Source: Thalassovita sp. (GTDB lineage: Bacteria; Bacteroidota; Bacteroidia; Cytophagales; Flammeovirgaceae). From it: 64,000 bases of DNA. The stretch lies in the NCBI GenBank assembly GCA_002729595.1, contig PBYL01000192.1:1-64000 (forward strand), read 5' to 3'. Positions 1 through 64,000 of the stretch are shown piece by piece (position 1 is the first letter of the stretch; the number at the start of each line of letters is the position of its first letter). The notes below the pieces were generated by a model that saw nothing but the letters and a program-made list of their open reading frames with translations, was not told the DNA's origin and made no database searches. The position numbers and the translations under genes were made by a program.

Positions 1-111
1 CAAGTGATAGAAGAAGAAATGAAAAAGCTACGAGAAAAATTCGTAGCTCTAAAAAAGAAAAGAGAAATCTTACAAAGTAAAATGGAGTCGATTAGATCAA
101 GAAGTCATTAA
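1..111 (+). CDS. C-terminal end of an unidentified coiled-coil-like protein (partial)
   Basis: An open frame runs from the first base of the window and ends with TAA at 109-111; 36 codons are visible. The residues are almost all charged (Glu, Lys, Arg) with heptad-like Leu/Val spacing, which suggests a coiled-coil or helical tail. The protein cannot be named from this fragment. Its last four bases overlap the end of the convergent small gene on the minus strand, so the two stop codons are interlocked. Confidence 0.6.
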   Translation, partial: QVIEEEMKKLREKFVALKKKREILQSKMESIRSRSH

Positions 112-272
112 CGTCTTTTTCTAAAGCCATAAGGACAATGTCGGCATCCGCTTTTACAGCAATAGCCTCTTTTTTTATGGTAACTTTCAGTAAACACTAG
201 AAAACCATTTTCAAAATAATAGTCTTCTGTGTTTTGCTCATTATTAGAGGATTTCCCTGTGTACTTACTCAT
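108..272 (-). CDS. DUF5522 family small cysteine-rich protein (54 aa)
   Basis: The minus strand from the ATG at 270-272 to the TAA at 108-110 encodes 54 residues. The C-terminal half reads YYFENGFLVFTESYHKKRGY followed by CCKSGCRHCPYGF. The pattern Y-x-E-N-G-x-x-V-F-T-x-x-Y-H-x-x-R-G-Y-C-C-x-S-G-C-R-H-C-P-Y-G-F is the one I associate with the DUF5522 family of very short bacterial proteins. Four cysteines and a histidine sit within 8 residues, suggesting metal binding, but no function is known. It is below the size cut-off of most gene callers. It overlaps the convergent upstream gene by 4 bp and lies just downstream of the B12-uptake operon on the same strand (37 bp after the YncE-like gene), so it could be cotranscribed. 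Confidence 0.85.
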   Translation of the reverse strand: MSKYTGKSSNNEQNTEDYYFENGFLVFTESYHKKRGYCCKSGCRHCPYGFRKRR

Positions 273-309
273 AATTCAATTGAATAGTAGCAATATTTTA
301 TTCTATTAA

Positions 310-1392
310 TCAATCTGCAGGGAAGTAAAAACCTCCATTAGGAGCAACGCCAACAGTAAACTCTTCGATTACGGTTCCGTCTTCGGAATCGTATCGTATT
401 ATTTTACCATTAGATGTGTAATCTCCTGCATCGCTTGCTATTAAATAATCGCTTACTGGGTCGTAACCTAAGCCATAGAAATAGCCAGTAATTATTGGAG
501 TAGAAGGCAATACTGTATCATCTGTATCCATTTTGTAGATGCCTCCATTAAAGCTGTAGAAAATAGTTTCTCCATCATCGTCGATTACTAAATCGCTTGG
601 TTGAGAGTAGAAATTATTAAAGCTAATTGAAGATTCAACAGCATTGGTTGATGGATTAATTTTGTAAAGGCTACCAGAGTTTTCTAAGCCGCTGTAGTCA
701 GCAGTGTAATTTCCTTTGCAAAGCACCCAGATAAATCCGTCTTCGTCTTTTACAATACCGGCAGGGTTTACTCCTACCGTAATGCTGGCTAAAACTTCGT
801 CTGTATCGGTGTCTATAACTGTAACTGTAGAGTCAGTAGAATAACCTCCAGAGCAAACTACATAAAGTTTGTTGTCGTGAATTAGCATTCTTTCAGGGCC
901 TAAGCCAGTAGTAATAGTATCTAATACTTCATAAGAATTTAGGTTGATAATTGATAGTTGACCTCCAAAACCATTCACCCATTCAGAAACATAAGCCTTA
1001 TCAGAAGAAACTGCCTGAAAATATCTTGGCTGCGCAAGGCCTTCTATGGTTGCCACACTCTCAAAAGTTTCTGTATCTGCTACTTCTACTTTTTCAGCAT
1101 TGTTTATCACCATAAATACTTCATCGTCGTAAACCGAAATTGATTGAAGTACATTACCTAAAGGTCTGTTGTTTACAGTTTCAAAAATCTCATTCGTAAC
1201 TGAAGCAGAATCGTAACTGTAAAAACTTACTGTTCCTGATCCACTTTGAAAAGGACCTTCATTAGCAATTAAAAAACCGTTGGCATACTTAGCTGGTACT
1301 TCTACATCTGGCTCGTCGCTATCTTCGCAGGCTACAAAAACGAGCGATAAAATAATTAACCAACAGGCTTGATAGTATTTAAATAGTTGCAT
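310..1392 (-). CDS. surface lipoprotein, YncE-like beta-propeller (DUF5074 type)
   Basis: The 360-residue product has a lipoprotein signal ending in a lipobox at Cys22 (LVFVAC), followed by acidic residues, the usual export signal for surface lipoproteins in Bacteroidota. The rest is made of repeated propeller blades with motifs such as VIDTDTDEVLASITVG and IINLNSYEVLDTI, as in YncE-like and DUF5074 proteins. Only one base separates it from the stop of the upstream TonB receptor, so the two form an operon under the cobalamin riboswitch. In this phylum such propeller lipoproteins often accompany a TonB receptor; a role as a cobalamin or corrinoid-capturing surface partner is inferred from this position, not from sequence. 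Confidence 0.8.
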   Translation of the reverse strand: MQLFKYYQACWLIILSLVFVACEDSDEPDVEVPAKYANGFLIANEGPFQSGSGTVSFYSYDSASVTNEIFETVNNRPLGNVLQSISVYDDEVFMVINNAEKVEVADTETFESVATIEGLAQPRYFQAVSSDKAYVSEWVNGFGGQLSIINLNSYEVLDTITTGLGPERMLIHDNKLYVVCSGGYSTDSTVTVIDTDTDEVLASITVGVNPAGIVKDEDGFIWVLCKGNYTADYSGLENSGSLYKINPSTNAVESSISFNNFYSQPSDLVIDDDGETIFYSFNGGIYKMDTDDTVLPSTPIITGYFYGLGYDPVSDYLIASDAGDYTSNGKIIRYDSEDGTVIEEFTVGVAPNGGFYFPAD

Positions 1393-1393
1393 T

Positions 1394-3319
1394 TTAAAAA
1401 TTTAGTTTAGGTGATATAATTAAGCTGAATTGATAATTTCTTCCGGGCATGGGTCTCCAAGCAATTATTTCGTAGTCTTCATCAAACAAATTGTTAGCAG
1501 ATACTCTCAAGTTGAGGTATCCATACTTTTTGTCCAGTTTGTATTGAAATGAAAGATTAGAAGTGGTAAAAGCCGGGAGAGAATCATCATTATCGGTAGT
1601 AGTAAATGTTTTACCGGTAAATTGCTGACTCCATGTTATTCCGAAATCATTATAATTATAAGTGAAATTTAAATTTCCTTTATGTAAAGGAGTATAAATA
1701 AGTTGTTTGCCTAATGATGGATCATCTTCTGTTTGATGTTTTTCATTAGTCGATTTGGTGTAGTGATATCTTGCAATGATGTTAAAAGAAGTTTTATCCC
1801 ACCTCTTTTCTACAGTGTAACTGGTTTCGATACCTCTTGCCCAAACCTGCTTTATATTTTGTGGATACCAGTATGTACTACCGGGTTGCCATAAAATCCA
1901 ATTGTCTATTTTGTTGCTGAAAACTGTAAACTGGAATTGATTTTTTATATCGAACAATTTGAAATTGCTGCGAATACCTGCCTCTTTAGACCAACCAGAT
2001 TCTGGAAGTAAATCTGGGTTGCCTCCGGGTTTCCAGTAAAGGTCGTTAAAGGTTGGCAAGCGATAAGAGCGAGCAATTTTTCCTGAAACTATAAGAAAAT
2101 TCCAAGGATTTAGCTCTACACCAAATGTTGGGACTAATGGTACATTGCCAAATTCAGTAAACTCTTTACGAAGATTAATGCGAGATTCGAAAAACTGTGT
2201 ATTAAACTTAACACCGCCTAACAAAGCTAATCTTTGCTGTTCTTGCTTTCCGTCTTCGTAATCTTCTACTGTGCCGCTAACATATTGATGCTGTACTCCA
2301 CCTTGGAAACTCAAATGATCTAATGGATACCAGTTAAGCTCTGCTTCTTGTATAAACACTTTGCTTTTACTCAAACTTTCAATTCCAGATGCATCATTTT
2401 TATATAGTAGTTCTTCTAAAGAAAAACCACTCTGTAATTTCCAATCAAATGAATTGAGGTTGCCAGACCAACTTAGTAAGAATCTATTAAATTGATCGTC
2501 TTGTGTGGCAGAGCTGCTACCTTCTGTTAAAGTAGCTGGAATTTCTCTTTCAGTATCTTGATGCCAATACCGAATGGCAAGCTGTTGATAATCAGATATT
2601 TTTAAGTAATTTTCTAAAAGCACTCCCCATTCTTTAAAAGCTGCATGTTGCATCTCTTCTTCGGGTGATCTAGCTTTTGCTTTATTATTAAAGGTGAAAT
2701 TGTTATCAGCTTTATCTCGATAAACATTGAGTGAAGTATATAATTTGTTCTTTCCATAAGTCAGTTTATACCCTTGAAAATATTTGCCAAAGCTGCCAAG
2801 TGTTTGATTAATTCTTGCTTGTAATCCGCTGTTGTATTTAGGTAGGTTTTCTAAGTAAACAGTGCCTCCTACTGTTCCACTGCCCCACAAAGCACCTTCT
2901 CCACCAAGTTGTAGATTTACAGCATCTACTATGCTACCCGGCAAAAGTGAGAAATCTATTTGCCCGTTCATCGGACTTTGTATCGGGAAGCCATTCCACA
3001 AAACTGCGGTATGCCCAGCCCCCATACCTCTAAAAGAAGTGGTTGCCAAACTACCGGGATTATATGTTTTAACAAATACAGGCATTGTTTGAGTAAGCAT
3101 TTCACTCAAACTCATCGCCTCAAAAGTTTTGATTGTAGAAGAATCAATAGAAATTACCTGAGCACCAGCATCGTATTCTTTTAGTCTGCGAGCTTCTACT
3201 ACAACTGCCTCAAGTAAAAATGTGCTGTCTAACTTTGTAAGTTGCTGGCCATAACTTTTAAGGCTAACAACTACATAGCAAATCAGACAAAATAAAAATT
3301 TAACCCTCAAATCGATCAT
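1394..3319 (-). CDS. btuB: TonB-dependent outer-membrane receptor, BtuB-like (cobalamin uptake)
   Basis: 641 residues: signal peptide to about residue 24, a TonB-box-like stretch LEAVVVEARR (36-45), a plug domain at about 50-160 (VISIDSSTIKTFEAMSLSEM, SFRGMGAGHTAVLWNGFPIQ), and a 22-strand-type barrel ending in an aromatic C-terminal residue (SPKLNF). It lacks the N-terminal carboxypeptidase-like domain common in SusC transporters and is short, which fits BtuB or siderophore-type receptors. The cobalamin riboswitch about 140 bp upstream on the same strand is the strongest evidence that the substrate is a corrinoid. The YncE-like lipoprotein gene follows after one base. B12 demand in this genome is shown by the class II ribonucleotide reductase near 41 kb. 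Confidence 0.88.
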   Translation of the reverse strand: MIDLRVKFLFCLICYVVVSLKSYGQQLTKLDSTFLLEAVVVEARRLKEYDAGAQVISIDSSTIKTFEAMSLSEMLTQTMPVFVKTYNPGSLATTSFRGMGAGHTAVLWNGFPIQSPMNGQIDFSLLPGSIVDAVNLQLGGEGALWGSGTVGGTVYLENLPKYNSGLQARINQTLGSFGKYFQGYKLTYGKNKLYTSLNVYRDKADNNFTFNNKAKARSPEEEMQHAAFKEWGVLLENYLKISDYQQLAIRYWHQDTEREIPATLTEGSSSATQDDQFNRFLLSWSGNLNSFDWKLQSGFSLEELLYKNDASGIESLSKSKVFIQEAELNWYPLDHLSFQGGVQHQYVSGTVEDYEDGKQEQQRLALLGGVKFNTQFFESRINLRKEFTEFGNVPLVPTFGVELNPWNFLIVSGKIARSYRLPTFNDLYWKPGGNPDLLPESGWSKEAGIRSNFKLFDIKNQFQFTVFSNKIDNWILWQPGSTYWYPQNIKQVWARGIETSYTVEKRWDKTSFNIIARYHYTKSTNEKHQTEDDPSLGKQLIYTPLHKGNLNFTYNYNDFGITWSQQFTGKTFTTTDNDDSLPAFTTSNLSFQYKLDKKYGYLNLRVSANNLFDEDYEIIAWRPMPGRNYQFSLIISPKLNF

Positions 3320-3457
3320 TACAAATGATTTAACAAGTTGCTAAACCAATCGTACCCGGTTGTGAAATTTTAAAAAATACTCAGAATGAAAATTAAGGAA
3401 ACCCTTTTATTCAAGTTGGTATTCTTTGCTTTTTCTCCCGAAAGCTACGAATGAAAA

Positions 3458-3625
3458 TGTCGGGCAGGTCTTCTGACTCGCTCACTTTTATCAGCCTTCC
3501 CATTCTTTTTAACAAACAGTGGCAATGGATTGATAAAAGCTATTATGAGCTCACAGCAGCGGGAACTGTCCAGGATTTACACCTGATTCCCTTTTAATTT
3601 TCTCCTCCTGATGGATTTGAAAAAC
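3458..3625 (-). promoter_or_regulatory. cobalamin (AdoCbl) riboswitch
   Basis: Read on the minus strand, the element contains the conserved B12-box AGCGAGTCAGAAGACCTGCC (3463-3482), the internal GCCACTG segment (about 3520), and the 5' core AAAGGGAATCAGGTGTAAATC followed by GGACAGTTCCCGCTGCTGTGAG (about 3555-3597). These are hallmarks of the cobalamin riboswitch family in the correct order. It lies in the leader of the BtuB-like receptor, so AdoCbl binding would be expected to repress uptake. Exact ends are approximate because the P1 helix is not certain. Confidence 0.95.
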
Positions 3626-3753
3626 CTTACATAGTTCAAAGCTGAGAAAGATTTGTGAGGAAAAAAAGTAAACGATCTAAATTTTTTCCTTTATAAATGT
3701 TGTTGTCTAGATAATGGAATTACTTAATTATATCAGGCATTTTTTATTTCATA

Positions 3754-3787
3754 TTTTCAGCTAAGCGATGATTATAACTTATCTTTG
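3754..3787 (+). promoter_or_regulatory. Bacteroidota-type promoter for the SCO1-cytochrome c genes
   Basis: TATCTTTG at 3780-3787 matches the TAnnTTTG -7 element exactly. A TTTC near 3755-3758 stands about 21 bp upstream in place of the TTTG -33 element. Transcription would begin near 3794, about 18 bases before the SCO1 start codon. Confidence 0.55.
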
Positions 3788-3811
3788 CCAGCATATTTAG
3801 ATTAGATTAAC

Positions 3812-4390
3812 ATGAAACTTTTAAAAGCTTTTATCTTTTTCACTATTATTCTTTCAGCCTGCACACCAAGTGGAAAAAATAAGCTCCCAATATTAGGTCA
3901 GGTGGCAGATGCGCAATTCGAATTTCTTAGTCAAGATAGTGCAGTGGTAACTCCACAAACTTTTGAAAACAAGATATATGTAACAGATTTCTTTTTTACT
4001 ACTTGCCCAACTATTTGCCCTACAATGAAGGCTCAGATGTTGAGAGTTTATGAGAAGTTTGAAAATAACGATAATGTAATTTTGCTCTCACATACTATTG
4101 ATCCTCAACACGATACCGTAGGTCTTTTAAGAGATTATGCAGGTAGATTAGGCATAAACTCAGACCATTGGTTAATGGTAACCGGAGACAAAAAAGAGAT
4201 TTTTGATGTAGCAAAAAAATACATGGTTAGTGCTATGGAAGATAAAGACCAACCAGGAGGGTTTGTGCATAGTGGTGCTTTTGTATTGATTGATAAGAAA
4301 AAACAAATCAGGGGTTATTACGATGGTACCAAAGAGTTGGAAACCAATGAGTTGATGGATGATATTGAAGTTTTGTTGAATGAAGGATAA
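3812..4390 (+). CDS. SCO1/SenC family copper-binding lipoprotein
   Basis: 192 residues with a lipobox (ILSAC, Cys17) and a thioredoxin-like SCO1 fold. The copper ligands are visible: C65-x3-C69 in TTCPTICPTMK, and His153 in FVHSGAF. SCO proteins deliver copper to, or reduce the cysteines of, the CuA site of cytochrome oxidase; some act as redox chaperones. The gene overlaps the cytochrome c gene that follows by 11 bp, so the pair is translationally coupled and probably works in respiratory-chain assembly or periplasmic electron transfer. Confidence 0.92.
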   Translation: MKLLKAFIFFTIILSACTPSGKNKLPILGQVADAQFEFLSQDSAVVTPQTFENKIYVTDFFFTTCPTICPTMKAQMLRVYEKFENNDNVILLSHTIDPQHDTVGLLRDYAGRLGINSDHWLMVTGDKKEIFDVAKKYMVSAMEDKDQPGGFVHSGAFVLIDKKKQIRGYYDGTKELETNELMDDIEVLLNEG

Positions 4391-4790
4391 GAAATTAATT
4401 TATTTTGCACCTTTTGTGGTGATGGTAGTGGTGGCACTCGTGTTGATCTTTAGTACAAAAAGTAAAAATCAAGGTGAGGCTATATATGAAGCACGTTGTG
4501 CTAATTGCCATATGGAAAATGGCAAAGGTTTACAGTCTCTAATTCCACCACTGGCAAATGCCGATTATTTGAATAAGTATAGGGGTAAATTGGCTTGTAT
4601 TGTAAAAAAAGGCATGGAGGAAAAGGTAATCGTAAATGGTGTAGAATACCAGCAACAAATGCCTGCAAACGAAGAATTTACAGATACAGATATTGCCAAT
4701 GTGCTTAATTATGTACTCACAAACTGGGGTAACGAAGAAAAACCACTCTCTCTGCAAGAAGTTCAGGAACAATTAGAGAGCTGTCCTTAA
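4380..4790 (+). CDS. membrane-anchored mono-heme cytochrome c
   Basis: 136 residues. One N-terminal membrane helix (about 6-25) anchors the protein with the heme domain outside. The heme-binding motif CANCH is at 40-44, and the likely axial methionine is Met94 in QQQMPANEEF, as in class I cytochromes c (cytochrome CBB3 family type). The start codon lies inside the end of the SCO1 gene (11 bp overlap). The domain resembles a small electron-transfer cytochrome. Pairing with SCO1 suggests a link to a copper-containing terminal oxidase encoded elsewhere. Confidence 0.9.
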   Translation: MKDKKLIYFAPFVVMVVVALVLIFSTKSKNQGEAIYEARCANCHMENGKGLQSLIPPLANADYLNKYRGKLACIVKKGMEEKVIVNGVEYQQQMPANEEFTDTDIANVLNYVLTNWGNEEKPLSLQEVQEQLESCP

Positions 4791-4824
4791 ATAAATCAGA
4801 ATATCAAGCATTGTAAATTTTCCC

Positions 4825-4849
4825 TCACCTATACCAATCTTATAGGTGA
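4825..4849 (+). terminator. hairpin after the cytochrome c gene
   Basis: TCACCTATA and TATAGGTGA form a perfect 9-bp stem with a 7-base loop, 35 bases after the cytochrome stop codon. The following sequence is only moderately U-rich, so this is a probable rather than a strong intrinsic terminator. Confidence 0.5.
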
Positions 4850-4941
4850 CTAAACTTCCTATTTCAATTTTTACTCTCCCCATCTCACCTTTTCTGCAAG
4901 CTATAGTAATGATATTATAAGTTTATTTTCTTAAATAGAAA

Positions 4942-4973
4942 TTTGCGCAAGTGATTTATTGCATTTATATTAG
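4942..4973 (+). promoter_or_regulatory. promoter of the ArsR-SRPBCC operon
   Basis: TTTG at 4942-4945 and TATATTAG at 4966-4973 are 20 bp apart and match the Bacteroidota -33 (TTTG) and -7 (TAnnTTTG) elements with one mismatch. The large palindrome at 4947-4988 lies across the spacer and the -7 element, as expected for a repressor site. Confidence 0.5.
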
Positions 4974-4988
4974 CAAGCAATCACTTGC
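4947..4988. promoter_or_regulatory. palindromic operator, probable ArsR autoregulatory site
   Basis: GCAAGTGATT (4947-4956) and AATCACTTGC (4979-4988) are perfect inverted repeats. Inner TTGC and GCAA also pair, so 14 of 16 positions in each arm are symmetric around a 10-bp AT centre. The site covers the promoter and ends 16 bases before the probable ArsR start codon at 5005. Repression by the adjacent ArsR protein is inferred. Confidence 0.65.
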
Positions 4989-5004
4989 ATATAAAATTTA
5001 TATC

Positions 5005-5328
5005 ATGAGAAGAGATGTGTTTCAGGCAATAGCCGATCCAACAAGAAGAGATATTTTACTATTACTCACAAAAGACAGGAAAAACCTAAATACACTAGCC
5101 GAGCATTTTAACATGAGTCGGCAGGCTGTTTCACTACACGTAAAATACTTAAGTGAGTGTGGAGTAATTACCATTCAAAAAGAAGGTCGAGAAAGGTACT
5201 GCAACTTAGAAGCTAAAAAACTAGCTGAAATTGAAGACTGGTTAAATCCTTTTAAAGCATTATGGGAAGCACGCCTCGATAGACTTGACAACTACCTAAA
5301 CGAATTACAAGGAAAACAAAAAAAGTAA
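5005..5328 (+). CDS. ArsR family winged-helix repressor of an SRPBCC operon
   Basis: 107 residues from the ATG at 5005; an in-frame ATG at 4951 would begin inside the operator palindrome and is unlikely. The start MRRDVFQAIADPTRRDILLL and the recognition region NMSRQAVSLHVKYLSECGVI are typical of the ArsR subgroup that lacks metal-binding cysteines and is encoded next to an AHSA1/SRPBCC protein. It probably represses its own operon. The SRPBCC gene follows after 5 bp. Confidence 0.88.
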   Translation: MRRDVFQAIADPTRRDILLLLTKDRKNLNTLAEHFNMSRQAVSLHVKYLSECGVITIQKEGRERYCNLEAKKLAEIEDWLNPFKALWEARLDRLDNYLNELQGKQKK

Positions 5329-5333
5329 AGAAA

Positions 5334-5783
5334 ATGGAAGATTTAAGCGACAGAACATTGAGCATTACCAAAACATTTAATGCTCCTTTAGAACTATTAT
5401 GGAAGGTATTAACCACTCCAGAGCACATTGTTTATTGGTGGGGACCAGATGGTTTTACCAATACCATAGAAAAAATGGAAGTAAAGGTGGGTGGCAAATG
5501 GGAATTTATTATGCATGGCCCTGATGGTACAGAATATGTAAATAAATACACTTACAGCAAAATAGAACCAAATAAAGAGATTGTACTCGCTCATTTAGCA
5601 ACTCCAAAATTCACCATTATAATTTCTTTGTCGCAAGAGGGAGAAAAGACACAGGTAAAATGGCAAAATATTTTTGATTCTGTGCCTTCTAAAGAAGAAG
5701 CTGTAAGAGCCTTTAAAGCAGATGAAGGTTTAAGACAAAACTTAGAAAAATTGGCGAATTATCTTCAAGAACAAGTAGTGTAA
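5334..5783 (+). CDS. SRPBCC (AHSA1/START-like) protein
   Basis: 149 residues with the AHSA1-like signature: ITKTFNAPLELLWKVLTTPE at the N terminus, then WWGPDGFTN, and a C-terminal helix preceded by the pattern GLRQNLEKLANYL. These helix-grip proteins bind hydrophobic ligands in a central pocket, but the ligand is not known for this subgroup. Cotranscription with the ArsR repressor suggests that the protein or its ligand takes part in a small stress or detoxification response. Confidence 0.88.
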   Translation: MEDLSDRTLSITKTFNAPLELLWKVLTTPEHIVYWWGPDGFTNTIEKMEVKVGGKWEFIMHGPDGTEYVNKYTYSKIEPNKEIVLAHLATPKFTIIISLSQEGEKTQVKWQNIFDSVPSKEEAVRAFKADEGLRQNLEKLANYLQEQVV

Positions 5784-5805
5784 TCTACATCAATTCTAAA
5801 AAAAG

Positions 5806-5847
5806 ACACCTTCTCTGCAATAGTCAAATTACTAGCAAAGAAGGTGT
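5806..5847 (-). terminator. intrinsic terminator of the pirin-like gene
   Basis: ACACCTTCTCTGC and GCAAAGAAGGTGT form a 13-bp stem with one mismatch. On the minus strand it is followed by a run of seven T (5798-5804 as A on the plus strand), making it an intrinsic terminator for the gene ending at 5879. It may also stop readthrough from the SRPBCC operon. Confidence 0.8.
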
Positions 5848-5878
5848 ACTGTATGAAATCTGAAATTCAATGGAAAAT

Positions 5879-6571
5879 TTATACTTTTCCTACATCTAAA
5901 ATTAATATGATAGCATCGTTTGAAAGCGCTTCGAAATTGATCTGTTCTACTTCCCACAATGCTAGCCCATCGCGGATTTGAAGTAGGCGATCTTGTACTT
6001 CAAAAGCACCTTCAATAACGAATGCGAACAATCCGTTTTCCGGATTTTTAACTAAATGTTCTCCCTCAACTCTGCCGTTAAACTTTCCTATTGAAATGTT
6101 AAAGCAATGGTTATCGGTCTTGAGCAACGACAAGAGTTGATTCATTTGGGAGTTAAAATCAAATTGCGATTGATTGTAGTTGATTGTTTCTGAAACTTTA
6201 ATTTCTATTTGTAAATAGTTAATAAGTGACCTCTTATACGGACATTCTACTTCGTATAAATCTCCTTTATTTACTGAGAAAACAACAGACTCTCCCACCT
6301 CAAGCAGCTTATAAGCTTCGTTAGGCTGCTTAAATTTTAAATTACCAACCAGAGGAATAAGGCAAACTGCTATGTTTTCAGTTGCTTCTTGTTTTATGCA
6401 ATGTTCCGCTTTAAGTGTAATATCGTTTAGCGATAGCAGGTTGTTAAAAGGCTTTCGGCTTTCTTTAAAATACGACTTACAATTAAAAGTATGGAAACTG
6501 CGATACCAATTACTTTGGGTACATCCTCTCTGATTAGCAAGGTAAATTTGTCCTTGAGTTTGTGTCAACAT
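5879..6571 (-). CDS. pirin-like bicupin protein
   Basis: 230 residues. The start MLTQTQGQIYLANQRGCTQS followed by NWYRSFHTFN is the characteristic opening of a Bacteroidota branch of the pirin/quercetin-dioxygenase-like bicupins. Two cupin halves are expected at about 20-120 and 130-230. The metal-binding histidines of classical pirins are only partly evident (His27, His57), so activity is uncertain. It is a single-gene unit ended by the hairpin at 5806-5847. Pirins can be quercetinases or regulators; neither can be shown here. Confidence 0.75.
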   Translation of the reverse strand: MLTQTQGQIYLANQRGCTQSNWYRSFHTFNCKSYFKESRKPFNNLLSLNDITLKAEHCIKQEATENIAVCLIPLVGNLKFKQPNEAYKLLEVGESVVFSVNKGDLYEVECPYKRSLINYLQIEIKVSETINYNQSQFDFNSQMNQLLSLLKTDNHCFNISIGKFNGRVEGEHLVKNPENGLFAFVIEGAFEVQDRLLQIRDGLALWEVEQINFEALSNDAIILILDVGKV

Positions 6572-6632
6572 AGCAAATGAGATTTATCGAATTACAAATT
6601 GGTTATTTTTATCAATGAGCGAAACATTGGAT

Positions 6633-6857
6633 TTAATATGAACTCATGGCATTGCTGTCGTGAATAGCATTAATCAACCGAATCTGGTTTTTAGGAGTAT
6701 ATTTTTTTGCTACACTCGGCCAGTTTTGTTGCTCATCGGCGATCTCAATTACGCTTTCTTCCTTTTCAGTTTCAGATTGTTTTACAGAACAGGAAAAACA
6801 ACTTGCGCAAATGCCTATTAGCGTCCATATAGTTAATTTGACAAATAGCTGGTTCAT
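6633..6857 (-). CDS. small exported or lipoprotein-like protein, unknown
   Basis: 74 residues from the ATG at 6855-6857; a longer form starting at 6875 is possible but places extra polar residues before the signal. The N terminus MNQLFVKLTIWTLIGICASC is a hydrophobic export signal ending in clustered cysteines (CASCFSC) that could serve as a lipidation site, although the lipobox is not canonical. The mature part is charged and short. I do not recognise a family. It lies between the pirin-like gene and a 176-residue unknown protein on the same strand. Confidence 0.5.
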   Translation of the reverse strand: MNQLFVKLTIWTLIGICASCFSCSVKQSETEKEESVIEIADEQQNWPSVAKKYTPKNQIRLINAIHDSNAMSSY

Positions 6858-6930
6858 GTTAGTAAATTTTATCACGTATAAAAGGCAATTAATGCCTGTT
6901 AGTTAAGAGATTTAATACCTCAACTCTAGC

Positions 6931-7461
6931 TTAATTAAATACCGAAGTTGTCAGTTTTTGAAAAGAGCAAATATTGATTTTATCAGAAAGAATTAAGCTT
7001 TCTGTGTTAACCTCTAGCCCCATATCAATAGAATCTGATTTGTCTCCGATGGAAATAATCAAATGTTTATCTATGGTGTCAATTAAAGTGATTGCCTCAC
7101 TAAAAAATGTAATTGCCACCTTATGTTTATTTTTATCTTTTGTACTTGATTGAATTATCTCAAACCTAAAATTTTTAAAAGGCAGAAATAACTTACCGTT
7201 TACATTAGCAATATCAGGTATTAAATCGTTTAGTTGTCTTAAATAACCCATAGCTGCTGTGCTCACCAAATAATGCATATTTTCAGCCTTTGGCACATGC
7301 TTTAACATTTCTGTAAAAGTCTCATGTTTGCCTTCAGGGTCGAACTGTTGTGCCTGCATAAAGAACTCTTTGTAAGTATCTTCGAACACAAACTTATCCC
7401 ACACAGCTGTTGAGCTTGCATCTATAAATTTTCTATAACTAATCTTTATAATACCTTTCAT
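6931..7461 (-). CDS. hypothetical protein (176 aa), upstream partner of no known family
   Basis: 176 residues, no signal peptide or membrane segment. It looks like a mixed alpha/beta cytoplasmic protein (strand-rich C-terminal half such as HLIISIGDKSDSIDMGLEVN). The start ATG is 11 bp downstream of the intradiol dioxygenase stop codon, so the two are very probably cotranscribed. A function in the same process as the dioxygenase is possible but there is no sequence evidence. Confidence 0.6.
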   Translation of the reverse strand: MKGIIKISYRKFIDASSTAVWDKFVFEDTYKEFFMQAQQFDPEGKHETFTEMLKHVPKAENMHYLVSTAAMGYLRQLNDLIPDIANVNGKLFLPFKNFRFEIIQSSTKDKNKHKVAITFFSEAITLIDTIDKHLIISIGDKSDSIDMGLEVNTESLILSDKINICSFQKLTTSVFN

Positions 7462-7472
7462 AATATTGATAA

Positions 7473-8231
7473 TTAGGCACTTACAACAATTGAATGAGAA
7501 AGAGAATAACCTTCTTCTATGCTACCGCTAATGGTTGAAAGTTCTTCAGCAACACCGTCAGAGAATACATTGTCATTTGAGTTATAAGTATAACCGCTCA
7601 TACCTTTGGTATAACCATAGTCACTAGCAGCATTTACTGCTACTACAGCACTGTCGTCTCCTTCTGGAAAAGCAATTTGAGTAACAAGTAAAGACTTTCC
7701 ACTTGAGCTATAAATATGCACATGAATGTGTGTAGCTCTACTCTGATACCAACCAGGGAAAATAGAAGTGAATTTTACAAGACCATCGCTATCAGTTACT
7801 TGGCGACCTCTTAAGAAGTGTACAGAAGTATAGTTTGTACTTTGCATTTGCGTACCACCGTATTCAGAATAGTTTCCGTCTTTGTCGCAATGCCAGATAT
7901 CTACAATAGCACCTTCTATAGCTGCACAACTTTCATTTAAGTTAAGAATAGCAATCTCGATTGAAAGCGCTACACCAGTTCTATCTCCAGTAATATCTAC
8001 TTGCTCTAAAGAAGATGGATCTTTCGTTGGAAAAGGACCTTCAGTTTCAGAAGGAGTACTCGTACAAGAATCAGAACTATAGCTGGTATCACTCGAAGAT
8101 GAATCGCTGCTACTTTCAGAACTAGTATCGTCTGTAATCGGATTGATGTCTTCGTCGTCGCTACAACCTACAACTAATGGAAGCACTAGGCTGGTCATTC
8201 CAAGACTTTTTAAAAATTCTTTTCTCTTCAT
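7473..8231 (-). CDS. exported intradiol ring-cleavage dioxygenase (lipoprotein)
   Basis: 252 residues. The N terminus KRKEFLKSLG resembles a weak Tat motif and leads to a lipobox at Cys23 (LVVGC). A Ser/Asp-rich linker (about 36-56) follows, then the dioxygenase domain starting at ETEGPFP. Likely Fe(III) ligands are Tyr121 (GNYSEYG), Tyr162 (FPGWY), His168 and His170 (ATHIHVH), as in protocatechuate and catechol 1,2-dioxygenases. The family opens catechol-type rings between the hydroxyls using O2. Export of such enzymes is common in Bacteroidota but the substrate is unknown; dietary, algal or lignin-derived catechols are possible. Confidence 0.88.
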   Translation of the reverse strand: MKRKEFLKSLGMTSLVLPLVVGCSDDEDINPITDDTSSESSSDSSSSDTSYSSDSCTSTPSETEGPFPTKDPSSLEQVDITGDRTGVALSIEIAILNLNESCAAIEGAIVDIWHCDKDGNYSEYGGTQMQSTNYTSVHFLRGRQVTDSDGLVKFTSIFPGWYQSRATHIHVHIYSSSGKSLLVTQIAFPEGDDSAVVAVNAASDYGYTKGMSGYTYNSNDNVFSDGVAEELSTISGSIEEGYSLSHSIVVSA

Positions 8232-8312
8232 TTTAATATAGTTTACTTACCTCTATGTGTTTGGCAGTAAAACCAGAAGAGCCTGAGATTGTACTCAAAA
8301 AAAAAGAAGTTT

Positions 8313-8349
8313 TGCGATGTATGATGCAAATTCTGCGATGAATGAAGCG
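8313..8349. repeat. 21-bp-spaced direct repeat upstream of the intradiol dioxygenase
   Basis: TGCGATGTATGATGC (8313-8327) and TGCGATGAATGAAGC (8334-8348) are direct repeats offset by exactly 21 bp, two helical turns, about 80-115 bp upstream of the dioxygenase start. Such spacing is typical of tandem binding sites for dimeric regulators (for example LytTR proteins, one of which is encoded at 23.6 kb). The regulator is not known. Confidence 0.4.
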
Positions 8350-8476
8350 ATAATAATGATTTTTTACCTTGTTTTTAAGGTGTAAATGATATAAAGCAGT
8401 GTGATTTTATAGTGTTTTGGGAGGGGGAATTGGAGAGATAAAGATGTTAAATTTAGAAGTCGTGTTAAAGGGATTT

Positions 8477-8935
8477 TTATATACTTTCACATCTATTGTA
8501 AACATACCAACAACCTAGACTAACAACAGCAGCACAATAAATAGAAATTAACCACATCCATAATAAAGTATAATCAGCTTTTTTAGGTGCCAAAACGAAT
8601 ATAATAAAAGCAAGTGTTATTAATGTAGCGGCTATAAATCCTACTAATAAAAGATTTAATACATTTAAACGATTAGTTTTTTCTAGTATTTAGATAGCAG
8701 GTATTCCAAAAATTAATGTTAAAGGATATGCAAAAATTAAGCATAGAGCTGATGCAATTAGACTGAGACCAACTGCTCCAACTAAATCCTCATAAGCAAC
8801 ACCAAAAAAATCTCCATAATCATTTCTAATAAATGAAGTAATTAATGACCCAACCATCATTGCAGGAATTAAAAAAGCTGGCCCTGCAATAAATACAATT
8901 ACATTTCTCCTCGTAGATTTTGAGAATGTTTTCAT
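8477..8935 (-). pseudogene. four-helix membrane protein gene with an in-frame stop
   Basis: From the ATG at 8933-8935 the frame encodes 81 residues with two membrane helices and stops at TAA 8690-8692 after FGIPAI. The same frame continues without a break for another 70 codons to TAA at 8477-8479: ILEKTNRLNVLNLLLVGFIA and two more hydrophobic segments. The join GIPA-I-[stop]-ILEK-x-x-x-LN looks like a normal loop of a four-helix membrane protein (families with YPxxLxxGIPxYxxLxK). One base change (TAA to TAT/TAC, Tyr) would restore a 152-residue protein. It may be a true pseudogene, a sequencing error or stop-codon readthrough. The second part has no ATG of its own near the join. Confidence 0.7.
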
Positions 8936-8974
8936 TAGTTATTTAACTGGAAAAGATTAGAATGTAGGAACTGT

Positions 8975-9322
8975 TTAATGCCAATCATATTTACAATACC
9001 TACATTGTTTTGCTTTTGGTGTTCTAGCAATTCCATTACACTTTGGACATCTGTTCAATTTGAGTTCCTCAAAGTTTTCTTTAAATACTCTTTCTGAAGC
9101 ACGTTTATAAAATTCTTCTATACCGTTTTTTAACAGTTCTAAAACTTTGGGGTTAGTCGAAGTATTTCTTTCATACGCATCAGCCATTTTTTTCACCTTA
9201 TTCTTATATGGTAAAAATTTAACTTGTGCAATATGATGATTTATTGCTGCCTTTTCTAACTCATTATAATGATTGGTGCAATAACTTGATATGTATTCTA
9301 TAATATCTTCTTTATTTTCCAT
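8975..9322 (-). CDS. zinc-ribbon-containing hypothetical protein
   Basis: 115 residues from the ATG at 9320-9322; the frame is open to an earlier ATG at 9361 but the added residues are poor. The N-terminal 80 residues are helical and charged. The C terminus carries a zinc ribbon: RCPKCNGIARTPKAKQCRYC with two CxxC pairs. I do not recognise the family. It lies 8-50 bp from neighbours on both sides in a run of minus-strand genes. Confidence 0.6.
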   Translation of the reverse strand: MENKEDIIEYISSYCTNHYNELEKAAINHHIAQVKFLPYKNKVKKMADAYERNTSTNPKVLELLKNGIEEFYKRASERVFKENFEELKLNRCPKCNGIARTPKAKQCRYCKYDWH

Positions 9323-9368
9323 ATAAATAATATGAATTGACTGTATAAAGGTAACAGACACCTAATAT

Positions 9369-10064
9369 TTATCGACTTTTCTGCGCTTCTCTTTTTAACT
9401 CTTCTATCGTTAACCAATTCATCGATTTAATCTCAGTCACTTCGTAAGGTTGTGTATGATTACCTGAGAAAAAAATAACGGGGAAATGAGGCTGGTTTGA
9501 GGGAAAAGTTATATTGCCATCTCTAATAATGTGATGATCCACAGAACTTTGTATTAAAATTCCTTCGCTGTTCTTTTTGATAATGAGGTCTCCAATATCC
9601 CAAGGATAGCCCCAGTAGTATTTGTCATTTTCTATAATTACAGGATTAAAATAGAAGATGAGTTCTTCTGTTCCAAGTTTTATATTTAAATCAAAGAAGC
9701 CGTAATCAATTCCATCTTCATAACCGATAGCTGAGAATATTTCTGGCTCAGGGTCTTGATCTAGATTTACAAAATGATAATACTCGATATCAGCATTAAA
9801 TTTCTTTTTCTCCCTAAAAAGTTCGAAACTTGAAGTTATCCAGTACTCTTTTACCTCATCGTTTAGTTTGCCCTCGCTAGCTGCTGTTACCAAATAATCA
9901 ACTTTACCATCACCCGTAAAGTCAATGGAGAAAGAAGATTTAATCTCTCCATTTATCATTTCTGTAAGTTCAGGAGGTATAACCAATAAAGTATCTGTAG
10001 CGATAAAACCTTGAGCTTTAGCAATAATTGGTAAGTAGCATAATAAGATAAGCAGATATTTCAT
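9369..10064 (-). CDS. secreted hypothetical protein with FG-GAP/VCBS-like motif
   Basis: 231 residues with a signal peptide ending near Ala17-Gln18 (IIAKAQ). Early in the mature protein, SIDFTGDGKVDYLVTA resembles the calcium-binding loop of FG-GAP/VCBS repeats, and FVNLDQDPEPEIFSAIG looks like a second such loop. Proteins of this kind often measure or bind at the cell surface, but no function can be given. No T9SS sorting domain is present. Confidence 0.65.
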   Translation of the reverse strand: MKYLLILLCYLPIIAKAQGFIATDTLLVIPPELTEMINGEIKSSFSIDFTGDGKVDYLVTAASEGKLNDEVKEYWITSSFELFREKKKFNADIEYYHFVNLDQDPEPEIFSAIGYEDGIDYGFFDLNIKLGTEELIFYFNPVIIENDKYYWGYPWDIGDLIIKKNSEGILIQSSVDHHIIRDGNITFPSNQPHFPVIFFSGNHTQPYEVTEIKSMNWLTIEELKREAQKSR

Positions 10065-10127
10065 GCTTGAAGTGGGGTTTTGTAAGATGAGCTTTACAAA
10101 TTTTTTTGATAAACTATGATGATTTAT

Positions 10128-10415
10128 TCATAGAACAAAATTGAATTCACAAATATCCTTATCAGCATTGACTCTTTTTAGACATTCTGTAACTAAATCT
10201 GAAACTCGTGATGTCGAAATAATTGTATAACCATATACAGTGTCGATTTCGTCTTTTTTTGTGGAATCCCATTTGTATTCAACTCCATTTTCGTCAATAA
10301 TCAAAGTTTTACCAGCAAATATATCAAGCCATTCTACTGAGTAAATCAATTGATCAATATCTTCATACACAATTACTTGGTATTCGGAATCTACTTTGTC
10401 AATTAAAAATATCAT
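10128..10415 (-). CDS. hypothetical protein (95 aa)
   Basis: 95 residues, cytoplasmic, acidic. It has no motif that I recognise. The segment YGYTIISTSRVSDLVTECLK is helix-like. The gene has its own space between the FG-GAP-like protein and the EEP phosphodiesterase, with composition like its neighbours, so it is probably real. Confidence 0.5.
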   Translation of the reverse strand: MIFLIDKVDSEYQVIVYEDIDQLIYSVEWLDIFAGKTLIIDENGVEYKWDSTKKDEIDTVYGYTIISTSRVSDLVTECLKRVNADKDICEFNFVL

Positions 10416-10449
10416 TGGTTTAGCTAGTTTTGATAGATTAAAACTGCTT

Positions 10450-11244
10450 TCAATCCACTAATTTTAGCGTAACAAGATAAGCACAATGGTCAGATGCTAC
10501 AGTATCTTGAATCACTTTTGTTTCTATAACTTCCCATTTGTTGGCTGGTAAAAACATCACATAATCAATTTTTCTAATCGGTTGCTTAGAAGGAAAAGTT
10601 GGTGCTGGGTTCTTTTTATAATAAGACGGCATCCACACTTGCTCTAAAATATTGATGGCTTCACTATTAGGGACATCATTTAAATCTCCGGCTAAAATCG
10701 TAGGATATTTGTTCGCTTTAAAAACCTCATTAATTTTCTTTACCTGAGCTACTCTATCAGTATTGTCTTTTAAGTGATCGAGGTGCGTACCTACAAAAGC
10801 AATAGTGTCTCCAGAAGGTAAAACCGTAAGAATTTCAAGAGCTGCTCTAGGTTCGTTTTGAGGTTGATGAGGCAATGCTATGTTTCTGGTTTGCAAAAAT
10901 GTATATTTAGAAAGTATCCCTTCTCCATATTCGCCATCATCATAAGGCATGGCTCTGGCAAAAATTGGAGCCATTTTAGTTCTCCAACCGAGCTCTGTTA
11001 CCAAATCATACTTTTTAGCTCTATTTGTCTGGAAATCAACTTCTTGCAATGCGACAAAATCTGGATCTGCGTCTTTAATCACATTGGCTATTACATCTAG
11101 ATTGAAATCACCTTTAGTGGTAGCTCCGTGAAGAATATTAAAAGAAAGTACTTTTACAAGCTTCTCATTTTCAACACTTTGAGCATAAGAAAAAAAGTGG
11201 GGAATTAGAAACAACAAGATTGCAGTTAAACATTTCAATACCAT
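10450..11244 (-). CDS. secreted endonuclease/exonuclease/phosphatase family protein
   Basis: 264 residues with a signal peptide (cleavage near SYAQ, residue 22). All conserved EEP motifs are visible in order: SFNILHG (Asn), VALQEVD (metal-binding Glu), GTHLDH, GDLNDVPNS, KIDYV and the terminal SDHCAYL. EEP enzymes are Mg-dependent phosphodiesterases; secreted members include sphingomyelinase-like enzymes and nucleases. The substrate is not predictable. The gene is read away from the DUF1800 gene across a 500-bp gap. Confidence 0.85.
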   Translation of the reverse strand: MVLKCLTAILLFLIPHFFSYAQSVENEKLVKVLSFNILHGATTKGDFNLDVIANVIKDADPDFVALQEVDFQTNRAKKYDLVTELGWRTKMAPIFARAMPYDDGEYGEGILSKYTFLQTRNIALPHQPQNEPRAALEILTVLPSGDTIAFVGTHLDHLKDNTDRVAQVKKINEVFKANKYPTILAGDLNDVPNSEAINILEQVWMPSYYKKNPAPTFPSKQPIRKIDYVMFLPANKWEVIETKVIQDTVASDHCAYLVTLKLVD

Positions 11245-11421
11245 TTTCTTCTGTTTGATAGTTATACATTTTCAATAAGTTCTGCAAAACAAAACTCTGT
11301 TAGTTTATTCTGATTTCTAGCAAAAATATGGGAAAGAAGTCAAGGTATGGAAAGCTTGTAATTTTTCTATTCTGAGTCTGGATATTAATAGATTCAACTG
11401 ATTATTAATTACAAAAAAAGA

Positions 11422-11439
11422 CGCTTGAATTTTCAAGCG
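11422..11439. terminator. bidirectional hairpin between divergent genes
   Basis: CGCTTGAA and TTCAAGCG form a perfect 8-bp stem with a 2-base centre, with AAAAAAA on the left and TAATTTTTA on the right. This is a textbook bidirectional intrinsic terminator. The genes on both sides are read away from it, so it does not end any recognised gene; it implies a short unannotated transcript in this gap. Confidence 0.65.
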
Positions 11440-11748
11440 CCTAATTTTTACTTCCTGCTTAAAATAATGTTAGTATTGAGTTTTCTCATAGTAATTATTC
11501 ATTACAATTAAACTCAGAATATTCTTGATTTTCCTTTCCTGAAAAACCTGACAAATGCTTTTTAGCAATGTAAGTATATTATTCTAAAAGAGAAATATTT
11601 GTAACTCTAAAATTTCACCAATTGTTTCATCTATATGTTGTTAGACTCCTTCAAAAGAAGTTTCAATTATTTATGACTTATAAAATTTATTCAAAACTGA
11701 TTAAACCCTTTTATAGTTAAAGCATCTAAGGATAAAAACTTTGAAACT
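11440..11748. other. gap with no recognised gene; possible short transcript
   Basis: On the minus strand, ATTGCTAAAAAGCATTTGTC (about 11565 and leftward) starts a short open frame ending IAKKHLSGFSGKENQEYSEF-NCNE at a TAA near 11494, followed 55 bp later by the terminator at 11422-11439. There is no ATG for it (ATT or upstream codons only), so it may be a non-coding RNA, a decayed peptide gene or chance. Nothing else is visible. Confidence 0.25.
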
Positions 11749-13125
11749 ATGAAACTAGACCAGAAAGAAGTTCAGCATCTGTATTGGAGAGCTGGTTTTG
11801 GAGGTACATATAAAGAAATAACTAAATATACTGGTAAGTCTCATCAAGACGTGGTGAATGATTTGTCTAAAAAGGCAGCCAATTATAAACCTTTGAAACT
11901 GGCTGTTCCGATTAAACCAGGAGAAGTGAAGATGAAAGATTTATCTGTTGATGAAAGAAAAGAATTTCAGAAAACTAATCGAACCAACATAAGACAACTT
12001 AATTTCGATTGGATTCAATTAATGGTGAATGATGAAGGAGCTTTGAGAGAAAAAATGGCTGTGTTCTGGCACAATCACTTTGCTTGTATGTCGGGTCAAT
12101 CTGTTTTTACCATCAACTATCTTAATAGTATCCGGAAACATGCTTTGGGAAGCTTTAGAGATATGCTTTTTGCTATCTCTAAAGAGCCTGCTATGTTGCA
12201 GTATCTTAACAATCAACAGAATAGAAAGAAATCACCAAACGAAAACTTTGCCCGTGAAGTGATGGAATTATTCACTTTGGGTAGAGATAATTATACCGAA
12301 AAAGACATAAAAGAAGCTGCTAGGGCATTTACAGGTTGGGGGTTTGAAAATACTGGTGAATTTGTTTTTAGAGAAAAACAACACGACGATGAGTCTAAAA
12401 CTATATTTGGCAAAACTGATAATTTTAATGGTGATGATGTGCTAAATATGCTTTTAGAAAATAAGCAAACTGCTCATTATCTCACTCAAAAAATATATGC
12501 ATATCTAGTTAATGATCAATTAGATGAAAAGCAAATTCAATCTTTATCTAAAACTTTTTATGAATCTGATTATAACATTCAGACATTGTTAGAAGATATT
12601 TTTTTGTCTAAATGGTTTTATAAAAGTGAGAACATTGGTACTAGGATAAAGTCCCCTATTGATCTGTTAGTTGGTATTCAAAAATCATTTCATGTAAAAC
12701 TTAATGAAGCTGATCCAGCAATTTATGTACAAACTGTACTAGGGCAAAAACTCCTCTACCCACCAAATGTTTCTGGTTGGGACGAAGGCAAAAGCTGGAT
12801 AGATAGCTCGACAATTATAGTTAGAAGTAAGCTCACCCAAATGTTACTTTTATCTGGTGCTATTGATATTCTACCTAAGCAATCAGGCGATGATTTTGAA
12901 TTGTTTAAGAATGCAAAAAAGCTTAGAAAAATCAATTCTCAATTAGATGTAAATGCTTTTAAAAATGAATTCGCATCTATAAAAAATGATGTAGAACTGA
13001 TGCATTATATGCTACAAATAGATACCCCAAAAACCATGAACATATCCATTTCTAAAGAAGATAAGGGTAGTCTATTTAGAACCATAGCTTACTATTCTCA
13101 ACTCATGGAATATCAAATGTGTTAG
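11749..13125 (+). CDS. DUF1800 family protein
   Basis: 458 residues. The family hallmarks are visible: HLYWRAGFGGT near the start, VFWHNHFAC (105-113), NENFAREVMELFTLGRDNYT (164-183), ARAFTGW (191-197) and a PPNVSGW-type motif near 340. DUF1800 proteins are nearly always encoded with a DUF1501 protein, as here (55 bp gap), and are thought to act in the cell envelope or in export of unknown substrates. No signal peptide is evident. The biochemical role is unknown. Confidence 0.92.
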   Translation: MKLDQKEVQHLYWRAGFGGTYKEITKYTGKSHQDVVNDLSKKAANYKPLKLAVPIKPGEVKMKDLSVDERKEFQKTNRTNIRQLNFDWIQLMVNDEGALREKMAVFWHNHFACMSGQSVFTINYLNSIRKHALGSFRDMLFAISKEPAMLQYLNNQQNRKKSPNENFAREVMELFTLGRDNYTEKDIKEAARAFTGWGFENTGEFVFREKQHDDESKTIFGKTDNFNGDDVLNMLLENKQTAHYLTQKIYAYLVNDQLDEKQIQSLSKTFYESDYNIQTLLEDIFLSKWFYKSENIGTRIKSPIDLLVGIQKSFHVKLNEADPAIYVQTVLGQKLLYPPNVSGWDEGKSWIDSSTIIVRSKLTQMLLLSGAIDILPKQSGDDFELFKNAKKLRKINSQLDVNAFKNEFASIKNDVELMHYMLQIDTPKTMNISISKEDKGSLFRTIAYYSQLMEYQMC

Positions 13126-13180
13126 TACTCCTAAATTTCAATATTGACAACAAGCAATCTGCTTTAAAAATATTTTAACA

Positions 13181-14365
13181 ATGAAAAACTCAAGAAGACA
13201 TTTCTTAAAACATTCGGCTTTAGCATCTGCTGGAACAATGTTTATTCCTTCGTTTTTGCATGGCAGTTCTGAGCTAATTGGAGCAGCTAAAGGTTATAAA
13301 AAAGTAGTAATTATTCAATTATCTGGTGGAAATGATGGATTGAATACAGTAGTGCCTTATCGCAATGATTTGTATTATAAATACCGCCCAAACATTGGTT
13401 TAAAAACTTCAGATTTACACACTTTGACTGATGAAGTTGGAATAAATAATAATCTCACTGGATTGAAATATTTATACGATGAAGGATATTTGAGCATCAT
13501 AAATCAAGTAGGATATCCTAATCCTAACAGATCACATTTTAGATCAATGGATATTTGGCAAACTGCCAGTGGTTCAGATGAATATCTAAACGAAGGTTGG
13601 ATTGGTAGATATTTAGATAGCCAGTGTTCTGGTTGTGATAAACCTTACCATGCCATTGAAGCTGATGATACCTTAAGTTTAGCCATGAAGGGTAAAAACA
13701 ACACAGGTTTGGCTTTGACAAATGCCAATAAATTTAAGCAAATGTTGAATGAGCAAGATGTGCATTTAGATCATGCAGAAAATGAGAATCTAAGCTATTT
13801 AAATAAGATTTATACATCAACTCAAATGTCTGCTGAATACGTATTCGATCATTCAAAAATTTATAAATCTAAAAAAGAATATCCTAAAGGAGCATTTGGC
13901 AATAGCCTTAAATTAATTGCTGAGCTAATTATCTCACAATCCGAAACTAAGGTTTATTATACTTCACTCACTGGTTTTGATACTCATGTAGGTCAAAAAG
14001 GAAGACAAGCGAGACTTTTCGAAAACTACAGTGAAGGTCTAAAAACGCTAGTTCTTGATTTAAAAGAGAATAATATGTTAGATGATACACTCATTATGAC
14101 GTTTTCTGAGTTTGGTAGAAGAGTGAAGGAAAATGCCAGTAGAGGAACCGATCATGGAACTGCCAACAATGTATTTATTGTGGGAAGAAAGTTAAAGAAA
14201 CCGGGAATTTATAATGCAATGCCAGATTTAGTGAATTTAGACAAGTTCGACTTAAAATATCAAGTTGATTTTAGAAATATCTATGCAACCATGTTAGAAA
14301 AATGGATGGATGTTGATAGCTCAAAAATTTTAGGAAAAGAATTCAAACCTCTCCAATTTGTCTAA
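13181..14365 (+). CDS. DUF1501 family exported protein (Tat signal)
   Basis: 394 residues with a twin-arginine signal NSRRHFLKHSA at 3-13. Conserved DUF1501 blocks follow: VVIIQLSGGNDGLNTVVPYR, RSHFRSMDIWQT, FDTHVGQKGRQARLFENY, and SRGTDHGTANNVFIVG near the C terminus. The fold is alkaline-phosphatase/sulfatase-like, and the Asp/His clusters (GGNDG, TDHGTAN) suggest metal binding. It forms a two-gene operon with the preceding DUF1800 gene. The function of the pair is not established. Confidence 0.92.
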   Translation: MKNSRRHFLKHSALASAGTMFIPSFLHGSSELIGAAKGYKKVVIIQLSGGNDGLNTVVPYRNDLYYKYRPNIGLKTSDLHTLTDEVGINNNLTGLKYLYDEGYLSIINQVGYPNPNRSHFRSMDIWQTASGSDEYLNEGWIGRYLDSQCSGCDKPYHAIEADDTLSLAMKGKNNTGLALTNANKFKQMLNEQDVHLDHAENENLSYLNKIYTSTQMSAEYVFDHSKIYKSKKEYPKGAFGNSLKLIAELIISQSETKVYYTSLTGFDTHVGQKGRQARLFENYSEGLKTLVLDLKENNMLDDTLIMTFSEFGRRVKENASRGTDHGTANNVFIVGRKLKKPGIYNAMPDLVNLDKFDLKYQVDFRNIYATMLEKWMDVDSSKILGKEFKPLQFV

Positions 14366-14375
14366 AAAGTAATTA

Positions 14376-14427
14376 AATGGATTTTATAGAGATGGAAAAC
14401 CAACATTCAGCTTGTATAAAATCCATT
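14376..14427 (+). terminator. long-stem hairpin after the DUF1501 gene
   Basis: AATGGATTTTATA (14376-14388) and TATAAAATCCATT (14415-14427) are perfect 13-bp inverted repeats with a 26-base loop, 10 bases after the DUF1501 stop. The 3' flank CTATTTCTTC is only partly U-rich. It probably terminates the DUF1800-DUF1501 transcript. Confidence 0.65.
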
Positions 14428-14533
14428 CTATTTCTTCATACTCTATAAAAGATACCTTTCAGTAAGTAATTCTCAGTCATTTAGCTATATTTATCCAAAT
14501 ATGAATATTCTAATAAATGATTGAACAGTAAAT

Positions 14534-15847
14534 ATGAAGAAAGTTTTAATATTCCATGCTGTTGTAGCATCACTCGGAGGATTTTTATTCGGGTTTGATA
14601 CAGCAGTAATATCTGGTGCAGAGCAATCTATTCAAAAATTATGGGCATTGAGCGATTTCCAACATGGCTTAGCAGTAGCCATTGCATTGTATGGAACTGT
14701 GCTAGGTGCACTGTTTGCAGGAATTCCAGTAAATGCAATTGGCAGAAAAAATACCTTAATTTGGATTGGTGTCTTATATTTTATCTCAGCTCTTGGTTCT
14801 GCCTTAGCTCCCGAGATAAATTCATTTATGATTTTAAGATTTATTGGAGGTGTTGGTGTTGGTGCATCATCTGTGGCAGCCCCAATGTATATTTCAGAAA
14901 TCGCACCACCAAAAGCGCGTGGTAGATTGGTAGCCTTGTTTCAATTCAATATTACTTTCGGGATTGTAATTGCCTATTTATCAAACTATTTGGTAGCAAA
15001 CATTGGCGAGAATGCTTGGAGATGGATGTTAGGCATCGAAGCAATTCCTGCATTTATTTTTGCCACTTTAGTGTTTTTTGTACCTAAAAGCCCTCGTTGG
15101 CTAATTGCTTTAAAAAATGATGAAGCAGCTGCTCGTAAAATTTTAGAACAGGTTAGCAATGAGAACGTAGATAAATCTATCGAAGAAATAAAAGAGGGTA
15201 TTGCTCTTACTAAAAGTGCAGGTGGCAACTTTTTCTCTCCAAAATACAGAAAACCAATTATGTTGGCATTTCTCTTTGCCTTTTTTAATCAGGTTTCTGG
15301 TATTAATGCCATTATCTATTTTGCTCCTAGAATATTTGAAATGACTGGTCTTGGTGCTAGCTCAGCCTTGCTATCTTCTACTGGTGTAGGTATTACCAAT
15401 TTAGTATTCTGTATTGTAGGTATTTTTATAATTGATAAACTAGGCAGAAGATCATTAATGATTATTGGTTCATTTGGTTTAATTCTCACGCTTACACTTA
15501 TTGCTTATGGATTTTTTGCAGAGCAATTCGGTGGAATACCAGCCTTCCTATTTATCTATATTGCTTTCTTCTCGATGTCTCAAGGTGCAGTAATTTGGGT
15601 GTTTATTTCTGAGATTTTCCCTAATAAGATTCGTGCGCAGGGACAATCGTTCGGAAGTTTTACACACTGGATATTAGCCGCAATAATAGCAAATGTTTTC
15701 CCTTTCTTCGCTAAAAGTTTTGGTGGTGGACCTGTCTTCAGTTTCTTTGCATTTATGATGTTCCTACAATTACTTTTTGTATGGAAAATGATGCCTGAAA
15801 CAAAAAACAGATCATTAGAAGAATTAGAAAAAGAGTTGATTAGCTAG
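14534..15847 (+). CDS. sugar porter family MFS transporter
   Basis: 437 residues, 12 predicted membrane helices. Sugar-porter signatures are all present: GFLFGFDTAVISGA in helix 1, AIGRKNTLIW after helix 2, RFIGGVGVGASSVAAPMYIS (101-120), EIAPPKARGRLV, FNQVSGINAIIYF, DKLGRRSLMI, and the terminal PETKNRSLEELEKEL. This subfamily carries out proton-linked hexose or pentose import (XylE/GalP-like). The gene stands alone with its own terminator, so the specific sugar cannot be inferred from neighbours. Confidence 0.92.
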   Translation: MKKVLIFHAVVASLGGFLFGFDTAVISGAEQSIQKLWALSDFQHGLAVAIALYGTVLGALFAGIPVNAIGRKNTLIWIGVLYFISALGSALAPEINSFMILRFIGGVGVGASSVAAPMYISEIAPPKARGRLVALFQFNITFGIVIAYLSNYLVANIGENAWRWMLGIEAIPAFIFATLVFFVPKSPRWLIALKNDEAAARKILEQVSNENVDKSIEEIKEGIALTKSAGGNFFSPKYRKPIMLAFLFAFFNQVSGINAIIYFAPRIFEMTGLGASSALLSSTGVGITNLVFCIVGIFIIDKLGRRSLMIIGSFGLILTLTLIAYGFFAEQFGGIPAFLFIYIAFFSMSQGAVIWVFISEIFPNKIRAQGQSFGSFTHWILAAIIANVFPFFAKSFGGGPVFSFFAFMMFLQLLFVWKMMPETKNRSLEELEKELIS

Positions 15848-15852
15848 TAAAA

Positions 15853-15888
15853 AAAACAGGCTGATGAGAGAATTCATCAGCCTGTTTT
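15853..15888. terminator. bidirectional terminator between the sugar porter and the 198-aa protein
   Basis: AAAACAGGCTGATGA and TCATCAGCCTGTTTT form a perfect 15-bp stem around a 6-base loop. It lies between two convergent stop codons, with A-rich left and T-rich right flanks, so it serves both genes. Confidence 0.9.
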
Positions 15889-15894
15889 AAAAAT

Positions 15895-16491
15895 TTATTT
15901 TGCTTTGGTTCTGAATTGAATTTCCATTGCACGCCAGTAAAAGTCATTAAAATCTTTCTTATTGTATTTTGTTTTCATGGCATGTAAAACATCCATCAGA
16001 TTTAAATCTCCCCACTCCCATAACATTGCGTTGTACTTTAGCATTTGAGCACCAACTTCATTTCTAATCTCATTGAGCTCATCTTCAAAAATGCCATTTT
16101 TTGCTAAGAGGTTTTTAAGTCGAGTATCTGTTTCGGGAGTATATTCTGTATCTAGATATGGCTCTAAAATCCAACTCCAATTATAAGTTTCTTTAATTAC
16201 AGGAATCTTATTATTAAGCGTAAACTCCTCAAGCTCTTTTGCATATTCTCTTGAAATTAAAATAGCTTCATTACCTATTTTAAGCTTTGGTGGATAAGCA
16301 TCATAACAAATTGCATCGATATTATCCACTGTTAAAATAGCATTTGGAAATATTTTTGATGGCTTAAAAGGATAATTCTTTATGATAATTTCCTTTTCCT
16401 TTATTTCAGATTCTCCTATTCCACCAAACATAGATCTTTTAATAAAGCATTTTAAAATACGTTCAAATAGATTTTGCAAAAAAGCTTTCAC
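15895..16491 (-). CDS. hypothetical protein (198 aa)
   Basis: 198 residues, cytoplasmic. The N-terminal 20 residues are amphipathic (FLQNLFERILKCFIKR) rather than a signal peptide. The C-terminal part is rich in Trp and aromatic residues (LWEWGDLNLMDVLHAM, FYWRAMEIQF). No family recognised. It starts 4 bp after the stop codon of the DOPA dioxygenase gene, so the two are cotranscribed. Confidence 0.6.
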   Translation of the reverse strand: MKAFLQNLFERILKCFIKRSMFGGIGESEIKEKEIIIKNYPFKPSKIFPNAILTVDNIDAICYDAYPPKLKIGNEAILISREYAKELEEFTLNNKIPVIKETYNWSWILEPYLDTEYTPETDTRLKNLLAKNGIFEDELNEIRNEVGAQMLKYNAMLWEWGDLNLMDVLHAMKTKYNKKDFNDFYWRAMEIQFRTKAK

Positions 16492-16495
16492 ATAT

Positions 16496-17380
16496 TTAGC
16501 TAATCTTTACTGATGTCATACTTAAAGAACCAGCCATCAATTTATCATTAAATAGTGAAATTTGCTCACCTTTCTCTTGTAAACCTAAGGTATATATTAA
16601 TGGTAAGTAATGATCTGGAGTCGGTATAGCATATCTAAATGCAGTACCTTGCTGATCGTAATTTAACAATGGTTGGTAATTACCATCTAGCAAATAGTTA
16701 TTCACTTTTTCTCTCACTTCTACCGCCCAATCGTAACCATAATCCACTCTATTAAAATTGCTAAAATCAACCATTCTTAAGTTATGGATAATGTTACCAC
16801 TACCAACAATAAGAACCCCTTTATTTCGCAATTCACTAAGTCTTTTAGCTAACTCGAAATGGTAACTAGCTGGTTTGGTATAATCTATACTTAACTGAAT
16901 AACAGGCACATCTGCATCAGGATACATATGCCTCAACACACTCCAAGCTCCGTGGTCTAATCCCCATTTTTCATCTAATTCTGCCAACTCTGGAGTCAAT
17001 AATTTTTGGGTTTCTTTTGCTAACTCTGGACTACCTGGAGCAGGATATTGTACTTCATACAAAGCTCTAGGAAAACCACCAAAATCGTGAATCGTTTCAG
17101 GTTGTTTTGAAATAGTAATCTTAGTTCCTCTTGTAAACCAATGTGCCGAAACACAAAGAATGGCATTCGGTTTCGGAATCGTTTTTACAACATCACGAAA
17201 CCCTTTAACAAATTGATTCTCCTCAATAGCATTCATAGGGCTACCATGACCTATAAATACAACCGGCATTTTATCTGTAGCTGAGAAACTATCAGATAGA
17301 TTACTTAACGAGTTTAAAGTATCCATACTAAAAGCAAATGGTGATAAAGAAAATAATTTAAGAAAAGTCTTTCTTTTCAT
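16496..17380 (-). CDS. ygiD: 4,5-DOPA-extradiol-dioxygenase-like protein with leader
   Basis: 294 residues. The class III extradiol dioxygenase domain starts at about residue 38: VVFIGHGSPMNAI (His45), LCVSAHWFTRG (His80), ETIHDFGGFPRALYEVQYPA (His98), LDHGAWSVLRHMYPDADVPV, IVGSGNIIHNLR and TPDHYLPLIY (His257). These histidines match the metal-binding set of the YgiD/LigB family, which cleaves DOPA-type catechols. Unlike the usual cytoplasmic enzymes of about 260 residues, it has a 35-residue N-terminal extension with KRKTFLKLFSLSPFAFS, resembling a weak Tat-type export signal. Upstream lies a 9-bp inverted repeat (17432-17472). Confidence 0.88.
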   Translation of the reverse strand: MKRKTFLKLFSLSPFAFSMDTLNSLSNLSDSFSATDKMPVVFIGHGSPMNAIEENQFVKGFRDVVKTIPKPNAILCVSAHWFTRGTKITISKQPETIHDFGGFPRALYEVQYPAPGSPELAKETQKLLTPELAELDEKWGLDHGAWSVLRHMYPDADVPVIQLSIDYTKPASYHFELAKRLSELRNKGVLIVGSGNIIHNLRMVDFSNFNRVDYGYDWAVEVREKVNNYLLDGNYQPLLNYDQQGTAFRYAIPTPDHYLPLIYTLGLQEKGEQISLFNDKLMAGSLSMTSVKIS

Positions 17381-17431
17381 TGGTTTACAATTACAACCTT
17401 AATAGATTTTTTTAAATGTATCAGTTCATTT

Positions 17432-17472
17432 ACTGTAAAATCATCTACTCACCAGGAACCGTTTTTTACAGT
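17432..17472. repeat. inverted repeat upstream of ygiD
   Basis: ACTGTAAAA (17432-17440) and TTTTACAGT (17464-17472) are perfect 9-bp inverted repeats with a 23-base spacer, 52-92 bp upstream of the ygiD start. It may be an operator or a leader hairpin. Otherwise the 17381-17630 gap shows nothing. Confidence 0.35.
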
Positions 17473-17630
17473 TATATCAGCTAACTTTTTTAGTGTAAAC
17501 AAAGTTTCAATTCGCTAAAAAAGTTTTCAAAATAAAGGCAAAGACTATAATTCATTAGCCATATAATAAATTAAAATATAATACATATTTAGTTTATTAT
17601 ACTGAAAATAGCAAATTAAATGTTGAAACA

Positions 17631-18464
17631 TCAATTATTTTCTTCACCTAACCATATTAAAGAATTTATGATTAATTTATTTTGCTCAGGGTTGTCGAAT
17701 GTATGAGAAAGGGTTTGATTTGTTCCATTTTCATAGTCCATGTCATTATGTCCCATGTTTAAATAGATCATTCTATAATTTTTATTAGTCCATACCACTG
17801 GGTAGTAACCATCATTCCATATTTCAGAAGCTTTTGGGCCAGTTCCTAATGGAAAACTTTGGGGGTCAATTGAAAGTAAAATGTCGATATCTGGGTTTTT
17901 TGTGAGGTCATTTTGCCAATTATACCATTCGTTGGGAGATGCTGTAATTGTATTAGCTAAACCTTGAGTTGCAGGATGATTTTTATTCTCGATTTTTAAA
18001 ATAGCTGAAGTTGGTCGCCAAGTATTATTGGAATATTCGCCTGAACCTAGAAATTCATTATGATACCAATCCCAATCTTGATTGTAATCTGAAGGAGTTA
18101 ATGCAAATGCTGAAAAATGGAAGCCCATCCACGAACCTCCATTCTTCATATAAGTTTCAAATGCTTCTCTTTGGTTTTTATCTTCTGGTCTGGTATCTAG
18201 AAAGATAACTAGATCAAACTTGTTTAAATACTTGGTATTCAGCTTAGTCCAATCGTTTGTACTCTTATAAGTAAAATGATTTTCTCTACTCGTTTTAGCA
18301 AACCATTTATTTGCCTCTTCTACAAAACTGATATGCGCCAAATCGTTTTTGGCAGTATAAAAGGCTATAACTTTAAACTTGGAATGGTTGCTTTGTGCTG
18401 ATGATAAATGACAGATCGAAAAGAAAAAAATGAGTATTAATGCTAATTTGAATGTGATTTTCAT
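17631..18464 (-). CDS. secreted ThuA-like protein
   Basis: 277 residues with a signal peptide cleaved near residue 23 (LSSAQ). The ThuA (trehalose-utilisation-like, class I glutamine amidotransferase fold) domain spans the rest: FKVIAFYTAKNDLAHISFVE, DLVIFLDTRPEDKNQREAFE, YMKNGGSWMGFHFSAF, and a C-terminal PVVWTNKNYRMIYLNMGHND. ThuA proteins act with Gfo/Idh oxidoreductases in modifying oxidised sugars. This one is isolated; a second ThuA domain is fused to DUF6807 in the uronate operon at 51.7 kb. Confidence 0.88.
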   Translation of the reverse strand: MKITFKLALILIFFFSICHLSSAQSNHSKFKVIAFYTAKNDLAHISFVEEANKWFAKTSRENHFTYKSTNDWTKLNTKYLNKFDLVIFLDTRPEDKNQREAFETYMKNGGSWMGFHFSAFALTPSDYNQDWDWYHNEFLGSGEYSNNTWRPTSAILKIENKNHPATQGLANTITASPNEWYNWQNDLTKNPDIDILLSIDPQSFPLGTGPKASEIWNDGYYPVVWTNKNYRMIYLNMGHNDMDYENGTNQTLSHTFDNPEQNKLIINSLIWLGEENN

Positions 18465-18593
18465 ATTTATTTAAAGAATGTTTTAGTCAATCTTCAAATA
18501 TATTATGAAGCATTTTGCATACGAAAACTTGGATAAGTTTACTTGCTAAAGCTTGAATTTTAATAGTTCAATTAGCTATAATTAAGTGTTGCT

Positions 18594-19334
18594 TTAACTC
18601 AAAGCATTCAACTTTTTCAAAGCGAATTTGGGAGCAATTCTGTATAGCTTATACAATAAGTTTACTTTACCTATTCTTATTTCTTTTTGATTTTTAGATA
18701 ATTTCACTAACATTTCATTGACTGCGGCATCTGCACTAATCGCAATTTTAGGTGTATTACCATTGTGCCATGGAGTATCTACCGCCGGAAACATTACTTC
18801 TATAATATCAATATTTGTATTGCTTAATTGCATTCTTAAAACTTGTGTAAAAGAGTGTAGTGCTGCTTTTGTAGCATTATAAATAGGATAAACAGCTCTT
18901 GGTAAATAAGCCAAGCCTGAGGTAATATTTATGATCTTAGCATTCTCATTTTTAGATATAATAGGCATAAGCAACTTAGAGAGATAAATTGGAGCCATTA
19001 AGTTGGTGTTAATCTCTAATTCAGATTTTTCAATTGCTGAAATGTCTGTGTAAAAGTTATTTTTGTGTACTACAGCTGCATTATTTATTAAAATATTGCA
19101 AGAAGAAAAATCCTTTTTTATTTGTTCAGAGAGTTGTAGACAGCCTTCTTTGGTAGACAAATCACATTGGATAATATGTAACTCAGGAATTAGTCCTTTT
19201 GATTTTTTCAATTTCTCTTCAGACCTACCACATATAATCACTTGGTTATTATTTTTAACAAGTATTTCTGCAAGCTTAAATCCAATACCAGAACTACCAC
19301 CTGTGATTAGAACTGTATTATTCATAAGTGTCAT
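18594..19334 (-). CDS. SDR family NAD(P)-dependent oxidoreductase (DltE-like)
   Basis: 246 residues with a classical short-chain dehydrogenase pattern: nucleotide-binding TGGSSGIG (11-18), NNAA (84-87), catalytic Ser139, Tyr152 and Lys156 (YNATK). The closest pattern is the DltE-like group (MFPAVDTPWHNGNTP, ALHSFTQVLRMQLS). The substrate is unknown. The start may also be Met4 at 19325. A Crp-like regulator gene follows 68 bp upstream on the same strand. Confidence 0.85.
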   Translation of the reverse strand: MTLMNNTVLITGGSSGIGFKLAEILVKNNNQVIICGRSEEKLKKSKGLIPELHIIQCDLSTKEGCLQLSEQIKKDFSSCNILINNAAVVHKNNFYTDISAIEKSELEINTNLMAPIYLSKLLMPIISKNENAKIINITSGLAYLPRAVYPIYNATKAALHSFTQVLRMQLSNTNIDIIEVMFPAVDTPWHNGNTPKIAISADAAVNEMLVKLSKNQKEIRIGKVNLLYKLYRIAPKFALKKLNALS

Positions 19335-19402
19335 TATAATAATATTTTAATTAAACATGACACAAATAAATCCTATTTAGAAGCTGCTTACATTGATCTA
19401 TG

Positions 19403-19978
19403 TTAAGTGAAGAATTTTTTTCTGATGCGACTTAAAGATTCTGGAGCAATGCCAAGATAAGAGGCTATGATATGCTGCCTCACTCTGCTTTCTAAATTGG
19501 GAAATCTTTCAAGAAAGTTTGTGTAACGCTCTTCAGCATTTAAAAGTAAAAATTCGCGCTCTCTTGTTTCTTTTGTTATAAATCCTTTTTCGAGAAGCTT
19601 TACTAAAAACTCATTCCAGCAGGGATGCTCAGCAAACAGTTGCTTAAATTTATAGTAATCGACAGTTTCAACAATTGAATCTTCTAAAGCTTCAATTGTA
19701 AAATAGGATTCTCTATTTTCAATAATAGCACTGTAAGAACTAAGCACATTACTTTTATCAAAAAAGCCCTTTGTATATTCTATCCCTTCTTTACTTGAAT
19801 AAAAATACCTGAACAAACCTTCCTTTATAAAACCAATAGATTTAGAATAACTACCTGCTCTTATAAATGCCTCACTTTTTTGAATATGAGTGGTACTAAT
19901 CAATTCATTAAACTTATACTGTTGTTCTTCTGGAACAATTGTGATTCTCTTTATAAATTCTAGAAATTGACTATTCAT
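19403..19978 (-). CDS. Crp/Fnr family transcriptional regulator
   Basis: 191 residues from the ATG at 19976-19978. A longer frame starting at 20140 would overlap the neighbouring gene and its terminator, so it is rejected. The N-terminal cyclic-nucleotide-binding-like beta roll contains IGFIKEGLFRYFYSSKEGIE and SYFTIEALEDSIVETVD. The C-terminal helix-turn-helix is RQHIIASYLGIAPESLSRIR. Family members of this Bacteroidota group usually lack an intact cAMP pocket and control adjacent genes, here possibly the SDR gene downstream. Confidence 0.85.
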   Translation of the reverse strand: MNSQFLEFIKRITIVPEEQQYKFNELISTTHIQKSEAFIRAGSYSKSIGFIKEGLFRYFYSSKEGIEYTKGFFDKSNVLSSYSAIIENRESYFTIEALEDSIVETVDYYKFKQLFAEHPCWNEFLVKLLEKGFITKETREREFLLLNAEERYTNFLERFPNLESRVRQHIIASYLGIAPESLSRIRKKFFT

Positions 19979-20056
19979 TATTTTAGATTGTGCTATTATA
20001 ATAATTGTTCTAAAATAGCTATTTAATGAAGCTTTTAATAAAATATTAGTCATAAA

Positions 20057-20090
20057 AAAAGGAGTTGATTTAGCTAAATCAACTCCTTTT
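20057..20090 (-). terminator. 34-bp perfect palindrome, intrinsic terminator
   Basis: Seventeen bases on each side of 20073/20074 are perfectly symmetric (AAAAGGAGTTGATTTAG and CTAAATCAACTCCTTTT). On the minus strand the stem is followed by TTTTTTTATG, giving a strong terminator for the gene that ends at 20109. Confidence 0.9.
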
Positions 20091-20108
20091 CTATGAATAT
20101 ATAATAAC

Positions 20109-20591
20109 TTATTTCTTAACTTCGAAAGTAACCCAACCACTATCGGGATCGTTACCTGTTACATCAAGACCAGCATAAGCTTCCCACTCGTGTAAAGCAT
20201 TGTGACCTCTGTAAGTACCATTTAAATTAGAAGGAACTTGAAATTCTACAATCCACTCGTAAGTTTCATTTGCTTCTAATGTTTCTGCAGCTGCAACTTG
20301 AATTTCAGTACTATAAGTTTCGCAAGTGTTAGTTACGTCTTCTTGTGTAGTTCTAATTTCGCCATCATAATCTCTTGCGATATCAGTATCTCTACATACT
20401 ACTTCTTCAATAGCTCTTACCTTAAGATATACATTTCTTACTGAAATGTCAGCGTCTTTTACTTGGCAAGAAATTTTGAAAGCAATTGGTTCATTTCCAT
20501 CATTAATTTGGTTAGCCGGTGCAACATTTACAACTGCTCCACCACCAGTAACCATGTTTTTAACTTGCTTCAACTTGTCGAAAAATCCCAT
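20109..20591 (-). CDS. Spo0M/arrestin-like beta-sandwich protein
   Basis: 160 residues, cytoplasmic. The opening MGFFDKLKQVKNMVTGGGA and following strands (AFKISCQVKDADISVRNVYLKVRAIEEV, YEWIVEFQVPSNLNGTYRGHNALHEWEAYAGLD) resemble the arrestin-like N-terminal domain of Spo0M-type proteins, although the match is only by eye. In bacteria these proteins are linked to cell-surface or stress responses; the role here is unknown. It is followed by a strong palindromic terminator, so it is a single-gene unit and probably highly expressed. Confidence 0.5.
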   Translation of the reverse strand: MGFFDKLKQVKNMVTGGGAVVNVAPANQINDGNEPIAFKISCQVKDADISVRNVYLKVRAIEEVVCRDTDIARDYDGEIRTTQEDVTNTCETYSTEIQVAAAETLEANETYEWIVEFQVPSNLNGTYRGHNALHEWEAYAGLDVTGNDPDSGWVTFEVKK

Positions 20592-20896
20592 TAGTCTGTT
20601 TGATTTTATGTGTAAAACTTATTGAATTTCGCTGTTGAAACGGACTAATATTGGGTATATTGTTAATGATTTTCAACAAATTTGGATAAATAAAATCAAC
20701 AATATTCTCAAGAGAAATAAATTCCTATTTTCTCCATTTTTAGACCAAAATCAGCTTTTTTAAGCTCGTGTTTAATGTTAGTTACTTCATTTATCTACCA
20801 TTTTTTAGTCTGTTAATTTAAATTATTTGCAATAGATGCTTTGATTGATTGTTAGAATTAGCAAAAATAATTGCTAATAATTAAGCATTTGTTAAC
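20592..20896. other. intergenic gap without recognisable element
   Basis: The 305 bp between the divergent Spo0M-like and T9SS genes is AT-rich and should contain both promoters. I see no clear palindrome, TAnnTTTG at a plausible distance, or open frame of note. Confidence 0.5.
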
Positions 20897-23548
20897 GTGA
20901 GAAATTTTACCCCCCTCCTCCTATTTATTCTCGGCTTTCCTATTATCAGTTTTGCTCAAGTTAGTATAGTAGATGAAACTTCTTCTACTAGTTCTGAAAT
21001 AGTATTTAGCCCATCAGCAGCAACAAATAGGTTATTGATTGTTGGTGTTAGTTCAATATCTCTATTAGGCGAAGATGTAAGTGCAGTTGATTACGGAGGG
21101 AAAAGATTAACCAAAATAACTGATGTTACCATTAGTTCTACAATTATTAGTTCAGTATTATATCAAAATGCTGATCTGTTTTATTTAGATGATTATGACA
21201 TTAGTACTAGATCACATGATACTGTTAGTATAACCTTTGTTAACGATGGCATAAACATTAAGGAGAAATATGTAAGTATCCTTTTACTTGATAATGCAGA
21301 CCAGTATACACCAGTATCTTACGAACTTACAAATAGCTCAGATAATGCAAAAGTAATTGATACAGGAACACCAATTCCTGCTAATGTTGATGATATGATA
21401 GTTAGTATTTCTGGTCATTCTTCAATATTAGGATCATATTCAAGCACCGGTGGAGGAACTGAAATTCATGAACTAAATGGTTTATTAAGTAGCCATTCCG
21501 CAAACTATAGAAGTATTAATAGCTATGACAGGTATACACCAGAATTTACCAAAACTGGAATCGGAGTTCCTACTACGAACATGGTAATTGCCTCTGTAAG
21601 AATTAATGCACATTTCTATGAATCTCCTGGTGGTGTAACTGATGAAGTTGAATTGTGGCTAAAAGCTGACTTAGGACCACTAAATGGTACATCTAGTGCT
21701 AGTGATAGTCAAGACCTAGATTATTGGCTCGATAAAGCAATTGCACGGCAAAACGATGGCTCATCTTCTCAATTGAGTCCTCCTACTTTTTATGATAACT
21801 CAACAGATAATATCAATTTTAATCCAATTATAGATTTTGATGGATTAACAACTGGTTTCGACTTAGCTGATGACTATATATATTCTTCGAATAACGGATT
21901 GACAATATTTACAGTAATAAAAGCTGACTCTAGCAAATCTTCTAAAAAAACACAATATGTCATTGATTTTGGTAAAGCTGAAAATGCAGGTTATGGATTA
22001 GTTTATGGATATCATAACGTTTCTGGTTATACTTCCTCAGATGCCGGAGGAGATTCATTTGATAATAGTCATAGTAAAATTGATAGTACAATTATTACAA
22101 GGTTTGATGTGAATTTTTCTTCTAATACTGAAATTTACATTAATAATAACTCAGTAACATCGACTAGTAATACTGCTGCCCAACTTACTGAAAATGATAT
22201 CGATGAATCTGCAACAAGAAAAGTAAATGCAGGTCCTTTTACTATAGGTAGTCAATCTAAAACTGGAAGTATCTCAGGAAATGATTATAAGATGTTTGAT
22301 GGAAAGCTAGCTGAAGTAATAGTTTATGCTGAAGATTTATCAACTGCTAAAATTCAACAAGTTGAAAGTTACTTAGCCATTAAATATGGTATTACGCTGG
22401 GCTCTACTTCAAGTACTTATGATTATTTAAATAGCTATGGAAGTACTGTTTGGACTGGTGATGCGACTTATCAAAACGATGTGGCAGGGATAGCCCGAGA
22501 TGATCGATCAGGTCTCAATCAAAAACAATCTACAAGTACTGAAAGCGACGATATTTTAACTATCGGTATAGGCAGTATTGCTTCAACTAACTCTGCAAAT
22601 GGAAATTCTTTTAGTAATGACATTAGCTATTTAATGTGGGGAAATAACAATGAAGGTAAATATGGTTACAGTGAAAGTGGTACAACAGTAAATGGTGAAG
22701 ATATTACAATAAGATTAGCAAGAGTTTGGAAAGCGCAAGAGACTGGTACTTTAGGAACAGTGCATGTACAATTTAATACTTCTGAAATCATCGGTCCAGA
22801 TGGAAATGCCGGTACTAATGAACTAGCTGACTTAAGATTACTGGTAGATACTGATGATACTTTTTCTAGTGGAGCCACATCTGTAAGTCCATCTACTTAT
22901 GATAACTCAACAGATATAATTGGCTTTGACCATGATTTTGATGCAAGTACTGGCTTATATTTTACTTTAGGCTCTGTAGATTTTGCAACTGCTCCCTTAC
23001 CTGTTAAACTTGTTCATTTTTCAGCTGAGCTTAAAGATGACAAACCATTTTTGACTTGGACAACTACATCTGAAAGTAATAATAAGCAATTTGACGTATT
23101 GAGATCAACAAATGGAATAAATTGGAAAAAAATTGATCAAGTAGAAGGTGCAGGAAGTTCAACCTCTACAATTAACTATTCATATATAGACCAGAATTTA
23201 AAAACTACTAGTAAAACTGTGTACTATATGCTAAAACAAGTCGATTTTGATGGTCAATCGGAAAACTCAGATGTTAAATCTGTATCACTAGATTTTTTCA
23301 AAAAAGATATTCTCATCTTTCCAAATCCAGCGGACAAGCTTGTAAATATAGAGTTGCTGAACTCCTCATTAAATAGCTGCGAAATTCATTTTTATGATAT
23401 TGCTGGAAAAGAAGTTTACCAAACCTCAACTTCAGAAAAGTATATCCAGATTGATACAAGTGGTTTGAAATCAGGTATTTACACCATTATGTTTAAAGGA
23501 AACGCACCTGATTCTATCTTACAATATACTAATCTAGTTATAAAGTAG
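20897..23548 (+). CDS. large secreted protein with LamG/DUF8202-like domains and T9SS sorting domain
   Basis: 883 residues; GTG start at 20897. Signal peptide ending near ISFAQ (residue 20). A concanavalin/LamG-like region at about 250-475 contains DEVELWLKADLGP and YLAIKYGITLG; a DUF8202-like part follows (VWTGDATYQNDVAGIARDD, SYLMWGNN). An Fn3-like linker starts at PLPVKLVHFSAELKDDKPFL near 700, and the C terminus (about 805-883, FPNPADKLVNIEL ... GLKSGIYTIMF) is a type A T9SS sorting domain, which directs export and cell-surface attachment. A role as adhesin or carbohydrate-binding protein is inferred. Confidence 0.9.
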   Translation: MRNFTPLLLFILGFPIISFAQVSIVDETSSTSSEIVFSPSAATNRLLIVGVSSISLLGEDVSAVDYGGKRLTKITDVTISSTIISSVLYQNADLFYLDDYDISTRSHDTVSITFVNDGINIKEKYVSILLLDNADQYTPVSYELTNSSDNAKVIDTGTPIPANVDDMIVSISGHSSILGSYSSTGGGTEIHELNGLLSSHSANYRSINSYDRYTPEFTKTGIGVPTTNMVIASVRINAHFYESPGGVTDEVELWLKADLGPLNGTSSASDSQDLDYWLDKAIARQNDGSSSQLSPPTFYDNSTDNINFNPIIDFDGLTTGFDLADDYIYSSNNGLTIFTVIKADSSKSSKKTQYVIDFGKAENAGYGLVYGYHNVSGYTSSDAGGDSFDNSHSKIDSTIITRFDVNFSSNTEIYINNNSVTSTSNTAAQLTENDIDESATRKVNAGPFTIGSQSKTGSISGNDYKMFDGKLAEVIVYAEDLSTAKIQQVESYLAIKYGITLGSTSSTYDYLNSYGSTVWTGDATYQNDVAGIARDDRSGLNQKQSTSTESDDILTIGIGSIASTNSANGNSFSNDISYLMWGNNNEGKYGYSESGTTVNGEDITIRLARVWKAQETGTLGTVHVQFNTSEIIGPDGNAGTNELADLRLLVDTDDTFSSGATSVSPSTYDNSTDIIGFDHDFDASTGLYFTLGSVDFATAPLPVKLVHFSAELKDDKPFLTWTTTSESNNKQFDVLRSTNGINWKKIDQVEGAGSSTSTINYSYIDQNLKTTSKTVYYMLKQVDFDGQSENSDVKSVSLDFFKKDILIFPNPADKLVNIELLNSSLNSCEIHFYDIAGKEVYQTSTSEKYIQIDTSGLKSGIYTIMFKGNAPDSILQYTNLVIK

Positions 23549-23567
23549 GTATTGTTGGTATTTGGTT

Positions 23568-24257
23568 CTAATCTTTAAAAAGCTTCTTAAATTCTTTTTG
23601 ATAAGTAGTACCTACAGGTATTTCGTGGCCTGCAATTAGGACTTTCTTATTTCTATAAACTTCTACTCGCTCAAGAGGAACAACAAATGACCTATGTATC
23701 CTTTTGAAATTTTTTGGCAAATCTTCTAAAACATTTTTTAATGACATTCTGGTTACAATCGGTTGCTTGTCTTCCACATAAATTTTTAAATAATCACCTA
23801 TGCTTTCAATAAACTGAATTGAATCAAAAAATATCTTTATAGAACTATATTCAGCTTTAACTATTAAAAAATTTGAAGTATCTATTTCATCCTTATTTCG
23901 CAAAGTATACAGCTCTTTTGCCTTATTTACAGCAATCATAAAACGATCGTATGAATACGGTTTCAATAAATAGTCAACCGCATTTAGATCAAAACCATCA
24001 ATGGCGTATTCTTTATAAGCTGTGGTAAAAATTACAGGTATATCTTTTTTAAGACCTTTGTAAAAGTCTATTCCAGAAACAGCAGGCATCTGTATGTCTA
24101 AGAAAAGTAAATCAATAGAATTTGCTTCTAGATATGCTAAAGCTTTATTGCTTTGAGTAAAAGTTTGTTTAAGATCAATAAAATCCAGATCGTCGCAAAA
24201 ACTTTCTATGATTTCTAAAGGAAGAGGTTCATCATCGATGGCAATTGCATTTATCAT
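23568..24257 (-). CDS. LytTR family response regulator
   Basis: 229 residues. The receiver domain (1-120) has the acidic pair Asp8-Asp9, phospho-acceptor Asp54 (LFLDIQMP), Thr/Ser switch (TTAYKEY) and Lys of VDYLLKPYS. The LytTR DNA-binding domain (about 130-229) shows the pattern FIESIGDYLKIYVEDKQPIV, RIHRSFVVPLERVE. It overlaps the upstream histidine kinase by 1 bp, forming a LytS/LytR-type pair. LytTR proteins bind tandem 9-bp direct repeats. Confidence 0.92.
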   Translation of the reverse strand: MINAIAIDDEPLPLEIIESFCDDLDFIDLKQTFTQSNKALAYLEANSIDLLFLDIQMPAVSGIDFYKGLKKDIPVIFTTAYKEYAIDGFDLNAVDYLLKPYSYDRFMIAVNKAKELYTLRNKDEIDTSNFLIVKAEYSSIKIFFDSIQFIESIGDYLKIYVEDKQPIVTRMSLKNVLEDLPKNFKRIHRSFVVPLERVEVYRNKKVLIAGHEIPVGTTYQKEFKKLFKD

Positions 24258-25300
24258 TAAAAAAATATAGTTAAGGCTACTTTAAATTGTTTTTCACTTT
24301 CAGTTATGTCTAATATATGCTTAGATGAATATAACAAATCTAATCTTGATTTTGTGTTTGCTAAACCTGTCTCTGTTTTTTCATAAGGCTTAATATTTAG
24401 TCGCACTTTGTTATTAACCACCAATAATTGTAGTTCTTCTTCAGCAATTTTGATTTCAATATCAATCATCGAATCTGCATCAGGATTAACTCCATACTTA
24501 AATGCATTTTCTATAAAAGGAATTAATATTAATGGAGCAATGCTTTTCCCAACAGATTGACCTGTTACTTTAAATGAAAACTTGATTTTTTTGTCTAGTC
24601 GAAGTTCTTGTAAAGCCACATAATCTTTTATGTAATCAATTTCTTTCTCCAGCGAAACATATTGATTTCCAGTTTCTGATACCACATATCGCATTAATCC
24701 AGATAGTTTAAGAATGCTATTTGCTGTTTTGTGCGATTTATCTTTAATAGCAAAAGCATAAATGCTATTGATGGTATTAAATAGAAAATGAGGATTTATC
24801 TGATTTTTAAGGGAAGTTAATTCTGCTTGATACTTAGCCTTTTCTGTCAATAATAATCTATCTCTTGTTCGCAATAAAACCGAAAACAAAATCACAGATA
24901 TAAATAAGAATGTATGCTGACTGATAATCATCAAAAAATTACTTATAGGTGAGGCTGGAGGATTAGGATTATTAAATGAATCTATTGGCGCAGGCCCTTG
25001 CCAAGGTACAAAACCTGTTACTAGCGATGGAACTAAAGTGATTAGCAAAAAAGATAATAGGATATAACACCCATATGCAATGAATTTTTCTCTAAAGTAA
25101 AATCGTGGTATTAAGTAGTAATAGTTTAAGTAAAATACCAATAACAGTAAAGCATTGGCTATAAAATCTCTTATTGAAGGAAGTGTAGAAAGAAAATTAC
25201 TTTCACCAGGTGGATGTGGGTAAATAACTAATGGAAGTATTAAAAATACAATTCCACCTACAATGTTGAGTATGATATATTTATGCTTTTTTAAACCCAT
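24257..25300 (-). CDS. LytS-like sensor histidine kinase
   Basis: 347 residues. Four membrane helices (about 8-26, 46-64, 74-96, 121-143) without a large external loop, then a His_kinase domain with phospho-acceptor His171 in LKNQINPHFLFNTINSI and a GHKL ATPase domain (PLILIPFIENAFKYGV, ETGLANTKSRLDLLY). The signal is unknown; sensing within the membrane is likely. The stop codon overlaps the start of its response regulator by 1 bp. Confidence 0.92.
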   Translation of the reverse strand: MGLKKHKYIILNIVGGIVFLILPLVIYPHPPGESNFLSTLPSIRDFIANALLLLVFYLNYYYLIPRFYFREKFIAYGCYILLSFLLITLVPSLVTGFVPWQGPAPIDSFNNPNPPASPISNFLMIISQHTFLFISVILFSVLLRTRDRLLLTEKAKYQAELTSLKNQINPHFLFNTINSIYAFAIKDKSHKTANSILKLSGLMRYVVSETGNQYVSLEKEIDYIKDYVALQELRLDKKIKFSFKVTGQSVGKSIAPLILIPFIENAFKYGVNPDADSMIDIEIKIAEEELQLLVVNNKVRLNIKPYEKTETGLANTKSRLDLLYSSKHILDITESEKQFKVALTIFF

Positions 25301-25333
25301 TCTTCTTTCATAATTATATCAATTTAAAATGAA

Positions 25334-25357
25334 AAAAGGGATTAAAAAATCCCTTTT
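25334..25357 (-). terminator. intrinsic terminator of the TIR gene
   Basis: AAAAGGGATT and AATCCCTTTT form a 10-bp stem with a 4-base loop. On the minus strand it is followed by TTTTTTCATTTT. It lies between the TIR gene and the sensor kinase gene, separating the two transcripts. Confidence 0.75.
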
Positions 25358-25378
25358 AAAGCTTCTTTTAGAAATTAA

Positions 25379-26191
25379 TTAACCACGTATCATGTTAATT
25401 TCTTCTTTGTATTGCCTTATTCTCAATCGCACTTTGTTTATCTCCTGCCTTATTCTTATATCTTCTCGCGGCTCTGAATTTTCTTTATGTTGAGCCTCAA
25501 AATCATCTAACATTTTGTAATGTTCCTCAATTTTAGCATGTAATTCTCTCAACCTTTTTGCCTCTGGACTATTGTCTGCTGGTACTTCAATTTCTGGATC
25601 ATGTACAGGCTCTACAACCTCTCCTTCTGTATCTATTTTTACCTGCTTTTCTATAGATTTAATTAAATCCGCATATTTTTCTTCTCTATGGGCTTTAAGC
25701 GCAAAAGCATTTATGTTCTTTAAAATATCAGATAATTGAAGAATATGCTGCTCAATCTCATTGCACAAATCAAGCTCTTCGTATAATGGTTTAAGAGCAG
25801 CTAAATGGCCATTATTAATTTTATTATCAAGGGCTTTTATTTCTTTCTCCCAGAAATTTACATATTCAACCCTATCTACAGCCTTATGAATTTTTGCTGA
25901 GTCTAATACTACAGGAAATATTCTTTCTTGAAACTTCCCAGTTTTGTATATCTGTATTAATTCGTAAATACAGCTTTCAGATTTTAAATATTTATCACTT
26001 ATTATAAGAATAATAAACTTACCCTTACCAACACGTTGCATAAATTCTCTAATAAGCCCTTTGTAGTTAGGAGCTTTTATATCTCTTAAAATATTTATGC
26101 TTTTTTCTTTAAAAATTTTCTCTAGCTCGTCAGCTACCTTGTTGCTTTCTTCTTTCCAGGAATAAGAAATAAATATTTCAGATGGAATCAT
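25379..26191 (-). CDS. TIR-domain protein with C-terminal coiled coil
   Basis: 270 residues. The TIR domain covers about 1-135: IFISYSWKEESNKVADELEK (box 1), ILRDIKAPNYKGL, FIILIISDKYLKSESCIYEL with the likely catalytic Glu77 in the typical S-x-x-C-x-x-E helix. The remainder is charged and helical, with a Pro/Glu/Asp-rich linker (about 190-210) and a coiled coil (RLRELHAKIEEHYKMLDDFE). Bacterial TIR domains with this Glu hydrolyse NAD+ and often serve as effectors of anti-phage systems; others are signalling scaffolds. No obvious defence partner gene lies beside it. It has its own terminator. Confidence 0.85.
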   Translation of the reverse strand: MIPSEIFISYSWKEESNKVADELEKIFKEKSINILRDIKAPNYKGLIREFMQRVGKGKFIILIISDKYLKSESCIYELIQIYKTGKFQERIFPVVLDSAKIHKAVDRVEYVNFWEKEIKALDNKINNGHLAALKPLYEELDLCNEIEQHILQLSDILKNINAFALKAHREEKYADLIKSIEKQVKIDTEGEVVEPVHDPEIEVPADNSPEAKRLRELHAKIEEHYKMLDDFEAQHKENSEPREDIRIRQEINKVRLRIRQYKEEINMIRG

Positions 26192-26644
26192 TCGATAATT
26201 TTATGTAATCTTGTAATTAGAGTTGCAGTAAAAAATGCTCTTAACTTGCAACAAACATTATTTTTAATAGCAAAGTTTGATATTTCTTTACTTACGATGG
26301 AATTGGCTGTAAAAGTAATCTTTCTAATGTATTTACATCTGATCTTATTAAGATTTTTATAAAATAGCCTATAAATCGATTTTTACAATAACAACTTGCT
26401 TACAACTGTAACAAGCTAGACAAATAATAAAATTTACTTTTTTTTGGTATATTTATACTTTATTTTAAATTCGATGACTCACTAAACCCATTTCGCAATC
26501 ATGGTTTTCAAATAAAATTGGAAAAATTGCTATTGTAATTATTAAAGCTACCAGATTTATTTACACAAAAAGAAACTCGAAATTTTAGTTAGAAAACAAG
26601 TTGACTATCATAAATAAAGTTTGAACTAAAAATTACAACAAATA
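26192..26644. other. intergenic gap between TIR and CheY-like genes
   Basis: The 453 bp are very AT-rich and hold divergent promoters for two genes. GTTGCA/TGCAAC (about 26222-26250) is a weak inverted repeat near the TIR start. No open frame or stable hairpin with a U-tract is visible. Confidence 0.4.
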
Positions 26645-27031
26645 ATGAATAACAATAATTATTTGGTAATAGATGATAGTGAGATTGATGTCCTCATCGT
26701 AAATAGGATGATTGAAAAATCTTATCCTAACTTAAAAGCTATTGCACTAACAGACGGTTCTAAAGGCATTTCTTACTTAAGAAAAATGGCTGAAGGTTCT
26801 AAAGAAAAACCACGTTTTGTTTTACTAGACCTACAAATGCCTTTGATGGATGGGTTTGAATTTCTTGAAATTTATGAAAAAGAATTCTTCCAAAAATATC
26901 CAGACATCAAAATAATTATACTTACCAGTTCTATTCACCTAATAGACAAGAAAAAAGCAGAAAAATACCGCTCAGTTTCTGCCTATATGGTAAAACCTTT
27001 CTCATTAGAAGAATTTAAATATTTCATATAA
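26645..27031 (+). CDS. single-domain response regulator (CheY-like)
   Basis: 128 residues, receiver domain only. Acidic pocket IDDSE, phospho-acceptor Asp62 in VLLDLQMPLMDG, switch Thr/Ser in IIILTSSIHL and Lys in AYMVKPFS. It has no output domain, so it signals by protein contact or in a phosphorelay. The large hybrid kinase begins 90 bp downstream and is the probable partner. Confidence 0.9.
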   Translation: MNNNNYLVIDDSEIDVLIVNRMIEKSYPNLKAIALTDGSKGISYLRKMAEGSKEKPRFVLLDLQMPLMDGFEFLEIYEKEFFQKYPDIKIIILTSSIHLIDKKKAEKYRSVSAYMVKPFSLEEFKYFI

Positions 27032-27121
27032 AAATACCTATAATTTAGCAATTATTAGCATTTGAAATAATGACTAAACCCCATCCCCGTTTAATGGTAA
27101 TATCCATATTATTATTAAAAG

Positions 27122-30109
27122 ATGGGAAAAGTAAGAAGTAAAAATATTGCCGAAAGTAACAGCACTCAGGAAGTACAAAATCAATATTTTTTAGAGAAAC
27201 TTGCTGATAAAGAGCAAGTTATAGAAACTATTCTAGAATGTACGCTTACTGGATTTTGGGAATGGGATATTTTGGAGGAGAAGCTGTTTTTTAATAAAAA
27301 TCTCTTAGATATTCTTGGGTATAATGAAAATGAAATATCTAATGAGCCTTCCAGTTTTGCAAAAATAATCTTAGCACAAGATTATCAATTCATATCTAAT
27401 GCCATTCAAAATCATATTTTCGAAAATAGCCAGAGTTTATTTGATCATGAAATAAGATTTTACCACAAACAAGGAAACATTATTCCGATAAATTGTAAAG
27501 GCAAAATTGTAAGCCGCGACCATGAAAATAAACCCACTAAGATTATTGGTTGTTGTACTGATATTTCGAAATCAAAAAAACAAGAATCTAATTATCTCAA
27601 ACAAAAATTAGCACTTGGCAAAACCATAAAAAAATATGCTGATATAGTTCAAAAAAATAAAGAACGAGATCAGGTATTTAAAGAAGCCAGAGAAATTGCG
27701 CAGTTCGGTACATGGAATTATGATATCATATCAAATAAGGTAGAATGGTCTGATGAATCTTACCAAATCTTCGGGTTAGATAAAAATGAAGGAATTACCT
27801 TAAAGAAGTTTTTAGACTGTCTCGCACCAGAATCTAAAGAACTAGTAAAAAGAAAAACTGAAGAAGCACTAATAAATAAAAAGAAGATAGAATTAGTACT
27901 AAAAGCAATTACACCAGAAGGTGAAGAAAGATATGTACTTGCCACAAGCAAAGTAATCGAAGATGAGAAAACTGGAAATCCAACATTTTTAAGAGGTGCT
28001 TTACAAAATATTACTGCAAGAAAAAAAGCAGAAGCTGATTTAACTCACTATCAGAAAGGTTTAGAATTTTTAAATGAAGTAGCATCAAACGTCAATTTGA
28101 GCTACGATGAGCAAATACAAATTGCTTTAGAGAAAGTATGTGATTATTTGCAGCTACCGCTCGCTATCATGAGTAAGATCACAGACGAAGATTACCAAGT
28201 AAAATATATTTGCAGTATTGATGAGTCTCTTTATATAGAAGCAGGAACAGTATTTCCTCTGCAAGATGTTTATTGTAATCGAGTAATTGAAAAGCAAGAA
28301 ACTATTGCACTACCTTATGTAACTCATTCTTCATTTGCATCGCACCCCTGCTACGAACACTTTAATTTTAAATCATACATTGGCGCACCAATTTATGTAA
28401 ATGGGAAAGTGTATGGCACTATCAATTGCTCATCCCCACAACCTAAGTCTGGTGGATTTTCTAAATACGATATTCAGTTTATAAAAATGCTGGCTAACTG
28501 GGCTGGTTCTACTTTTGGCAGAAAGCAGTACGAGGAAAAGCTTATTGAAGCCAAGAAAAAGGCCGAAGAAGCTTCTATAGCAAAAGAGCAGTTTCTTTCT
28601 ACCATGAGCCATGAGATTAGAACACCAATGAATGCCGTAATTGGTATGTCTCATTTGCTCATGCAAGACAATCCTCAGCCACATCAGGTTGAGAAGATAA
28701 AAACACTGAAATTCTCTGCTGAAAATTTACTCTCCCTAATCAACGATATTCTAGACATCAATAAAATTGAGTCTGGTATGATCACCTTTGAAGAAATTGA
28801 TTTTGACTTGTTTGATCTTCTCAACGGAATTAAGCATGCTCTTAAAGTAAAAGCAGAAGAGAAAAGTATTAAACTTAAAATTAAATACGATAATGATATT
28901 CCGCCAATATTAGTCGGTGATCCAACAAGGTTAAGTCAAGTTCTAATCAATCTAGTAGGAAATGCTTTAAAGTTTACTGAAAAAGGTTTTGTTTCTGTAG
29001 AGGTGGAAGTGATGCAAGAATCAGACTTTAATATCGATATCCATTTTACTATTGAAGATTCTGGTATTGGTATTCCCAAACACAAAATGGATGTGATTTT
29101 TGAGCGATTCTCTCAAGCAAATGGAGAAATTACTAGAAAGTTTGGTGGCTCTGGTTTGGGTTTATCAATAGTAAAAAATTTAGTTGAGTTACAAGGTAGT
29201 GAAGTGATTGTTGAAAGTGAAGTGGGAAAAGGTAGCAAATTCAGTTTTGTTCTCCGATTCAAAAAAACTCAAAATACACAACTAACAAATAAGACCAGTC
29301 TTGTATTTAATCTTGATGAAAAAAACCTTGAAGGCATCAATATTTTAGTGGTTGAAGATAATGCTGTAAATCAATTAGTTGCTGGAGAATTTTTAGGAAA
29401 GTGGAATACTAATATCACTTTTGCAGACAATGGTTTAATTGCATTGGAAAAAATTGAGCAAAATGATTTCGATATTATCTTAATGGATTTACAGATGCCT
29501 GTAATGGATGGTTACGAAGCCACCAAAAGAATTAGGCAACATCCAAACGAGCATATTAGGACTATGCCTATTATCGCACTAACTGCCTCAGTAATGATTA
29601 AAGTAAAGGAAAAGGTAGTGCAAACTGGTTTCAACGAATATGTAACCAAACCTTTCAATCCGAACGAGTTATATACTAAAATCAAAAGATTAAATAGAAA
29701 ATCGTCTTTCACAACTATACAATCAAATGAATCTTCGTCTCAAGACAATCTAACTGAAAGCAATCAACCTATTATAAAAAATGAAAACATCATATCTTTT
29801 GAAAAATTAGAAGAGATGGCAGATGGTAATGAAAGTTTTAAAACAGCCATTATCAATCAATTAAAATCTGATACTGAAGAGTTTAGAAAATTAATGACAG
29901 AAGCTATTGAGAATCAATCAGAAGAGAAGGTTTCATTTGCAGTGCATTGGTTTCAAACTTCTCTAGAGCTATTCTCTTTGGAAGAATTAAAAATCACCAT
30001 TAGAAATTTTAGAGAAAAGTTAAAAGACCATCAGGGTGATACTCCATACTTTTTAAGTGGATTAGAACAAATTAATCAGAAACTTGATGAAGTTTTGTCA
30101 ATAATTTAA
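27122..30109 (+). CDS. hybrid sensor histidine kinase PAS-PAS-GAF-HisKA-HATPase-REC-Hpt
   Basis: 995 residues, no membrane segment. Domains in order: PAS (about 33-152, GFWEWDILEEKLFF, GCCTDIS), PAS (about 190-305, FGTWNYDIISNKVEWSDESY), GAF (about 320-470, IGAPIYVNGKVYGTINCSS), HisKA with His497 (STMSHEIRTPMNAVIGMSHL), HATPase (VLINLVGNALKFT, FGGSGLGLSIVKNLVE), receiver with Asp789 (IILMDLQMPVMDG), and an Hpt-like C terminus with His942 (FAVHWFQTSLELF). It can run a complete internal phosphorelay. The cytosolic signal is unknown. The CheY-like protein encoded just upstream could accept phosphate from the Hpt domain. Confidence 0.93.
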   Translation: MGKVRSKNIAESNSTQEVQNQYFLEKLADKEQVIETILECTLTGFWEWDILEEKLFFNKNLLDILGYNENEISNEPSSFAKIILAQDYQFISNAIQNHIFENSQSLFDHEIRFYHKQGNIIPINCKGKIVSRDHENKPTKIIGCCTDISKSKKQESNYLKQKLALGKTIKKYADIVQKNKERDQVFKEAREIAQFGTWNYDIISNKVEWSDESYQIFGLDKNEGITLKKFLDCLAPESKELVKRKTEEALINKKKIELVLKAITPEGEERYVLATSKVIEDEKTGNPTFLRGALQNITARKKAEADLTHYQKGLEFLNEVASNVNLSYDEQIQIALEKVCDYLQLPLAIMSKITDEDYQVKYICSIDESLYIEAGTVFPLQDVYCNRVIEKQETIALPYVTHSSFASHPCYEHFNFKSYIGAPIYVNGKVYGTINCSSPQPKSGGFSKYDIQFIKMLANWAGSTFGRKQYEEKLIEAKKKAEEASIAKEQFLSTMSHEIRTPMNAVIGMSHLLMQDNPQPHQVEKIKTLKFSAENLLSLINDILDINKIESGMITFEEIDFDLFDLLNGIKHALKVKAEEKSIKLKIKYDNDIPPILVGDPTRLSQVLINLVGNALKFTEKGFVSVEVEVMQESDFNIDIHFTIEDSGIGIPKHKMDVIFERFSQANGEITRKFGGSGLGLSIVKNLVELQGSEVIVESEVGKGSKFSFVLRFKKTQNTQLTNKTSLVFNLDEKNLEGINILVVEDNAVNQLVAGEFLGKWNTNITFADNGLIALEKIEQNDFDIILMDLQMPVMDGYEATKRIRQHPNEHIRTMPIIALTASVMIKVKEKVVQTGFNEYVTKPFNPNELYTKIKRLNRKSSFTTIQSNESSSQDNLTESNQPIIKNENIISFEKLEEMADGNESFKTAIINQLKSDTEEFRKLMTEAIENQSEEKVSFAVHWFQTSLELFSLEELKITIRNFREKLKDHQGDTPYFLSGLEQINQKLDEVLSII

Positions 30110-30193
30110 TTATAAATTCAATAAAAGTAGAAGTTCTACTTCTATGTTACTTTTTGATTTTAAAAATCAACCTTCTTCTTAAATTTTGTCTAT

Positions 30194-30201
30194 TACCTTT
30201 G
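30194..30201 (+). promoter_or_regulatory. -7 promoter element before the nucleotidase gene
   Basis: TACCTTTG matches TAnnTTTG exactly. Transcription would start near 30208, 36 bases before the TTG start codon. A matching -33 TTTG at the right distance is not apparent. Confidence 0.4.
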
Positions 30202-30243
30202 CAATAGAATTATACCTGAATTTTTTAATATAATTAAAGCGTT

Positions 30244-30771
30244 TTGAAAAAAATTGCATTGGACATGGATGACGTAATCGTTGATTACGTCAGCAAAGCA
30301 GTAAAAACCTACGAAGCAGAATTTAATACAACTGTTGATAGAGCGGCCATGAGAGGCAAAAAAGTATGGCAGATAATTCCAGAAGACCATGCTAAAGTAG
30401 TAAGACAGTTTCCTTATCGCCCCGGATTTTTTAGAGATTTAGAAATTAAACCTAAAGCACACGACACTATTAAAGCTCTAATGGAAAAATATGAGGTTTT
30501 TATAGTAACTGCGGCGATGGAATTCCCATCTTCTTTTATAGATAAATATGAATGGGTAAAAGAAAATCTACCATTCTTTTCTTGGAAAAACTTAGTCTAC
30601 TGTGGCGCAAAAAATATTATAGATGCAGATTACCTCATAGATGACCATGTTAAAAACCTTTCTGCATTTACATCTGGTGAGCCTATAGTTTATACCGCAC
30701 CGCATAACGAAACCTTAGAAGGATACAGAAGAATGAATAATTGGGATGATATTGCGGAATATTTTCTCTAA
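30244..30771 (+). CDS. 5'(3')-deoxyribonucleotidase-like HAD hydrolase
   Basis: 175 residues. The HAD motif I is KIALDMDDVIVDYV with nucleophile and acid Asp residues; motif II is VFIVTAAMEFP; motif III/IV includes DADYLIDDHVKNL. This matches the NT5C-like 5'(3')-nucleotidase group (dephosphorylation of deoxynucleotides). The reading frame starts with TTG at 30244, directly before the first conserved strand (residue 3), and no in-frame ATG exists upstream. Non-ATG initiation may lower expression. Confidence 0.88.
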   Translation: MKKIALDMDDVIVDYVSKAVKTYEAEFNTTVDRAAMRGKKVWQIIPEDHAKVVRQFPYRPGFFRDLEIKPKAHDTIKALMEKYEVFIVTAAMEFPSSFIDKYEWVKENLPFFSWKNLVYCGAKNIIDADYLIDDHVKNLSAFTSGEPIVYTAPHNETLEGYRRMNNWDDIAEYFL

Positions 30772-30984
30772 TTAAAGATTTATGTAAGTTTTTTTAGATT
30801 CATTAACATAAGGCACAGTACTTGTTGCATATAAAACAATGAATCCAATCCAAAACTGACCTTCAATAATATTTTCGAGATATTTATTTGACGCACCTTT
30901 TGGGGTGTCTATGGAACTACGAATACAATCATGAAGAATTAAATCGGGTAGCTCTTTTGAGTTACCTTTTTTTATGCCCTCCAA
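30772..30984 (-). CDS. doubtful small reading frame (70 codons)
   Basis: A minus-strand frame starting with TTG and ending immediately beside the nucleotidase stop codon. Composition is protein-like (ASNKYLENIIEGQFWIGFIV), but there is no ATG and the sequence contains a strong plus-strand terminator and hairpin. It may be a decayed gene remnant or chance. I favour the structured RNA interpretation for the region. Confidence 0.25.
   Translation of the reverse strand: MEGIKKGNSKELPDLILHDCIRSSIDTPKGASNKYLENIIEGQFWIGFIVLYATSTVPYVNESKKTYINL
30890..30909 (+). ncRNA. hairpin of a structured RNA or 3' UTR
   Basis: GACGCACC and GGGGTGTC form an 8-position stem (one mismatch, one wobble) with a TTTT loop. 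The terminator hairpin at 30947-30966 follows 37 bases later. Together they make the 200 bases after the nucleotidase stop look like a structured 3' UTR or a separate small RNA. Confidence 0.4.
30947..30973 (+). terminator. strong intrinsic terminator 175 bases after the nucleotidase gene
   Basis: GGTAGCTC and GAGTTACC pair (one G-U) around TTTT and are followed by seven T. It is one of the clearest intrinsic terminators in the window, but lies far from the stop codon at 30771, implying a long structured 3' UTR or a small RNA. Confidence 0.75.
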
Positions 30985-31061
30985 AAATGATTAATCTCTA
31001 ATATTCTAAATGCAGCAGAGGCAATACTTGAAGCGTATTGTCAAAAATAAATATGATAAAT

Positions 31062-32273
31062 ATGAAAAAGTCTCTACCCTCTCTGCTTATTTCGATACTA
31101 TTATTTTTTGTGCTTTTCTCTTGTGAAGAAATAGATTCTGATGGTGATGTTTCTCCTTCAACCGACTCTGAAGCATACAGACTAGATGGTGCCTTTTCTG
31201 CAGATGGTGGTGGTAGTGGTTCCGGAAATGGTGATGGGGAACAACAAGAAGCTGGTGTAATTACTGCTGGTGAATGGAACGATTTAGACAATTGGAGTTT
31301 TTGGGAAAGTTTAGTTGAAAAAGACACCTTTAAAAACTTATACGACTATTGGGGCTTCTATCCTGAAAACAGATATGCACTTACTTTTTCAGATAAAAAC
31401 CTTTTACCAATTGTTGATGCTACGGTGAAGCTCTACTCAGATGATGAAATTATTTGGGAAGCCAAAACAGACAATTATGGAAAAGCCGAACTATGGGCTG
31501 GTTTATTTTCAAATCAAAAAAGTAGCACAAGCAAAATTACAATTGATTACAACAACAATTCTTATGACGTTGAAAACTTCGATATTTTCAATGGTCAGCG
31601 AAAGCAAGTTGTATTGCCAATTCAAATTCAAGATAATCCTAATACTGTAGACCTCACTTTTGTAGTAGATGCCACTGGTTCTATGGGAGATGAGTTGGAA
31701 TACTTAAAAACAGAATTGTTAGATGTAATAAACAGAATTAAGTCAACCGATGCCGATCTTAAGCTTAGAATGGGAACTGTATTTTACAGAGATGAAGGTG
31801 ATGATTATGTTACGAAAGTATCTAACCTTTCAGAAGATAATAACAAAGCCATAGATTTTATAAAAGCACAAAGTGCCGATGGTGGTGGAGATTATCCTGA
31901 AGCTGTACATTCAGCTATGTCCGATGCTATTGAACAATTAAGTTGGTCTGCAGAAGCAAGAACCCGAATTATGTTTCTAATATTAGATGCACCACCGCAC
32001 CATGAAACACCAAGCGTAGTTACGCAAATTCAAGAGTTAACCGAAAAAGCAGCTTCAAAAGGTATTAAGATTATTCCTATTACAGCCAGTGGTATCCAAA
32101 AAGATACTGAATTTTTAATGAGATTTATTGCTATGGTTACCAACTCAACTTATGTTTTTATTACAAATGATAGTGGAATTGGAAACGATCATATTGAAGC
32201 AACTGTTGGAGAATATGATGTAGAATATCTGAATGATTTAATGGTTAGGTTGGTTAGCAAATACACCTTATAG
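31062..32273 (+). CDS. von Willebrand factor A domain lipoprotein
   Basis: 403 residues from the ATG at 31062, which places a proper signal (MKKSLPSLLISILLFFVLFS) before the lipobox Cys21; an earlier ATG at 31038 adds eight polar residues. A Gly/Ser-rich segment (about 50-70) follows, then a Big/Ig-like strand region, then the VWA domain from about 198 with the MIDAS motif DATGSMGDE and TVFYRDEGDD. VWA domains bind protein ligands through a divalent metal. It is likely a surface adhesion or complex-assembly protein. The META gene follows 33 bp downstream. Confidence 0.88.
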   Translation: MKKSLPSLLISILLFFVLFSCEEIDSDGDVSPSTDSEAYRLDGAFSADGGGSGSGNGDGEQQEAGVITAGEWNDLDNWSFWESLVEKDTFKNLYDYWGFYPENRYALTFSDKNLLPIVDATVKLYSDDEIIWEAKTDNYGKAELWAGLFSNQKSSTSKITIDYNNNSYDVENFDIFNGQRKQVVLPIQIQDNPNTVDLTFVVDATGSMGDELEYLKTELLDVINRIKSTDADLKLRMGTVFYRDEGDDYVTKVSNLSEDNNKAIDFIKAQSADGGGDYPEAVHSAMSDAIEQLSWSAEARTRIMFLILDAPPHHETPSVVTQIQELTEKAASKGIKIIPITASGIQKDTEFLMRFIAMVTNSTYVFITNDSGIGNDHIEATVGEYDVEYLNDLMVRLVSKYTL

Positions 32274-32306
32274 CTATTAAATTTCAGCTCAAATTAAACT
32301 TTATTT

Positions 32307-32765
32307 ATGAAATATATTTCAACCGCTTTATTACTAATTGCTTTTACAGCTTGTAAAAAAACTGTTACACAAGACACAGCATATCAAGAAACAACTCAAA
32401 CAACAGAAGAAGAAGTGCCTGCAACTACTTTATTAAATGATATTTGGGTATTAGAAAGCATTAATAATATTCCTGTAGACAAAAGTACTTACACTGAATT
32501 ACCCTATGTCGAATTTCATATTAATGAAAATAAAGTAATGGGTTTTTCAGGATGTAACCGATTTAATGGCACTTTTTCAGCGAATGATGCTAAAGGTATT
32601 GAAGTAAAACAGCTAATGTCGACAAAGAAAGCTTGCGTACCACCAGTGAATGAAAATGAATTTCTTCAACTGTTACAAGGCAGTGATAACTTCGACATTA
32701 GAGAAGGAAAATTATTCTTATATCAAGAAAAAGATATTAATCTTATATTTAAAAAAGTAGATTAA
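32307..32765 (+). CDS. META domain (HslJ-like) lipoprotein
   Basis: 152 residues with a lipobox (AFTAC, Cys16), a Thr/Glu-rich linker (about 20-42) and a META domain from about 45: LNDIWVLESINN, FSGCNRFNGTFSA, the two cysteines of CNRF and KKACVPPVNE, FLQLLQ. META/HslJ proteins are linked to heat-shock and envelope stress (novobiocin resistance in E. coli) but their exact function is unknown. Its last codons and stop lie in the 40-bp palindrome at 32751-32790. It is probably cotranscribed with the VWA gene. Confidence 0.88.
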   Translation: MKYISTALLLIAFTACKKTVTQDTAYQETTQTTEEEVPATTLLNDIWVLESINNIPVDKSTYTELPYVEFHINENKVMGFSGCNRFNGTFSANDAKGIEVKQLMSTKKACVPPVNENEFLQLLQGSDNFDIREGKLFLYQEKDINLIFKKVD

Positions 32766-32790
32766 TGCCTAGGCATTAATCTACTTTTTT
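32751..32790. terminator. 40-bp perfect palindrome spanning both stop codons of convergent genes
   Basis: Bases 32751-32770 and 32771-32790 are perfect reverse complements (arm AAAAAAGTAGATTAATGCCT). It works as a bidirectional terminator with A/T tracts on each side. Because it is a palindrome read in the same phase on both strands, it encodes Lys-Lys-Val-Asp-stop at the end of both the META protein and the serine hydrolase. Confidence 0.92.
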
Positions 32791-34317
32791 CTTCATATTC
32801 AATTCTTCAAAGAAAATATCATAGTTAGGAACATCAAATTGTAATCCACTCACATTCAGATTATTATCTAACTCAAACTGAACAGTTCCGAAATCGAACC
32901 AAGCTTGTTCATCATCCCAGATAATTTCCCAAGTATCGTAATGCCAGTGCTTTAATGTAGCTGATAACAAAGGAGCTTTCTCAAAGTCTATTCTTAATTG
33001 ATTTTCTTGTTCATAAATTTTTATCTCGCCATAAAATGGATCGAAGTAAGTACCTGTATAGGCAGATAAGTTATGTGTAGGTTTAGTATTTTCAACTTTA
33101 GCAGCTCTTCTTTTCGCAATTTGCTCTTCGTGATCATGATCTTTTCTAGCTCTTTCAAGCGCTTCAGCAGACCAATCTTTTTCTTCTTTACCAATAAATG
33201 AATTCAAAATGTAATAACACAAAGGAGTTGTTATGCCTTCCATAGTATTTGTAAGAATTACTATTCCTAAATCAATATCTGGTATCATCATTACTCTAGA
33301 ATACATGCCATCGTAACCACCACTGTGAGTTACAATCATGTTTCCATAGTAATCCTGTAAACCCCAAGCCAAACCATAAGCATTAAAATGTCTACCAGGC
33401 TGATTCTTTTTTGCATTTACACTTACCACTTGGCTATTGTGTGGTGTCCACATGATATTTTGATATTCAGGCTTAATAATGGTATCACTATTTAATATAC
33501 CACTGTTTAGCTGTAGCATCATCCATTTAGACATATCTTCTACACTAGAAATTATTCCACCTGCTGCACCCATATTATCCCAATTTACCCAATCAATCGC
33601 TTGCACTTCTTCTGGAGTAGGTTTGTGTGGAATGGCAAAATTTCCTTTTGAGTCTAAATCATTCGTACTCGTAATACTTCTTTCCATGCCCAAAGGCTTA
33701 AAAAAAGTTTCCTTTACATAATCTGACCAAGTCTTTCCTGTAACTGCTTTAATTACTTCACCTGCAGTAATAAACATCACGTTAGAGTAGCCATAGCCTG
33801 ATCTAAAATCGTAAGCTTGTGGGATATACTGAATTTTTTCTACTACTTCAGCTGCACTTCTTTCAGATTTATACCAAATTACATCTCCGCTAAAAGTACC
33901 TAAACCTGCTCTGTGACAAAGCAAATCTCTAATTGTAATGTGGCTACTTACATACGAATCGTACATAGCAAATCTGGGTAAATACTTTTGTACTTTATCA
34001 TCCCAGTTAATTTTACCTTCACCAACTAATACCGCTAAAGACGATGCTATAAATGCTTTTGTATTTGAGGCAATGGCAAATAAGGTCTTTTCATCTACTT
34101 TTTCTTTCTTCCCAATTTCCTTAGTTCCATAACCTTTACTCAAAATTACTTCTCCATCTTTTACAATTGCTACAGCCATTCCCGGTACATTCCAGGCTAC
34201 TTGCGCATCCGAAAGATATTTATCGATCTTTTTAACATTAACTTCCTGCGCTGATAAGTTGAGAGATAAAAAAATTAAACCAGCAAATAGCCAGATTCGG
34301 AAAGAGAAAAGTTTCAT
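32776..34317 (-). CDS. serine hydrolase, class C beta-lactamase/DD-peptidase family
   Basis: 513 residues with a signal peptide cleaved near LSAQ (residue 23). The catalytic S-x-x-K is Ser84-Lys87 (AIASNTKAF), the YxN motif is Tyr176-Asn178 (GYSNVMF) and the third motif region is HSGGYDGMYSR. The C-terminal part (about 400-513) is a DUF3471-like beta domain. These periplasmic enzymes act on peptides, esters or cell-wall peptides rather than necessarily on beta-lactams. It shares its terminator with the META gene and ends in the same KKVD sequence. Confidence 0.9.
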   Translation of the reverse strand: MKLFSFRIWLFAGLIFLSLNLSAQEVNVKKIDKYLSDAQVAWNVPGMAVAIVKDGEVILSKGYGTKEIGKKEKVDEKTLFAIASNTKAFIASSLAVLVGEGKINWDDKVQKYLPRFAMYDSYVSSHITIRDLLCHRAGLGTFSGDVIWYKSERSAAEVVEKIQYIPQAYDFRSGYGYSNVMFITAGEVIKAVTGKTWSDYVKETFFKPLGMERSITSTNDLDSKGNFAIPHKPTPEEVQAIDWVNWDNMGAAGGIISSVEDMSKWMMLQLNSGILNSDTIIKPEYQNIMWTPHNSQVVSVNAKKNQPGRHFNAYGLAWGLQDYYGNMIVTHSGGYDGMYSRVMMIPDIDLGIVILTNTMEGITTPLCYYILNSFIGKEEKDWSAEALERARKDHDHEEQIAKRRAAKVENTKPTHNLSAYTGTYFDPFYGEIKIYEQENQLRIDFEKAPLLSATLKHWHYDTWEIIWDDEQAWFDFGTVQFELDNNLNVSGLQFDVPNYDIFFEELNMKKKVD

Positions 34318-34391
34318 TTTTTTGAGCTGTTGTTAGATAAAATTAAGAAAAGGTTAAATTTATCAATCATAATATTAAAAAGCATCTAAGT

Positions 34392-34423
34392 TTTCCAGAC
34401 TTATAGCAATCCAATTAGCTTTG
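34392..34423 (+). promoter_or_regulatory. Bacteroidota-type promoter of the alkaline phosphatase gene
   Basis: TAGCTTTG at 34416-34423 matches TAnnTTTG, and TTTC at 34392-34395 lies 20 bp upstream in the -33 position. The transcript would begin near 34430, about 22 bases before the ATG at 34452. Confidence 0.5.
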
Positions 34424-34451
34424 CCGCTAAATAATTTAAATTTTTAAAGTG

Positions 34452-35603
34452 ATGACAAAAAAATCCCTATTAATAATCTGTCTAAGTATACTTAGCATAG
34501 TTTCATGTCAGGAAGCAAAAAGTCCAGAAAATGCTACTGTTAGGGCAACTAAAACTCACGAAGTAAGTAAAATTGTTTACTCTCCAGATAGTACACAAGA
34601 AGTTAAAAACATCATTTTTCTTGTAGGTGATGGCATGGGAATTACACAAGTTTATGCAGGCATGACAGCCAACCATGGCAAACTGTTTATTGAAAATATG
34701 CCAGTAATGGGTATGAGCAAAACTTACTCTTCTGATAAATATATTACCGATTCAGCTTCGGGTGCAACTGCTTTTTCAGCAGGTAAAAAAACATACAATG
34801 GAGCAATTGGTGTAGGCCCAGATGGTAAACCCATTGAAACTATTCTTGAAATCGCAGAAAAAAATGGTCTTGCAACTGGTCTGGTGGCAACTAGCTCGAT
34901 CACACACGCTACTCCAGCTTCTTTTATAGCTCACCAACCAAAAAGAAGCATGGAAGAAGAAATTGCTGCTGATTTTCTTAAAACTGATATAGATGTATTT
35001 ATTGGTGGTGGTAAAAAATTCTTTGCTGATAGAGAAGACGGAAAAGACCTTACTGTCGAATTAAAAGACAAAGGTTACCAAGTTGTGTATTCAATGGAAG
35101 ACCTTGCCCCTATTAAATCTGGAAAAGTGGCTGCCTTAACTGCTGAAAACGAAAACCCTCCCTATTCTCACGGTAGAGAAGATATGCTACCAAATGCTGC
35201 TGAAAAAGCGATAGAGCTCTTAAGCCAAAGTGAGAAAGGATTTTTTTTAATGGTAGAAGGTTCTCAAATTGATTGGGGTGGACATAAAAACGATATTCAA
35301 TATGTAGTAGATGAGATGCTAGATTTTGACAGAACCATCGCTAAAGCATTAGAATTTGCTGCAAAAGACAAACACACTTTGGTAGTAGTTACAGCTGACC
35401 ACGAAACTGGAGGTTTAACTTTAAATGGAGGCTCAATTGAAAAAGGTGAAGTAAATGCCATGTTTACTACCGGGAGTCACACAGCTGTATCAGTTCCAGT
35501 ATTTGCATTTGGCCCTCAAGCAGAACAGTTTTCTGGTTATTTTGAAAACACTGCCATCTTCGACAAGTTCTTAAATGCATATCAATTCCAAAATCAACAA
35601 TAA
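34452..35603 (+). CDS. phoA: alkaline phosphatase (lipoprotein)
   Basis: 383 residues from the ATG at 34452 (a GTG directly before it is also possible). Lipobox SIVSC (Cys19). The PhoA-type active site is intact: NIIFLVGDGMG with the metal-binding Asp60, nucleophile Ser101 in ITDSASGATAFSAGKKT, SQIDWGGHKND and the zinc-binding TADHETGG. It releases phosphate from organic esters outside the cytoplasm. It stands alone with a strong terminator; no Pho box can be assigned in this phylum by eye. The symbol is given for similarity to the PhoA family. Confidence 0.9.
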   Translation: MTKKSLLIICLSILSIVSCQEAKSPENATVRATKTHEVSKIVYSPDSTQEVKNIIFLVGDGMGITQVYAGMTANHGKLFIENMPVMGMSKTYSSDKYITDSASGATAFSAGKKTYNGAIGVGPDGKPIETILEIAEKNGLATGLVATSSITHATPASFIAHQPKRSMEEEIAADFLKTDIDVFIGGGKKFFADREDGKDLTVELKDKGYQVVYSMEDLAPIKSGKVAALTAENENPPYSHGREDMLPNAAEKAIELLSQSEKGFFLMVEGSQIDWGGHKNDIQYVVDEMLDFDRTIAKALEFAAKDKHTLVVVTADHETGGLTLNGGSIEKGEVNAMFTTGSHTAVSVPVFAFGPQAEQFSGYFENTAIFDKFLNAYQFQNQQ

Positions 35604-35606
35604 TAT

Positions 35607-35651
35607 AAAAAAAGAAAAGAGTAAATTTAAATTCTACTCTTTTCTTTTTTT
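35607..35651 (+). terminator. intrinsic terminator of the alkaline phosphatase gene
   Basis: Seventeen-base arms (AAAAAAAGAAAAGAGTA and TACTCTTTTCTTTTTTT) are perfect inverted repeats around an 11-base loop, beginning 4 bases after the stop codon and ending in a T run. Confidence 0.9.
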
Positions 35652-35871
35652 ACCCATATTTTATTATTTACAGCTCAACCTAACGGTTAATAAAGTTTAA
35701 GAGTTATAAATTTTAAAAAAATTATTAAAAAAGAATATTCTTTTATTGAAGATAATCATACGCTCACCCTTTTACTTTATATCTACTATTTTTTTGGCAA
35801 CTTACATCCTCGGCAATCCAAAACTGTGATTTTTAGCCCATTTAGTTGGTTTAGCATCCCAAAAAATAAAG

Positions 35872-35900
35872 TTTGTACATTGTTATAATACTAGCTTTGT
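35872..35900 (+). promoter_or_regulatory. possible promoter of the 79-88 aa small protein
   Basis: TTTG (35872-35875) and TAGCTTTG (35893-35900) resemble the -33 and -7 elements, though the 17-bp spacer is shorter than usual. The rest of 35652-35960 is AT-rich with no other element. Confidence 0.4.
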
Positions 35901-35991
35901 TTCATTTGAAAGCAAATAAAGCTTAACGGTATATTCTATTCAAAAAAAAACACCGTTTTCAATGCAACATATCAAACTAAACATACTAACA

Positions 35992-36228
35992 ATGATCAGT
36001 AAATTTATAACGCTACCATTTTCAGTAAAACTCAACAAACTACTACTTGAAGCACAATACATGGGGTCTGCTAAAATTGATGATACAGTTTGCGTACTCT
36101 ACTTATATGAGAAAGAATATTATGAAATTATTTATACTGACGATATGAATACTATTCTTTCCATTGATCTTGCTAAACCAAATCATCTTCCATACTTCTG
36201 CGATTTTGATTTAAGAAATCTGCTTTAA
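35992..36228 (+). CDS. small hypothetical protein
   Basis: 78 residues from the ATG at 35992 (MISKFITLPFSVKLNKLLL); an ATG at 35962 gives 88 residues. The sequence contains regularly spaced Asp/Tyr-rich strands (VCVLYLYEKEYYEIIYTDD) ending DFDLRNLL. No signal peptide or known family. A promoter-like sequence lies 90-120 bp upstream and codon use resembles that of neighbours, so the gene is probably real. Confidence 0.55.
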   Translation: MISKFITLPFSVKLNKLLLEAQYMGSAKIDDTVCVLYLYEKEYYEIIYTDDMNTILSIDLAKPNHLPYFCDFDLRNLL

Positions 36229-36338
36229 GGAAGATATCTAACCAAATATTGTATGTATTTACAGTTATTAGGAATATAAAAAAGTTTCATTAGCATTTGT
36301 TATGAAATTGTAAAGATTTAATTATTTAGTTTTGAAAG

Positions 36339-36415
36339 ATGAAGGTCGGTTTTCCGATTCTTCATGATTGGATTCAATTGGCTGGGCAGCAATCGTTTTG
36401 TTGCCTAGCTTCGTT
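36339..36415 (+). ncRNA. two-stem structured RNA or leader upstream of the RimB-RimK operon
   Basis: Stem 1 (36339-36365): ATGAAGGTCGG pairs with CCGATTCTTCAT with a TTTT loop and one bulged base (11 pairs). Stem 2 (36381-36409): GCTGGGCAGCAA pairs with TTGTTGCCTAGC (12 pairs, two G-U) around TCGTT, followed by TTCGTTTTTA. The G/C content is far above the surrounding AT-rich DNA. It may be a small RNA with its own terminator or an attenuator for the operon 130 bp downstream. I do not recognise a known riboswitch. Confidence 0.5.
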
Positions 36416-36547
36416 TTTAGGCCTTTCTTATTTAATTCCTTCTCCCCCTCTTCTTTCTTTTTTTCAAAAAAACATCGCAAATTCCTTTGGATAATTTAAT
36501 TAAGTATTAATATTAAAATTCTTTATGTCTCTATTGATTTATTAAAT

Positions 36548-37018
36548 TTGTTAAAAGAAAGAAGTCTTTTGAATAATAAACTAGTAATTGGAAGTCTGGA
36601 TAAAGCTGATTTTCCTGACTTAAATCTTTTTGATATTCCCTGCAAAATCGACACGGGGGCAGAAACATCAGCAATACACTGCCATAAGGTTAAGCTAATT
36701 GAAAGACAGGGAAAAGAAATAATCACCTTCTATTTGCTGGATCCTGAACATCCCCAATACAATGGGATAGAGTTCAGTTCCGAAAATTTTAGAGAGAAAA
36801 GAATCAAAAGTTCCTTCGGGCACACAGAATATAGATACGTGATTAAAAGTAGGATTAAACTATTTGGTAAAATTATCAAAATTGATCTTACGCTTTCAGA
36901 CAGGGAACAAATGAAGTATCCGGTTTTACTGGGTAAAAAACTTCTTAAAAATAAGTTCCTCGTTGATGTGAGCCAGAAAAATTTATCTTATAATCTTAAA
37001 AATATAAACAAAGGCTAA
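36548..37018 (+). CDS. RimB-type retropepsin-like (ATP-dependent zinc protease family) protein
   Basis: 156 residues from a TTG at 36548; upstream ATG codons are followed by stops in frame, so the start must be TTG here or at 36569. The aspartic-protease-like motif [12 protein letters not shown] (about 33-44) and [33 protein letters not shown] place it in the PF05618 retropepsin-like group, named RimB where it is encoded beside RimK in Pseudomonas. It may trim glutamates that RimK adds. The stop codon overlaps the rimK start (TAATG). Confidence 0.85.
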
Positions 37019-37929
37019 TGAAAATTGCCGTTTTATCACGAAATAAGAAATTATACTCAACACAGCGTTTAGTTGAGGCTATCAAAAAAAGAGGACACGA
37101 AGCGGAGGTAATTAACCATACCAACTGTTATGTAGTAATCGAAAAAGACAGACCTAATGTGTATATTGGTGACCATGAAATTACAGGTATTGATGCCATA
37201 ATTCCTAGAATTGGTTCTTCTGTTACATTTTATGGAACTGCTATTATTCGCCAATTTGAAATGCAGAAGGTTTTTACTACAGTAAGTAGTTTGGCTTTGG
37301 TGAGAGCCAGAGATAAGCTGAGAAGTCTTCAGATTCTATCTAAAGCAGGTGTTGGAATTCCTAAAACTGCATTTGCCAAATATCCGGGTGATGTACAAAC
37401 ATTGATTAAGCAAGTAGGTGGCGCGCCACTTATTATTAAATTACTCGAAGGTACTCAAGGTCTTGGAGTTGTACTTGCTGAAACTCAAAAGGCTGCTAAA
37501 TCAGTTATTCAAGCATTTTACGGGCTTGACGCTAACATTTTGATACAAGAGTTTATTAAAGAAGCAAAAGGTGCAGACATTAGAGCTTTTGTAATAAATG
37601 GAAAAGTAGTTGGTGCCATGATGAGACAAGGGCAAGAAGGCGAATTTAGATCTAACCTACACAGAGGTGGCGTTGGAACCCCTATTAAACTGAAGCGTGA
37701 AGAAAAGTCAGTGGCAATTAAGGCTGCTCAAGCTTTAGGTCTTCATATCGCTGGTGTAGATATGCTTCGCTCAGAAAGAGGTCCATTGGTGATAGAAGTA
37801 AATGCTTCACCTGGTTTAGAAGGTATTGAAAAAGCAACCAAAATCGATATTGCCGATAAAATTGTCGAGTTTGTAGAACAATCTGTGCATCATACAGATT
37901 CTAAAAAGAAAGATAAAATTGGTGTATAA
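37018..37929 (+). CDS. rimK: RimK family alpha-L-glutamate ligase
   Basis: 303 residues. The ATP-grasp features are visible: PFVIIK-like strand in [23 protein letters not shown], acidic metal ligands near [27 protein letters not shown]. The start [20 protein letters not shown] and [20 protein letters not shown] are typical of RimK, which adds glutamate to the C terminus of ribosomal protein S6 or makes poly-alpha-glutamate. It overlaps the RimB-type gene by 1 bp and ends at a strong terminator, so the two form an operon for adding and removing glutamates. Confidence 0.92.
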
Positions 37930-37934
37930 ATAGT

Positions 37935-37962
37935 AAGGCTGGACGAAAAATCCAGCCTTTTT
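37935..37962 (+). terminator. intrinsic terminator after rimK
   Basis: AAGGCTGGA and TCCAGCCTT form a 9-bp stem with a 7-base loop, followed by TTT. It starts 6 bases after the rimK stop codon, and reaches the end of the convergent sigma-factor gene. Confidence 0.9.
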
Positions 37963-38551
37963 AATTGTTATATCCTTTAATCTTTTTATAGGTTTGGTGT
38001 ATTCTGGTTATTTTTTCTCTTGCTCTTTTTAACCTCATTTTTACTGCACTTTCTCCCAAACCCATAATTTCTTGTATTTCTTTTAAAGAAAGCTTCTGAC
38101 TATACTTTAATAGTAAAATCATTTTGTCTTGAGGTGGCAATTGCTTCATCAATTCTTCTAGCAATTCCATTGTTAAGTCTTCGTCTAGCGAATGGTCTAC
38201 ATCTAATTCAGATATATCTTCAAACTGCTCAAAAAGCTCTTCAGAAAGCTTTACATGGTATTTTTTGCGGTTTTTTCTGAGGTAATCTAGGCAAGTATTA
38301 TTGGCAATAGTATATAACCATGGAGAAAATCTGCCTCCAGATTTAAAGGCATTTAAATGGAGAAATAATTTTATAAAAATATCTTGTGTGAGATCGCGTG
38401 CTAGCTCCTCATCCTTTACATATGCTCTGCATCTTTTGTATATTTTTGTTTCATATCGCTTAGATATCTCATTGAAACAAGTCGTATCAAACCGATAAGT
38501 AAGACGATTTATTATTTCCTCATCTTTCAGTTGATGCACATTACTATTCAT
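37961..38551 (-). CDS. ECF-type RNA polymerase sigma factor
   Basis: 196 residues. Region 2 contains ARDLTQDIFIKLFLHLNAFK and PWLYTIANNTCLDYLRK; region 4 contains LPPQDKMILLLKYSQKLSLK, EIQEIMGLGESAVKMRLKRA. These are hallmarks of the sigma-70 ECF family. No anti-sigma factor of the usual membrane type lies next to it. A short, Lys/Asp-rich 50-residue protein is encoded divergently (38631-38783), and a palindrome overlaps the predicted sigma promoter. Confidence 0.92.
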   Translation of the reverse strand: MNSNVHQLKDEEIINRLTYRFDTTCFNEISKRYETKIYKRCRAYVKDEELARDLTQDIFIKLFLHLNAFKSGGRFSPWLYTIANNTCLDYLRKNRKKYHVKLSEELFEQFEDISELDVDHSLDEDLTMELLEELMKQLPPQDKMILLLKYSQKLSLKEIQEIMGLGESAVKMRLKRAREKITRIHQTYKKIKGYNN

Positions 38552-38561
38552 ATCAGTAGTT

Positions 38562-38592
38562 CAAAATTTGACGCATCGTATGTGACTTCAAA
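38562..38592 (-). promoter_or_regulatory. predicted promoter of the ECF sigma gene
   Basis: On the minus strand TTTG (38589-38592) is followed after 19 bp by AAATTTTG (38562-38569), a one-mismatch TAnnTTTG. Transcription would start just a few bases before the ATG at 38551, giving an almost leaderless mRNA. Confidence 0.45.
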
Positions 38593-38606
38593 ATAAAATC
38601 ACGTAC
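38578..38606. promoter_or_regulatory. inverted repeat between the ECF sigma gene and the small divergent gene
   Basis: GTATGTGA (38578-38585) and TCACGTAC (38599-38606) are inverted repeats with one mismatch and a 13-base spacer. The repeat overlaps the -33 element of the sigma gene. It may be an operator controlling both divergent genes. Confidence 0.35.
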
Positions 38607-38630
38607 AATAATAAATTTAAATTCAAGATC

Positions 38631-38783
38631 ATGAAAACACAAAAAAATATCCAAAAGAAAAATAAGAACAACAGATCTATACCTTCTGATGATTTTTATG
38701 GTGATTCTTTTCTTGACGATGAAAAAGAATACACTATAAAACCAAAAGGTAGCAGAAAAAATTACTTTTCTGATAATGAATAG
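38631..38783 (+). CDS. small charged protein (50 aa) divergent from the sigma factor
   Basis: ATG at 38631 to TAG at 38781-38783 encodes 50 residues: a very basic start (KTQKNIQKKNKNNRSIPSDD) followed by an acidic, aromatic part (FYGDSFLDDEKEYTIKPKG) and SRKNYFSDNE. The reading frame has normal Bacteroidota codon use, its own hairpin terminator (38813-38862) and no competing gene on the plus strand. The longer minus-strand frame across it is a shadow. Unknown function; a role linked to the sigma factor is only suggested by position. Confidence 0.6.
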   Translation: MKTQKNIQKKNKNNRSIPSDDFYGDSFLDDEKEYTIKPKGSRKNYFSDNE

Positions 38784-38812
38784 ACTCTTTTCCTGAAAAG
38801 GCAATTATAAAA

Positions 38813-38862
38813 AAAGATGTTTCAAAGTCCATCTATAAATAGATATCGTTTGAAACATCTTT
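38813..38862. terminator. long-stem hairpin between the small gene and nrdJ
   Basis: AAAGATGTTTCAAA (38813-38826) and TTTGAAACATCTTT (38849-38862) are perfect 14-base inverted repeats. The loop contains a further ATCTA/TAGAT stem. It has A runs on the left and lies between convergent genes, so it can terminate both. Confidence 0.85.
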
Positions 38863-38892
38863 AAATAATATACTTAAGAAGCTTTAGCTCAA

Positions 38893-41472
38893 TTAGTTAC
38901 ATTTTGAGTAACCACAGCTTTTACACTTCAAACATCCTTCTTCATAAATTAATCCGTCTGGATCAGAACAATTAGGACACTCTCTGTCTACTGCTACAGT
39001 TCCATCAGGAATTAAGCTTTTTAAAGATCTAGCTACACCGTTTTTCCAAGTGTTGATGTAGTCCTTATCGAAGTTTAGGTTCGATACCAAATCAACTACA
39101 TATGGAAGTGGCATACCGTGACGAAGAATACCAGAGATAAGCTTCGCATAGTTCCAGAATTCTTTGTTGAATGATCTTGATAGACCTTCAATAGTTACTC
39201 TAAAACCTTGTCTGTCGTGGTATTGGAAATCGTAACGAGTTCTACCATTTTCGGTTTCTCCTTTAATAACCCAACCTTTATCTACATACTCTGGCAATGC
39301 GAATGCTTCTTCTGCTTTACCTGTAAATATTTCGTAAGGTCTGCCATTAAGTAAACCAACAACTGCTAACCAAGCCTCTTGCTCGTTATAGAATCTAATA
39401 ACTCTAGCTTCTAGCTTAGTAGGTCTTTTTGGAGCTACAGTTTCTATAATCTCGTTTGCTCCGTCTTCTTTCTTGTTGTCTTTAGAAACCAATACACCAG
39501 ATCTAGAACCATCGCGATAAACGGTAATACCTTTTAAGCCATGTTTCCAAGATTCCATATAAATCTCACCAACTTTCTCTACAGAAATATCTTGTGGTAA
39601 GTTAATAGTAGAACTGATAGAGTGAGTTACATACTTTTGAACTACTGCTTGAATTTCAACTCTTTTTAACCAGTCGATCTCTTGTGCAGTTGAACCAACA
39701 TATGGGCTTTCTTCTACAGCTGACTTGCCTGTAACTTCCATCCAAGTTTTAAACTTAGCATGGTACACGTCAAACTCTTCCCACATATCACCCATATCAT
39801 CTTTAAAAGTACCTTTTGTCTCTTTCTGGCTTGCGTTTACTTTTCTTCTTCTCTTATAAGAAAGCATAAATGCAGGTTCGATACCAGAAGTAGTTTGAGC
39901 CAACATACTTAATGTACCAGTTGGAGCAACAGTACTAATAGAAATATTTCTTCTTCCGTATTCCATCATACGCTTGTAAACTGCTGGGAATTCTTTCTCC
40001 AACATTTGTACAAACTCAGATTGGTTTTCTATTTCAGGATTGAAACCTACGAAAGCATCTCTTTCAACAGCCATGTCGATTGAACTCTCAAATTCTGCTT
40101 CACACTTCACACGCATAATTTTGTCAATCGCCTCAACAGCCTCGTCAGAATCGAATTTTAGGTTTAATGCAGCCATAGCATCACCCATAGCAGTAAAACC
40201 TAAACCAGTTCTTCTTCCTCTTTTACCTGTTTCGTAAAGAAGTTTCCAAGTTTCAAGTTCGTTTTTCTTGATTGAATCTGGCTCTGGATCAGATTCGATT
40301 TTAGCCATAATACGCTCGATTGATTCTAATTCTAGATCAACCAAATCATCCATTAATCTTTGAGCTTCATAAGTAATTTCGTAGAATTTCTTATGGTCGA
40401 AGCTTGCTTCTGGCGTAAATGGATTATCTACAAAGTTGTATAAGTTAAGCGCAATTAGTCTACAGCTATCGCCACCTTGCATTGCAATCTCAGAACAAGG
40501 GTTTGTAGAGATATTTTTAAACTCAGGATAAACTGAAGAAGTTGAATACCAGTGCTGACGATCCCAGAAAATAAGACCCGGCTCAGCAGTGTTATGTGCA
40601 GAAGAAATAATTACTTTCCACAGCTCTCTTGCATCAACCATTTTGCTAACCTCTGGCTCTTTTGCATCAATCGGGAAACGAAGTTTATACTCAGTTCCTT
40701 CAGATACAGCTTTCATAAACTCATCAGAAAGTCTTACAGAAACATTCGCTCCTGTTACTTTAGTTAAGTCTTGCTTAATCTTTACAAAGTCTTCAACATC
40801 TGGGTGAGCTACATCTATAGTAATCATTAATGCACCTCTTCTACCATTTTGCGCAACCTCTCTGGTGGTGTTAGAAAAACGCTCCATAAAAGAAACCGCA
40901 CCACTAGTTGTTCCTGCGGCATTCGCTACATTCATGTTAGCAGGACGTAAAGTAGAAATATCAATACCAACACCACATCTTCTTTTAAACAATTGAGCTA
41001 ATTGTTCGTCAGTCTGGCAAATACCACCATATGAATCGTAAGGAGATGGTAAAACCACACAGTTAGAAAGTGAAGCCATCATATGGGTGTTGCCCAATGC
41101 TGCCATCACACTCCCTTGTGGAATTACATATTTAAAGTCCTTAAACAACTCATACACTTTCTCAAAAGAAAGTACCTTTCTCTTCTTACCATATGCAGAC
41201 ATTTTACCACTCTTCTCCTTTGTAATGCTTTTAGCATATTTTTCTTCTACTCTCGCAAACTGCATAGCCATTCTTCGGTGCATGTCTTCTGGTGATTTCT
41301 CTAGGAATTTACCTTCCTTATCTTTCACAGAATATTTGTGCATCCAAGTAGTTGCAGCTAACTCATCTCCACTAAAATATGCCTTACTTGCCTCAAGTAC
41401 CTCCTGATAACTGTAGGAACTTTGTCCGTTCGACTCAACCTTTTTTTGAGTTATGCTATTATCTTGAATCAT
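38893..41472 (-). CDS. nrdJ: adenosylcobalamin-dependent (class II) ribonucleotide reductase
   Basis: 859 residues. Class II signatures: the N-terminal ATP-cone-free start, GICQTDEQLAQLFKRRCGVG, DISTLRPANMNVANAAGTTS, active-site region NPCSEIAMQGGDSCRLIALN, STVAPTGTLSMLAQTTSGIE, and the Cys-rich C terminus RECPNCSDPDG ... CLKCKSCGYSKCN, which re-reduces the active site. It makes dNTP precursors using AdoCbl to generate the radical and does not need oxygen. It links with the riboswitch-controlled cobalamin receptor at the start of the window. No cobalamin riboswitch precedes it. No NrdB-type subunit is near. Confidence 0.95.
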   Translation of the reverse strand: MIQDNSITQKKVESNGQSSYSYQEVLEASKAYFSGDELAATTWMHKYSVKDKEGKFLEKSPEDMHRRMAMQFARVEEKYAKSITKEKSGKMSAYGKKRKVLSFEKVYELFKDFKYVIPQGSVMAALGNTHMMASLSNCVVLPSPYDSYGGICQTDEQLAQLFKRRCGVGIDISTLRPANMNVANAAGTTSGAVSFMERFSNTTREVAQNGRRGALMITIDVAHPDVEDFVKIKQDLTKVTGANVSVRLSDEFMKAVSEGTEYKLRFPIDAKEPEVSKMVDARELWKVIISSAHNTAEPGLIFWDRQHWYSTSSVYPEFKNISTNPCSEIAMQGGDSCRLIALNLYNFVDNPFTPEASFDHKKFYEITYEAQRLMDDLVDLELESIERIMAKIESDPEPDSIKKNELETWKLLYETGKRGRRTGLGFTAMGDAMAALNLKFDSDEAVEAIDKIMRVKCEAEFESSIDMAVERDAFVGFNPEIENQSEFVQMLEKEFPAVYKRMMEYGRRNISISTVAPTGTLSMLAQTTSGIEPAFMLSYKRRRKVNASQKETKGTFKDDMGDMWEEFDVYHAKFKTWMEVTGKSAVEESPYVGSTAQEIDWLKRVEIQAVVQKYVTHSISSTINLPQDISVEKVGEIYMESWKHGLKGITVYRDGSRSGVLVSKDNKKEDGANEIIETVAPKRPTKLEARVIRFYNEQEAWLAVVGLLNGRPYEIFTGKAEEAFALPEYVDKGWVIKGETENGRTRYDFQYHDRQGFRVTIEGLSRSFNKEFWNYAKLISGILRHGMPLPYVVDLVSNLNFDKDYINTWKNGVARSLKSLIPDGTVAVDRECPNCSDPDGLIYEEGCLKCKSCGYSKCN

Positions 41473-41494
41473 ATAAAAAAAGTTTATGGTTAAT

Positions 41495-41512
41495 GTCTCT
41501 TAATAAAGAGAC
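41495..41512 (-). promoter_or_regulatory. leader hairpin upstream of nrdJ
   Basis: GTCTCTT and AAGAGAC form a 7-bp stem with a 4-base loop, 23-40 bases upstream of the nrdJ start on the minus strand. A seven-U run lies between hairpin and start codon. It may be an mRNA stability or attenuation element. Confidence 0.4.
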
Positions 41513-41547
41513 AATATTTTTTAATTCTTTCTTAAGGACTACAGTCT

Positions 41548-41580
41548 ATATTGGGAAAAAGTTCTCCATATTTGGGAAAA
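41548..41580 (-). repeat. tandem TTTTCCCAAxAT repeats upstream of nrdJ
   Basis: ATATTGGGAAAA (41548-41559) and ATATTTGGGAAAA (41568-41580) are near-identical direct repeats offset by 20-21 bp, about two helical turns, 76-108 bp upstream of nrdJ. They may be tandem regulator-binding sites. No NrdR-box palindrome is visible. Confidence 0.4.
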
Positions 41581-42161
41581 CTGTGCATTTTTCAAAAATA
41601 GTACTTTTTATTTTAATTCCATCTCTAAACTCAGAGACTTTTTGAGGCCCCTTATTAATTCGATTCATTTTGAAATTTGATAGGATTTATTAAACATTAT
41701 AAACACTAATGATAATCTGATTTCGAATTTTTTTGTTAGGCAAAAAGCACGAAATGAGATATTAAATTTTAAAATCGATGACTGTAAAATGGCTGAAAAA
41801 AAATTTAAAAAAATCTGAAATAATGGGAGATTATCTTAAAATACAGTGAAAATTGGGATGAATTTGAAGTTTAGCTGATCAACTAAAAAAAAGCTGTTTC
41901 TCTTAAAAAGTTAAACTATAATAATAGAATAGACCGAATAAGATAGTGATGTTAATGGTATTTAAACTATCGCAAGTTCTCCTAATACCATCCGAAATTG
42001 GCTAACCTAAGCTTTTTATTTGCGTAAGAGATTTCAAAAAAATCAATGATAAAAAACTGTGAAAAGTTTATTCACATTTATTATGATTGAATTACGAGTA
42101 CAAATGACCGATTTTAATATTATATTGTTATTAAGAGTCGATAGTAAAACTTAACTGAAAT
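41581..42161. other. intergenic gap between nrdJ and the 150-aa secreted protein
   Basis: About 580 bp, very AT-rich, with only short chance reading frames (the longest continues from antisense of nrdJ). No promoter match, stable hairpin or known RNA motif is clear. This is unusually long for this otherwise compact region. Confidence 0.5.
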
Positions 42162-42614
42162 ATGCAGAAGAGACATTTTTTATCATTTTTTCTATTCATC
42201 GTTGCCGCTCATTTTTCTTTTAGCCAAGGATTAGAAAACCCTCTCCAAAATTTGCCAGAAGGAACGGTACTTACTATTAGAGATAAACTGAATGTTCCGG
42301 CTTATAACAGCGTAGTCGAGATCGGAAGTCCCAAGCACTATTTAAATGATAGTTTCAAATCTTTGTCATTAGTCCTTCATATTTCTTCAAATGAAAGAAC
42401 CATAGATAGAGGCACTGCTTTTCAAATTCAGAATGTTGAGTTTATCAACCAAAGAGATTCGCAAGAAGGCACCTATAAGGTTAAAATGTATTATGGTGAT
42501 AAAAGAGAATACCTACTTTGCTACCTATATCCAGAGCAATCCCCCAAAATAGAAGTACTCGATCAATACTTTAAAATTGACCTACCAAAAGCCAGTAGTT
42601 ATAGAAGTAATTAA
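42162..42614 (+). CDS. secreted hypothetical protein (150 aa)
   Basis: 150 residues with a clear signal peptide (FLSFFLFIVAAHFSFSQ, cleavage near 22). The mature part is beta-rich (GTVLTIRDKLNVPAYNSVVE, GTYKVKMYYGDKREYLLCYL) without a recognised domain or sorting signal. It is transcribed divergently from nrdJ. Confidence 0.6.
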   Translation: MQKRHFLSFFLFIVAAHFSFSQGLENPLQNLPEGTVLTIRDKLNVPAYNSVVEIGSPKHYLNDSFKSLSLVLHISSNERTIDRGTAFQIQNVEFINQRDSQEGTYKVKMYYGDKREYLLCYLYPEQSPKIEVLDQYFKIDLPKASSYRSN

Positions 42615-42893
42615 AGATAATTATAATACTATTTTTATTTAAAACCCTCTTAAAAATTACATCTCAGATTCGGCTAATTCTTCGTGAAAAAATCTGCTTC
42701 AGCAGTCCTACTTTTATCTTAAAAAATTTTGATAAAAGGAATTTCTTTACTAGCTTAAATCAGCTTTAAAAAGCAGTACTTCCGCGGAGACAGGCTAACA
42801 AATGCATACCTATGGCCTAAAAGATTGTAGATAAAATATCTGCACTCTTTCAGTACTCCTTTATAATTTTTTTTTAACATAACCCCATCTATC

Positions 42894-43148
42894 ATGAATA
42901 TTACATTCAATAAATTACGCGAGATAAAGCACAGCTTACCGCACGGTAGTATATCTAAAATTGCAAACGAACTTGAAATAGACGAACAGTATGTAAGGAA
43001 TTATTTTGGAGGTACGGATATACATTCTAGGAGCGATATCGCTGGAATTCATAAACAACCCGGACCTGATGGTGGTATAGTAAATATTGAAGACACAACA
43101 ATCTTAGAAAAAGCACAACAGATTCTGAGAGAAAGCCAATTAGTCTAG
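42894..43148 (+). CDS. small helix-turn-helix DNA-binding protein
   Basis: 84 residues. The N-terminal half is a helix-turn-helix: KLREIKHSLPHGSISKIANE followed by LEIDEQYVRNYFGG. The middle has GIHKQPGPDGGIVNIEDTTI and the end is a helix (ILEKAQQILRE). This pattern is conserved in short DNA-binding proteins of Cytophagales as far as I know. Target genes are unknown. A strong terminator follows. Confidence 0.7.
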   Translation: MNITFNKLREIKHSLPHGSISKIANELEIDEQYVRNYFGGTDIHSRSDIAGIHKQPGPDGGIVNIEDTTILEKAQQILRESQLV

Positions 43149-43169
43149 CCCAGAAAGCAGACTATAATT

Positions 43170-43211
43170 AGGTGTACATTATTGATGATATGTACACCTT
43201 TTCTGTTTTTA
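43170..43211 (+). terminator. intrinsic terminator of the small HTH gene
   Basis: AGGTGTACAT and ATGTACACCT form a 10-bp stem with a 10-base loop followed by TTTCTGTTTTTA, 22 bases after the stop codon. Confidence 0.9.
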
Positions 43212-43228
43212 ATAAGCCCTTCCCCCCT

Positions 43229-45922
43229 TTATTCCATCTTTAAAGTTTTTACTGGATCTAACTTAGCTGCTTTGTAAGCATGATAGCTAATTGTGATAAA
43301 TGTTACGACTAGCATAATTACACCTGCAACAACAAAAACCAATGGGTTAATATCTATTCTAAAACTAAAGTCCATGAGCCACTGATCCATAATATACCAA
43401 GTAAGTGGAGTGGCAATTAAAATAGCCGATAACACTATCCACACGAACTCCTTAGATATTTGCACCAAAATAGAATACACAGGCGCACCAAGTACTTTTC
43501 TTATGCCAATCTCCTTGGCTCTTTTGTTCACCACTAGCGTAATTAAGCCGAATAAACCTAAGCAGGCAATTAACAAACCTAATGCGGTAGCATAATTAAG
43601 AATGTTACCCATTTGTTGCTCCCTTTCATACATTTGTCTGAGTGCTTCATCTACAAAAACAAAATCGAATGTAAGGTTCGGGTACACACTGTGATAAGCC
43701 GTTTCCAATTTGTCTAGTGCTGCACTAAAGTTTTCTGTTTGGAGCTTTACAGTAACTTTGGGTGTGATAGAAGTTGTACCTTCAATATTATTGATGTTAT
43801 CTAGAATGCCGATCGGGTTCATCACCATCATCGCTGATTTGATAGGTGAATGCAACGATGTAAAATGAAAGTCTTTTACCACACCAATTACCTCATAATC
43901 TGGAAACTGATCGGGATGCATACCCACTTGCCAACCAAATGTTTCAGCTAGTTTTTCATTAATTACTATTGCTCCTTTGCTGTCACTTAGAATTTCTTCC
44001 GAAAAGTTTCTTCCGTCTAGCACTTCAATATCATGCACTTGCAGGTAATTCTCGTCTACCACATTCAGATTGAATTCTCTAATAATTCCCTCTGCATTTT
44101 CGTAACCTAATGCCAGCCAGCCATTCTGATTAAAAGAATGAACAGAAGTAGTAGCGATTTTTACATCAGAAATTTTTTCTAGTTCTTTCTTTAATAGTTT
44201 GCCGCTTTCCATGCCATTGGTAATAATCTCTCTAAAACCATAGCTGTTTGCATTTTGCGGAATTACGATCAATTGTTCTTGGTTATAACCCAAACTTTTA
44301 TTTTGCAAAAACTGCAATTGCTCTCGCATAATTAAAGAACCCGAAACCAAAATTACAGAAAGCACAAACTGTAAACCAACCATTAGTTTTCTAAACAAGT
44401 CGTTATTTTTTCTATTAAATACATTGCCCGAAGCACCTTTTAAAACTGATACCGGAGAAAATCCAGAAAGTACTAATGCCGGATAAATACCTGATAATAA
44501 ACCTGTTATTAAGGTGATTGAAAGTATCAGTAATATATTTTCGATTGAAAAAGATAGAGACAAGCTTTTAGATGTAAAACTATTGAAGGTAGGCAAACTT
44601 AAAGAAACCAGTACAATCCCCACGATCATAGCGAAAAAGGCAGTTAAAACTGCTTCGCTCCAATATTGCGTGATAATTTGTTTTCTGGTAGCTCCAATGC
44701 TTTTTCTAACCCCAACTTCTTTTGCTCTATTTAAAGACCTACCAATGGAAAGTGTCATAAAATTAATGGCTGCCACAAGCAAGATAAACATAGCAATTGT
44801 GCCCAAAATATAACTGTATTTCCAATCGCTAACAGGAGCAATACCAACAGGAATATCACTATTGAGGTGAATATCAGCAAGAGGTTGCAAGCCAACCACA
44901 TAACCATTTTTCGGATAGCGATCACCTAATTGCTCTTTTATAATCGCTTCCATTTTACTAGTGATATCCTCTGGCGAAGTTCCCTGATGAGTTAACACAT
45001 ATGTTTCTATACTTACATGATACCAGCTTTCTTTTTGCCTTGGGGTTGAATACTGTTCAAAATTCTCATAAGACACAATTAACTGATATTTGATACTCGA
45101 ATTTATTGGTGCATCTGCTACAATTCCTGAAACTGTAAAGGGTTTTTCTTCACCTCCAAACTCGATAGTGATCAATTCGCCAGAAGGATCGGCATCTCCA
45201 AAATACTTTTTAGCCATGCTTTCTGATAAAACCACATAGTTAGGCTTACTAAGTAAATCACCCGCTTTTCCCTCTTTCACATTAAAATCGAACATCTCAA
45301 AAAAGCCATCTTCTGCAATTAATACTGGCTCAGCATCATTAAAATCACCTTTTTTCACCAGTGTATTTAAAACATTAATTCTTACAACCTGAGCTGCTTC
45401 TGGCAGTGCATTTTTTAAAGTTGTACCTAATACAGGTGGTGTAAATGAGTTAAAATAAATTTCATTATTGCCATGATCTTCTTTTACCCAAACCCTGTAG
45501 ATATCATCAGATTTCGAATGAAACTTGTCAAACGACCATTCGTCTTTCACAAACAAGCCTATTAAAATAGCACAAGCCAAACCAATAGAAAGTCCGGTTA
45601 GGTTTACTACTGTATATAGCTTTTCATTCAGCAAATTTCTGAGAGAAACTTTGAGGTAATTTTTAAACATTGCATTTGGATTATTAGCTTCAAAAAATTT
45701 TCTGTTTCCTTTGATGGTGGAGTAGTTGCAAAATCGCAGCACATCCCAAACAAACATCCTTTTAGCCTTTTTGCTACTTTGCTCATCGCACCGGCGATAA
45801 AACATTTCGTAAATATCTCCCTCAACTTCTTCGAGCAAATTGGGAGCGCAATACCATTTTAAAAAGCGATTCGCCCATACAGGAGGTTGTATATCTTTGG
45901 CGTTAAAATCTTTCTGATCCAT
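43229..45922 (-). CDS. ABC transporter permease, MacB/FtsX-like with N-terminal PadR-linked domain
   Basis: 897 residues. An N-terminal soluble region (about 1-95) with WANRFLKWYCAPNLLEEVEG, DIYEMFYRRCDE is typical of permeases encoded with PadR regulators. Two MacB periplasmic domains each follow a FtsX-type membrane block: KVSLRNLLNEKLYTVVNLTG, RAKEVGVRKSIGATRKQIIT, and a second KRAKEIGIRKVLGAPVYSIL near the end. The ATPase is not encoded beside it. These systems handle antimicrobial peptides or lipoproteins, or sense envelope stress. The PadR gene is 12 bp upstream on the same strand. Confidence 0.9.
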   Translation of the reverse strand: MDQKDFNAKDIQPPVWANRFLKWYCAPNLLEEVEGDIYEMFYRRCDEQSSKKAKRMFVWDVLRFCNYSTIKGNRKFFEANNPNAMFKNYLKVSLRNLLNEKLYTVVNLTGLSIGLACAILIGLFVKDEWSFDKFHSKSDDIYRVWVKEDHGNNEIYFNSFTPPVLGTTLKNALPEAAQVVRINVLNTLVKKGDFNDAEPVLIAEDGFFEMFDFNVKEGKAGDLLSKPNYVVLSESMAKKYFGDADPSGELITIEFGGEEKPFTVSGIVADAPINSSIKYQLIVSYENFEQYSTPRQKESWYHVSIETYVLTHQGTSPEDITSKMEAIIKEQLGDRYPKNGYVVGLQPLADIHLNSDIPVGIAPVSDWKYSYILGTIAMFILLVAAINFMTLSIGRSLNRAKEVGVRKSIGATRKQIITQYWSEAVLTAFFAMIVGIVLVSLSLPTFNSFTSKSLSLSFSIENILLILSITLITGLLSGIYPALVLSGFSPVSVLKGASGNVFNRKNNDLFRKLMVGLQFVLSVILVSGSLIMREQLQFLQNKSLGYNQEQLIVIPQNANSYGFREIITNGMESGKLLKKELEKISDVKIATTSVHSFNQNGWLALGYENAEGIIREFNLNVVDENYLQVHDIEVLDGRNFSEEILSDSKGAIVINEKLAETFGWQVGMHPDQFPDYEVIGVVKDFHFTSLHSPIKSAMMVMNPIGILDNINNIEGTTSITPKVTVKLQTENFSAALDKLETAYHSVYPNLTFDFVFVDEALRQMYEREQQMGNILNYATALGLLIACLGLFGLITLVVNKRAKEIGIRKVLGAPVYSILVQISKEFVWIVLSAILIATPLTWYIMDQWLMDFSFRIDINPLVFVVAGVIMLVVTFITISYHAYKAAKLDPVKTLKME

Positions 45923-45934
45923 AGTTAATCATGT

Positions 45935-46258
45935 TTAGCCAAAACTGATTTTAGGGATTTGCTGCCAAATTCGTTGGCGACTCTCTTGCATCTCTTGCAA
46001 GGTATTGTAACCGTAGCGAGTGATTTTATATAAGCGTTTTCTACGACCACCCCTATCTTGTGTGGCACCACCCATATAAGATTCTATAAAACCTTTTTTC
46101 TCTAACCTGCGCAAAACCGTATGCACCGCACTCAGCGAAATATCACTATTCGCTTGTTTGTTATACTCATCGGTAATGCTCACTCCATATGCATCCTCGT
46201 TCATCATGGCCACAACGAGCAAAACCATTTCTTCTAAATTTCCTAAATGACTTCCCAT
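45935..46258 (-). CDS. PadR family transcriptional regulator
   Basis: 107 residues. The winged-helix pattern is GNLEEMVLLVVAMMNEDAYG, ISLSAVHTVLRRLEKKGFIE and GGRRKRLYKITRYGYNTLQE. It is encoded 12 bp before the ABC permease, and PadR-permease pairs of this kind are common in Bacteroidota; it probably represses the operon until a membrane-active compound appears. Confidence 0.92.
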   Translation of the reverse strand: MGSHLGNLEEMVLLVVAMMNEDAYGVSITDEYNKQANSDISLSAVHTVLRRLEKKGFIESYMGGATQDRGGRRKRLYKITRYGYNTLQEMQESRQRIWQQIPKISFG

Positions 46259-46395
46259 ATCAGGATAAAATCTATTTGTTCAACAATTGTAAATTAAATC
46301 TAAATTATTTATTCAACTTTTGTAAAACTAATAAGGATTTTTAACACCAATTTTTCTGTAAGTGGATGGATAGCTAAAGGAGTGGTAGGTGTTTT

Positions 46396-46869
46396 TTAAA
46401 AACTAAAGTCTATTAGAGAAGGGAGTTTAATATTAAATTTAGCTTTAACCTCTTTGGTATTCACTAAGAAAACAATTAACATAGATAAGAATAATTCCAT
46501 TAGAAAAAAAGGCCAATCTGTGATGTAAACTTTATTTATCCTATAAAGAAATAGATTAAATATATACACTAAAAAATCTATAACATAGATCACATTTATT
46601 AGAATCCATCCCCATTTCTTTTTCAAAAGAACCCCAAATGCACTAATTGAAAAAATTGCAACAATTATCAATTCCTCATAAATATAAACCATTTCTTTCG
46701 AGAATAAATCGACAGGTAAATAATTTACACCTATCAATTCTGGTCTATGAAAATAATCAATGTTGATTGTTGAAGGTATACCTATCAAATAAATTAAAAA
46801 AATAAACCAACAAATTCCTCTTAAAATTAGAGGGAAGTATTTTCTTATATTTATTTTTTCAATACTCAT
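46396..46869 (-). CDS. four-helix membrane protein, unknown
   Basis: 157 residues with four membrane helices (about 14-32, 60-80, 87-107, 119-137) and a short periplasmic loop. No known family; composition is rich in Ile, Leu and Phe. It lies between the PadR-permease operon and the GH3 gene on the same strand, 120 bp from the GH3 stop. Confidence 0.6.
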   Translation of the reverse strand: MSIEKINIRKYFPLILRGICWFIFLIYLIGIPSTINIDYFHRPELIGVNYLPVDLFSKEMVYIYEELIIVAIFSISAFGVLLKKKWGWILINVIYVIDFLVYIFNLFLYRINKVYITDWPFFLMELFLSMLIVFLVNTKEVKAKFNIKLPSLIDFSF

Positions 46870-46935
46870 GTCTTACCTCAAAAGGTGTATACATTTTCTT
46901 GGTATAATACTATTTAATTATCTTTTTCAACAAAA

Positions 46936-46965
46936 AAGCCTTGCCAGCTAATGCTAACAAGGCTT
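46936..46965 (-). terminator. intrinsic terminator of the GH3 gene
   Basis: AAGCCTTG and CAAGGCTT pair, with an inner AGC/GCT pair, and on the minus strand are followed by TTTTTTG. It lies 24 bases after the GH3 stop codon. Confidence 0.85.
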
Positions 46966-46989
46966 ATTATGTTTCCAGTATTTTAGCTA

Positions 46990-49641
46990 TTATTTCATTG
47001 CTAATTTTACTGCTTCACCTTCTATTTCAATTATACCTTCAATGGTTTGCGTAGTGGCAGCATCTGCATTTCCTTCGAAACCGGGTTGTTTCCCTCCTAC
47101 AGTAACCGTAATTGAACCCGGCTCGATCATATAAGAACCATCTTGCTTAATTTCTGCATACTGCTTCGGGTTTAGCTGAAAATTCACTTGCTTGGTTTCG
47201 CCTGCTTTCAACATCACTCTAGCAAAACCTTGCAAAGATCGAATCGCCGATTGTTTGCCTGCATCTTTTCCACTTACATATAATTGTACCACCTCTTCGC
47301 CATCGATACTACCAGTATTGGTCACATCTACACTCACTGTAATTGATTGATCGGGCTTAACTTTTTCTGGTATCTTCAAATTGTTATACACGAAACTGGT
47401 GTAGCTCAGGCCATGACCAAATGGATACAAAACATCTCCTTTAAAGTACTTATAAGTTCTGCCTGCCATCTCATAATTATTAAATGCAGGGAGATCATCT
47501 ACAGATTTGTAAAAAGTTAATGGTAGCTTGCCAGACGGATTGTAATCCCCAAAAAGCACATCTGCAATAGCCTTGCCTCCTAACTCACCAGGATACCAAG
47601 CTTCCAAAATCGCAGGTACATTTTCATCTGCCCAGTTAACCGCAACTGCACTACCATTTAGTAATACCAAAATTGTCGGTTTGTTCAATGCCTTTATCTG
47701 TTGCATCAGTTTTAGTTGAGGCTCTGGCAAAGTCAATTTGCTTCTATCACCTTTGTCAAAACCATCGAGTGCAACTGGCATTTCTTCTCCTTCAATATCT
47801 GGTGAAAGTCCTAAACATAAAACTACCACTTCAGCATCTCTAGCAGATTTTGTGGCACTACTCAAATAATCATTACCCAACTTTGCCCATTGCAAACTCA
47901 CTTGCGGATCGGTAAGGAAGTTAAAATAATCTATGTTGATCTTATAACTTTTACCTGCTTCCAAGTCTAAATCGACATATTGTTTAAGTGGATGGTGCAC
48001 ATTTTCGAATTCAAAATAAGTAGAATCATCAATGGTCAATCTACCGAAGTTGCCAGCTTTTAAGCCAACACGATAAGTAGCCGTTTCGGGAACAGTTAAG
48101 TCACCAGACCATTTTACAGAGAAAGTATCTGCCATTACACCACTTACTGGTGTTTTTAATGTCCATTTAAAATTGATGATAGAATCTTGCTGCACTTTGG
48201 CAGGTTTGCCCGTCCAATCTTTGCTTTTAAAGTATTCTCCCTTCAATCCTTTTTTGCCTTCACTACTTAAATACGCTGCAGGAATTGGCTCAAGCATCGG
48301 GAAACCAGTTGCCAACTCACTGCCCATATCGTAAGTGACTCTGGCATTTGGTAATTTATTCTTAATCGCCTGATAAGGAGTAAAATATTTGGTAGCAGTT
48401 CCATGATAATTACCTAGTAAAACCTGCTCATCATTTCCGGTTGGGCCAATAACTGCAATCCTTTTTAGGTCTTTACTCAATGGCAAAGTGTTGTTTTCAT
48501 TCTTTAATAATACCAACGATTTTCTGGCCGCATCTAAAGACAGATTGAGATGTTGCTCGCTTCGCACTACAGCATATGGTATCTTATTATAAGGAACATC
48601 GAGCTCTGGATTGAACATACCCAATTGCATTTTTGCTCGCATTAGTCGAGTTAGTGCTTTGTCAATTTCTTCTTCTGGCAAAATTCCGGCTTCAACCGCA
48701 TCAACCAAACCCGGAAAAAATGAATTACCACAGTTTAAATCAGTCCCATTTTTAACAGCCAGAGCAGATGCTTCTTTTCTGTCTGCAACTACTTCGTGGT
48801 GACCTTCCGCATAAAAATCTTCTATCGCCCAGCAGTCAGAAACTACATAACCATCAAAATTCCATTGCTTTCTAAGAATAGAATCTAGCAACAAATGACT
48901 ACCACAACAAACTTCGTCGCGGTAACGGTTATAAGCACACATCAACGAAGCCACATGCGCTTCTTTTACTGTAGCCTCAAAAGCAGGCAAATAGGTTTCC
49001 CACAAATCTTTGTTTGAGGTTTGGTAATTATCACTGTGTCTGGTTTTTTCAGGCCCACTGTGCACCGCAAAGTGTTTAGCCGTTGCCACCACTTTTAAAT
49101 AGTTAGGATCATCACCCTGTAAACCTTTAATAAAATTGACAGCCAACCTACTGGTTAAATATGGGTCTTCTCCATAAGTTTCTTGACCTCTACCCCAGCG
49201 CGGGTCTCTAAAAATGTTGATGTTTGGCGTCCAGAAAGTAAGTCCTTGGTAGATGCCTCGCTGGCCTAAGTGGGTAAAGTAATTGTGTTTGGCTCTGGCT
49301 TCATCAGAAATGGCAGTCGCAATCTGATTCATAAAAGGAGCATCCCACATGGCTGCCATGCCTATTGCTTGCGGAAATACAGTGGCCTCTCCAGCTCTAC
49401 CTACACCGTGCAAACATTCATTCCACCAATTGTAAGCGGGTATCCCCAGATGTTCGATGGCAGGTGAATCGTATCTCATTTGCGAGACTTTTTCTTCCAA
49501 AGTCATTTTAGAGATTAAATCTGCCACTCGCTCATCAATAGATTTTGAAGTGTCTTTGTAAATTGGTTGCTCTTGCTGCGATTGTTGCACTCCGCACGAC
49601 ATGAGCCATAAAAAGGTAAGGTAAAAAGTTATTTGTTTCAT
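46990..49641 (-). CDS. GH3 family glycosidase with PA14 insertion (lipoprotein)
   Basis: 883 residues with lipobox Cys16 (LMSC). The GH3 N-terminal barrel contains KMTLEEKVSQM, TPNINIFRDPRWGRGQETYG and the catalytic nucleophile Asp269 in GYVVSDCWAIEDF. The C-terminal domain is interrupted by a PA14 domain (about 460-610), followed by KLPLTFYKSV and an Fn3-like end (YVSGKDAGKQSAIRSLQGF). This plan is that of beta-glucosidase/xylosidase-type exo-enzymes; PA14 shapes substrate recognition. It sits upstream of the LacI gene and uronate operon and may release sugars from glucuronate-bearing glycans, which is inferred from context only. Confidence 0.9.
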   Translation of the reverse strand: MKQITFYLTFLWLMSCGVQQSQQEQPIYKDTSKSIDERVADLISKMTLEEKVSQMRYDSPAIEHLGIPAYNWWNECLHGVGRAGEATVFPQAIGMAAMWDAPFMNQIATAISDEARAKHNYFTHLGQRGIYQGLTFWTPNINIFRDPRWGRGQETYGEDPYLTSRLAVNFIKGLQGDDPNYLKVVATAKHFAVHSGPEKTRHSDNYQTSNKDLWETYLPAFEATVKEAHVASLMCAYNRYRDEVCCGSHLLLDSILRKQWNFDGYVVSDCWAIEDFYAEGHHEVVADRKEASALAVKNGTDLNCGNSFFPGLVDAVEAGILPEEEIDKALTRLMRAKMQLGMFNPELDVPYNKIPYAVVRSEQHLNLSLDAARKSLVLLKNENNTLPLSKDLKRIAVIGPTGNDEQVLLGNYHGTATKYFTPYQAIKNKLPNARVTYDMGSELATGFPMLEPIPAAYLSSEGKKGLKGEYFKSKDWTGKPAKVQQDSIINFKWTLKTPVSGVMADTFSVKWSGDLTVPETATYRVGLKAGNFGRLTIDDSTYFEFENVHHPLKQYVDLDLEAGKSYKINIDYFNFLTDPQVSLQWAKLGNDYLSSATKSARDAEVVVLCLGLSPDIEGEEMPVALDGFDKGDRSKLTLPEPQLKLMQQIKALNKPTILVLLNGSAVAVNWADENVPAILEAWYPGELGGKAIADVLFGDYNPSGKLPLTFYKSVDDLPAFNNYEMAGRTYKYFKGDVLYPFGHGLSYTSFVYNNLKIPEKVKPDQSITVSVDVTNTGSIDGEEVVQLYVSGKDAGKQSAIRSLQGFARVMLKAGETKQVNFQLNPKQYAEIKQDGSYMIEPGSITVTVGGKQPGFEGNADAATTQTIEGIIEIEGEAVKLAMK

Positions 49642-49790
49642 GTTGTTAAAAATATCCGGTATTAAACAGATTTACGGGATAGTAAGTTAGAGACAAAAAT
49701 CCAGAACTAAAAGACAGTTTCTCATCAAATATTGATAAGAATATTTGGTACAGAAGGAATGTGAATTAAATAATATTATTAGATGAATTT

Positions 49791-50450
49791 TCAGTCTGAA
49801 AGATGAAACAAGACCCCAAAATCAAAAGGTGACCAGATTGCCACAGGAATATTTGCCTTTTGAAATCCTTCTACCACCCAAGTATTACAGGTATAGAAAC
49901 AATTATAGCTACCATAAGCATCAAAAAACTTATCTGTAGTATAATAATTGGCACTTTTGATAGACACAAAGCCATAAATATTTTCATCTTTAAAAGAAGT
50001 ATAAATATGCCTAATGATTTTATCTAGCTGGTGTTGGCAGACTTTTACCTCTTTCCAATTGTTATTCATCTGCTTGTTTTTCCAACTGTATGCTGTTACA
50101 TGCATTACCGAAGCACTTTGCATAAACAAAGCTTCAAAAGCAGTAGTAAATGAAAGGTCTGTCCAACTCGGGGTGTTCAGATAAAAGTTTTTATCGCCCC
50201 AACCAAACGACAGGAATTGCGCCTTAATCGGCATTTGGAGTTTTTGTACGAAGTTTTCGCTCAAATAATTTACCGGAATCACTATATCAGCATGTACTCC
50301 ATTAGTTTTTACATATATTGTCTGATCTTTAAGACATGCATCTTTTTCAGTTTCAATACATACTAGTGATAGTACTAAAGCAGCTATGAGATATAATGTA
50401 ATTAACACACCTGAAACCCTTATCAGGTTACGCAATATTCGGTAAAGCAT
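49791..50450 (-). CDS. TIGR02117/DUF2459 family protein
   Basis: 219 residues from the ATG at 50448-50450, which puts the membrane helix (VSGVLITLYLIAALVLSLVC) near the N terminus; a longer frame from 50531 adds 27 residues without clear meaning. Motifs of the family are visible: NGVHADIVIPV (Asn-His), LSFGWGDKNFYLNTPSW, and the Cys-rich NCFYTCNTWVVEGF near the end. These suggest a papain-like Cys-His fold outside the cytoplasm. Function unknown; the family is often found near urease or housekeeping genes. Confidence 0.8.
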   Translation of the reverse strand: MLYRILRNLIRVSGVLITLYLIAALVLSLVCIETEKDACLKDQTIYVKTNGVHADIVIPVNYLSENFVQKLQMPIKAQFLSFGWGDKNFYLNTPSWTDLSFTTAFEALFMQSASVMHVTAYSWKNKQMNNNWKEVKVCQHQLDKIIRHIYTSFKDENIYGFVSIKSANYYTTDKFFDAYGSYNCFYTCNTWVVEGFQKANIPVAIWSPFDFGVLFHLSD

Positions 50451-50555
50451 CTCCGGTATTTTTTCAAAACAAACCTGTTGTTTATATAATGCAAATACGC
50501 CAAGAAGGTACAAACCTTTGCTAAAAATCAATGAATATTTTTAATAATCACCGAT

Positions 50556-51587
50556 TTATCTATGATCTCTAACTGATGATTCTCTTATAACAAATCTGGT
50601 TTTTAGCACTGTAGTTTTTGATGCAACCAGATCAGATTTATCTTTTTGTTCTAGTAAATGACTTGCAGCTATCTTTCCCATTTCAAAAGCTGGATGCGCT
50701 ACTGTAGTAAGCGATGGTGAAATGATGGATGCCAAGTAATCGTCGTTAAACCCAACAACTGCCAATTCATTTGGAACATGAATCCCCTTTTCTCTTGCGA
50801 ACTGAATTGCACTAATTGCCGCAGTATCATTGGCAGAAAAAATAGCATCTGGTGGGTTTTCTAATTCCAACAATTGCTGAGTCATGCTGAAACCTTCATC
50901 TTTACCCAGATTAGAATAGGTAATTAGTTTTTCGTCAACTGGTAAGTCATGCTTTTGCAATGCAGCCAAATAGCCCTTTTTTCGATCGTGATACACATTA
51001 ATATGTTGTGCTCCACCAAAATGTGCGATGCGTTTACAACCTTGTTCAATTAAATGTTCGGTAGCTTCAAAAGCAGCAGCAAAATTATCGATCACAATCT
51101 TTTCGGCTTCAATCTCATCTGGCACTCGATCTACAAAAACTAAAGGAATATTTCTGTCTGTAAATATCTCGAAGTGATCAAACTTAGTAGTTTCCATCGC
51201 CAACGAAACAATGAGTCCGTCTACCCTACTCGAAAACATCGCCTTTACATTGCCAATCTCTTTTTCTTCTAAATCGAGCGATTGAGAAATAAAAATGTTA
51301 TAACCTTCGAGGTTTGCCACTTCTTCTATCCCACTAATAAGAGATGAAATAAATGGCCGATTAACCCGCGAAACAAGCACTCCGATGGTATTGGTTTTAT
51401 TACTTCTTAGACTCGATGCCAGTGTATTGGGTAAATAGCCCATATTTCTGGCTGTCTTCTTTACTGCTTTGGTGGTTTCCTTGCTAATGCTGTAGTGATC
51501 TTTTAATGCACGGGAAACTGTCGCCGGAGAAATTTTCATTTTCTCGGCTATATCATAAATCGTTACGTGCTTTACCTGCTTTTTCAT
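50556..51587 (-). CDS. LacI family transcriptional regulator of the uronate locus
   Basis: 343 residues. HTH at about 8-30 (VTIYDIAEKMKISPATVSRA), hinge and GYLPNTLASSLRSNKTNTIGVLV opening the sugar-binding domain. The two recognition palindromes at 51642 and 51718 upstream fit a LacI-type regulator. It is divergent from the DUF6807-ThuA operon and probably represses it in the absence of a uronate or related sugar; ligand not known. Confidence 0.92.
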   Translation of the reverse strand: MKKQVKHVTIYDIAEKMKISPATVSRALKDHYSISKETTKAVKKTARNMGYLPNTLASSLRSNKTNTIGVLVSRVNRPFISSLISGIEEVANLEGYNIFISQSLDLEEKEIGNVKAMFSSRVDGLIVSLAMETTKFDHFEIFTDRNIPLVFVDRVPDEIEAEKIVIDNFAAAFEATEHLIEQGCKRIAHFGGAQHINVYHDRKKGYLAALQKHDLPVDEKLITYSNLGKDEGFSMTQQLLELENPPDAIFSANDTAAISAIQFAREKGIHVPNELAVVGFNDDYLASIISPSLTTVAHPAFEMGKIAASHLLEQKDKSDLVASKTTVLKTRFVIRESSVRDHR

Positions 51588-51641
51588 GCGCTTTCTGTCC
51601 TCTACTGCAATATTATAACATAATTACAAATTAAAAATATT

Positions 51642-51661
51642 TTACGCAACCGGTTGCGTAA
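51642..51661. promoter_or_regulatory. LacI-type operator (perfect 20-bp palindrome)
   Basis: TTACGCAACCGGTTGCGTAA is a perfect palindrome with the central CG pair and ACGCAA half-sites typical of LacI-family operators. It lies in the divergent gap between the lacI-type gene and the uronate operon, 55 bases from the regulator start codon and 76 bases from the operon start codon. Confidence 0.9.
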
Positions 51662-51717
51662 TAAAATAATTAAATATAACTTCGTATAGAGCTGATACTC
51701 TAAAGATAGAAACTATA

Positions 51718-51737
51718 AATATCAACCGATTGCGTAA
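51718..51737. promoter_or_regulatory. second, imperfect LacI-type operator at the operon start
   Basis: AATATCAACCGATTGCGTAA keeps the CAACCGxTTGCGTAA part of the first operator and ends directly before the ATG at 51738. Two sites about 76 bp apart would allow repression loops or act on transcription starting between them. Confidence 0.65.
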
Positions 51738-53792
51738 ATGAAAATGAACAACCTTAGCACCCACAACAAACAGATCGGAGCCAAGCCCGATAGAAAGATT
51801 TTCTTTATTTTAATGCTGATTACAGCTATTTTTTCAATTAAAATTCAAGCACAAAACGCCAGAACACTTGCCAGATTAACTGTAGAAGTTGGCGAAAAAA
51901 ATAGGCAAAATACACCAGTAGGTGCTTCAATAGAAGGCATTACACTGCAACAAGAAGACTATGCACTACAGCTTTATGAAGTTACAACAAGCACAAGAAA
52001 ACCCGTAGCTGCTCAGCTCGATTTAACTTACACTCCTCGTTTGTACTGGATACTCGAAGGCGAATCTGCTGCCAATACAAAAAGAATATACGAATTGGTA
52101 CAAGAGAAAAAAGGAGATGAAAATAAACAAGCCATCACACTAAAAAATAATGGGGAAGCTATCGAGGTAAAACGAAGAGGCAAGCCTGTTTTAAATTATC
52201 ATTACGCAATTACTCCACCGCCAGCAGGTGTCTCAGAATTATTTGAGCGCGGAGGATACATTCATCCATTATGGTCGCCAAAAGGCAGTGTGCTAACGCG
52301 CATTCAGCCAGAAGACCATTACCACCACTATGGTATTTGGAATCCTTGGACACACACAGAATACAAAGGAAAAGAAACTGATTTCTGGAATTTGATAAAA
52401 GCACATGGTACCATTAAAGTAAATGAAGTACCCGCATTTAATAGTGGCGATGTATTCGGAGAGTTAGAAGTTACGCAAGATCATGTTGTATTTGAAGATT
52501 CTACTCGTCAAAATGAAGAAACCGCGCTAAAGGAAACTTACCAGTTAAAAATTTGGGATACTGGTCAAAACTCCGATAACACAGTTGTAGATTTTACTTC
52601 TGTTTATAGATGTGGCACTGAAAATCCACTCACGCTGGTTGAGTACCGTTATCAGGGATTTGGTTACAGAGCTAGAGCCAGTTGGGATGATAACAATGTC
52701 TCTTTACTCACCTCACAAGGGAAACAAAAGAAAGATGGAAACTCCACCCGTGCTAGATGGGTGATTATTTCTGGACCTACAGAATCTGGTAATTCTGGTG
52801 CTTTGTTCATGACCTACCCTAGCAATTACAATTATCCAGAAATGATACGTATCTGGCCAGAAGGTTCTAACAATGGCAAAGAAAATGTATTCCTCAATTT
52901 TAACCCAACCATGGATCGCGACTGGGAAATGGAGCCCGGTAAGCAGTATACATTAAAGTATAGAATGGTCACTTTTGAAGGAGAAATGGATGCAGCTACC
53001 GCAGAAAGTTACTGGTACGATTATGCGCATCCACCAAAAGTTGAAGTAGAACCCCTACTCACTTCTACCAAAAAAGAAAGCACAAAACACATTCTGCTAT
53101 ACACTAAAAACGGAGAAGGTTATGTGCATGAAAACATTGCTAGCAGCATTGCAGCCATTAAAAAATTGGGTAAAGAAAATCTGTTTGAAGTAGATGCGAC
53201 TGAAGACCCTAAGGTTTTTACTGATGAAAATCTGGCGCAATACGATGCATTGGTTTTCTCAAATACCAATAACAAAATCTTTGATACACAAGCACAAAAA
53301 GATGCTTTGCAACACTACATTCAAAATGGAGGTGGCTTTGTGGGTATCCATTCGGCAAGTGGCTCCGAAAGAGAATGGCCTTGGTTCTGGAAAATGCTAG
53401 GTGGCAAGTTTATTAGGCATGCCAACTTTCAAGAATTTGGAATGAAAATTCTGGATGCCAACCATCCGGCAACGGCTGCTATTCCTAACAATTGGTCAAG
53501 AGCTGATGAATGCTATTATCTCACCGATCTCAATCCTGATATTCATGTGATACTAGCAGCCGATTTGGAAACAGTAGAAGATGATAAGAAAAGTGAGTAT
53601 CCGGGAAAAGTATTTGGCAATAGCTTTCCTATATCGTGGTATCACTATTTTGATGGTGGCAGAGAATGGTACACTTCTTTAGGCCACAGTCCAGAAGATT
53701 ACGAAGACCCTACATTCTTAAACCATATTCTTGGCGGAATTCTCTGGGCAATAGATGGGCAAACTCACAAAAAATCACTTCCTGAAGATTAA
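51738..53792 (+). CDS. secreted DUF6807 (PmoA-like) and ThuA fusion protein
   Basis: 684 residues. A hydrophobic N-terminal segment (FILMLITAIFSIKIQAQ) is a signal peptide, preceded by a long basic stretch. The first domain (about 60-440) is DUF6807/PmoA-like, with GYIHPLWSPKGSVLTRIQPE, DHYHHYGIWNPWTHTEYKGK and FWNLIKAHGTI; the clustered His residues suggest a metal site. The C-terminal part (about 450-680) is ThuA (LLYTKNGEGYVHENIASSIA, GGGFVGIHSASGSEREWPWF). It starts the operon. ThuA domains often act on keto-sugars together with the oxidoreductases encoded next. Confidence 0.9.
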   Translation: MKMNNLSTHNKQIGAKPDRKIFFILMLITAIFSIKIQAQNARTLARLTVEVGEKNRQNTPVGASIEGITLQQEDYALQLYEVTTSTRKPVAAQLDLTYTPRLYWILEGESAANTKRIYELVQEKKGDENKQAITLKNNGEAIEVKRRGKPVLNYHYAITPPPAGVSELFERGGYIHPLWSPKGSVLTRIQPEDHYHHYGIWNPWTHTEYKGKETDFWNLIKAHGTIKVNEVPAFNSGDVFGELEVTQDHVVFEDSTRQNEETALKETYQLKIWDTGQNSDNTVVDFTSVYRCGTENPLTLVEYRYQGFGYRARASWDDNNVSLLTSQGKQKKDGNSTRARWVIISGPTESGNSGALFMTYPSNYNYPEMIRIWPEGSNNGKENVFLNFNPTMDRDWEMEPGKQYTLKYRMVTFEGEMDAATAESYWYDYAHPPKVEVEPLLTSTKKESTKHILLYTKNGEGYVHENIASSIAAIKKLGKENLFEVDATEDPKVFTDENLAQYDALVFSNTNNKIFDTQAQKDALQHYIQNGGGFVGIHSASGSEREWPWFWKMLGGKFIRHANFQEFGMKILDANHPATAAIPNNWSRADECYYLTDLNPDIHVILAADLETVEDDKKSEYPGKVFGNSFPISWYHYFDGGREWYTSLGHSPEDYEDPTFLNHILGGILWAIDGQTHKKSLPED

Positions 53793-53804
53793 ACATTGAC
53801 AAAT

Positions 53805-55253
53805 ATGAAAATGAAAAAACAAACTACTAAAAAAGCAATTAACAAGCTCAGTAGAAGAGACTATCTCAAAACATCAGCATTGGGTGTTGGTGCTATATTT
53901 ATGCCTACCATTGTGCCAGCATCTGTGTTAGGTAAAAATGCACCAAGCAACAAAATCAATATCGGGCAAATTGGCTTTGGTAGAATTGCCAGAGGTCACG
54001 ATTTGCCTGAAACCATGAAATACGATATTGCTCGCGTAATAGCAGTGAGTGACCCAGATAGCAAAAGGGCAAATCTTGGTAAACAGTATATCGAAAACTA
54101 TTACACAGAGAAAAAAGGAAAAGCCAATTATGTAGATGTAAAAACCTATGAAGATTACCGCGAGATGTTGATGGATAAAGATATTGATGCGGTAATTATT
54201 AGTACTCCTGACCACTGGCATGCTCAACCTGCCATAGAAGCTGCACTCGCTGGTAAAGATATTTATTTGCAAAAACCGGCTGCACTCACCATTGAAGAAG
54301 GTAGGGCAATGAGCAACATTGTGCATAAAACTGGTCGCATTTTTCAAATAGGCAGCCAACAAAGATCTGCAAATCCGTGGCCTCAATTTAAGCATGTTTG
54401 CGAATTAGTGAGAAATGGCAGAATCGGTGAGATTAAAACTGTAAAAGTTGGGTTGGGAACAGACCCTGCTGGTGAAAAATGGGCTGAAATGCCAGTGCCA
54501 GAAAACTTGAATTATGATATGTGGCTTGGTTCCACACCTGAGGTTTATTACACCGAAAATGGCGTGCATCCGCAAAACGATTTTTCTAGGCCGGGTTGGT
54601 TGAGAATAGAACAGTTCGGAGCAGGAATGATTACCGGTTGGGGTGCTCACCACATCGATACAGCTCACTGGGGATTAGGAACCGAATACACTGGCCCAAT
54701 AGAAGTTGAAGGGAAAGCAGATTTCCCAACAAGTGGTTTATGGAATGTACATGGAGATTTCTCAGTAACTGCCAAATATGAGAATGGTGTAACTATGGAG
54801 ATTAGCAGTGCTTTCACGAATGGCGTACGATTCGAAGGAACTGAAGGATGGTTGTTTGTTTCTCGTGGTGATGTTTCTGTAACCAGTAGCGATCCAACTT
54901 CTGGAAATGGAAATCCGGCTTTGCAAGCTAGTGATCCTAAAATTCTCACTTCAAAAATCGAAGACAACGAAATTCATCTCTATCACAGCGAAGAGCAGCA
55001 TGGCAACTGGTTAGACTGCATCCAAACCAGAAACCAACCTGTAGCTCCTGTAGAAGTTGCTCATCGCTCTTGCAGTGCATGTCTGGTGGCACATATCGGG
55101 ATGAAACTACAGCGAAAACTGCACTGGGACCCGATAAACGAAAGATTTAAAAATGACGATGAAGCCAATGCGATGCTTTCAAGACCTCAGAGATATCCGT
55201 GGGGATTTAAGCATATCGACAAGCTATCATATTCAGAATTTGATTTAAAATAA
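53805..55253 (+). CDS. exported Gfo/Idh/MocA family oxidoreductase (Tat signal)
   Basis: 482 residues from the ATG at 53805 (12 bases after the preceding stop codon). A Tat signal KLSRRDYLKTSALGVGA leads to the Rossmann NAD(P)-binding domain (INIGQIGFGRIARGHD) and the conserved QKPAAL motif (family EKP) near 155, followed by the dehydrogenase domain with GAGMITGWGAHHIDTAHWGL. Such exported members oxidise sugar hydroxyls or act on glycans using tightly bound NAD. It is followed by a second oxidoreductase-like gene after 25 bp. Confidence 0.9.
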   Translation: MKMKKQTTKKAINKLSRRDYLKTSALGVGAIFMPTIVPASVLGKNAPSNKINIGQIGFGRIARGHDLPETMKYDIARVIAVSDPDSKRANLGKQYIENYYTEKKGKANYVDVKTYEDYREMLMDKDIDAVIISTPDHWHAQPAIEAALAGKDIYLQKPAALTIEEGRAMSNIVHKTGRIFQIGSQQRSANPWPQFKHVCELVRNGRIGEIKTVKVGLGTDPAGEKWAEMPVPENLNYDMWLGSTPEVYYTENGVHPQNDFSRPGWLRIEQFGAGMITGWGAHHIDTAHWGLGTEYTGPIEVEGKADFPTSGLWNVHGDFSVTAKYENGVTMEISSAFTNGVRFEGTEGWLFVSRGDVSVTSSDPTSGNGNPALQASDPKILTSKIEDNEIHLYHSEEQHGNWLDCIQTRNQPVAPVEVAHRSCSACLVAHIGMKLQRKLHWDPINERFKNDDEANAMLSRPQRYPWGFKHIDKLSYSEFDLK

Positions 55254-55278
55254 TTAATCATTCGCTAAACTAAATTTT

Positions 55279-56736
55279 ATGAACTTGAGAAAAAGCATGC
55301 TAACAAAATCACTGATAAGAGCAGTCGCAACAGCCTTTGCTATTGCCATTGTTTCGGGTGCATGCACTAGTCCACAATCCGGGAAAATGGAAGAAAAACA
55401 GGAAGAAGACATCCCTAAATTTTCAGGTGAGAAAGGAGAAGTTGTTTTGATGACGGTAGACCCCGGACATTTCCATTCAGCTTTGGTGCAGAAATTTATG
55501 TATCCGCAGATATCGCCCAAAGCTTATGTTTTTGCACCTGAAGGAGACGATGTTCAACAGCATCTTTCTAAAATAGAATTGTATAACAGCAGAGAAGACA
55601 ACCCGACCAATTGGGAAGAAGTGGTGTACACTGGAGATGATTTTTTTGAGAAAATGCTAGCAGAAAAACCCGGAAATGTGATGATGGTGGCTGGTAATAA
55701 TGGTAAGAAAACTGAATACATCAGCGAAGCAGTAAAAAACAACATTCATGTATTGGCTGATAAACCAATGGTGATTGAGCCTGCCGAATTCGAGCTTTTA
55801 AAATCTGCTTTGGAAGAGGCTGATAAAAAAGGATTGCTGGTTTACGACATCATGACTGAGCGATTTGAGATCAGTACCATTATGCAGAAAGAGTTATCAG
55901 CTTTTCCAGAAGTGTTTGGTGACTTGGAAAAAGGAACGCCTGAAAACCCAGCCATTTCAAAAGAAAGTGTGCATCATTTTTTCAAATATGTTTCTGGTCT
56001 CCCACTAAAAAGACCGACATGGTTTTTTGACATTAAACAACAAGGAGAAGGTATTGTAGATGTTTCTACGCACTTGGTTGACCTTATTCTTTGGGAGTGT
56101 TTTCCTGAACAAGGCATCGATTACAAAACTGAAACTCAAGTAATTTCTGGTAAACGTTGGCCAACCAGTTTATCTACCTCACAATTTGAAAAAGTAACTG
56201 GTGAAACTCAATTTCCAGATTTCTTGAACAAAGATGTTGTAAACGATTCACTTCAGGTTTATGCTAATGGCGAGATCATTTTCACTACAAGAGGTGTGCA
56301 TGGCAAAGCCTCAGTTATCTGGAATTTTGAAGCGCCAGAAGGTGCAAAAGACACACACTTTTCTATGATGCGCGGTACAAAAGCGAACCTCATCATCAGA
56401 CAAGATGCTCCTCAAAATTATCAACCAACTTTATATGTAGAGCCTGTAGCAGGTAGCGATGCTGCAAGTATTGAAACTGGATTAAAATCGGCTCTTGAAA
56501 GCTTAGCCAACAAATATCCGGGAATGGAGATGAAGAAATCAGACAATGGTTGGGAAATCATCATCCCAGAAAAATATAAAAACGGGCACGAAGCTCACTT
56601 CTCTCAGGTAACAGAAAAATACCTCGAATACCTGAAAGAAGGAAAAATACCCGATTGGGAAAAACAGAACATAATTACTAAATATTTTATCACAACAGAA
56701 GCATATAAATTAAGTCACCAAAACACCAGCAATTAA
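55279..56736 (+). CDS. lipoprotein with Gfo/Idh-like fold (putative oxidoreductase, C-terminal type domain)
   Basis: 485 residues with a lipobox-like Cys29 (IVSGAC). The N-terminal domain has VLMTVDPGHFHSALVQKFMY and NIHVLADKPMVIEPAEFELL, where ADKP equals the family's EKP motif. The remainder carries a C-terminal domain of the PF16490 type, characteristic of Bacteroidota. The Rossmann glycine-rich motif is not obvious, so cofactor binding may be altered. It is encoded between the Tat-exported oxidoreductase and the SDR gene (1-bp gap), so it shares their pathway. The role is not established. Confidence 0.85.
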   Translation: MNLRKSMLTKSLIRAVATAFAIAIVSGACTSPQSGKMEEKQEEDIPKFSGEKGEVVLMTVDPGHFHSALVQKFMYPQISPKAYVFAPEGDDVQQHLSKIELYNSREDNPTNWEEVVYTGDDFFEKMLAEKPGNVMMVAGNNGKKTEYISEAVKNNIHVLADKPMVIEPAEFELLKSALEEADKKGLLVYDIMTERFEISTIMQKELSAFPEVFGDLEKGTPENPAISKESVHHFFKYVSGLPLKRPTWFFDIKQQGEGIVDVSTHLVDLILWECFPEQGIDYKTETQVISGKRWPTSLSTSQFEKVTGETQFPDFLNKDVVNDSLQVYANGEIIFTTRGVHGKASVIWNFEAPEGAKDTHFSMMRGTKANLIIRQDAPQNYQPTLYVEPVAGSDAASIETGLKSALESLANKYPGMEMKKSDNGWEIIIPEKYKNGHEAHFSQVTEKYLEYLKEGKIPDWEKQNIITKYFITTEAYKLSHQNTSN

Positions 56737-56737
56737 A

Positions 56738-57562
56738 ATGGAAGAGAAAAAGAATTTATTTGATGTAAGCGGAAAGGTAATAGTTGTAACAGGAGGCGGA
56801 GGCGTACTAGGCGGTTCTATGGCTGAATATCTCAGTGAAAACGGAGCAAAAATCGCCTTGCTGGATTTAAAAGCAGAGCCTGCTGAAGCGAAAGCCAATG
56901 AGTTGAACGAGGCTGGCGGAGATGCAATTGGTCTTGCTGCCAATGTGCTAGAAAAAGAAAATCTGGAAAAGGTAAATGAACAAATTCTTGAAAAATGGGG
57001 AAGAATTGATTGCCTAATTAATGCCGCTGGTGGAAACATGCCCGGTGCCACTGTTTCACCAGACCAAACAGTTTTCGATGTGTCTATTGATGCTGTACGA
57101 AAAGTGCTAGACCTTAATTTGATGGGTTCGGTAATACCTTCTTTAGTTTTCGGTAAAACTATGGCTGAGCAAAAAGAAGGTAGTATTATCAATATTTCTT
57201 CGATGGCAGCCACTCATTCTATCAGTAGGGTAATGGGTTATTCTATGGCAAAAGCAGGTATCGATATGCTTACCAGATGGATGGCACTAGAACTGGCTTC
57301 TAAATTTGGCGCTGGTCTTAGAGTAAATGCCATTGCTCCGGGTTTCTTTATCGGTAACCAAAACCGCCGATTACTCACCAACGAAGACGGCAGCTATACC
57401 GAAAGAGGCCAACAAGTAATTCAAAATACACCAATGGGCAGATTTGGAGATAAGTCTGAGTTGAATGGTGCAGTTTTATACTTGTGTAGCGAAGCTTCTC
57501 AGTTCGTAACAGGTACAATTGTACCGATCGATGGAGGATTTAGCTCTTATAGTGGCGTATAA
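56738..57562 (+). CDS. SDR oxidoreductase, probable D-mannonate/fructuronate reductase
   Basis: 274 residues. SDR motifs: VTGGGGVLGGSMAEYL (TGxxxGxG region, 18-25), NAAGG (active-site NAAG), Tyr168 and Lys172 (GYSMAKAG), and the C-terminal SQFVTGTIVPIDGGFSSYSG. The pattern matches short-chain fructuronate reductase-like enzymes placed beside uxuA in Bacteroidota. It would convert D-fructuronate to D-mannonate with NADH, feeding mannonate dehydratase. It starts 1 bp after the previous stop codon and is followed by a 117-bp gap with hairpins. Confidence 0.85.
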   Translation: MEEKKNLFDVSGKVIVVTGGGGVLGGSMAEYLSENGAKIALLDLKAEPAEAKANELNEAGGDAIGLAANVLEKENLEKVNEQILEKWGRIDCLINAAGGNMPGATVSPDQTVFDVSIDAVRKVLDLNLMGSVIPSLVFGKTMAEQKEGSIINISSMAATHSISRVMGYSMAKAGIDMLTRWMALELASKFGAGLRVNAIAPGFFIGNQNRRLLTNEDGSYTERGQQVIQNTPMGRFGDKSELNGAVLYLCSEASQFVTGTIVPIDGGFSSYSGV

Positions 57563-57573
57563 AAAAAATCATA

Positions 57574-57604
57574 ACTTCTGCATATAAAATTTATGTGCAG
57601 AAGT
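57574..57604 (+). other. intra-operon hairpin between the SDR gene and uxuA
   Basis: ACTTCTGCATATAAA pairs with TTTATGTGCAGAAGT (14-15 bp, one G-U). A CTCTCTCTTTTG tract follows, then a weak GATTTG/CAAATC pair before uxuA. It may reduce readthrough, giving lower expression of uxuA and the transporter, or act as an mRNA-processing site. Confidence 0.55.
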
Positions 57605-57679
57605 CTCTCTCTTTTGATTTGTATTGTCCACATCAAATCACACCTTAACTAAAATATACCGCATCTTAAAAGTTTTCAA

Positions 57680-58873
57680 ATGAAAAAATTACAGCAAACA
57701 TGGCGTTGGTTTGGTCCACAAGATGCCGTAACACTGGATGAAATTAAGCAAACTGGTGCCGAAGGAATTGTTACAGCCCTACATCACATACCTTGTGGCG
57801 ATGTTTGGGAAAAAGAAGAAATTAAAAAAAGAGTGGATGCCATTGAGGAAAAGGGATTGAAATGGTCGGTTGTAGAAAGCCTCAATATCCACGAAAGTAT
57901 AAAAACCGGAGCAACGCAGCGAGACGAGATGATAGAGAAATACAATATCTCTCTAAAAAACCTAGCAGCATGTGGACTCAAAGTAGTTTGCTACAATTTT
58001 ATGCCCGTACTCGATTGGACAAGAACACACCTAAAATATACAGTTCAAGATAGTTCTGAAGCTTTGAGATACGATGCTCCTGCATTGGCTGCATTTGATA
58101 TGTTTATGCTAAAGCGCGAAGGGGCTGAAAAAGACTTTCCGAAAAATGTTAGAGAGAAAGCTGCGATTTATTTTGAAAGAGCAAATGCCGAAGAAAAGGA
58201 AAGACTGCAAAATACGATTATGGCAGGCTTACCGGGAACAGACGAAGTATTCAGCATTCCTGAGTTTCAAGAGTTTTTGAATATTTATAAAGATATTGAT
58301 CATGCAAAACTGAGGGAAAATCTAAAATACTTCTTAGAAAGAATTATCCCTACAGCTGAAAGTGTGGGAATTAAAATGTGTATTCATCCAGATGATCCCC
58401 CCTTCTCTATTTTAGGTTTACCGAGAATTGCCAGCAACGAAAACGACTTTAAGGCAATAGTAGAAATGGTAGATTCTCCATCGAATGGAATCACATTTTG
58501 CACTGGCTCACTTGGTGCAAATCCAAAAAATGATTTACCGGGTATGATTGCTCGTTTGGGAAAACATATCCATTTTATCCACTTACGTAATGTGAAATGG
58601 GAAGATGATGGAAGCTTCCATGAAGCCGATCACCTCAATGGTAGTGTGAATATGTTTTCGATTATGTGGGAATTGATAAAAGAACAGGCAAAAAGAAATG
58701 CCTCAGGCAAAGCGGTTGTCGACATTCCAATGAGGCCAGATCACGGCCACCAATTTAGCTTTGATGCCGGAAGAAATTTTTATCCCGGTTACTCTGCAAT
58801 TGGCAGAATGCGAGGACTCGCCGAGCTCAGAGGACTAGAATCTGGAATTAGAGGGATGCTATCATTCACCTAA
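57680..58873 (+). CDS. uxuA: mannonate dehydratase
   Basis: 397 residues. The family pattern is clear: TWRWFGPQDAVTLDEIKQTG near the start, IVTALHHIPCGDVW, VESLNIHESIKTG, VVCYNFMPVLDWTRT, MCIHPDDPPFSILGLPRI, HIHFIHLRNVKWEDDGSFHE and DHGHQF. UxuA dehydrates D-mannonate to 2-keto-3-deoxygluconate using Mn2+/Fe2+, the central step of glucuronate catabolism. The residues HPDD and HLRN are part of the metal-binding TIM-barrel site. It is preceded by the SDR gene and followed 42 bp later by the transporter. Confidence 0.95.
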   Translation: MKKLQQTWRWFGPQDAVTLDEIKQTGAEGIVTALHHIPCGDVWEKEEIKKRVDAIEEKGLKWSVVESLNIHESIKTGATQRDEMIEKYNISLKNLAACGLKVVCYNFMPVLDWTRTHLKYTVQDSSEALRYDAPALAAFDMFMLKREGAEKDFPKNVREKAAIYFERANAEEKERLQNTIMAGLPGTDEVFSIPEFQEFLNIYKDIDHAKLRENLKYFLERIIPTAESVGIKMCIHPDDPPFSILGLPRIASNENDFKAIVEMVDSPSNGITFCTGSLGANPKNDLPGMIARLGKHIHFIHLRNVKWEDDGSFHEADHLNGSVNMFSIMWELIKEQAKRNASGKAVVDIPMRPDHGHQFSFDAGRNFYPGYSAIGRMRGLAELRGLESGIRGMLSFT

Positions 58874-58915
58874 CAATAAAATACATCAGTAATACCATCA
58901 AATTAATTTATAAAT

Positions 58916-60208
58916 ATGAAACTGAAAACTGATCAACAAGCTGCACAAATCGATAAAAGTGAAAGTGGCGGGAGTTATCGCTGGCGCATTTGTGCTTTGC
59001 TATTCTTTGCCACAACCATCAATTATCTAGATAGACAAGTCCTTGGAATACTCGCTCCCTTTCTGCAAGAAGACATGGGATGGAGCGAAGTGGATTACGG
59101 AACCATTGTTTCTGCTTTCAAAATCGCTTATGCCATTGGTTTGATAAGTATGGGTAATCTGCTCGACCGAATTGGAACAAGACTTGGCTATGCCATTTCA
59201 ATTTCTATTTGGAGTTTGGCTGGAGCAGCACATGCCTTTGCCGGCTCAGTAATGGGCTTTGCTGCTGCTAGATTTACATTGGGTTTGGGTGAGTCTGCTA
59301 ACTTTCCTGCTGCTATTAAAACAGTTACAGAATGGTTCCCGAAAAAAGAACGGGCTTTTGCAACAGGCATCTTTAATTCAGGTAGTAATATCGGTTCAAT
59401 CCTAGCACCTTTGGCAGTACCATTTATTGCTGTGCAATGGGGTTGGCAATGGGCATTTATTATTACTGGTGCAATTGGTTTTATATGGTTAATTTTTTGG
59501 TTAACGACTTACAAAACACCAGAACAACACCCGAAACTCAGCAAAGAAGAATTAGCCTACATTCAACAAGATAAAGAAGAAAGCCAAAAGAAAATTCCTT
59601 GGATTAAACTCTTGGCTTATAGAGAAACTTATACCATTTGCTTTTTGAAGTTTGTAACCGACCCAGTTTGGTGGTTTTTCCTTTTTTGGCTACCAAAATT
59701 CCTCAACTCCACTCACGGAATCAGCTTAACAGAACTCGGCCCACCACTTATTACCATTTACTTGGTTTCAGATTTAGGAAGTATTGCCGGCGGTTGGTTT
59801 TCTTCTTACTTAATCAAAATTGGTAAGTCGCCGAACTTTGCTAGAAAAACAACCATTCTAATTTGTGGTATAGCTGCTTTACCGATTGCCATTGCCTCTA
59901 GAGTAGATAGTTTATGGATTGCTGTGGCACTCATCAGTTTGGGAACTGCAGCTCATCAAGCTTGTTCAGCAAACATATTTACCATTGTTTCTGATGTATT
60001 TCCTAAAAATGCCATTGGTTCTGTAGTAGGTATTGCAGGCACTGCTGGAGCTTTGGGTGGTGTAGTTATCGCCTATTCAGTGGGTGTGATTTTAGAAACT
60101 ACTGGCAGCTACATTCCTATTTTTACCGGATTTAGCTTAGCCTACCTCGTTGCATGGGCAGGCCTAAATATAGGCATCCCCAAACTGCAACAAGTTAAAG
60201 TAGAATAG
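58916..60208 (+). CDS. MFS transporter, hexuronate (ExuT-like) family
   Basis: 430 residues with 12 membrane helices. The anion:cation symporter signature is present: INYLDRQVLGILAPFLQEDM in helix 1, GLGESANFPAAIKTVTEWFP, FNSGSNIGSILAPLAVPF, and YKTPEQHPKL between the halves. This subfamily imports hexuronates such as glucuronate and galacturonate by proton symport. Its place directly after uxuA supports glucuronate or a related uronate as the substrate. It ends 4 bp before the convergent sialidase-like gene with no hairpin. Confidence 0.9.
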   Translation: MKLKTDQQAAQIDKSESGGSYRWRICALLFFATTINYLDRQVLGILAPFLQEDMGWSEVDYGTIVSAFKIAYAIGLISMGNLLDRIGTRLGYAISISIWSLAGAAHAFAGSVMGFAAARFTLGLGESANFPAAIKTVTEWFPKKERAFATGIFNSGSNIGSILAPLAVPFIAVQWGWQWAFIITGAIGFIWLIFWLTTYKTPEQHPKLSKEELAYIQQDKEESQKKIPWIKLLAYRETYTICFLKFVTDPVWWFFLFWLPKFLNSTHGISLTELGPPLITIYLVSDLGSIAGGWFSSYLIKIGKSPNFARKTTILICGIAALPIAIASRVDSLWIAVALISLGTAAHQACSANIFTIVSDVFPKNAIGSVVGIAGTAGALGGVVIAYSVGVILETTGSYIPIFTGFSLAYLVAWAGLNIGIPKLQQVKVE

Positions 60209-60212
60209 GCAA

Positions 60213-62081
60213 TTATTTATTAGTAGAAACTGCTACATTGTCTAATAGAAAGATCGCTTCGTCAACTGATTCATCGGTTCCTGGTAATGGTTCTGATTTC
60301 TGTTGATTCGGGGTTTTTCTGTTAGGCAAGTTTCTGTATTCTCCTGTTCTAAAAGATAATCTCTCTACAGATTTTACAGCTTCTGCTAATTGAGCATCTT
60401 TTAATACTTCTTTTCCATTGATGCTTAAGCTGTATTTTCCATAAAGTGTTGCATCAACATCTAAAGCTATTTCGTAAGTTTTACCAGCTTCGTATTTCAT
60501 CACTGTTTCAAACTCGCTACCATTATTTGCTAGAATCTCTCCTTTTTCATTTAAGATAATTCTTACAGGTCGGTTTCCATATCTATCGACTACTTCCATT
60601 TCTATAGAACCCGTATTGTTTTGTTTTGGAGTGATGCTGTATTTCACGTTTACATTCTCTCCTTCTTCAAATACCCTAATGGCTCTAGCATAATCGTAAG
60701 GGTCTTTGTCTGAAAGTTGTAAGCTTTTGCCTCCACTGGTATTTTTAACCACTTCCACTGGAGCCCAAGCTGGATGGTAAATATTCCAATCTTTTACTTT
60801 GCCACCTACTTCCATTTTTTCAAAATCATCTTTCACATCACCCTCTATGCTATATTTAACTGGAGTTGGCACACTACTTACCCAAATATCTTCTTTGTTC
60901 ATACTGTAAGTAAGCCACATATCATCTCCCGGAGGATTTCCATTGCCTTCTACAATGCCTCTTGTATAACAAGGTCCGAAATCTTTCCATCTACCAAAAA
61001 ACTTTCTTGCTGGAATTTCTCCATGCACAAGCACCATGTTATCATAGATAATTCCATCATCACTGGTAAACGTAATAAGTGGGAATCTGTACTCCTGCAT
61101 CTCAATCGGATTGTAAGCCATTGCATATCTACCATCGTCAGTTTTTTGTCCCCAGTTTTTACCACCAGCCATTAATAAAGTAGGTACTTTTACAGGTTTC
61201 GAAAAAGTTTTTCCTTCGTCATCAGATAATGCCGAATGAGAAAACTTCCATAAAGCCACCACTTTTCCATCTTTTCTGTGATAGTAAGAAAGCGCCGAAA
61301 TTTCCTCTCCTTCTACAGGTACTTCGTAAAATCCATTTTGGTCGGTGTCTTCATCTCGCCATTGTAGCGTTTTCAACTTGTCGCTTAATAATGCATCACA
61401 AGCTGCTACAAAACCTTTGTCTTTTGAACTTTTGTAAAAAGGATAGCTCGTATTGCTCTCATCAAAATCTGTATAGCTGCTGTATTTTATAAAATGTATT
61501 GGACCTAAAGTACCATCTTTATAAATCTCTCTTACAACTCTGCCGATTCCTCCTTCATTAAATGGATGTTCGGTATGACCATAAAAAGCCAATAGTAATA
61601 GGCGTTTGTTTGGTGCTACATAAAAACCCATTCGTTGGTGCATCATGTAACCATCGTATCCTTCTGGAATTTCTACACCTTCGGGAGCTTTATAAGGAGG
61701 AAAAGCTTCTTTAGGTTTCTCCCAGTTTCTACCATCTTTTGAAGTAACTAATAAAGTATGTCCGGGAGCAATGTGCTCATCTATGGGGTTACTCAAATAT
61801 TCTAAATAGAATGTTCCATTCCAATAAGCAATATTCGGTGCGTGATTATACGTCCAACCGAAATCGTCTGCCAATTCGGGATGTGTTCTGTTTACTCTTA
61901 AAACTTGGGTATTCTCTGTACCAATAGCATATCTCAATCTGCCTTCGTGCACACTAGGGTCGATTGTAACTCCACCAACATATCTTACTGGTTCGTGAAT
62001 AGAGCCTGTTTGTGCAAATACAGATAAATTGAGAAATAAAAATGAGAAAAGAGTGAGTGTTGAATTATAGCGTTTTCGCAT
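60213..62081 (-). CDS. secreted beta-propeller enzyme (sialidase/BNR-like; possible uronate-releasing lyase)
   Basis: 622 residues with a signal peptide (FLFLNLSVFAQ, cleavage near 23). Region 30-420 is a propeller with BNR/Asp-box-like strands (SDDEGKTFSKP, TSKDGRNWEKP, TSDDGIIYDN) and a His/Arg-rich face (MMHQRMGFYVAP). Region 430-610 is a LamG-like jelly roll (SIEMEVVDRYGNRPVRIILN, YGKYSLSINGKEVLKDAQL). The pattern resembles the family of rhamnosyl-glucuronate lyases (PL42, formerly GH145); naming it so is inferred from the fold and from the neighbouring glucuronate genes. It could alternatively be a sialidase-like hydrolase. Confidence 0.7.
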   Translation of the reverse strand: MRKRYNSTLTLFSFLFLNLSVFAQTGSIHEPVRYVGGVTIDPSVHEGRLRYAIGTENTQVLRVNRTHPELADDFGWTYNHAPNIAYWNGTFYLEYLSNPIDEHIAPGHTLLVTSKDGRNWEKPKEAFPPYKAPEGVEIPEGYDGYMMHQRMGFYVAPNKRLLLLAFYGHTEHPFNEGGIGRVVREIYKDGTLGPIHFIKYSSYTDFDESNTSYPFYKSSKDKGFVAACDALLSDKLKTLQWRDEDTDQNGFYEVPVEGEEISALSYYHRKDGKVVALWKFSHSALSDDEGKTFSKPVKVPTLLMAGGKNWGQKTDDGRYAMAYNPIEMQEYRFPLITFTSDDGIIYDNMVLVHGEIPARKFFGRWKDFGPCYTRGIVEGNGNPPGDDMWLTYSMNKEDIWVSSVPTPVKYSIEGDVKDDFEKMEVGGKVKDWNIYHPAWAPVEVVKNTSGGKSLQLSDKDPYDYARAIRVFEEGENVNVKYSITPKQNNTGSIEMEVVDRYGNRPVRIILNEKGEILANNGSEFETVMKYEAGKTYEIALDVDATLYGKYSLSINGKEVLKDAQLAEAVKSVERLSFRTGEYRNLPNRKTPNQQKSEPLPGTDESVDEAIFLLDNVAVSTNK

Positions 62082-62127
62082 CAGTAGTCTTTTAATTGTT
62101 AGTTCTAAATGTGTAATAATCTATTGC

Positions 62128-62155
62128 CAAAGATATGACTGTTCAATTCCTGTAA
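62128..62155 (-). promoter_or_regulatory. promoter of the propeller enzyme gene
   Basis: On the minus strand TATCTTTG (62128-62135) matches TAnnTTTG exactly, with a T-rich TTTT in the -33 position about 20 bp upstream. The transcript would start near 62121, 40 bases before the ATG at 62081. Confidence 0.45.
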
Positions 62156-62495
62156 AAGACTATTCTAAAGTAATTTTTGCTAAAGTGAGCTTTGTTCTTA
62201 CCGAATTATCCTCAACTAATTCTTTTTTAAACTAAATTAGTATACAGCTAATCCCTAATAGATACAGTAATACCAATTGATAGTACAACAATTAAAATTA
62301 TTTAATATAATCAATATTTTTTAATAATTCATTTAAAGGATGTCCTGAATTGTTAAGTAATTTTTAATGTTTAGTTTTGAAACAATGGGATATTACAGTT
62401 TTACCATTTATTTTTACAATGTAAAAAAGTGTGATTATTCTTAGTTTTGTTAGCACTATTTATATTCGGCAATCACAAATACATCAATCAGCATA
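62156..62495. other. intergenic gap before the TolC gene
   Basis: The 340 bp are AT-rich. TATATTCG near 62460 weakly resembles a -7 element for the TolC gene, but the distance to a TTTG is wrong. No open frame or stable hairpin is seen. Confidence 0.4.
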
Positions 62496-63881
62496 ATGAG
62501 TAAGAAATCTTTACTTGTTTTAATGACTATCATTTTAACAAGTTACCATGCATTTTCGCAAGAAGTGCTTTCTCTTAAAAAAGCTATTGATTTAACCGTA
62601 AAGAATTATGGAACGATCAGAGCTAAAAAGCACTATTCCGAAGCATCATCCGAATTGGTTAAACGAGCCAAAAAAGCATACCTGCCTGATGTAAGACTAG
62701 GAGCACGAAACGATTATGGAACCATTAATGGTTTGTATGGACCATCTTATGGTTTTGGTGGTTCGGGTTTGGCTTCTTCTGGCCCTTACTTATCCGAAGA
62801 ATCGTGGAATGCGGCATTCGGTTCATTATACTTTACTAGTGTAAACTGGGATGTTTTCTCTTTTGGAAAGGCAAAGCAAAACATAAAAGTTGCTGAAGCC
62901 GCAGCAGAGATTAACCAAAGAGATTTTGAGCAGGAGGTTTTTCAATATAAGGTAAAAGTAGCCGCAGCATATCTCAATTTATTGGCTGCCCAACAACTAG
63001 AAAGCTCTTATCAAAAAAACCTAGAACGTGCCGAAACATTTAAACAAATTGCCACCACTCGCGCATATAATGGTCTTATAGCCGGAGTTGATTCTCTACA
63101 AGCAAACGCTGCTTTTTCTAGTGCTAAAATTGCGTTAACTCAAGCAATTGTAAATAAAGAAGAACAGGCAAATCAGTTAGCAATTTTATTAAGCTTACCT
63201 CATCAAGAGTTTATATTAGACAGCGTATTTGTAAGCAAAATTCCATTGCTTTTGCAAGATTCTGTTTCTACTAAAAACCACCCAGTTTTACAGTGGTATC
63301 AGAGTAGAATCAAATACAGCGAGTCTCAAGAAAATTTTATTAAAGCTTCTTATTTCCCAACAGTCAGTTTGGTAGGTGTAATACAAACCAGAGGTTCTGG
63401 CTTTGGCCCTAATTACGCATCTGAGCAATTAGATTACAGTTCTGCTTATTGGGATGGCGTGCAGCCAAGTAGAGGAAATTATCTTTTAGGTGTAGGATTG
63501 TTCTGGAATTTGGCTCAACCTTTTAAACTTTCCAATCAGTTTAAGGCTCAAAAGCTAACCAGTACTGGACTACAAGAAGAATATAATCTGGCGAGTCAAC
63601 AAATTGAAGCTCAACTGGCGCTTTCAGATATCAAAATCAAAAATGCACTCGACAATTTTAGAGAAGCACCTATACAAGTAGATGCGGCTCATGAAGCATA
63701 CCTCAGACAATCTAAACTGTATGAAAACGGGCTTACTGATTTAAACACAGTAACTCAGGCTTTATACGCATTGGTGAGGGCAGAAACAGATAGAGATATC
63801 GCAAACAACAATGTTTGGCAAGCTTTGCTTTTGAAAGCTGCAGCAACCGGCAATTTTAATTTATTCGAAGATCAACTGTAA
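62496..63881 (+). CDS. TolC family outer-membrane efflux protein
   Basis: 461 residues with a signal peptide (cleavage near AFSQ, residue 22). The TolC pattern of two long helical repeats is visible: LKKAIDLTVKNYGTIRAKKH, VAAAYLNLLAAQQLESSYQK, LYENGLTDLNTVTQALYALV. It forms a trimeric outer-membrane channel of a tripartite pump. The RND pump gene begins 24 bp downstream, so they are in one operon; a periplasmic adaptor is not encoded between them, and may lie further on. Confidence 0.9.
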   Translation: MSKKSLLVLMTIILTSYHAFSQEVLSLKKAIDLTVKNYGTIRAKKHYSEASSELVKRAKKAYLPDVRLGARNDYGTINGLYGPSYGFGGSGLASSGPYLSEESWNAAFGSLYFTSVNWDVFSFGKAKQNIKVAEAAAEINQRDFEQEVFQYKVKVAAAYLNLLAAQQLESSYQKNLERAETFKQIATTRAYNGLIAGVDSLQANAAFSSAKIALTQAIVNKEEQANQLAILLSLPHQEFILDSVFVSKIPLLLQDSVSTKNHPVLQWYQSRIKYSESQENFIKASYFPTVSLVGVIQTRGSGFGPNYASEQLDYSSAYWDGVQPSRGNYLLGVGLFWNLAQPFKLSNQFKAQKLTSTGLQEEYNLASQQIEAQLALSDIKIKNALDNFREAPIQVDAAHEAYLRQSKLYENGLTDLNTVTQALYALVRAETDRDIANNNVWQALLLKAAATGNFNLFEDQL

Positions 63882-63905
63882 GAATATTACAAACTAGCTT
63901 AAAAA

Positions 63906-64000
63906 ATGGATTTAATACGTTTTGCATTACGAAAACCCATCACTATTCTCGTACTAGTTGCCGGGCTTTTCTTTTTCGGTTACAAAGCGGTAAATAATAT
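63906..64000 (+). CDS. RND efflux transporter permease (5' part, cut by window end)
   Basis: ATG at 63906; 31 codons are visible: MDLIRFALRKPITILVLVAG, LFFFGYKAVNN. The start with FALRKPITILVLV followed by a membrane helix is the usual opening of AcrB-like RND permeases. The TolC gene is 24 bp upstream. The substrate cannot be predicted from this fragment. Confidence 0.85.
   Translation, partial: MDLIRFALRKPITILVLVAGLFFFGYKAVNN

Follow-up and report, generated by a model that had tools for sequence, protein, structure and literature searches.

The locus upstream of the RimB- and RimK-like genes

The window analysed here, a stretch of 64,000 nucleotides, belongs to a draft genome of Thalassovita sp. 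(G000; 8.0 Mb in 487 contigs, completeness 77.7). The nearest relative of this genome, G001, is a member of the same genus (g1), and its assembly is 92% complete. Three genes upstream of the element under study are common to the window and G001. From the look of their translations we take them to be a serine hydrolase-like ORF, an alkaline phosphatase-like ORF and a small ORF. The small ORF (35995–36228, plus strand; 77 codons from the ATG at 35995) is kept in G001 and, lying outside the RNA, provides context for it. No Pfam family was found in it; weak possible relatives were seen in G001 and G050. The genes on the other side of the element encode RimB- and RimK-like proteins. The RimB-like gene (36548–37018, plus strand; Pfam Zn_protease, PF05618) is the downstream neighbour; in our judgement, the element does not control it. 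Inspection of its 5' end showed that the listed TTG start at 36548 overlaps a -7-like box, TAAATTTG, at 36543–36550. The actual start of RimB may be an in-frame TTG at 36569, and a promoter may separate the element from the gene. A bidirectional terminator was detected by a terminator scan at 37935–37959, directly 3' of RimK.

The initial annotation had placed two strong stems at 36339–36415, and both are indeed present there. The surrounding 96-nt stretch (36330–36425) folds with an energy of -35.8 kcal/mol, compared to -21.75 ± 2.83 (mean and sd) for 200 dinucleotide-shuffled sequences (z = -4.96), none of which folded as well as the real sequence. In the fold of the predicted 79-nt transcript, stem-loop 1 (36339–36365, plus strand) is a 27-nt hairpin of 11 pairs at the predicted 5' end, and it is followed by a weak mini-hairpin of 5 pairs (36366–36379, plus strand). 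A conserved core of 18 bases, ATGATTGGATTCAATTGG, lies between the stems at 36364–36381 on the same strand. The second stem, according to both the terminator scan and the fold, is a terminator hairpin of 13 pairs (36380–36410, plus strand). Its tail (36411–36418, plus strand) consists of TCG and a T-run of five at 36414–36418, and the T-run is displaced by TCG in both copies of the class to which this element belongs (class B, see below). The scan found six terminator-like sites in the 35500–38700 region against 1.6 expected, and the 13-pair stem 2 is one of them. The fold and the alignment with G001 together outline a predicted class B small RNA of about 79–80 nt at 36339–36418 on the plus strand.

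A Bacteroidota -7 box, TAGTTTTG, was located by script immediately upstream, at 36327–36334 on the plus strand. Its consensus, TAnnTTTG, is that given for Bacteroides promoters in the part of the source consulted, together with a TTTG near -33 (PMC7366714), and the corresponding passage on Flavobacterium places the same box at -12 to -5 (PMC9723704). If the box spans these positions here as well, the predicted +1 is A36339, which is the first base of stem 1. No canonical -33 TTTG stands at its customary distance before this box, as judged by inspection of the window sequence. The TAnnTTTG motif occurs at a frequency of 57 per 128,000 strand positions in the window. The copy in G001 (G001B) carries TAGCTTTG at the equivalent place, and the difference falls on a free position of the consensus.

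The BLAST match in G001 covers 36246–36427 at 81% (E 5.6e-39). The box and the RNA (36327–36417) are identical in 81 of 91 aligned columns (89%), compared to 151/240 in the small ORF, 57/98 in the gap between this ORF and the box, and 62/132 after the element. Since the identity is confined to the box and the RNA and falls on both sides of them, the conserved block is delimited as an RNA gene would be. The sequence changes in stem-loop 1 of G001B preserve its pairing. Within the element, conservation is highest in the bases between the two stems, a property that is not visible to a reader of a single sequence.

Seven copies of the element in two classes

A model of the core plus the terminator (R1) was run over 390 genomes of the order. 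It produced matches at E 0.05 or better in 35 genomes, of which only the seven places that scored above 60 bits were accepted. These are the class B copies in G000 and G001 and the class A copies in G000, G001, G002, G005 and G010 (a copy is named below by its genome and class). The training of R1 took in five of the seven places, with G001A and G002A left out. The next place, in G378 (47.5 bits), was not accepted. Its core is partly similar, and its terminator lies behind a lipoprotein-like ORF that neighbours a SusD-like one. Among those viewed of the 46 match rows, places with 37.8 bits or less had a terminator but no core, or did not have the design at all. In a sample of 395 genomes of the phylum, only the source genome itself was found at E 1e-4. 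The exact core combined with a T-run was also searched for as a pattern in the GTDB 220 genome collection. It occurs in 65 stretches, of which the 22 best-folding ones were viewed; members are L151, L168, L179 and L206, and L184 turned out to be the end of a coding frame plus a terminator. The six such stretches in viral contigs do not have the design.

A second model, R2, was built from class A only and used in a sensitive search of all 18 genomes of the family. With E-values of 1.2e-24 or better it recovered all five class A places, and it found no convincing copy in the other 13 genomes. Hence, of the 18 family genomes, 5 contain class A, and class B is restricted to genus g1. R2, which was not trained on class B, found the two class B copies at E 4.2e-4 and 3.5e-3. 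Because probable chance places score similarly (1.8e-3 and 4.9e-3), the kinship of the two classes rests on their identical core and the order of their parts and not on the R2 score. The place at E 1.8e-3 (G002:C1:7062423) overlaps the end of an ORF and is devoid of the core.

The first 12 bases of the core, ATGATTGGATTC, are common to all seven copies. The full 18-base core is exact in both class B copies and in the class A copies of G005 and G010, where it stands unchanged in another genus and is flanked by different stems. The locus in these two genomes lies between what we take, from the look of the translations, to be an aminotransferase ORF and a thyA ORF. In the second copy of the source genome (G000A, at G000:C130), the 18-mer differs by one base.

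The class A alignment (A4) begins with an invariant 5' block, TTTTAGTGTTAGGTTAAATAAGT, which is followed by stem 1, the core AUAUGAUUGGAUUC, a short variable stretch and the terminator. Stem 1 has a constant base (AUAAG/CUUAU) and a variable top, and the terminator has 13 pairs, of which the outer 8 are constant and the inner 5 variable. As many as 118 of 120 cells are paired, with the two unpaired ones both in stem 1. Five pairs are changed on both sides, and compensatory changes are present in both stems. The covariation score, which was calculated from only five related sequences with the structure drawn from one of them (G002A), is 0.325 versus 0.192 in shuffles, and none of 500 shuffles reaches it; six slid controls gave at most 0.113. 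The stems of class B differ from those of class A in sequence and follow in the same order. In the terminator stems of the two classes, 55 of 55 cells pair despite the sequence differences. Between the window and G001B, stem 1 contains one-sided changes that keep the pairs, and stem 2 is identical outside its loop. The compensatory changes that the initial annotation proposed to look for in relatives were therefore found in class A (the five both-sided pairs), and class B, with one-sided changes in two sequences, points weakly in the same direction.

The class A copies carry a different box, TAGTGTTA, at the matching place. It departs from TAnnTTTG and is a poorer match, and the start predicted from it is two bases before stem 1. 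Its use may depend on an activator or a different sigma factor. As a regulon motif, the promoter block was rejected: it occurs at 25 places with two or fewer mismatches in eight genomes, compared to 25 for the reversed control. Among the 23 of these 25 places that were viewed (all except L285 and L288), the RNA is present only at the five class A places.

Gene neighbourhoods and rival explanations

The genes downstream of the copies vary, and RimB is found in the window only. Judging by the look of the translations, the next gene is presumably a lipoprotein-type ORF in G001B, thyA in G005A and G010A, and an acetyl-CoA hydrolase-type ORF in G002A. G000A and G001A face a convergent gene, so that cis-control is ruled out at these two copies. 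As the downstream genes differ from copy to copy, downstream cis-control cannot explain the element. Upstream, four of the five class A copies have what appears from its translation to be an aminotransferase ORF.

Judged by sequence, the element seems to possess the features of an intergenic sRNA, namely a -7 box, a terminator of its own and changing neighbours. The best explanation, which we consider probable, is that it represents a free-standing small RNA gene of about 79 nt and belongs to a small, probably trans-acting family, as far as searched without a name, in a group of Flammeovirgaceae. Transcription would proceed from the sigma-A type -7 box, start at about A36339 and end at the second hairpin. 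The resulting RNA of about 79 nt would consist of a 5' stem-loop, the core (AUGAUUGGAUUC plus a few bases) and an intrinsic terminator. Class B would be a second gene in genus g1, probably a duplicate that has acquired new stems. The core would most likely base-pair with mRNAs in trans.

Alternatively, the two hairpins could form an ordinary terminator region, or 3' UTR, of the small-ORF transcript and have no RNA function of their own. This would agree with the upstream gene order being kept together with the element in G001 and with no other terminator being listed between the stop of the ORF at 36228 and the element. However, a plain terminator has no need of a conserved core or a -7 box, and the gap between the ORF and the box is poorly conserved (57/98) whereas the inter-stem core is identical. 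Furthermore, the core and the design recur away from the small ORF in five genomes. We consider this explanation unlikely; a 3' UTR-derived sRNA is possible.

The initial annotation regarded the element as an attenuator or a terminated small RNA and suggested RNA-level control of the RimB-RimK operon. As a 5' leader of RimB-RimK, it would stop transcription at the second stem, before RimB, unless a signal prevents this. The element does lie on the same strand as RimB, 130 bases upstream of the listed TTG, and its hairpin 2 is a good terminator; as regards an alternative (antiterminator) fold, the analysis covered the MFE and centroid folds of the 96-nt stretch. However, no RimB was found downstream of the element in G001 or anywhere in the G001 assembly (92% complete), and the next gene downstream of G001B differs from RimB and is about 750 bases further away. 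With R1, the element was found in only 1 of 30 RimB loci, the window's own, and it is absent from the other 29. In addition, the class A copies are followed by genes other than RimB or by convergent ones, and the TAAATTTG box could start the RimB mRNA downstream of the element. On the basis of the synteny in G001 and the 30 RimB loci, we reject the leader, which is very unlikely. Control of RimB-RimK at the RNA level is likewise not supported, as the second copy of the element stands beside unrelated genes and is convergent with them in two genomes. Of the two forms proposed for the element, the terminated small RNA has held up, whereas the attenuator has not. The position of the element beside RimB-RimK is most likely a coincidence. 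In Pseudomonas, RimK is controlled by RimA, RimB and cyclic-di-GMP, as far as the excerpts of the reports on RimABK describe it (PMC7343187, PMC4741518). That system shares its RimB/RimK-type genes with the window, but the RNA described here appears to be unrelated to the pair.

The idea that the core is a tiny translated ORF of a leader-peptide or small-protein mRNA, for which one could cite that it reads MIGFNW in several copies, that its ATG is present in all seven and that in most of them the frame, read by eye, extends over 9 to 14 codons without a stop, is hardly credible, as the first four codons show no synonymous third-base changes, the changes hit codon 5 (AAT, TAT, ATG) and codon 6 (TGG, GGG), and the frame length is not conserved, with a one-base loop difference shifting the frame in class B.

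The core, a candidate target and known small RNAs

In the small RNA gene that we favour, the core has been kept while both stems have changed, as is typical of sites of pairing or binding. According to the folds, the core is open in G000A and G001A. In the window copy, G001B, G005A and G010A, most of it is predicted to be in the weak mini-hairpin with the loop exposed, and in G002A it is partly folded in a different small stem. The mini-hairpin was rejected as a conserved structure: four of its five pairs are invariant, one pair is broken in one of five sequences, and covariation does not support it.

Exact complements of the first 12 bases of the core occur 21 times in the five genomes, and 7 of these are the RNA genes themselves; no target gene common to all five genomes was found among them. 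One stretch, CAATTGAATCCAATC, lies in G000 (C405, ~3444–3460; L232) and G001 (C589, ~17757–17774; L105) about 107–112 bases before the start of a regulator gene, which we call NtrC-type from the look of its translation. It is perfectly complementary to the class B core over 17 and 16 bases. The stretch comes after a well conserved block, the sequence around it aligns poorly, and the complement is absent from the NtrC-type orthologues of G002, G005 and G010. The 18-mer within one mismatch is found at nine places in 385 other genomes of the order. If these genomes are taken, as an estimate, to comprise roughly 1.9 Gb, about 0.07 such places are expected in the two g1 genomes. The other strand of the CAATTGAATCCAATC place reads as the core followed by a T-tailed hairpin, and so this place might be a third copy without stem 1. 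Searches of ten family genomes found the NtrC-type regulator at E 1e-120 or better in all five that contain the sRNA and in none of the other five. We regard the NtrC-type leader as a candidate target of the class B core, and as a lead only. That the core of a new two-class sRNA family pairs with this leader is, in its entirety, a tentative and rather doubtful proposal.

A further sRNA-like block, AAGCTCCATACAnnCAACCAGC, followed by a hairpin and a T-run, is conserved upstream of the NtrC-type ORF in four of the five genomes looked at (L235 in G000:C405, L236 in G001:C589, L238 in G005:C80 and L239 in G010:C186). Its stem differs between genera.

The statement of the initial annotation that the element matches no known riboswitch is correct, as no Rfam family reaches its gathering score at the element. 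A search of 35900–36700 against Rfam release 15 at E up to 10 returned one irrelevant match (E 0.94). Ten further loci, which included the class A copies, G001B and four NtrC-type upstream regions with the AAGCTCCATACAnnCAACCAGC block, gave no Rfam matches. The sole match at gathering score in the window is a cobalamin riboswitch at 3446–3644 on the minus strand (105 bits).

The closest parallel by description is FopS / GibS, a small RNA family of Bacteroides thetaiotaomicron (PMC11697453). The excerpted account of that family describes short RNAs (~65–70 nt for FopS) that are mostly intergenic and multicopy, share one conserved seed stretch, and have a canonical -7 promoter and an intrinsic terminator; they come from the same phylum. 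However, FopS is described there as starting with the single-stranded R1 seed, whereas the predicted RNA starts with a stem-loop in all seven copies. FopS has 14 copies according to the same account, and one or two per genome were found here. The comparison is one of descriptions, and we do not claim that the RNA belongs to FopS. Rfp18 and other transcripts of Flavobacterium psychrophilum are likewise Bacteroidota sRNAs with conservation within a group and strong predicted folds, a likeness again by description in the part of the source consulted (PMC9723704), from which we claim no link. Full-text literature searches for a small RNA in Flammeovirgaceae or Flammeovirga, for a non-coding RNA in Flexithrix, and for the core sequence itself found none.

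In summary, what the genomes contain is an sRNA-like gene family that is real, conserved, narrow in range, ordinary in kind and, as far as searched, new. The inviting link to RimK is corrected as probably wrong. The presence of a defined class A RNA gene in a cultured host, Flexithrix dorotheae DSM 6795, makes its expression directly testable. If the pairing with the NtrC-type leader is true, class B and its 16–17-nt site in genus g1 would constitute a recently wired circuit that adjoins another conserved sRNA-like block.
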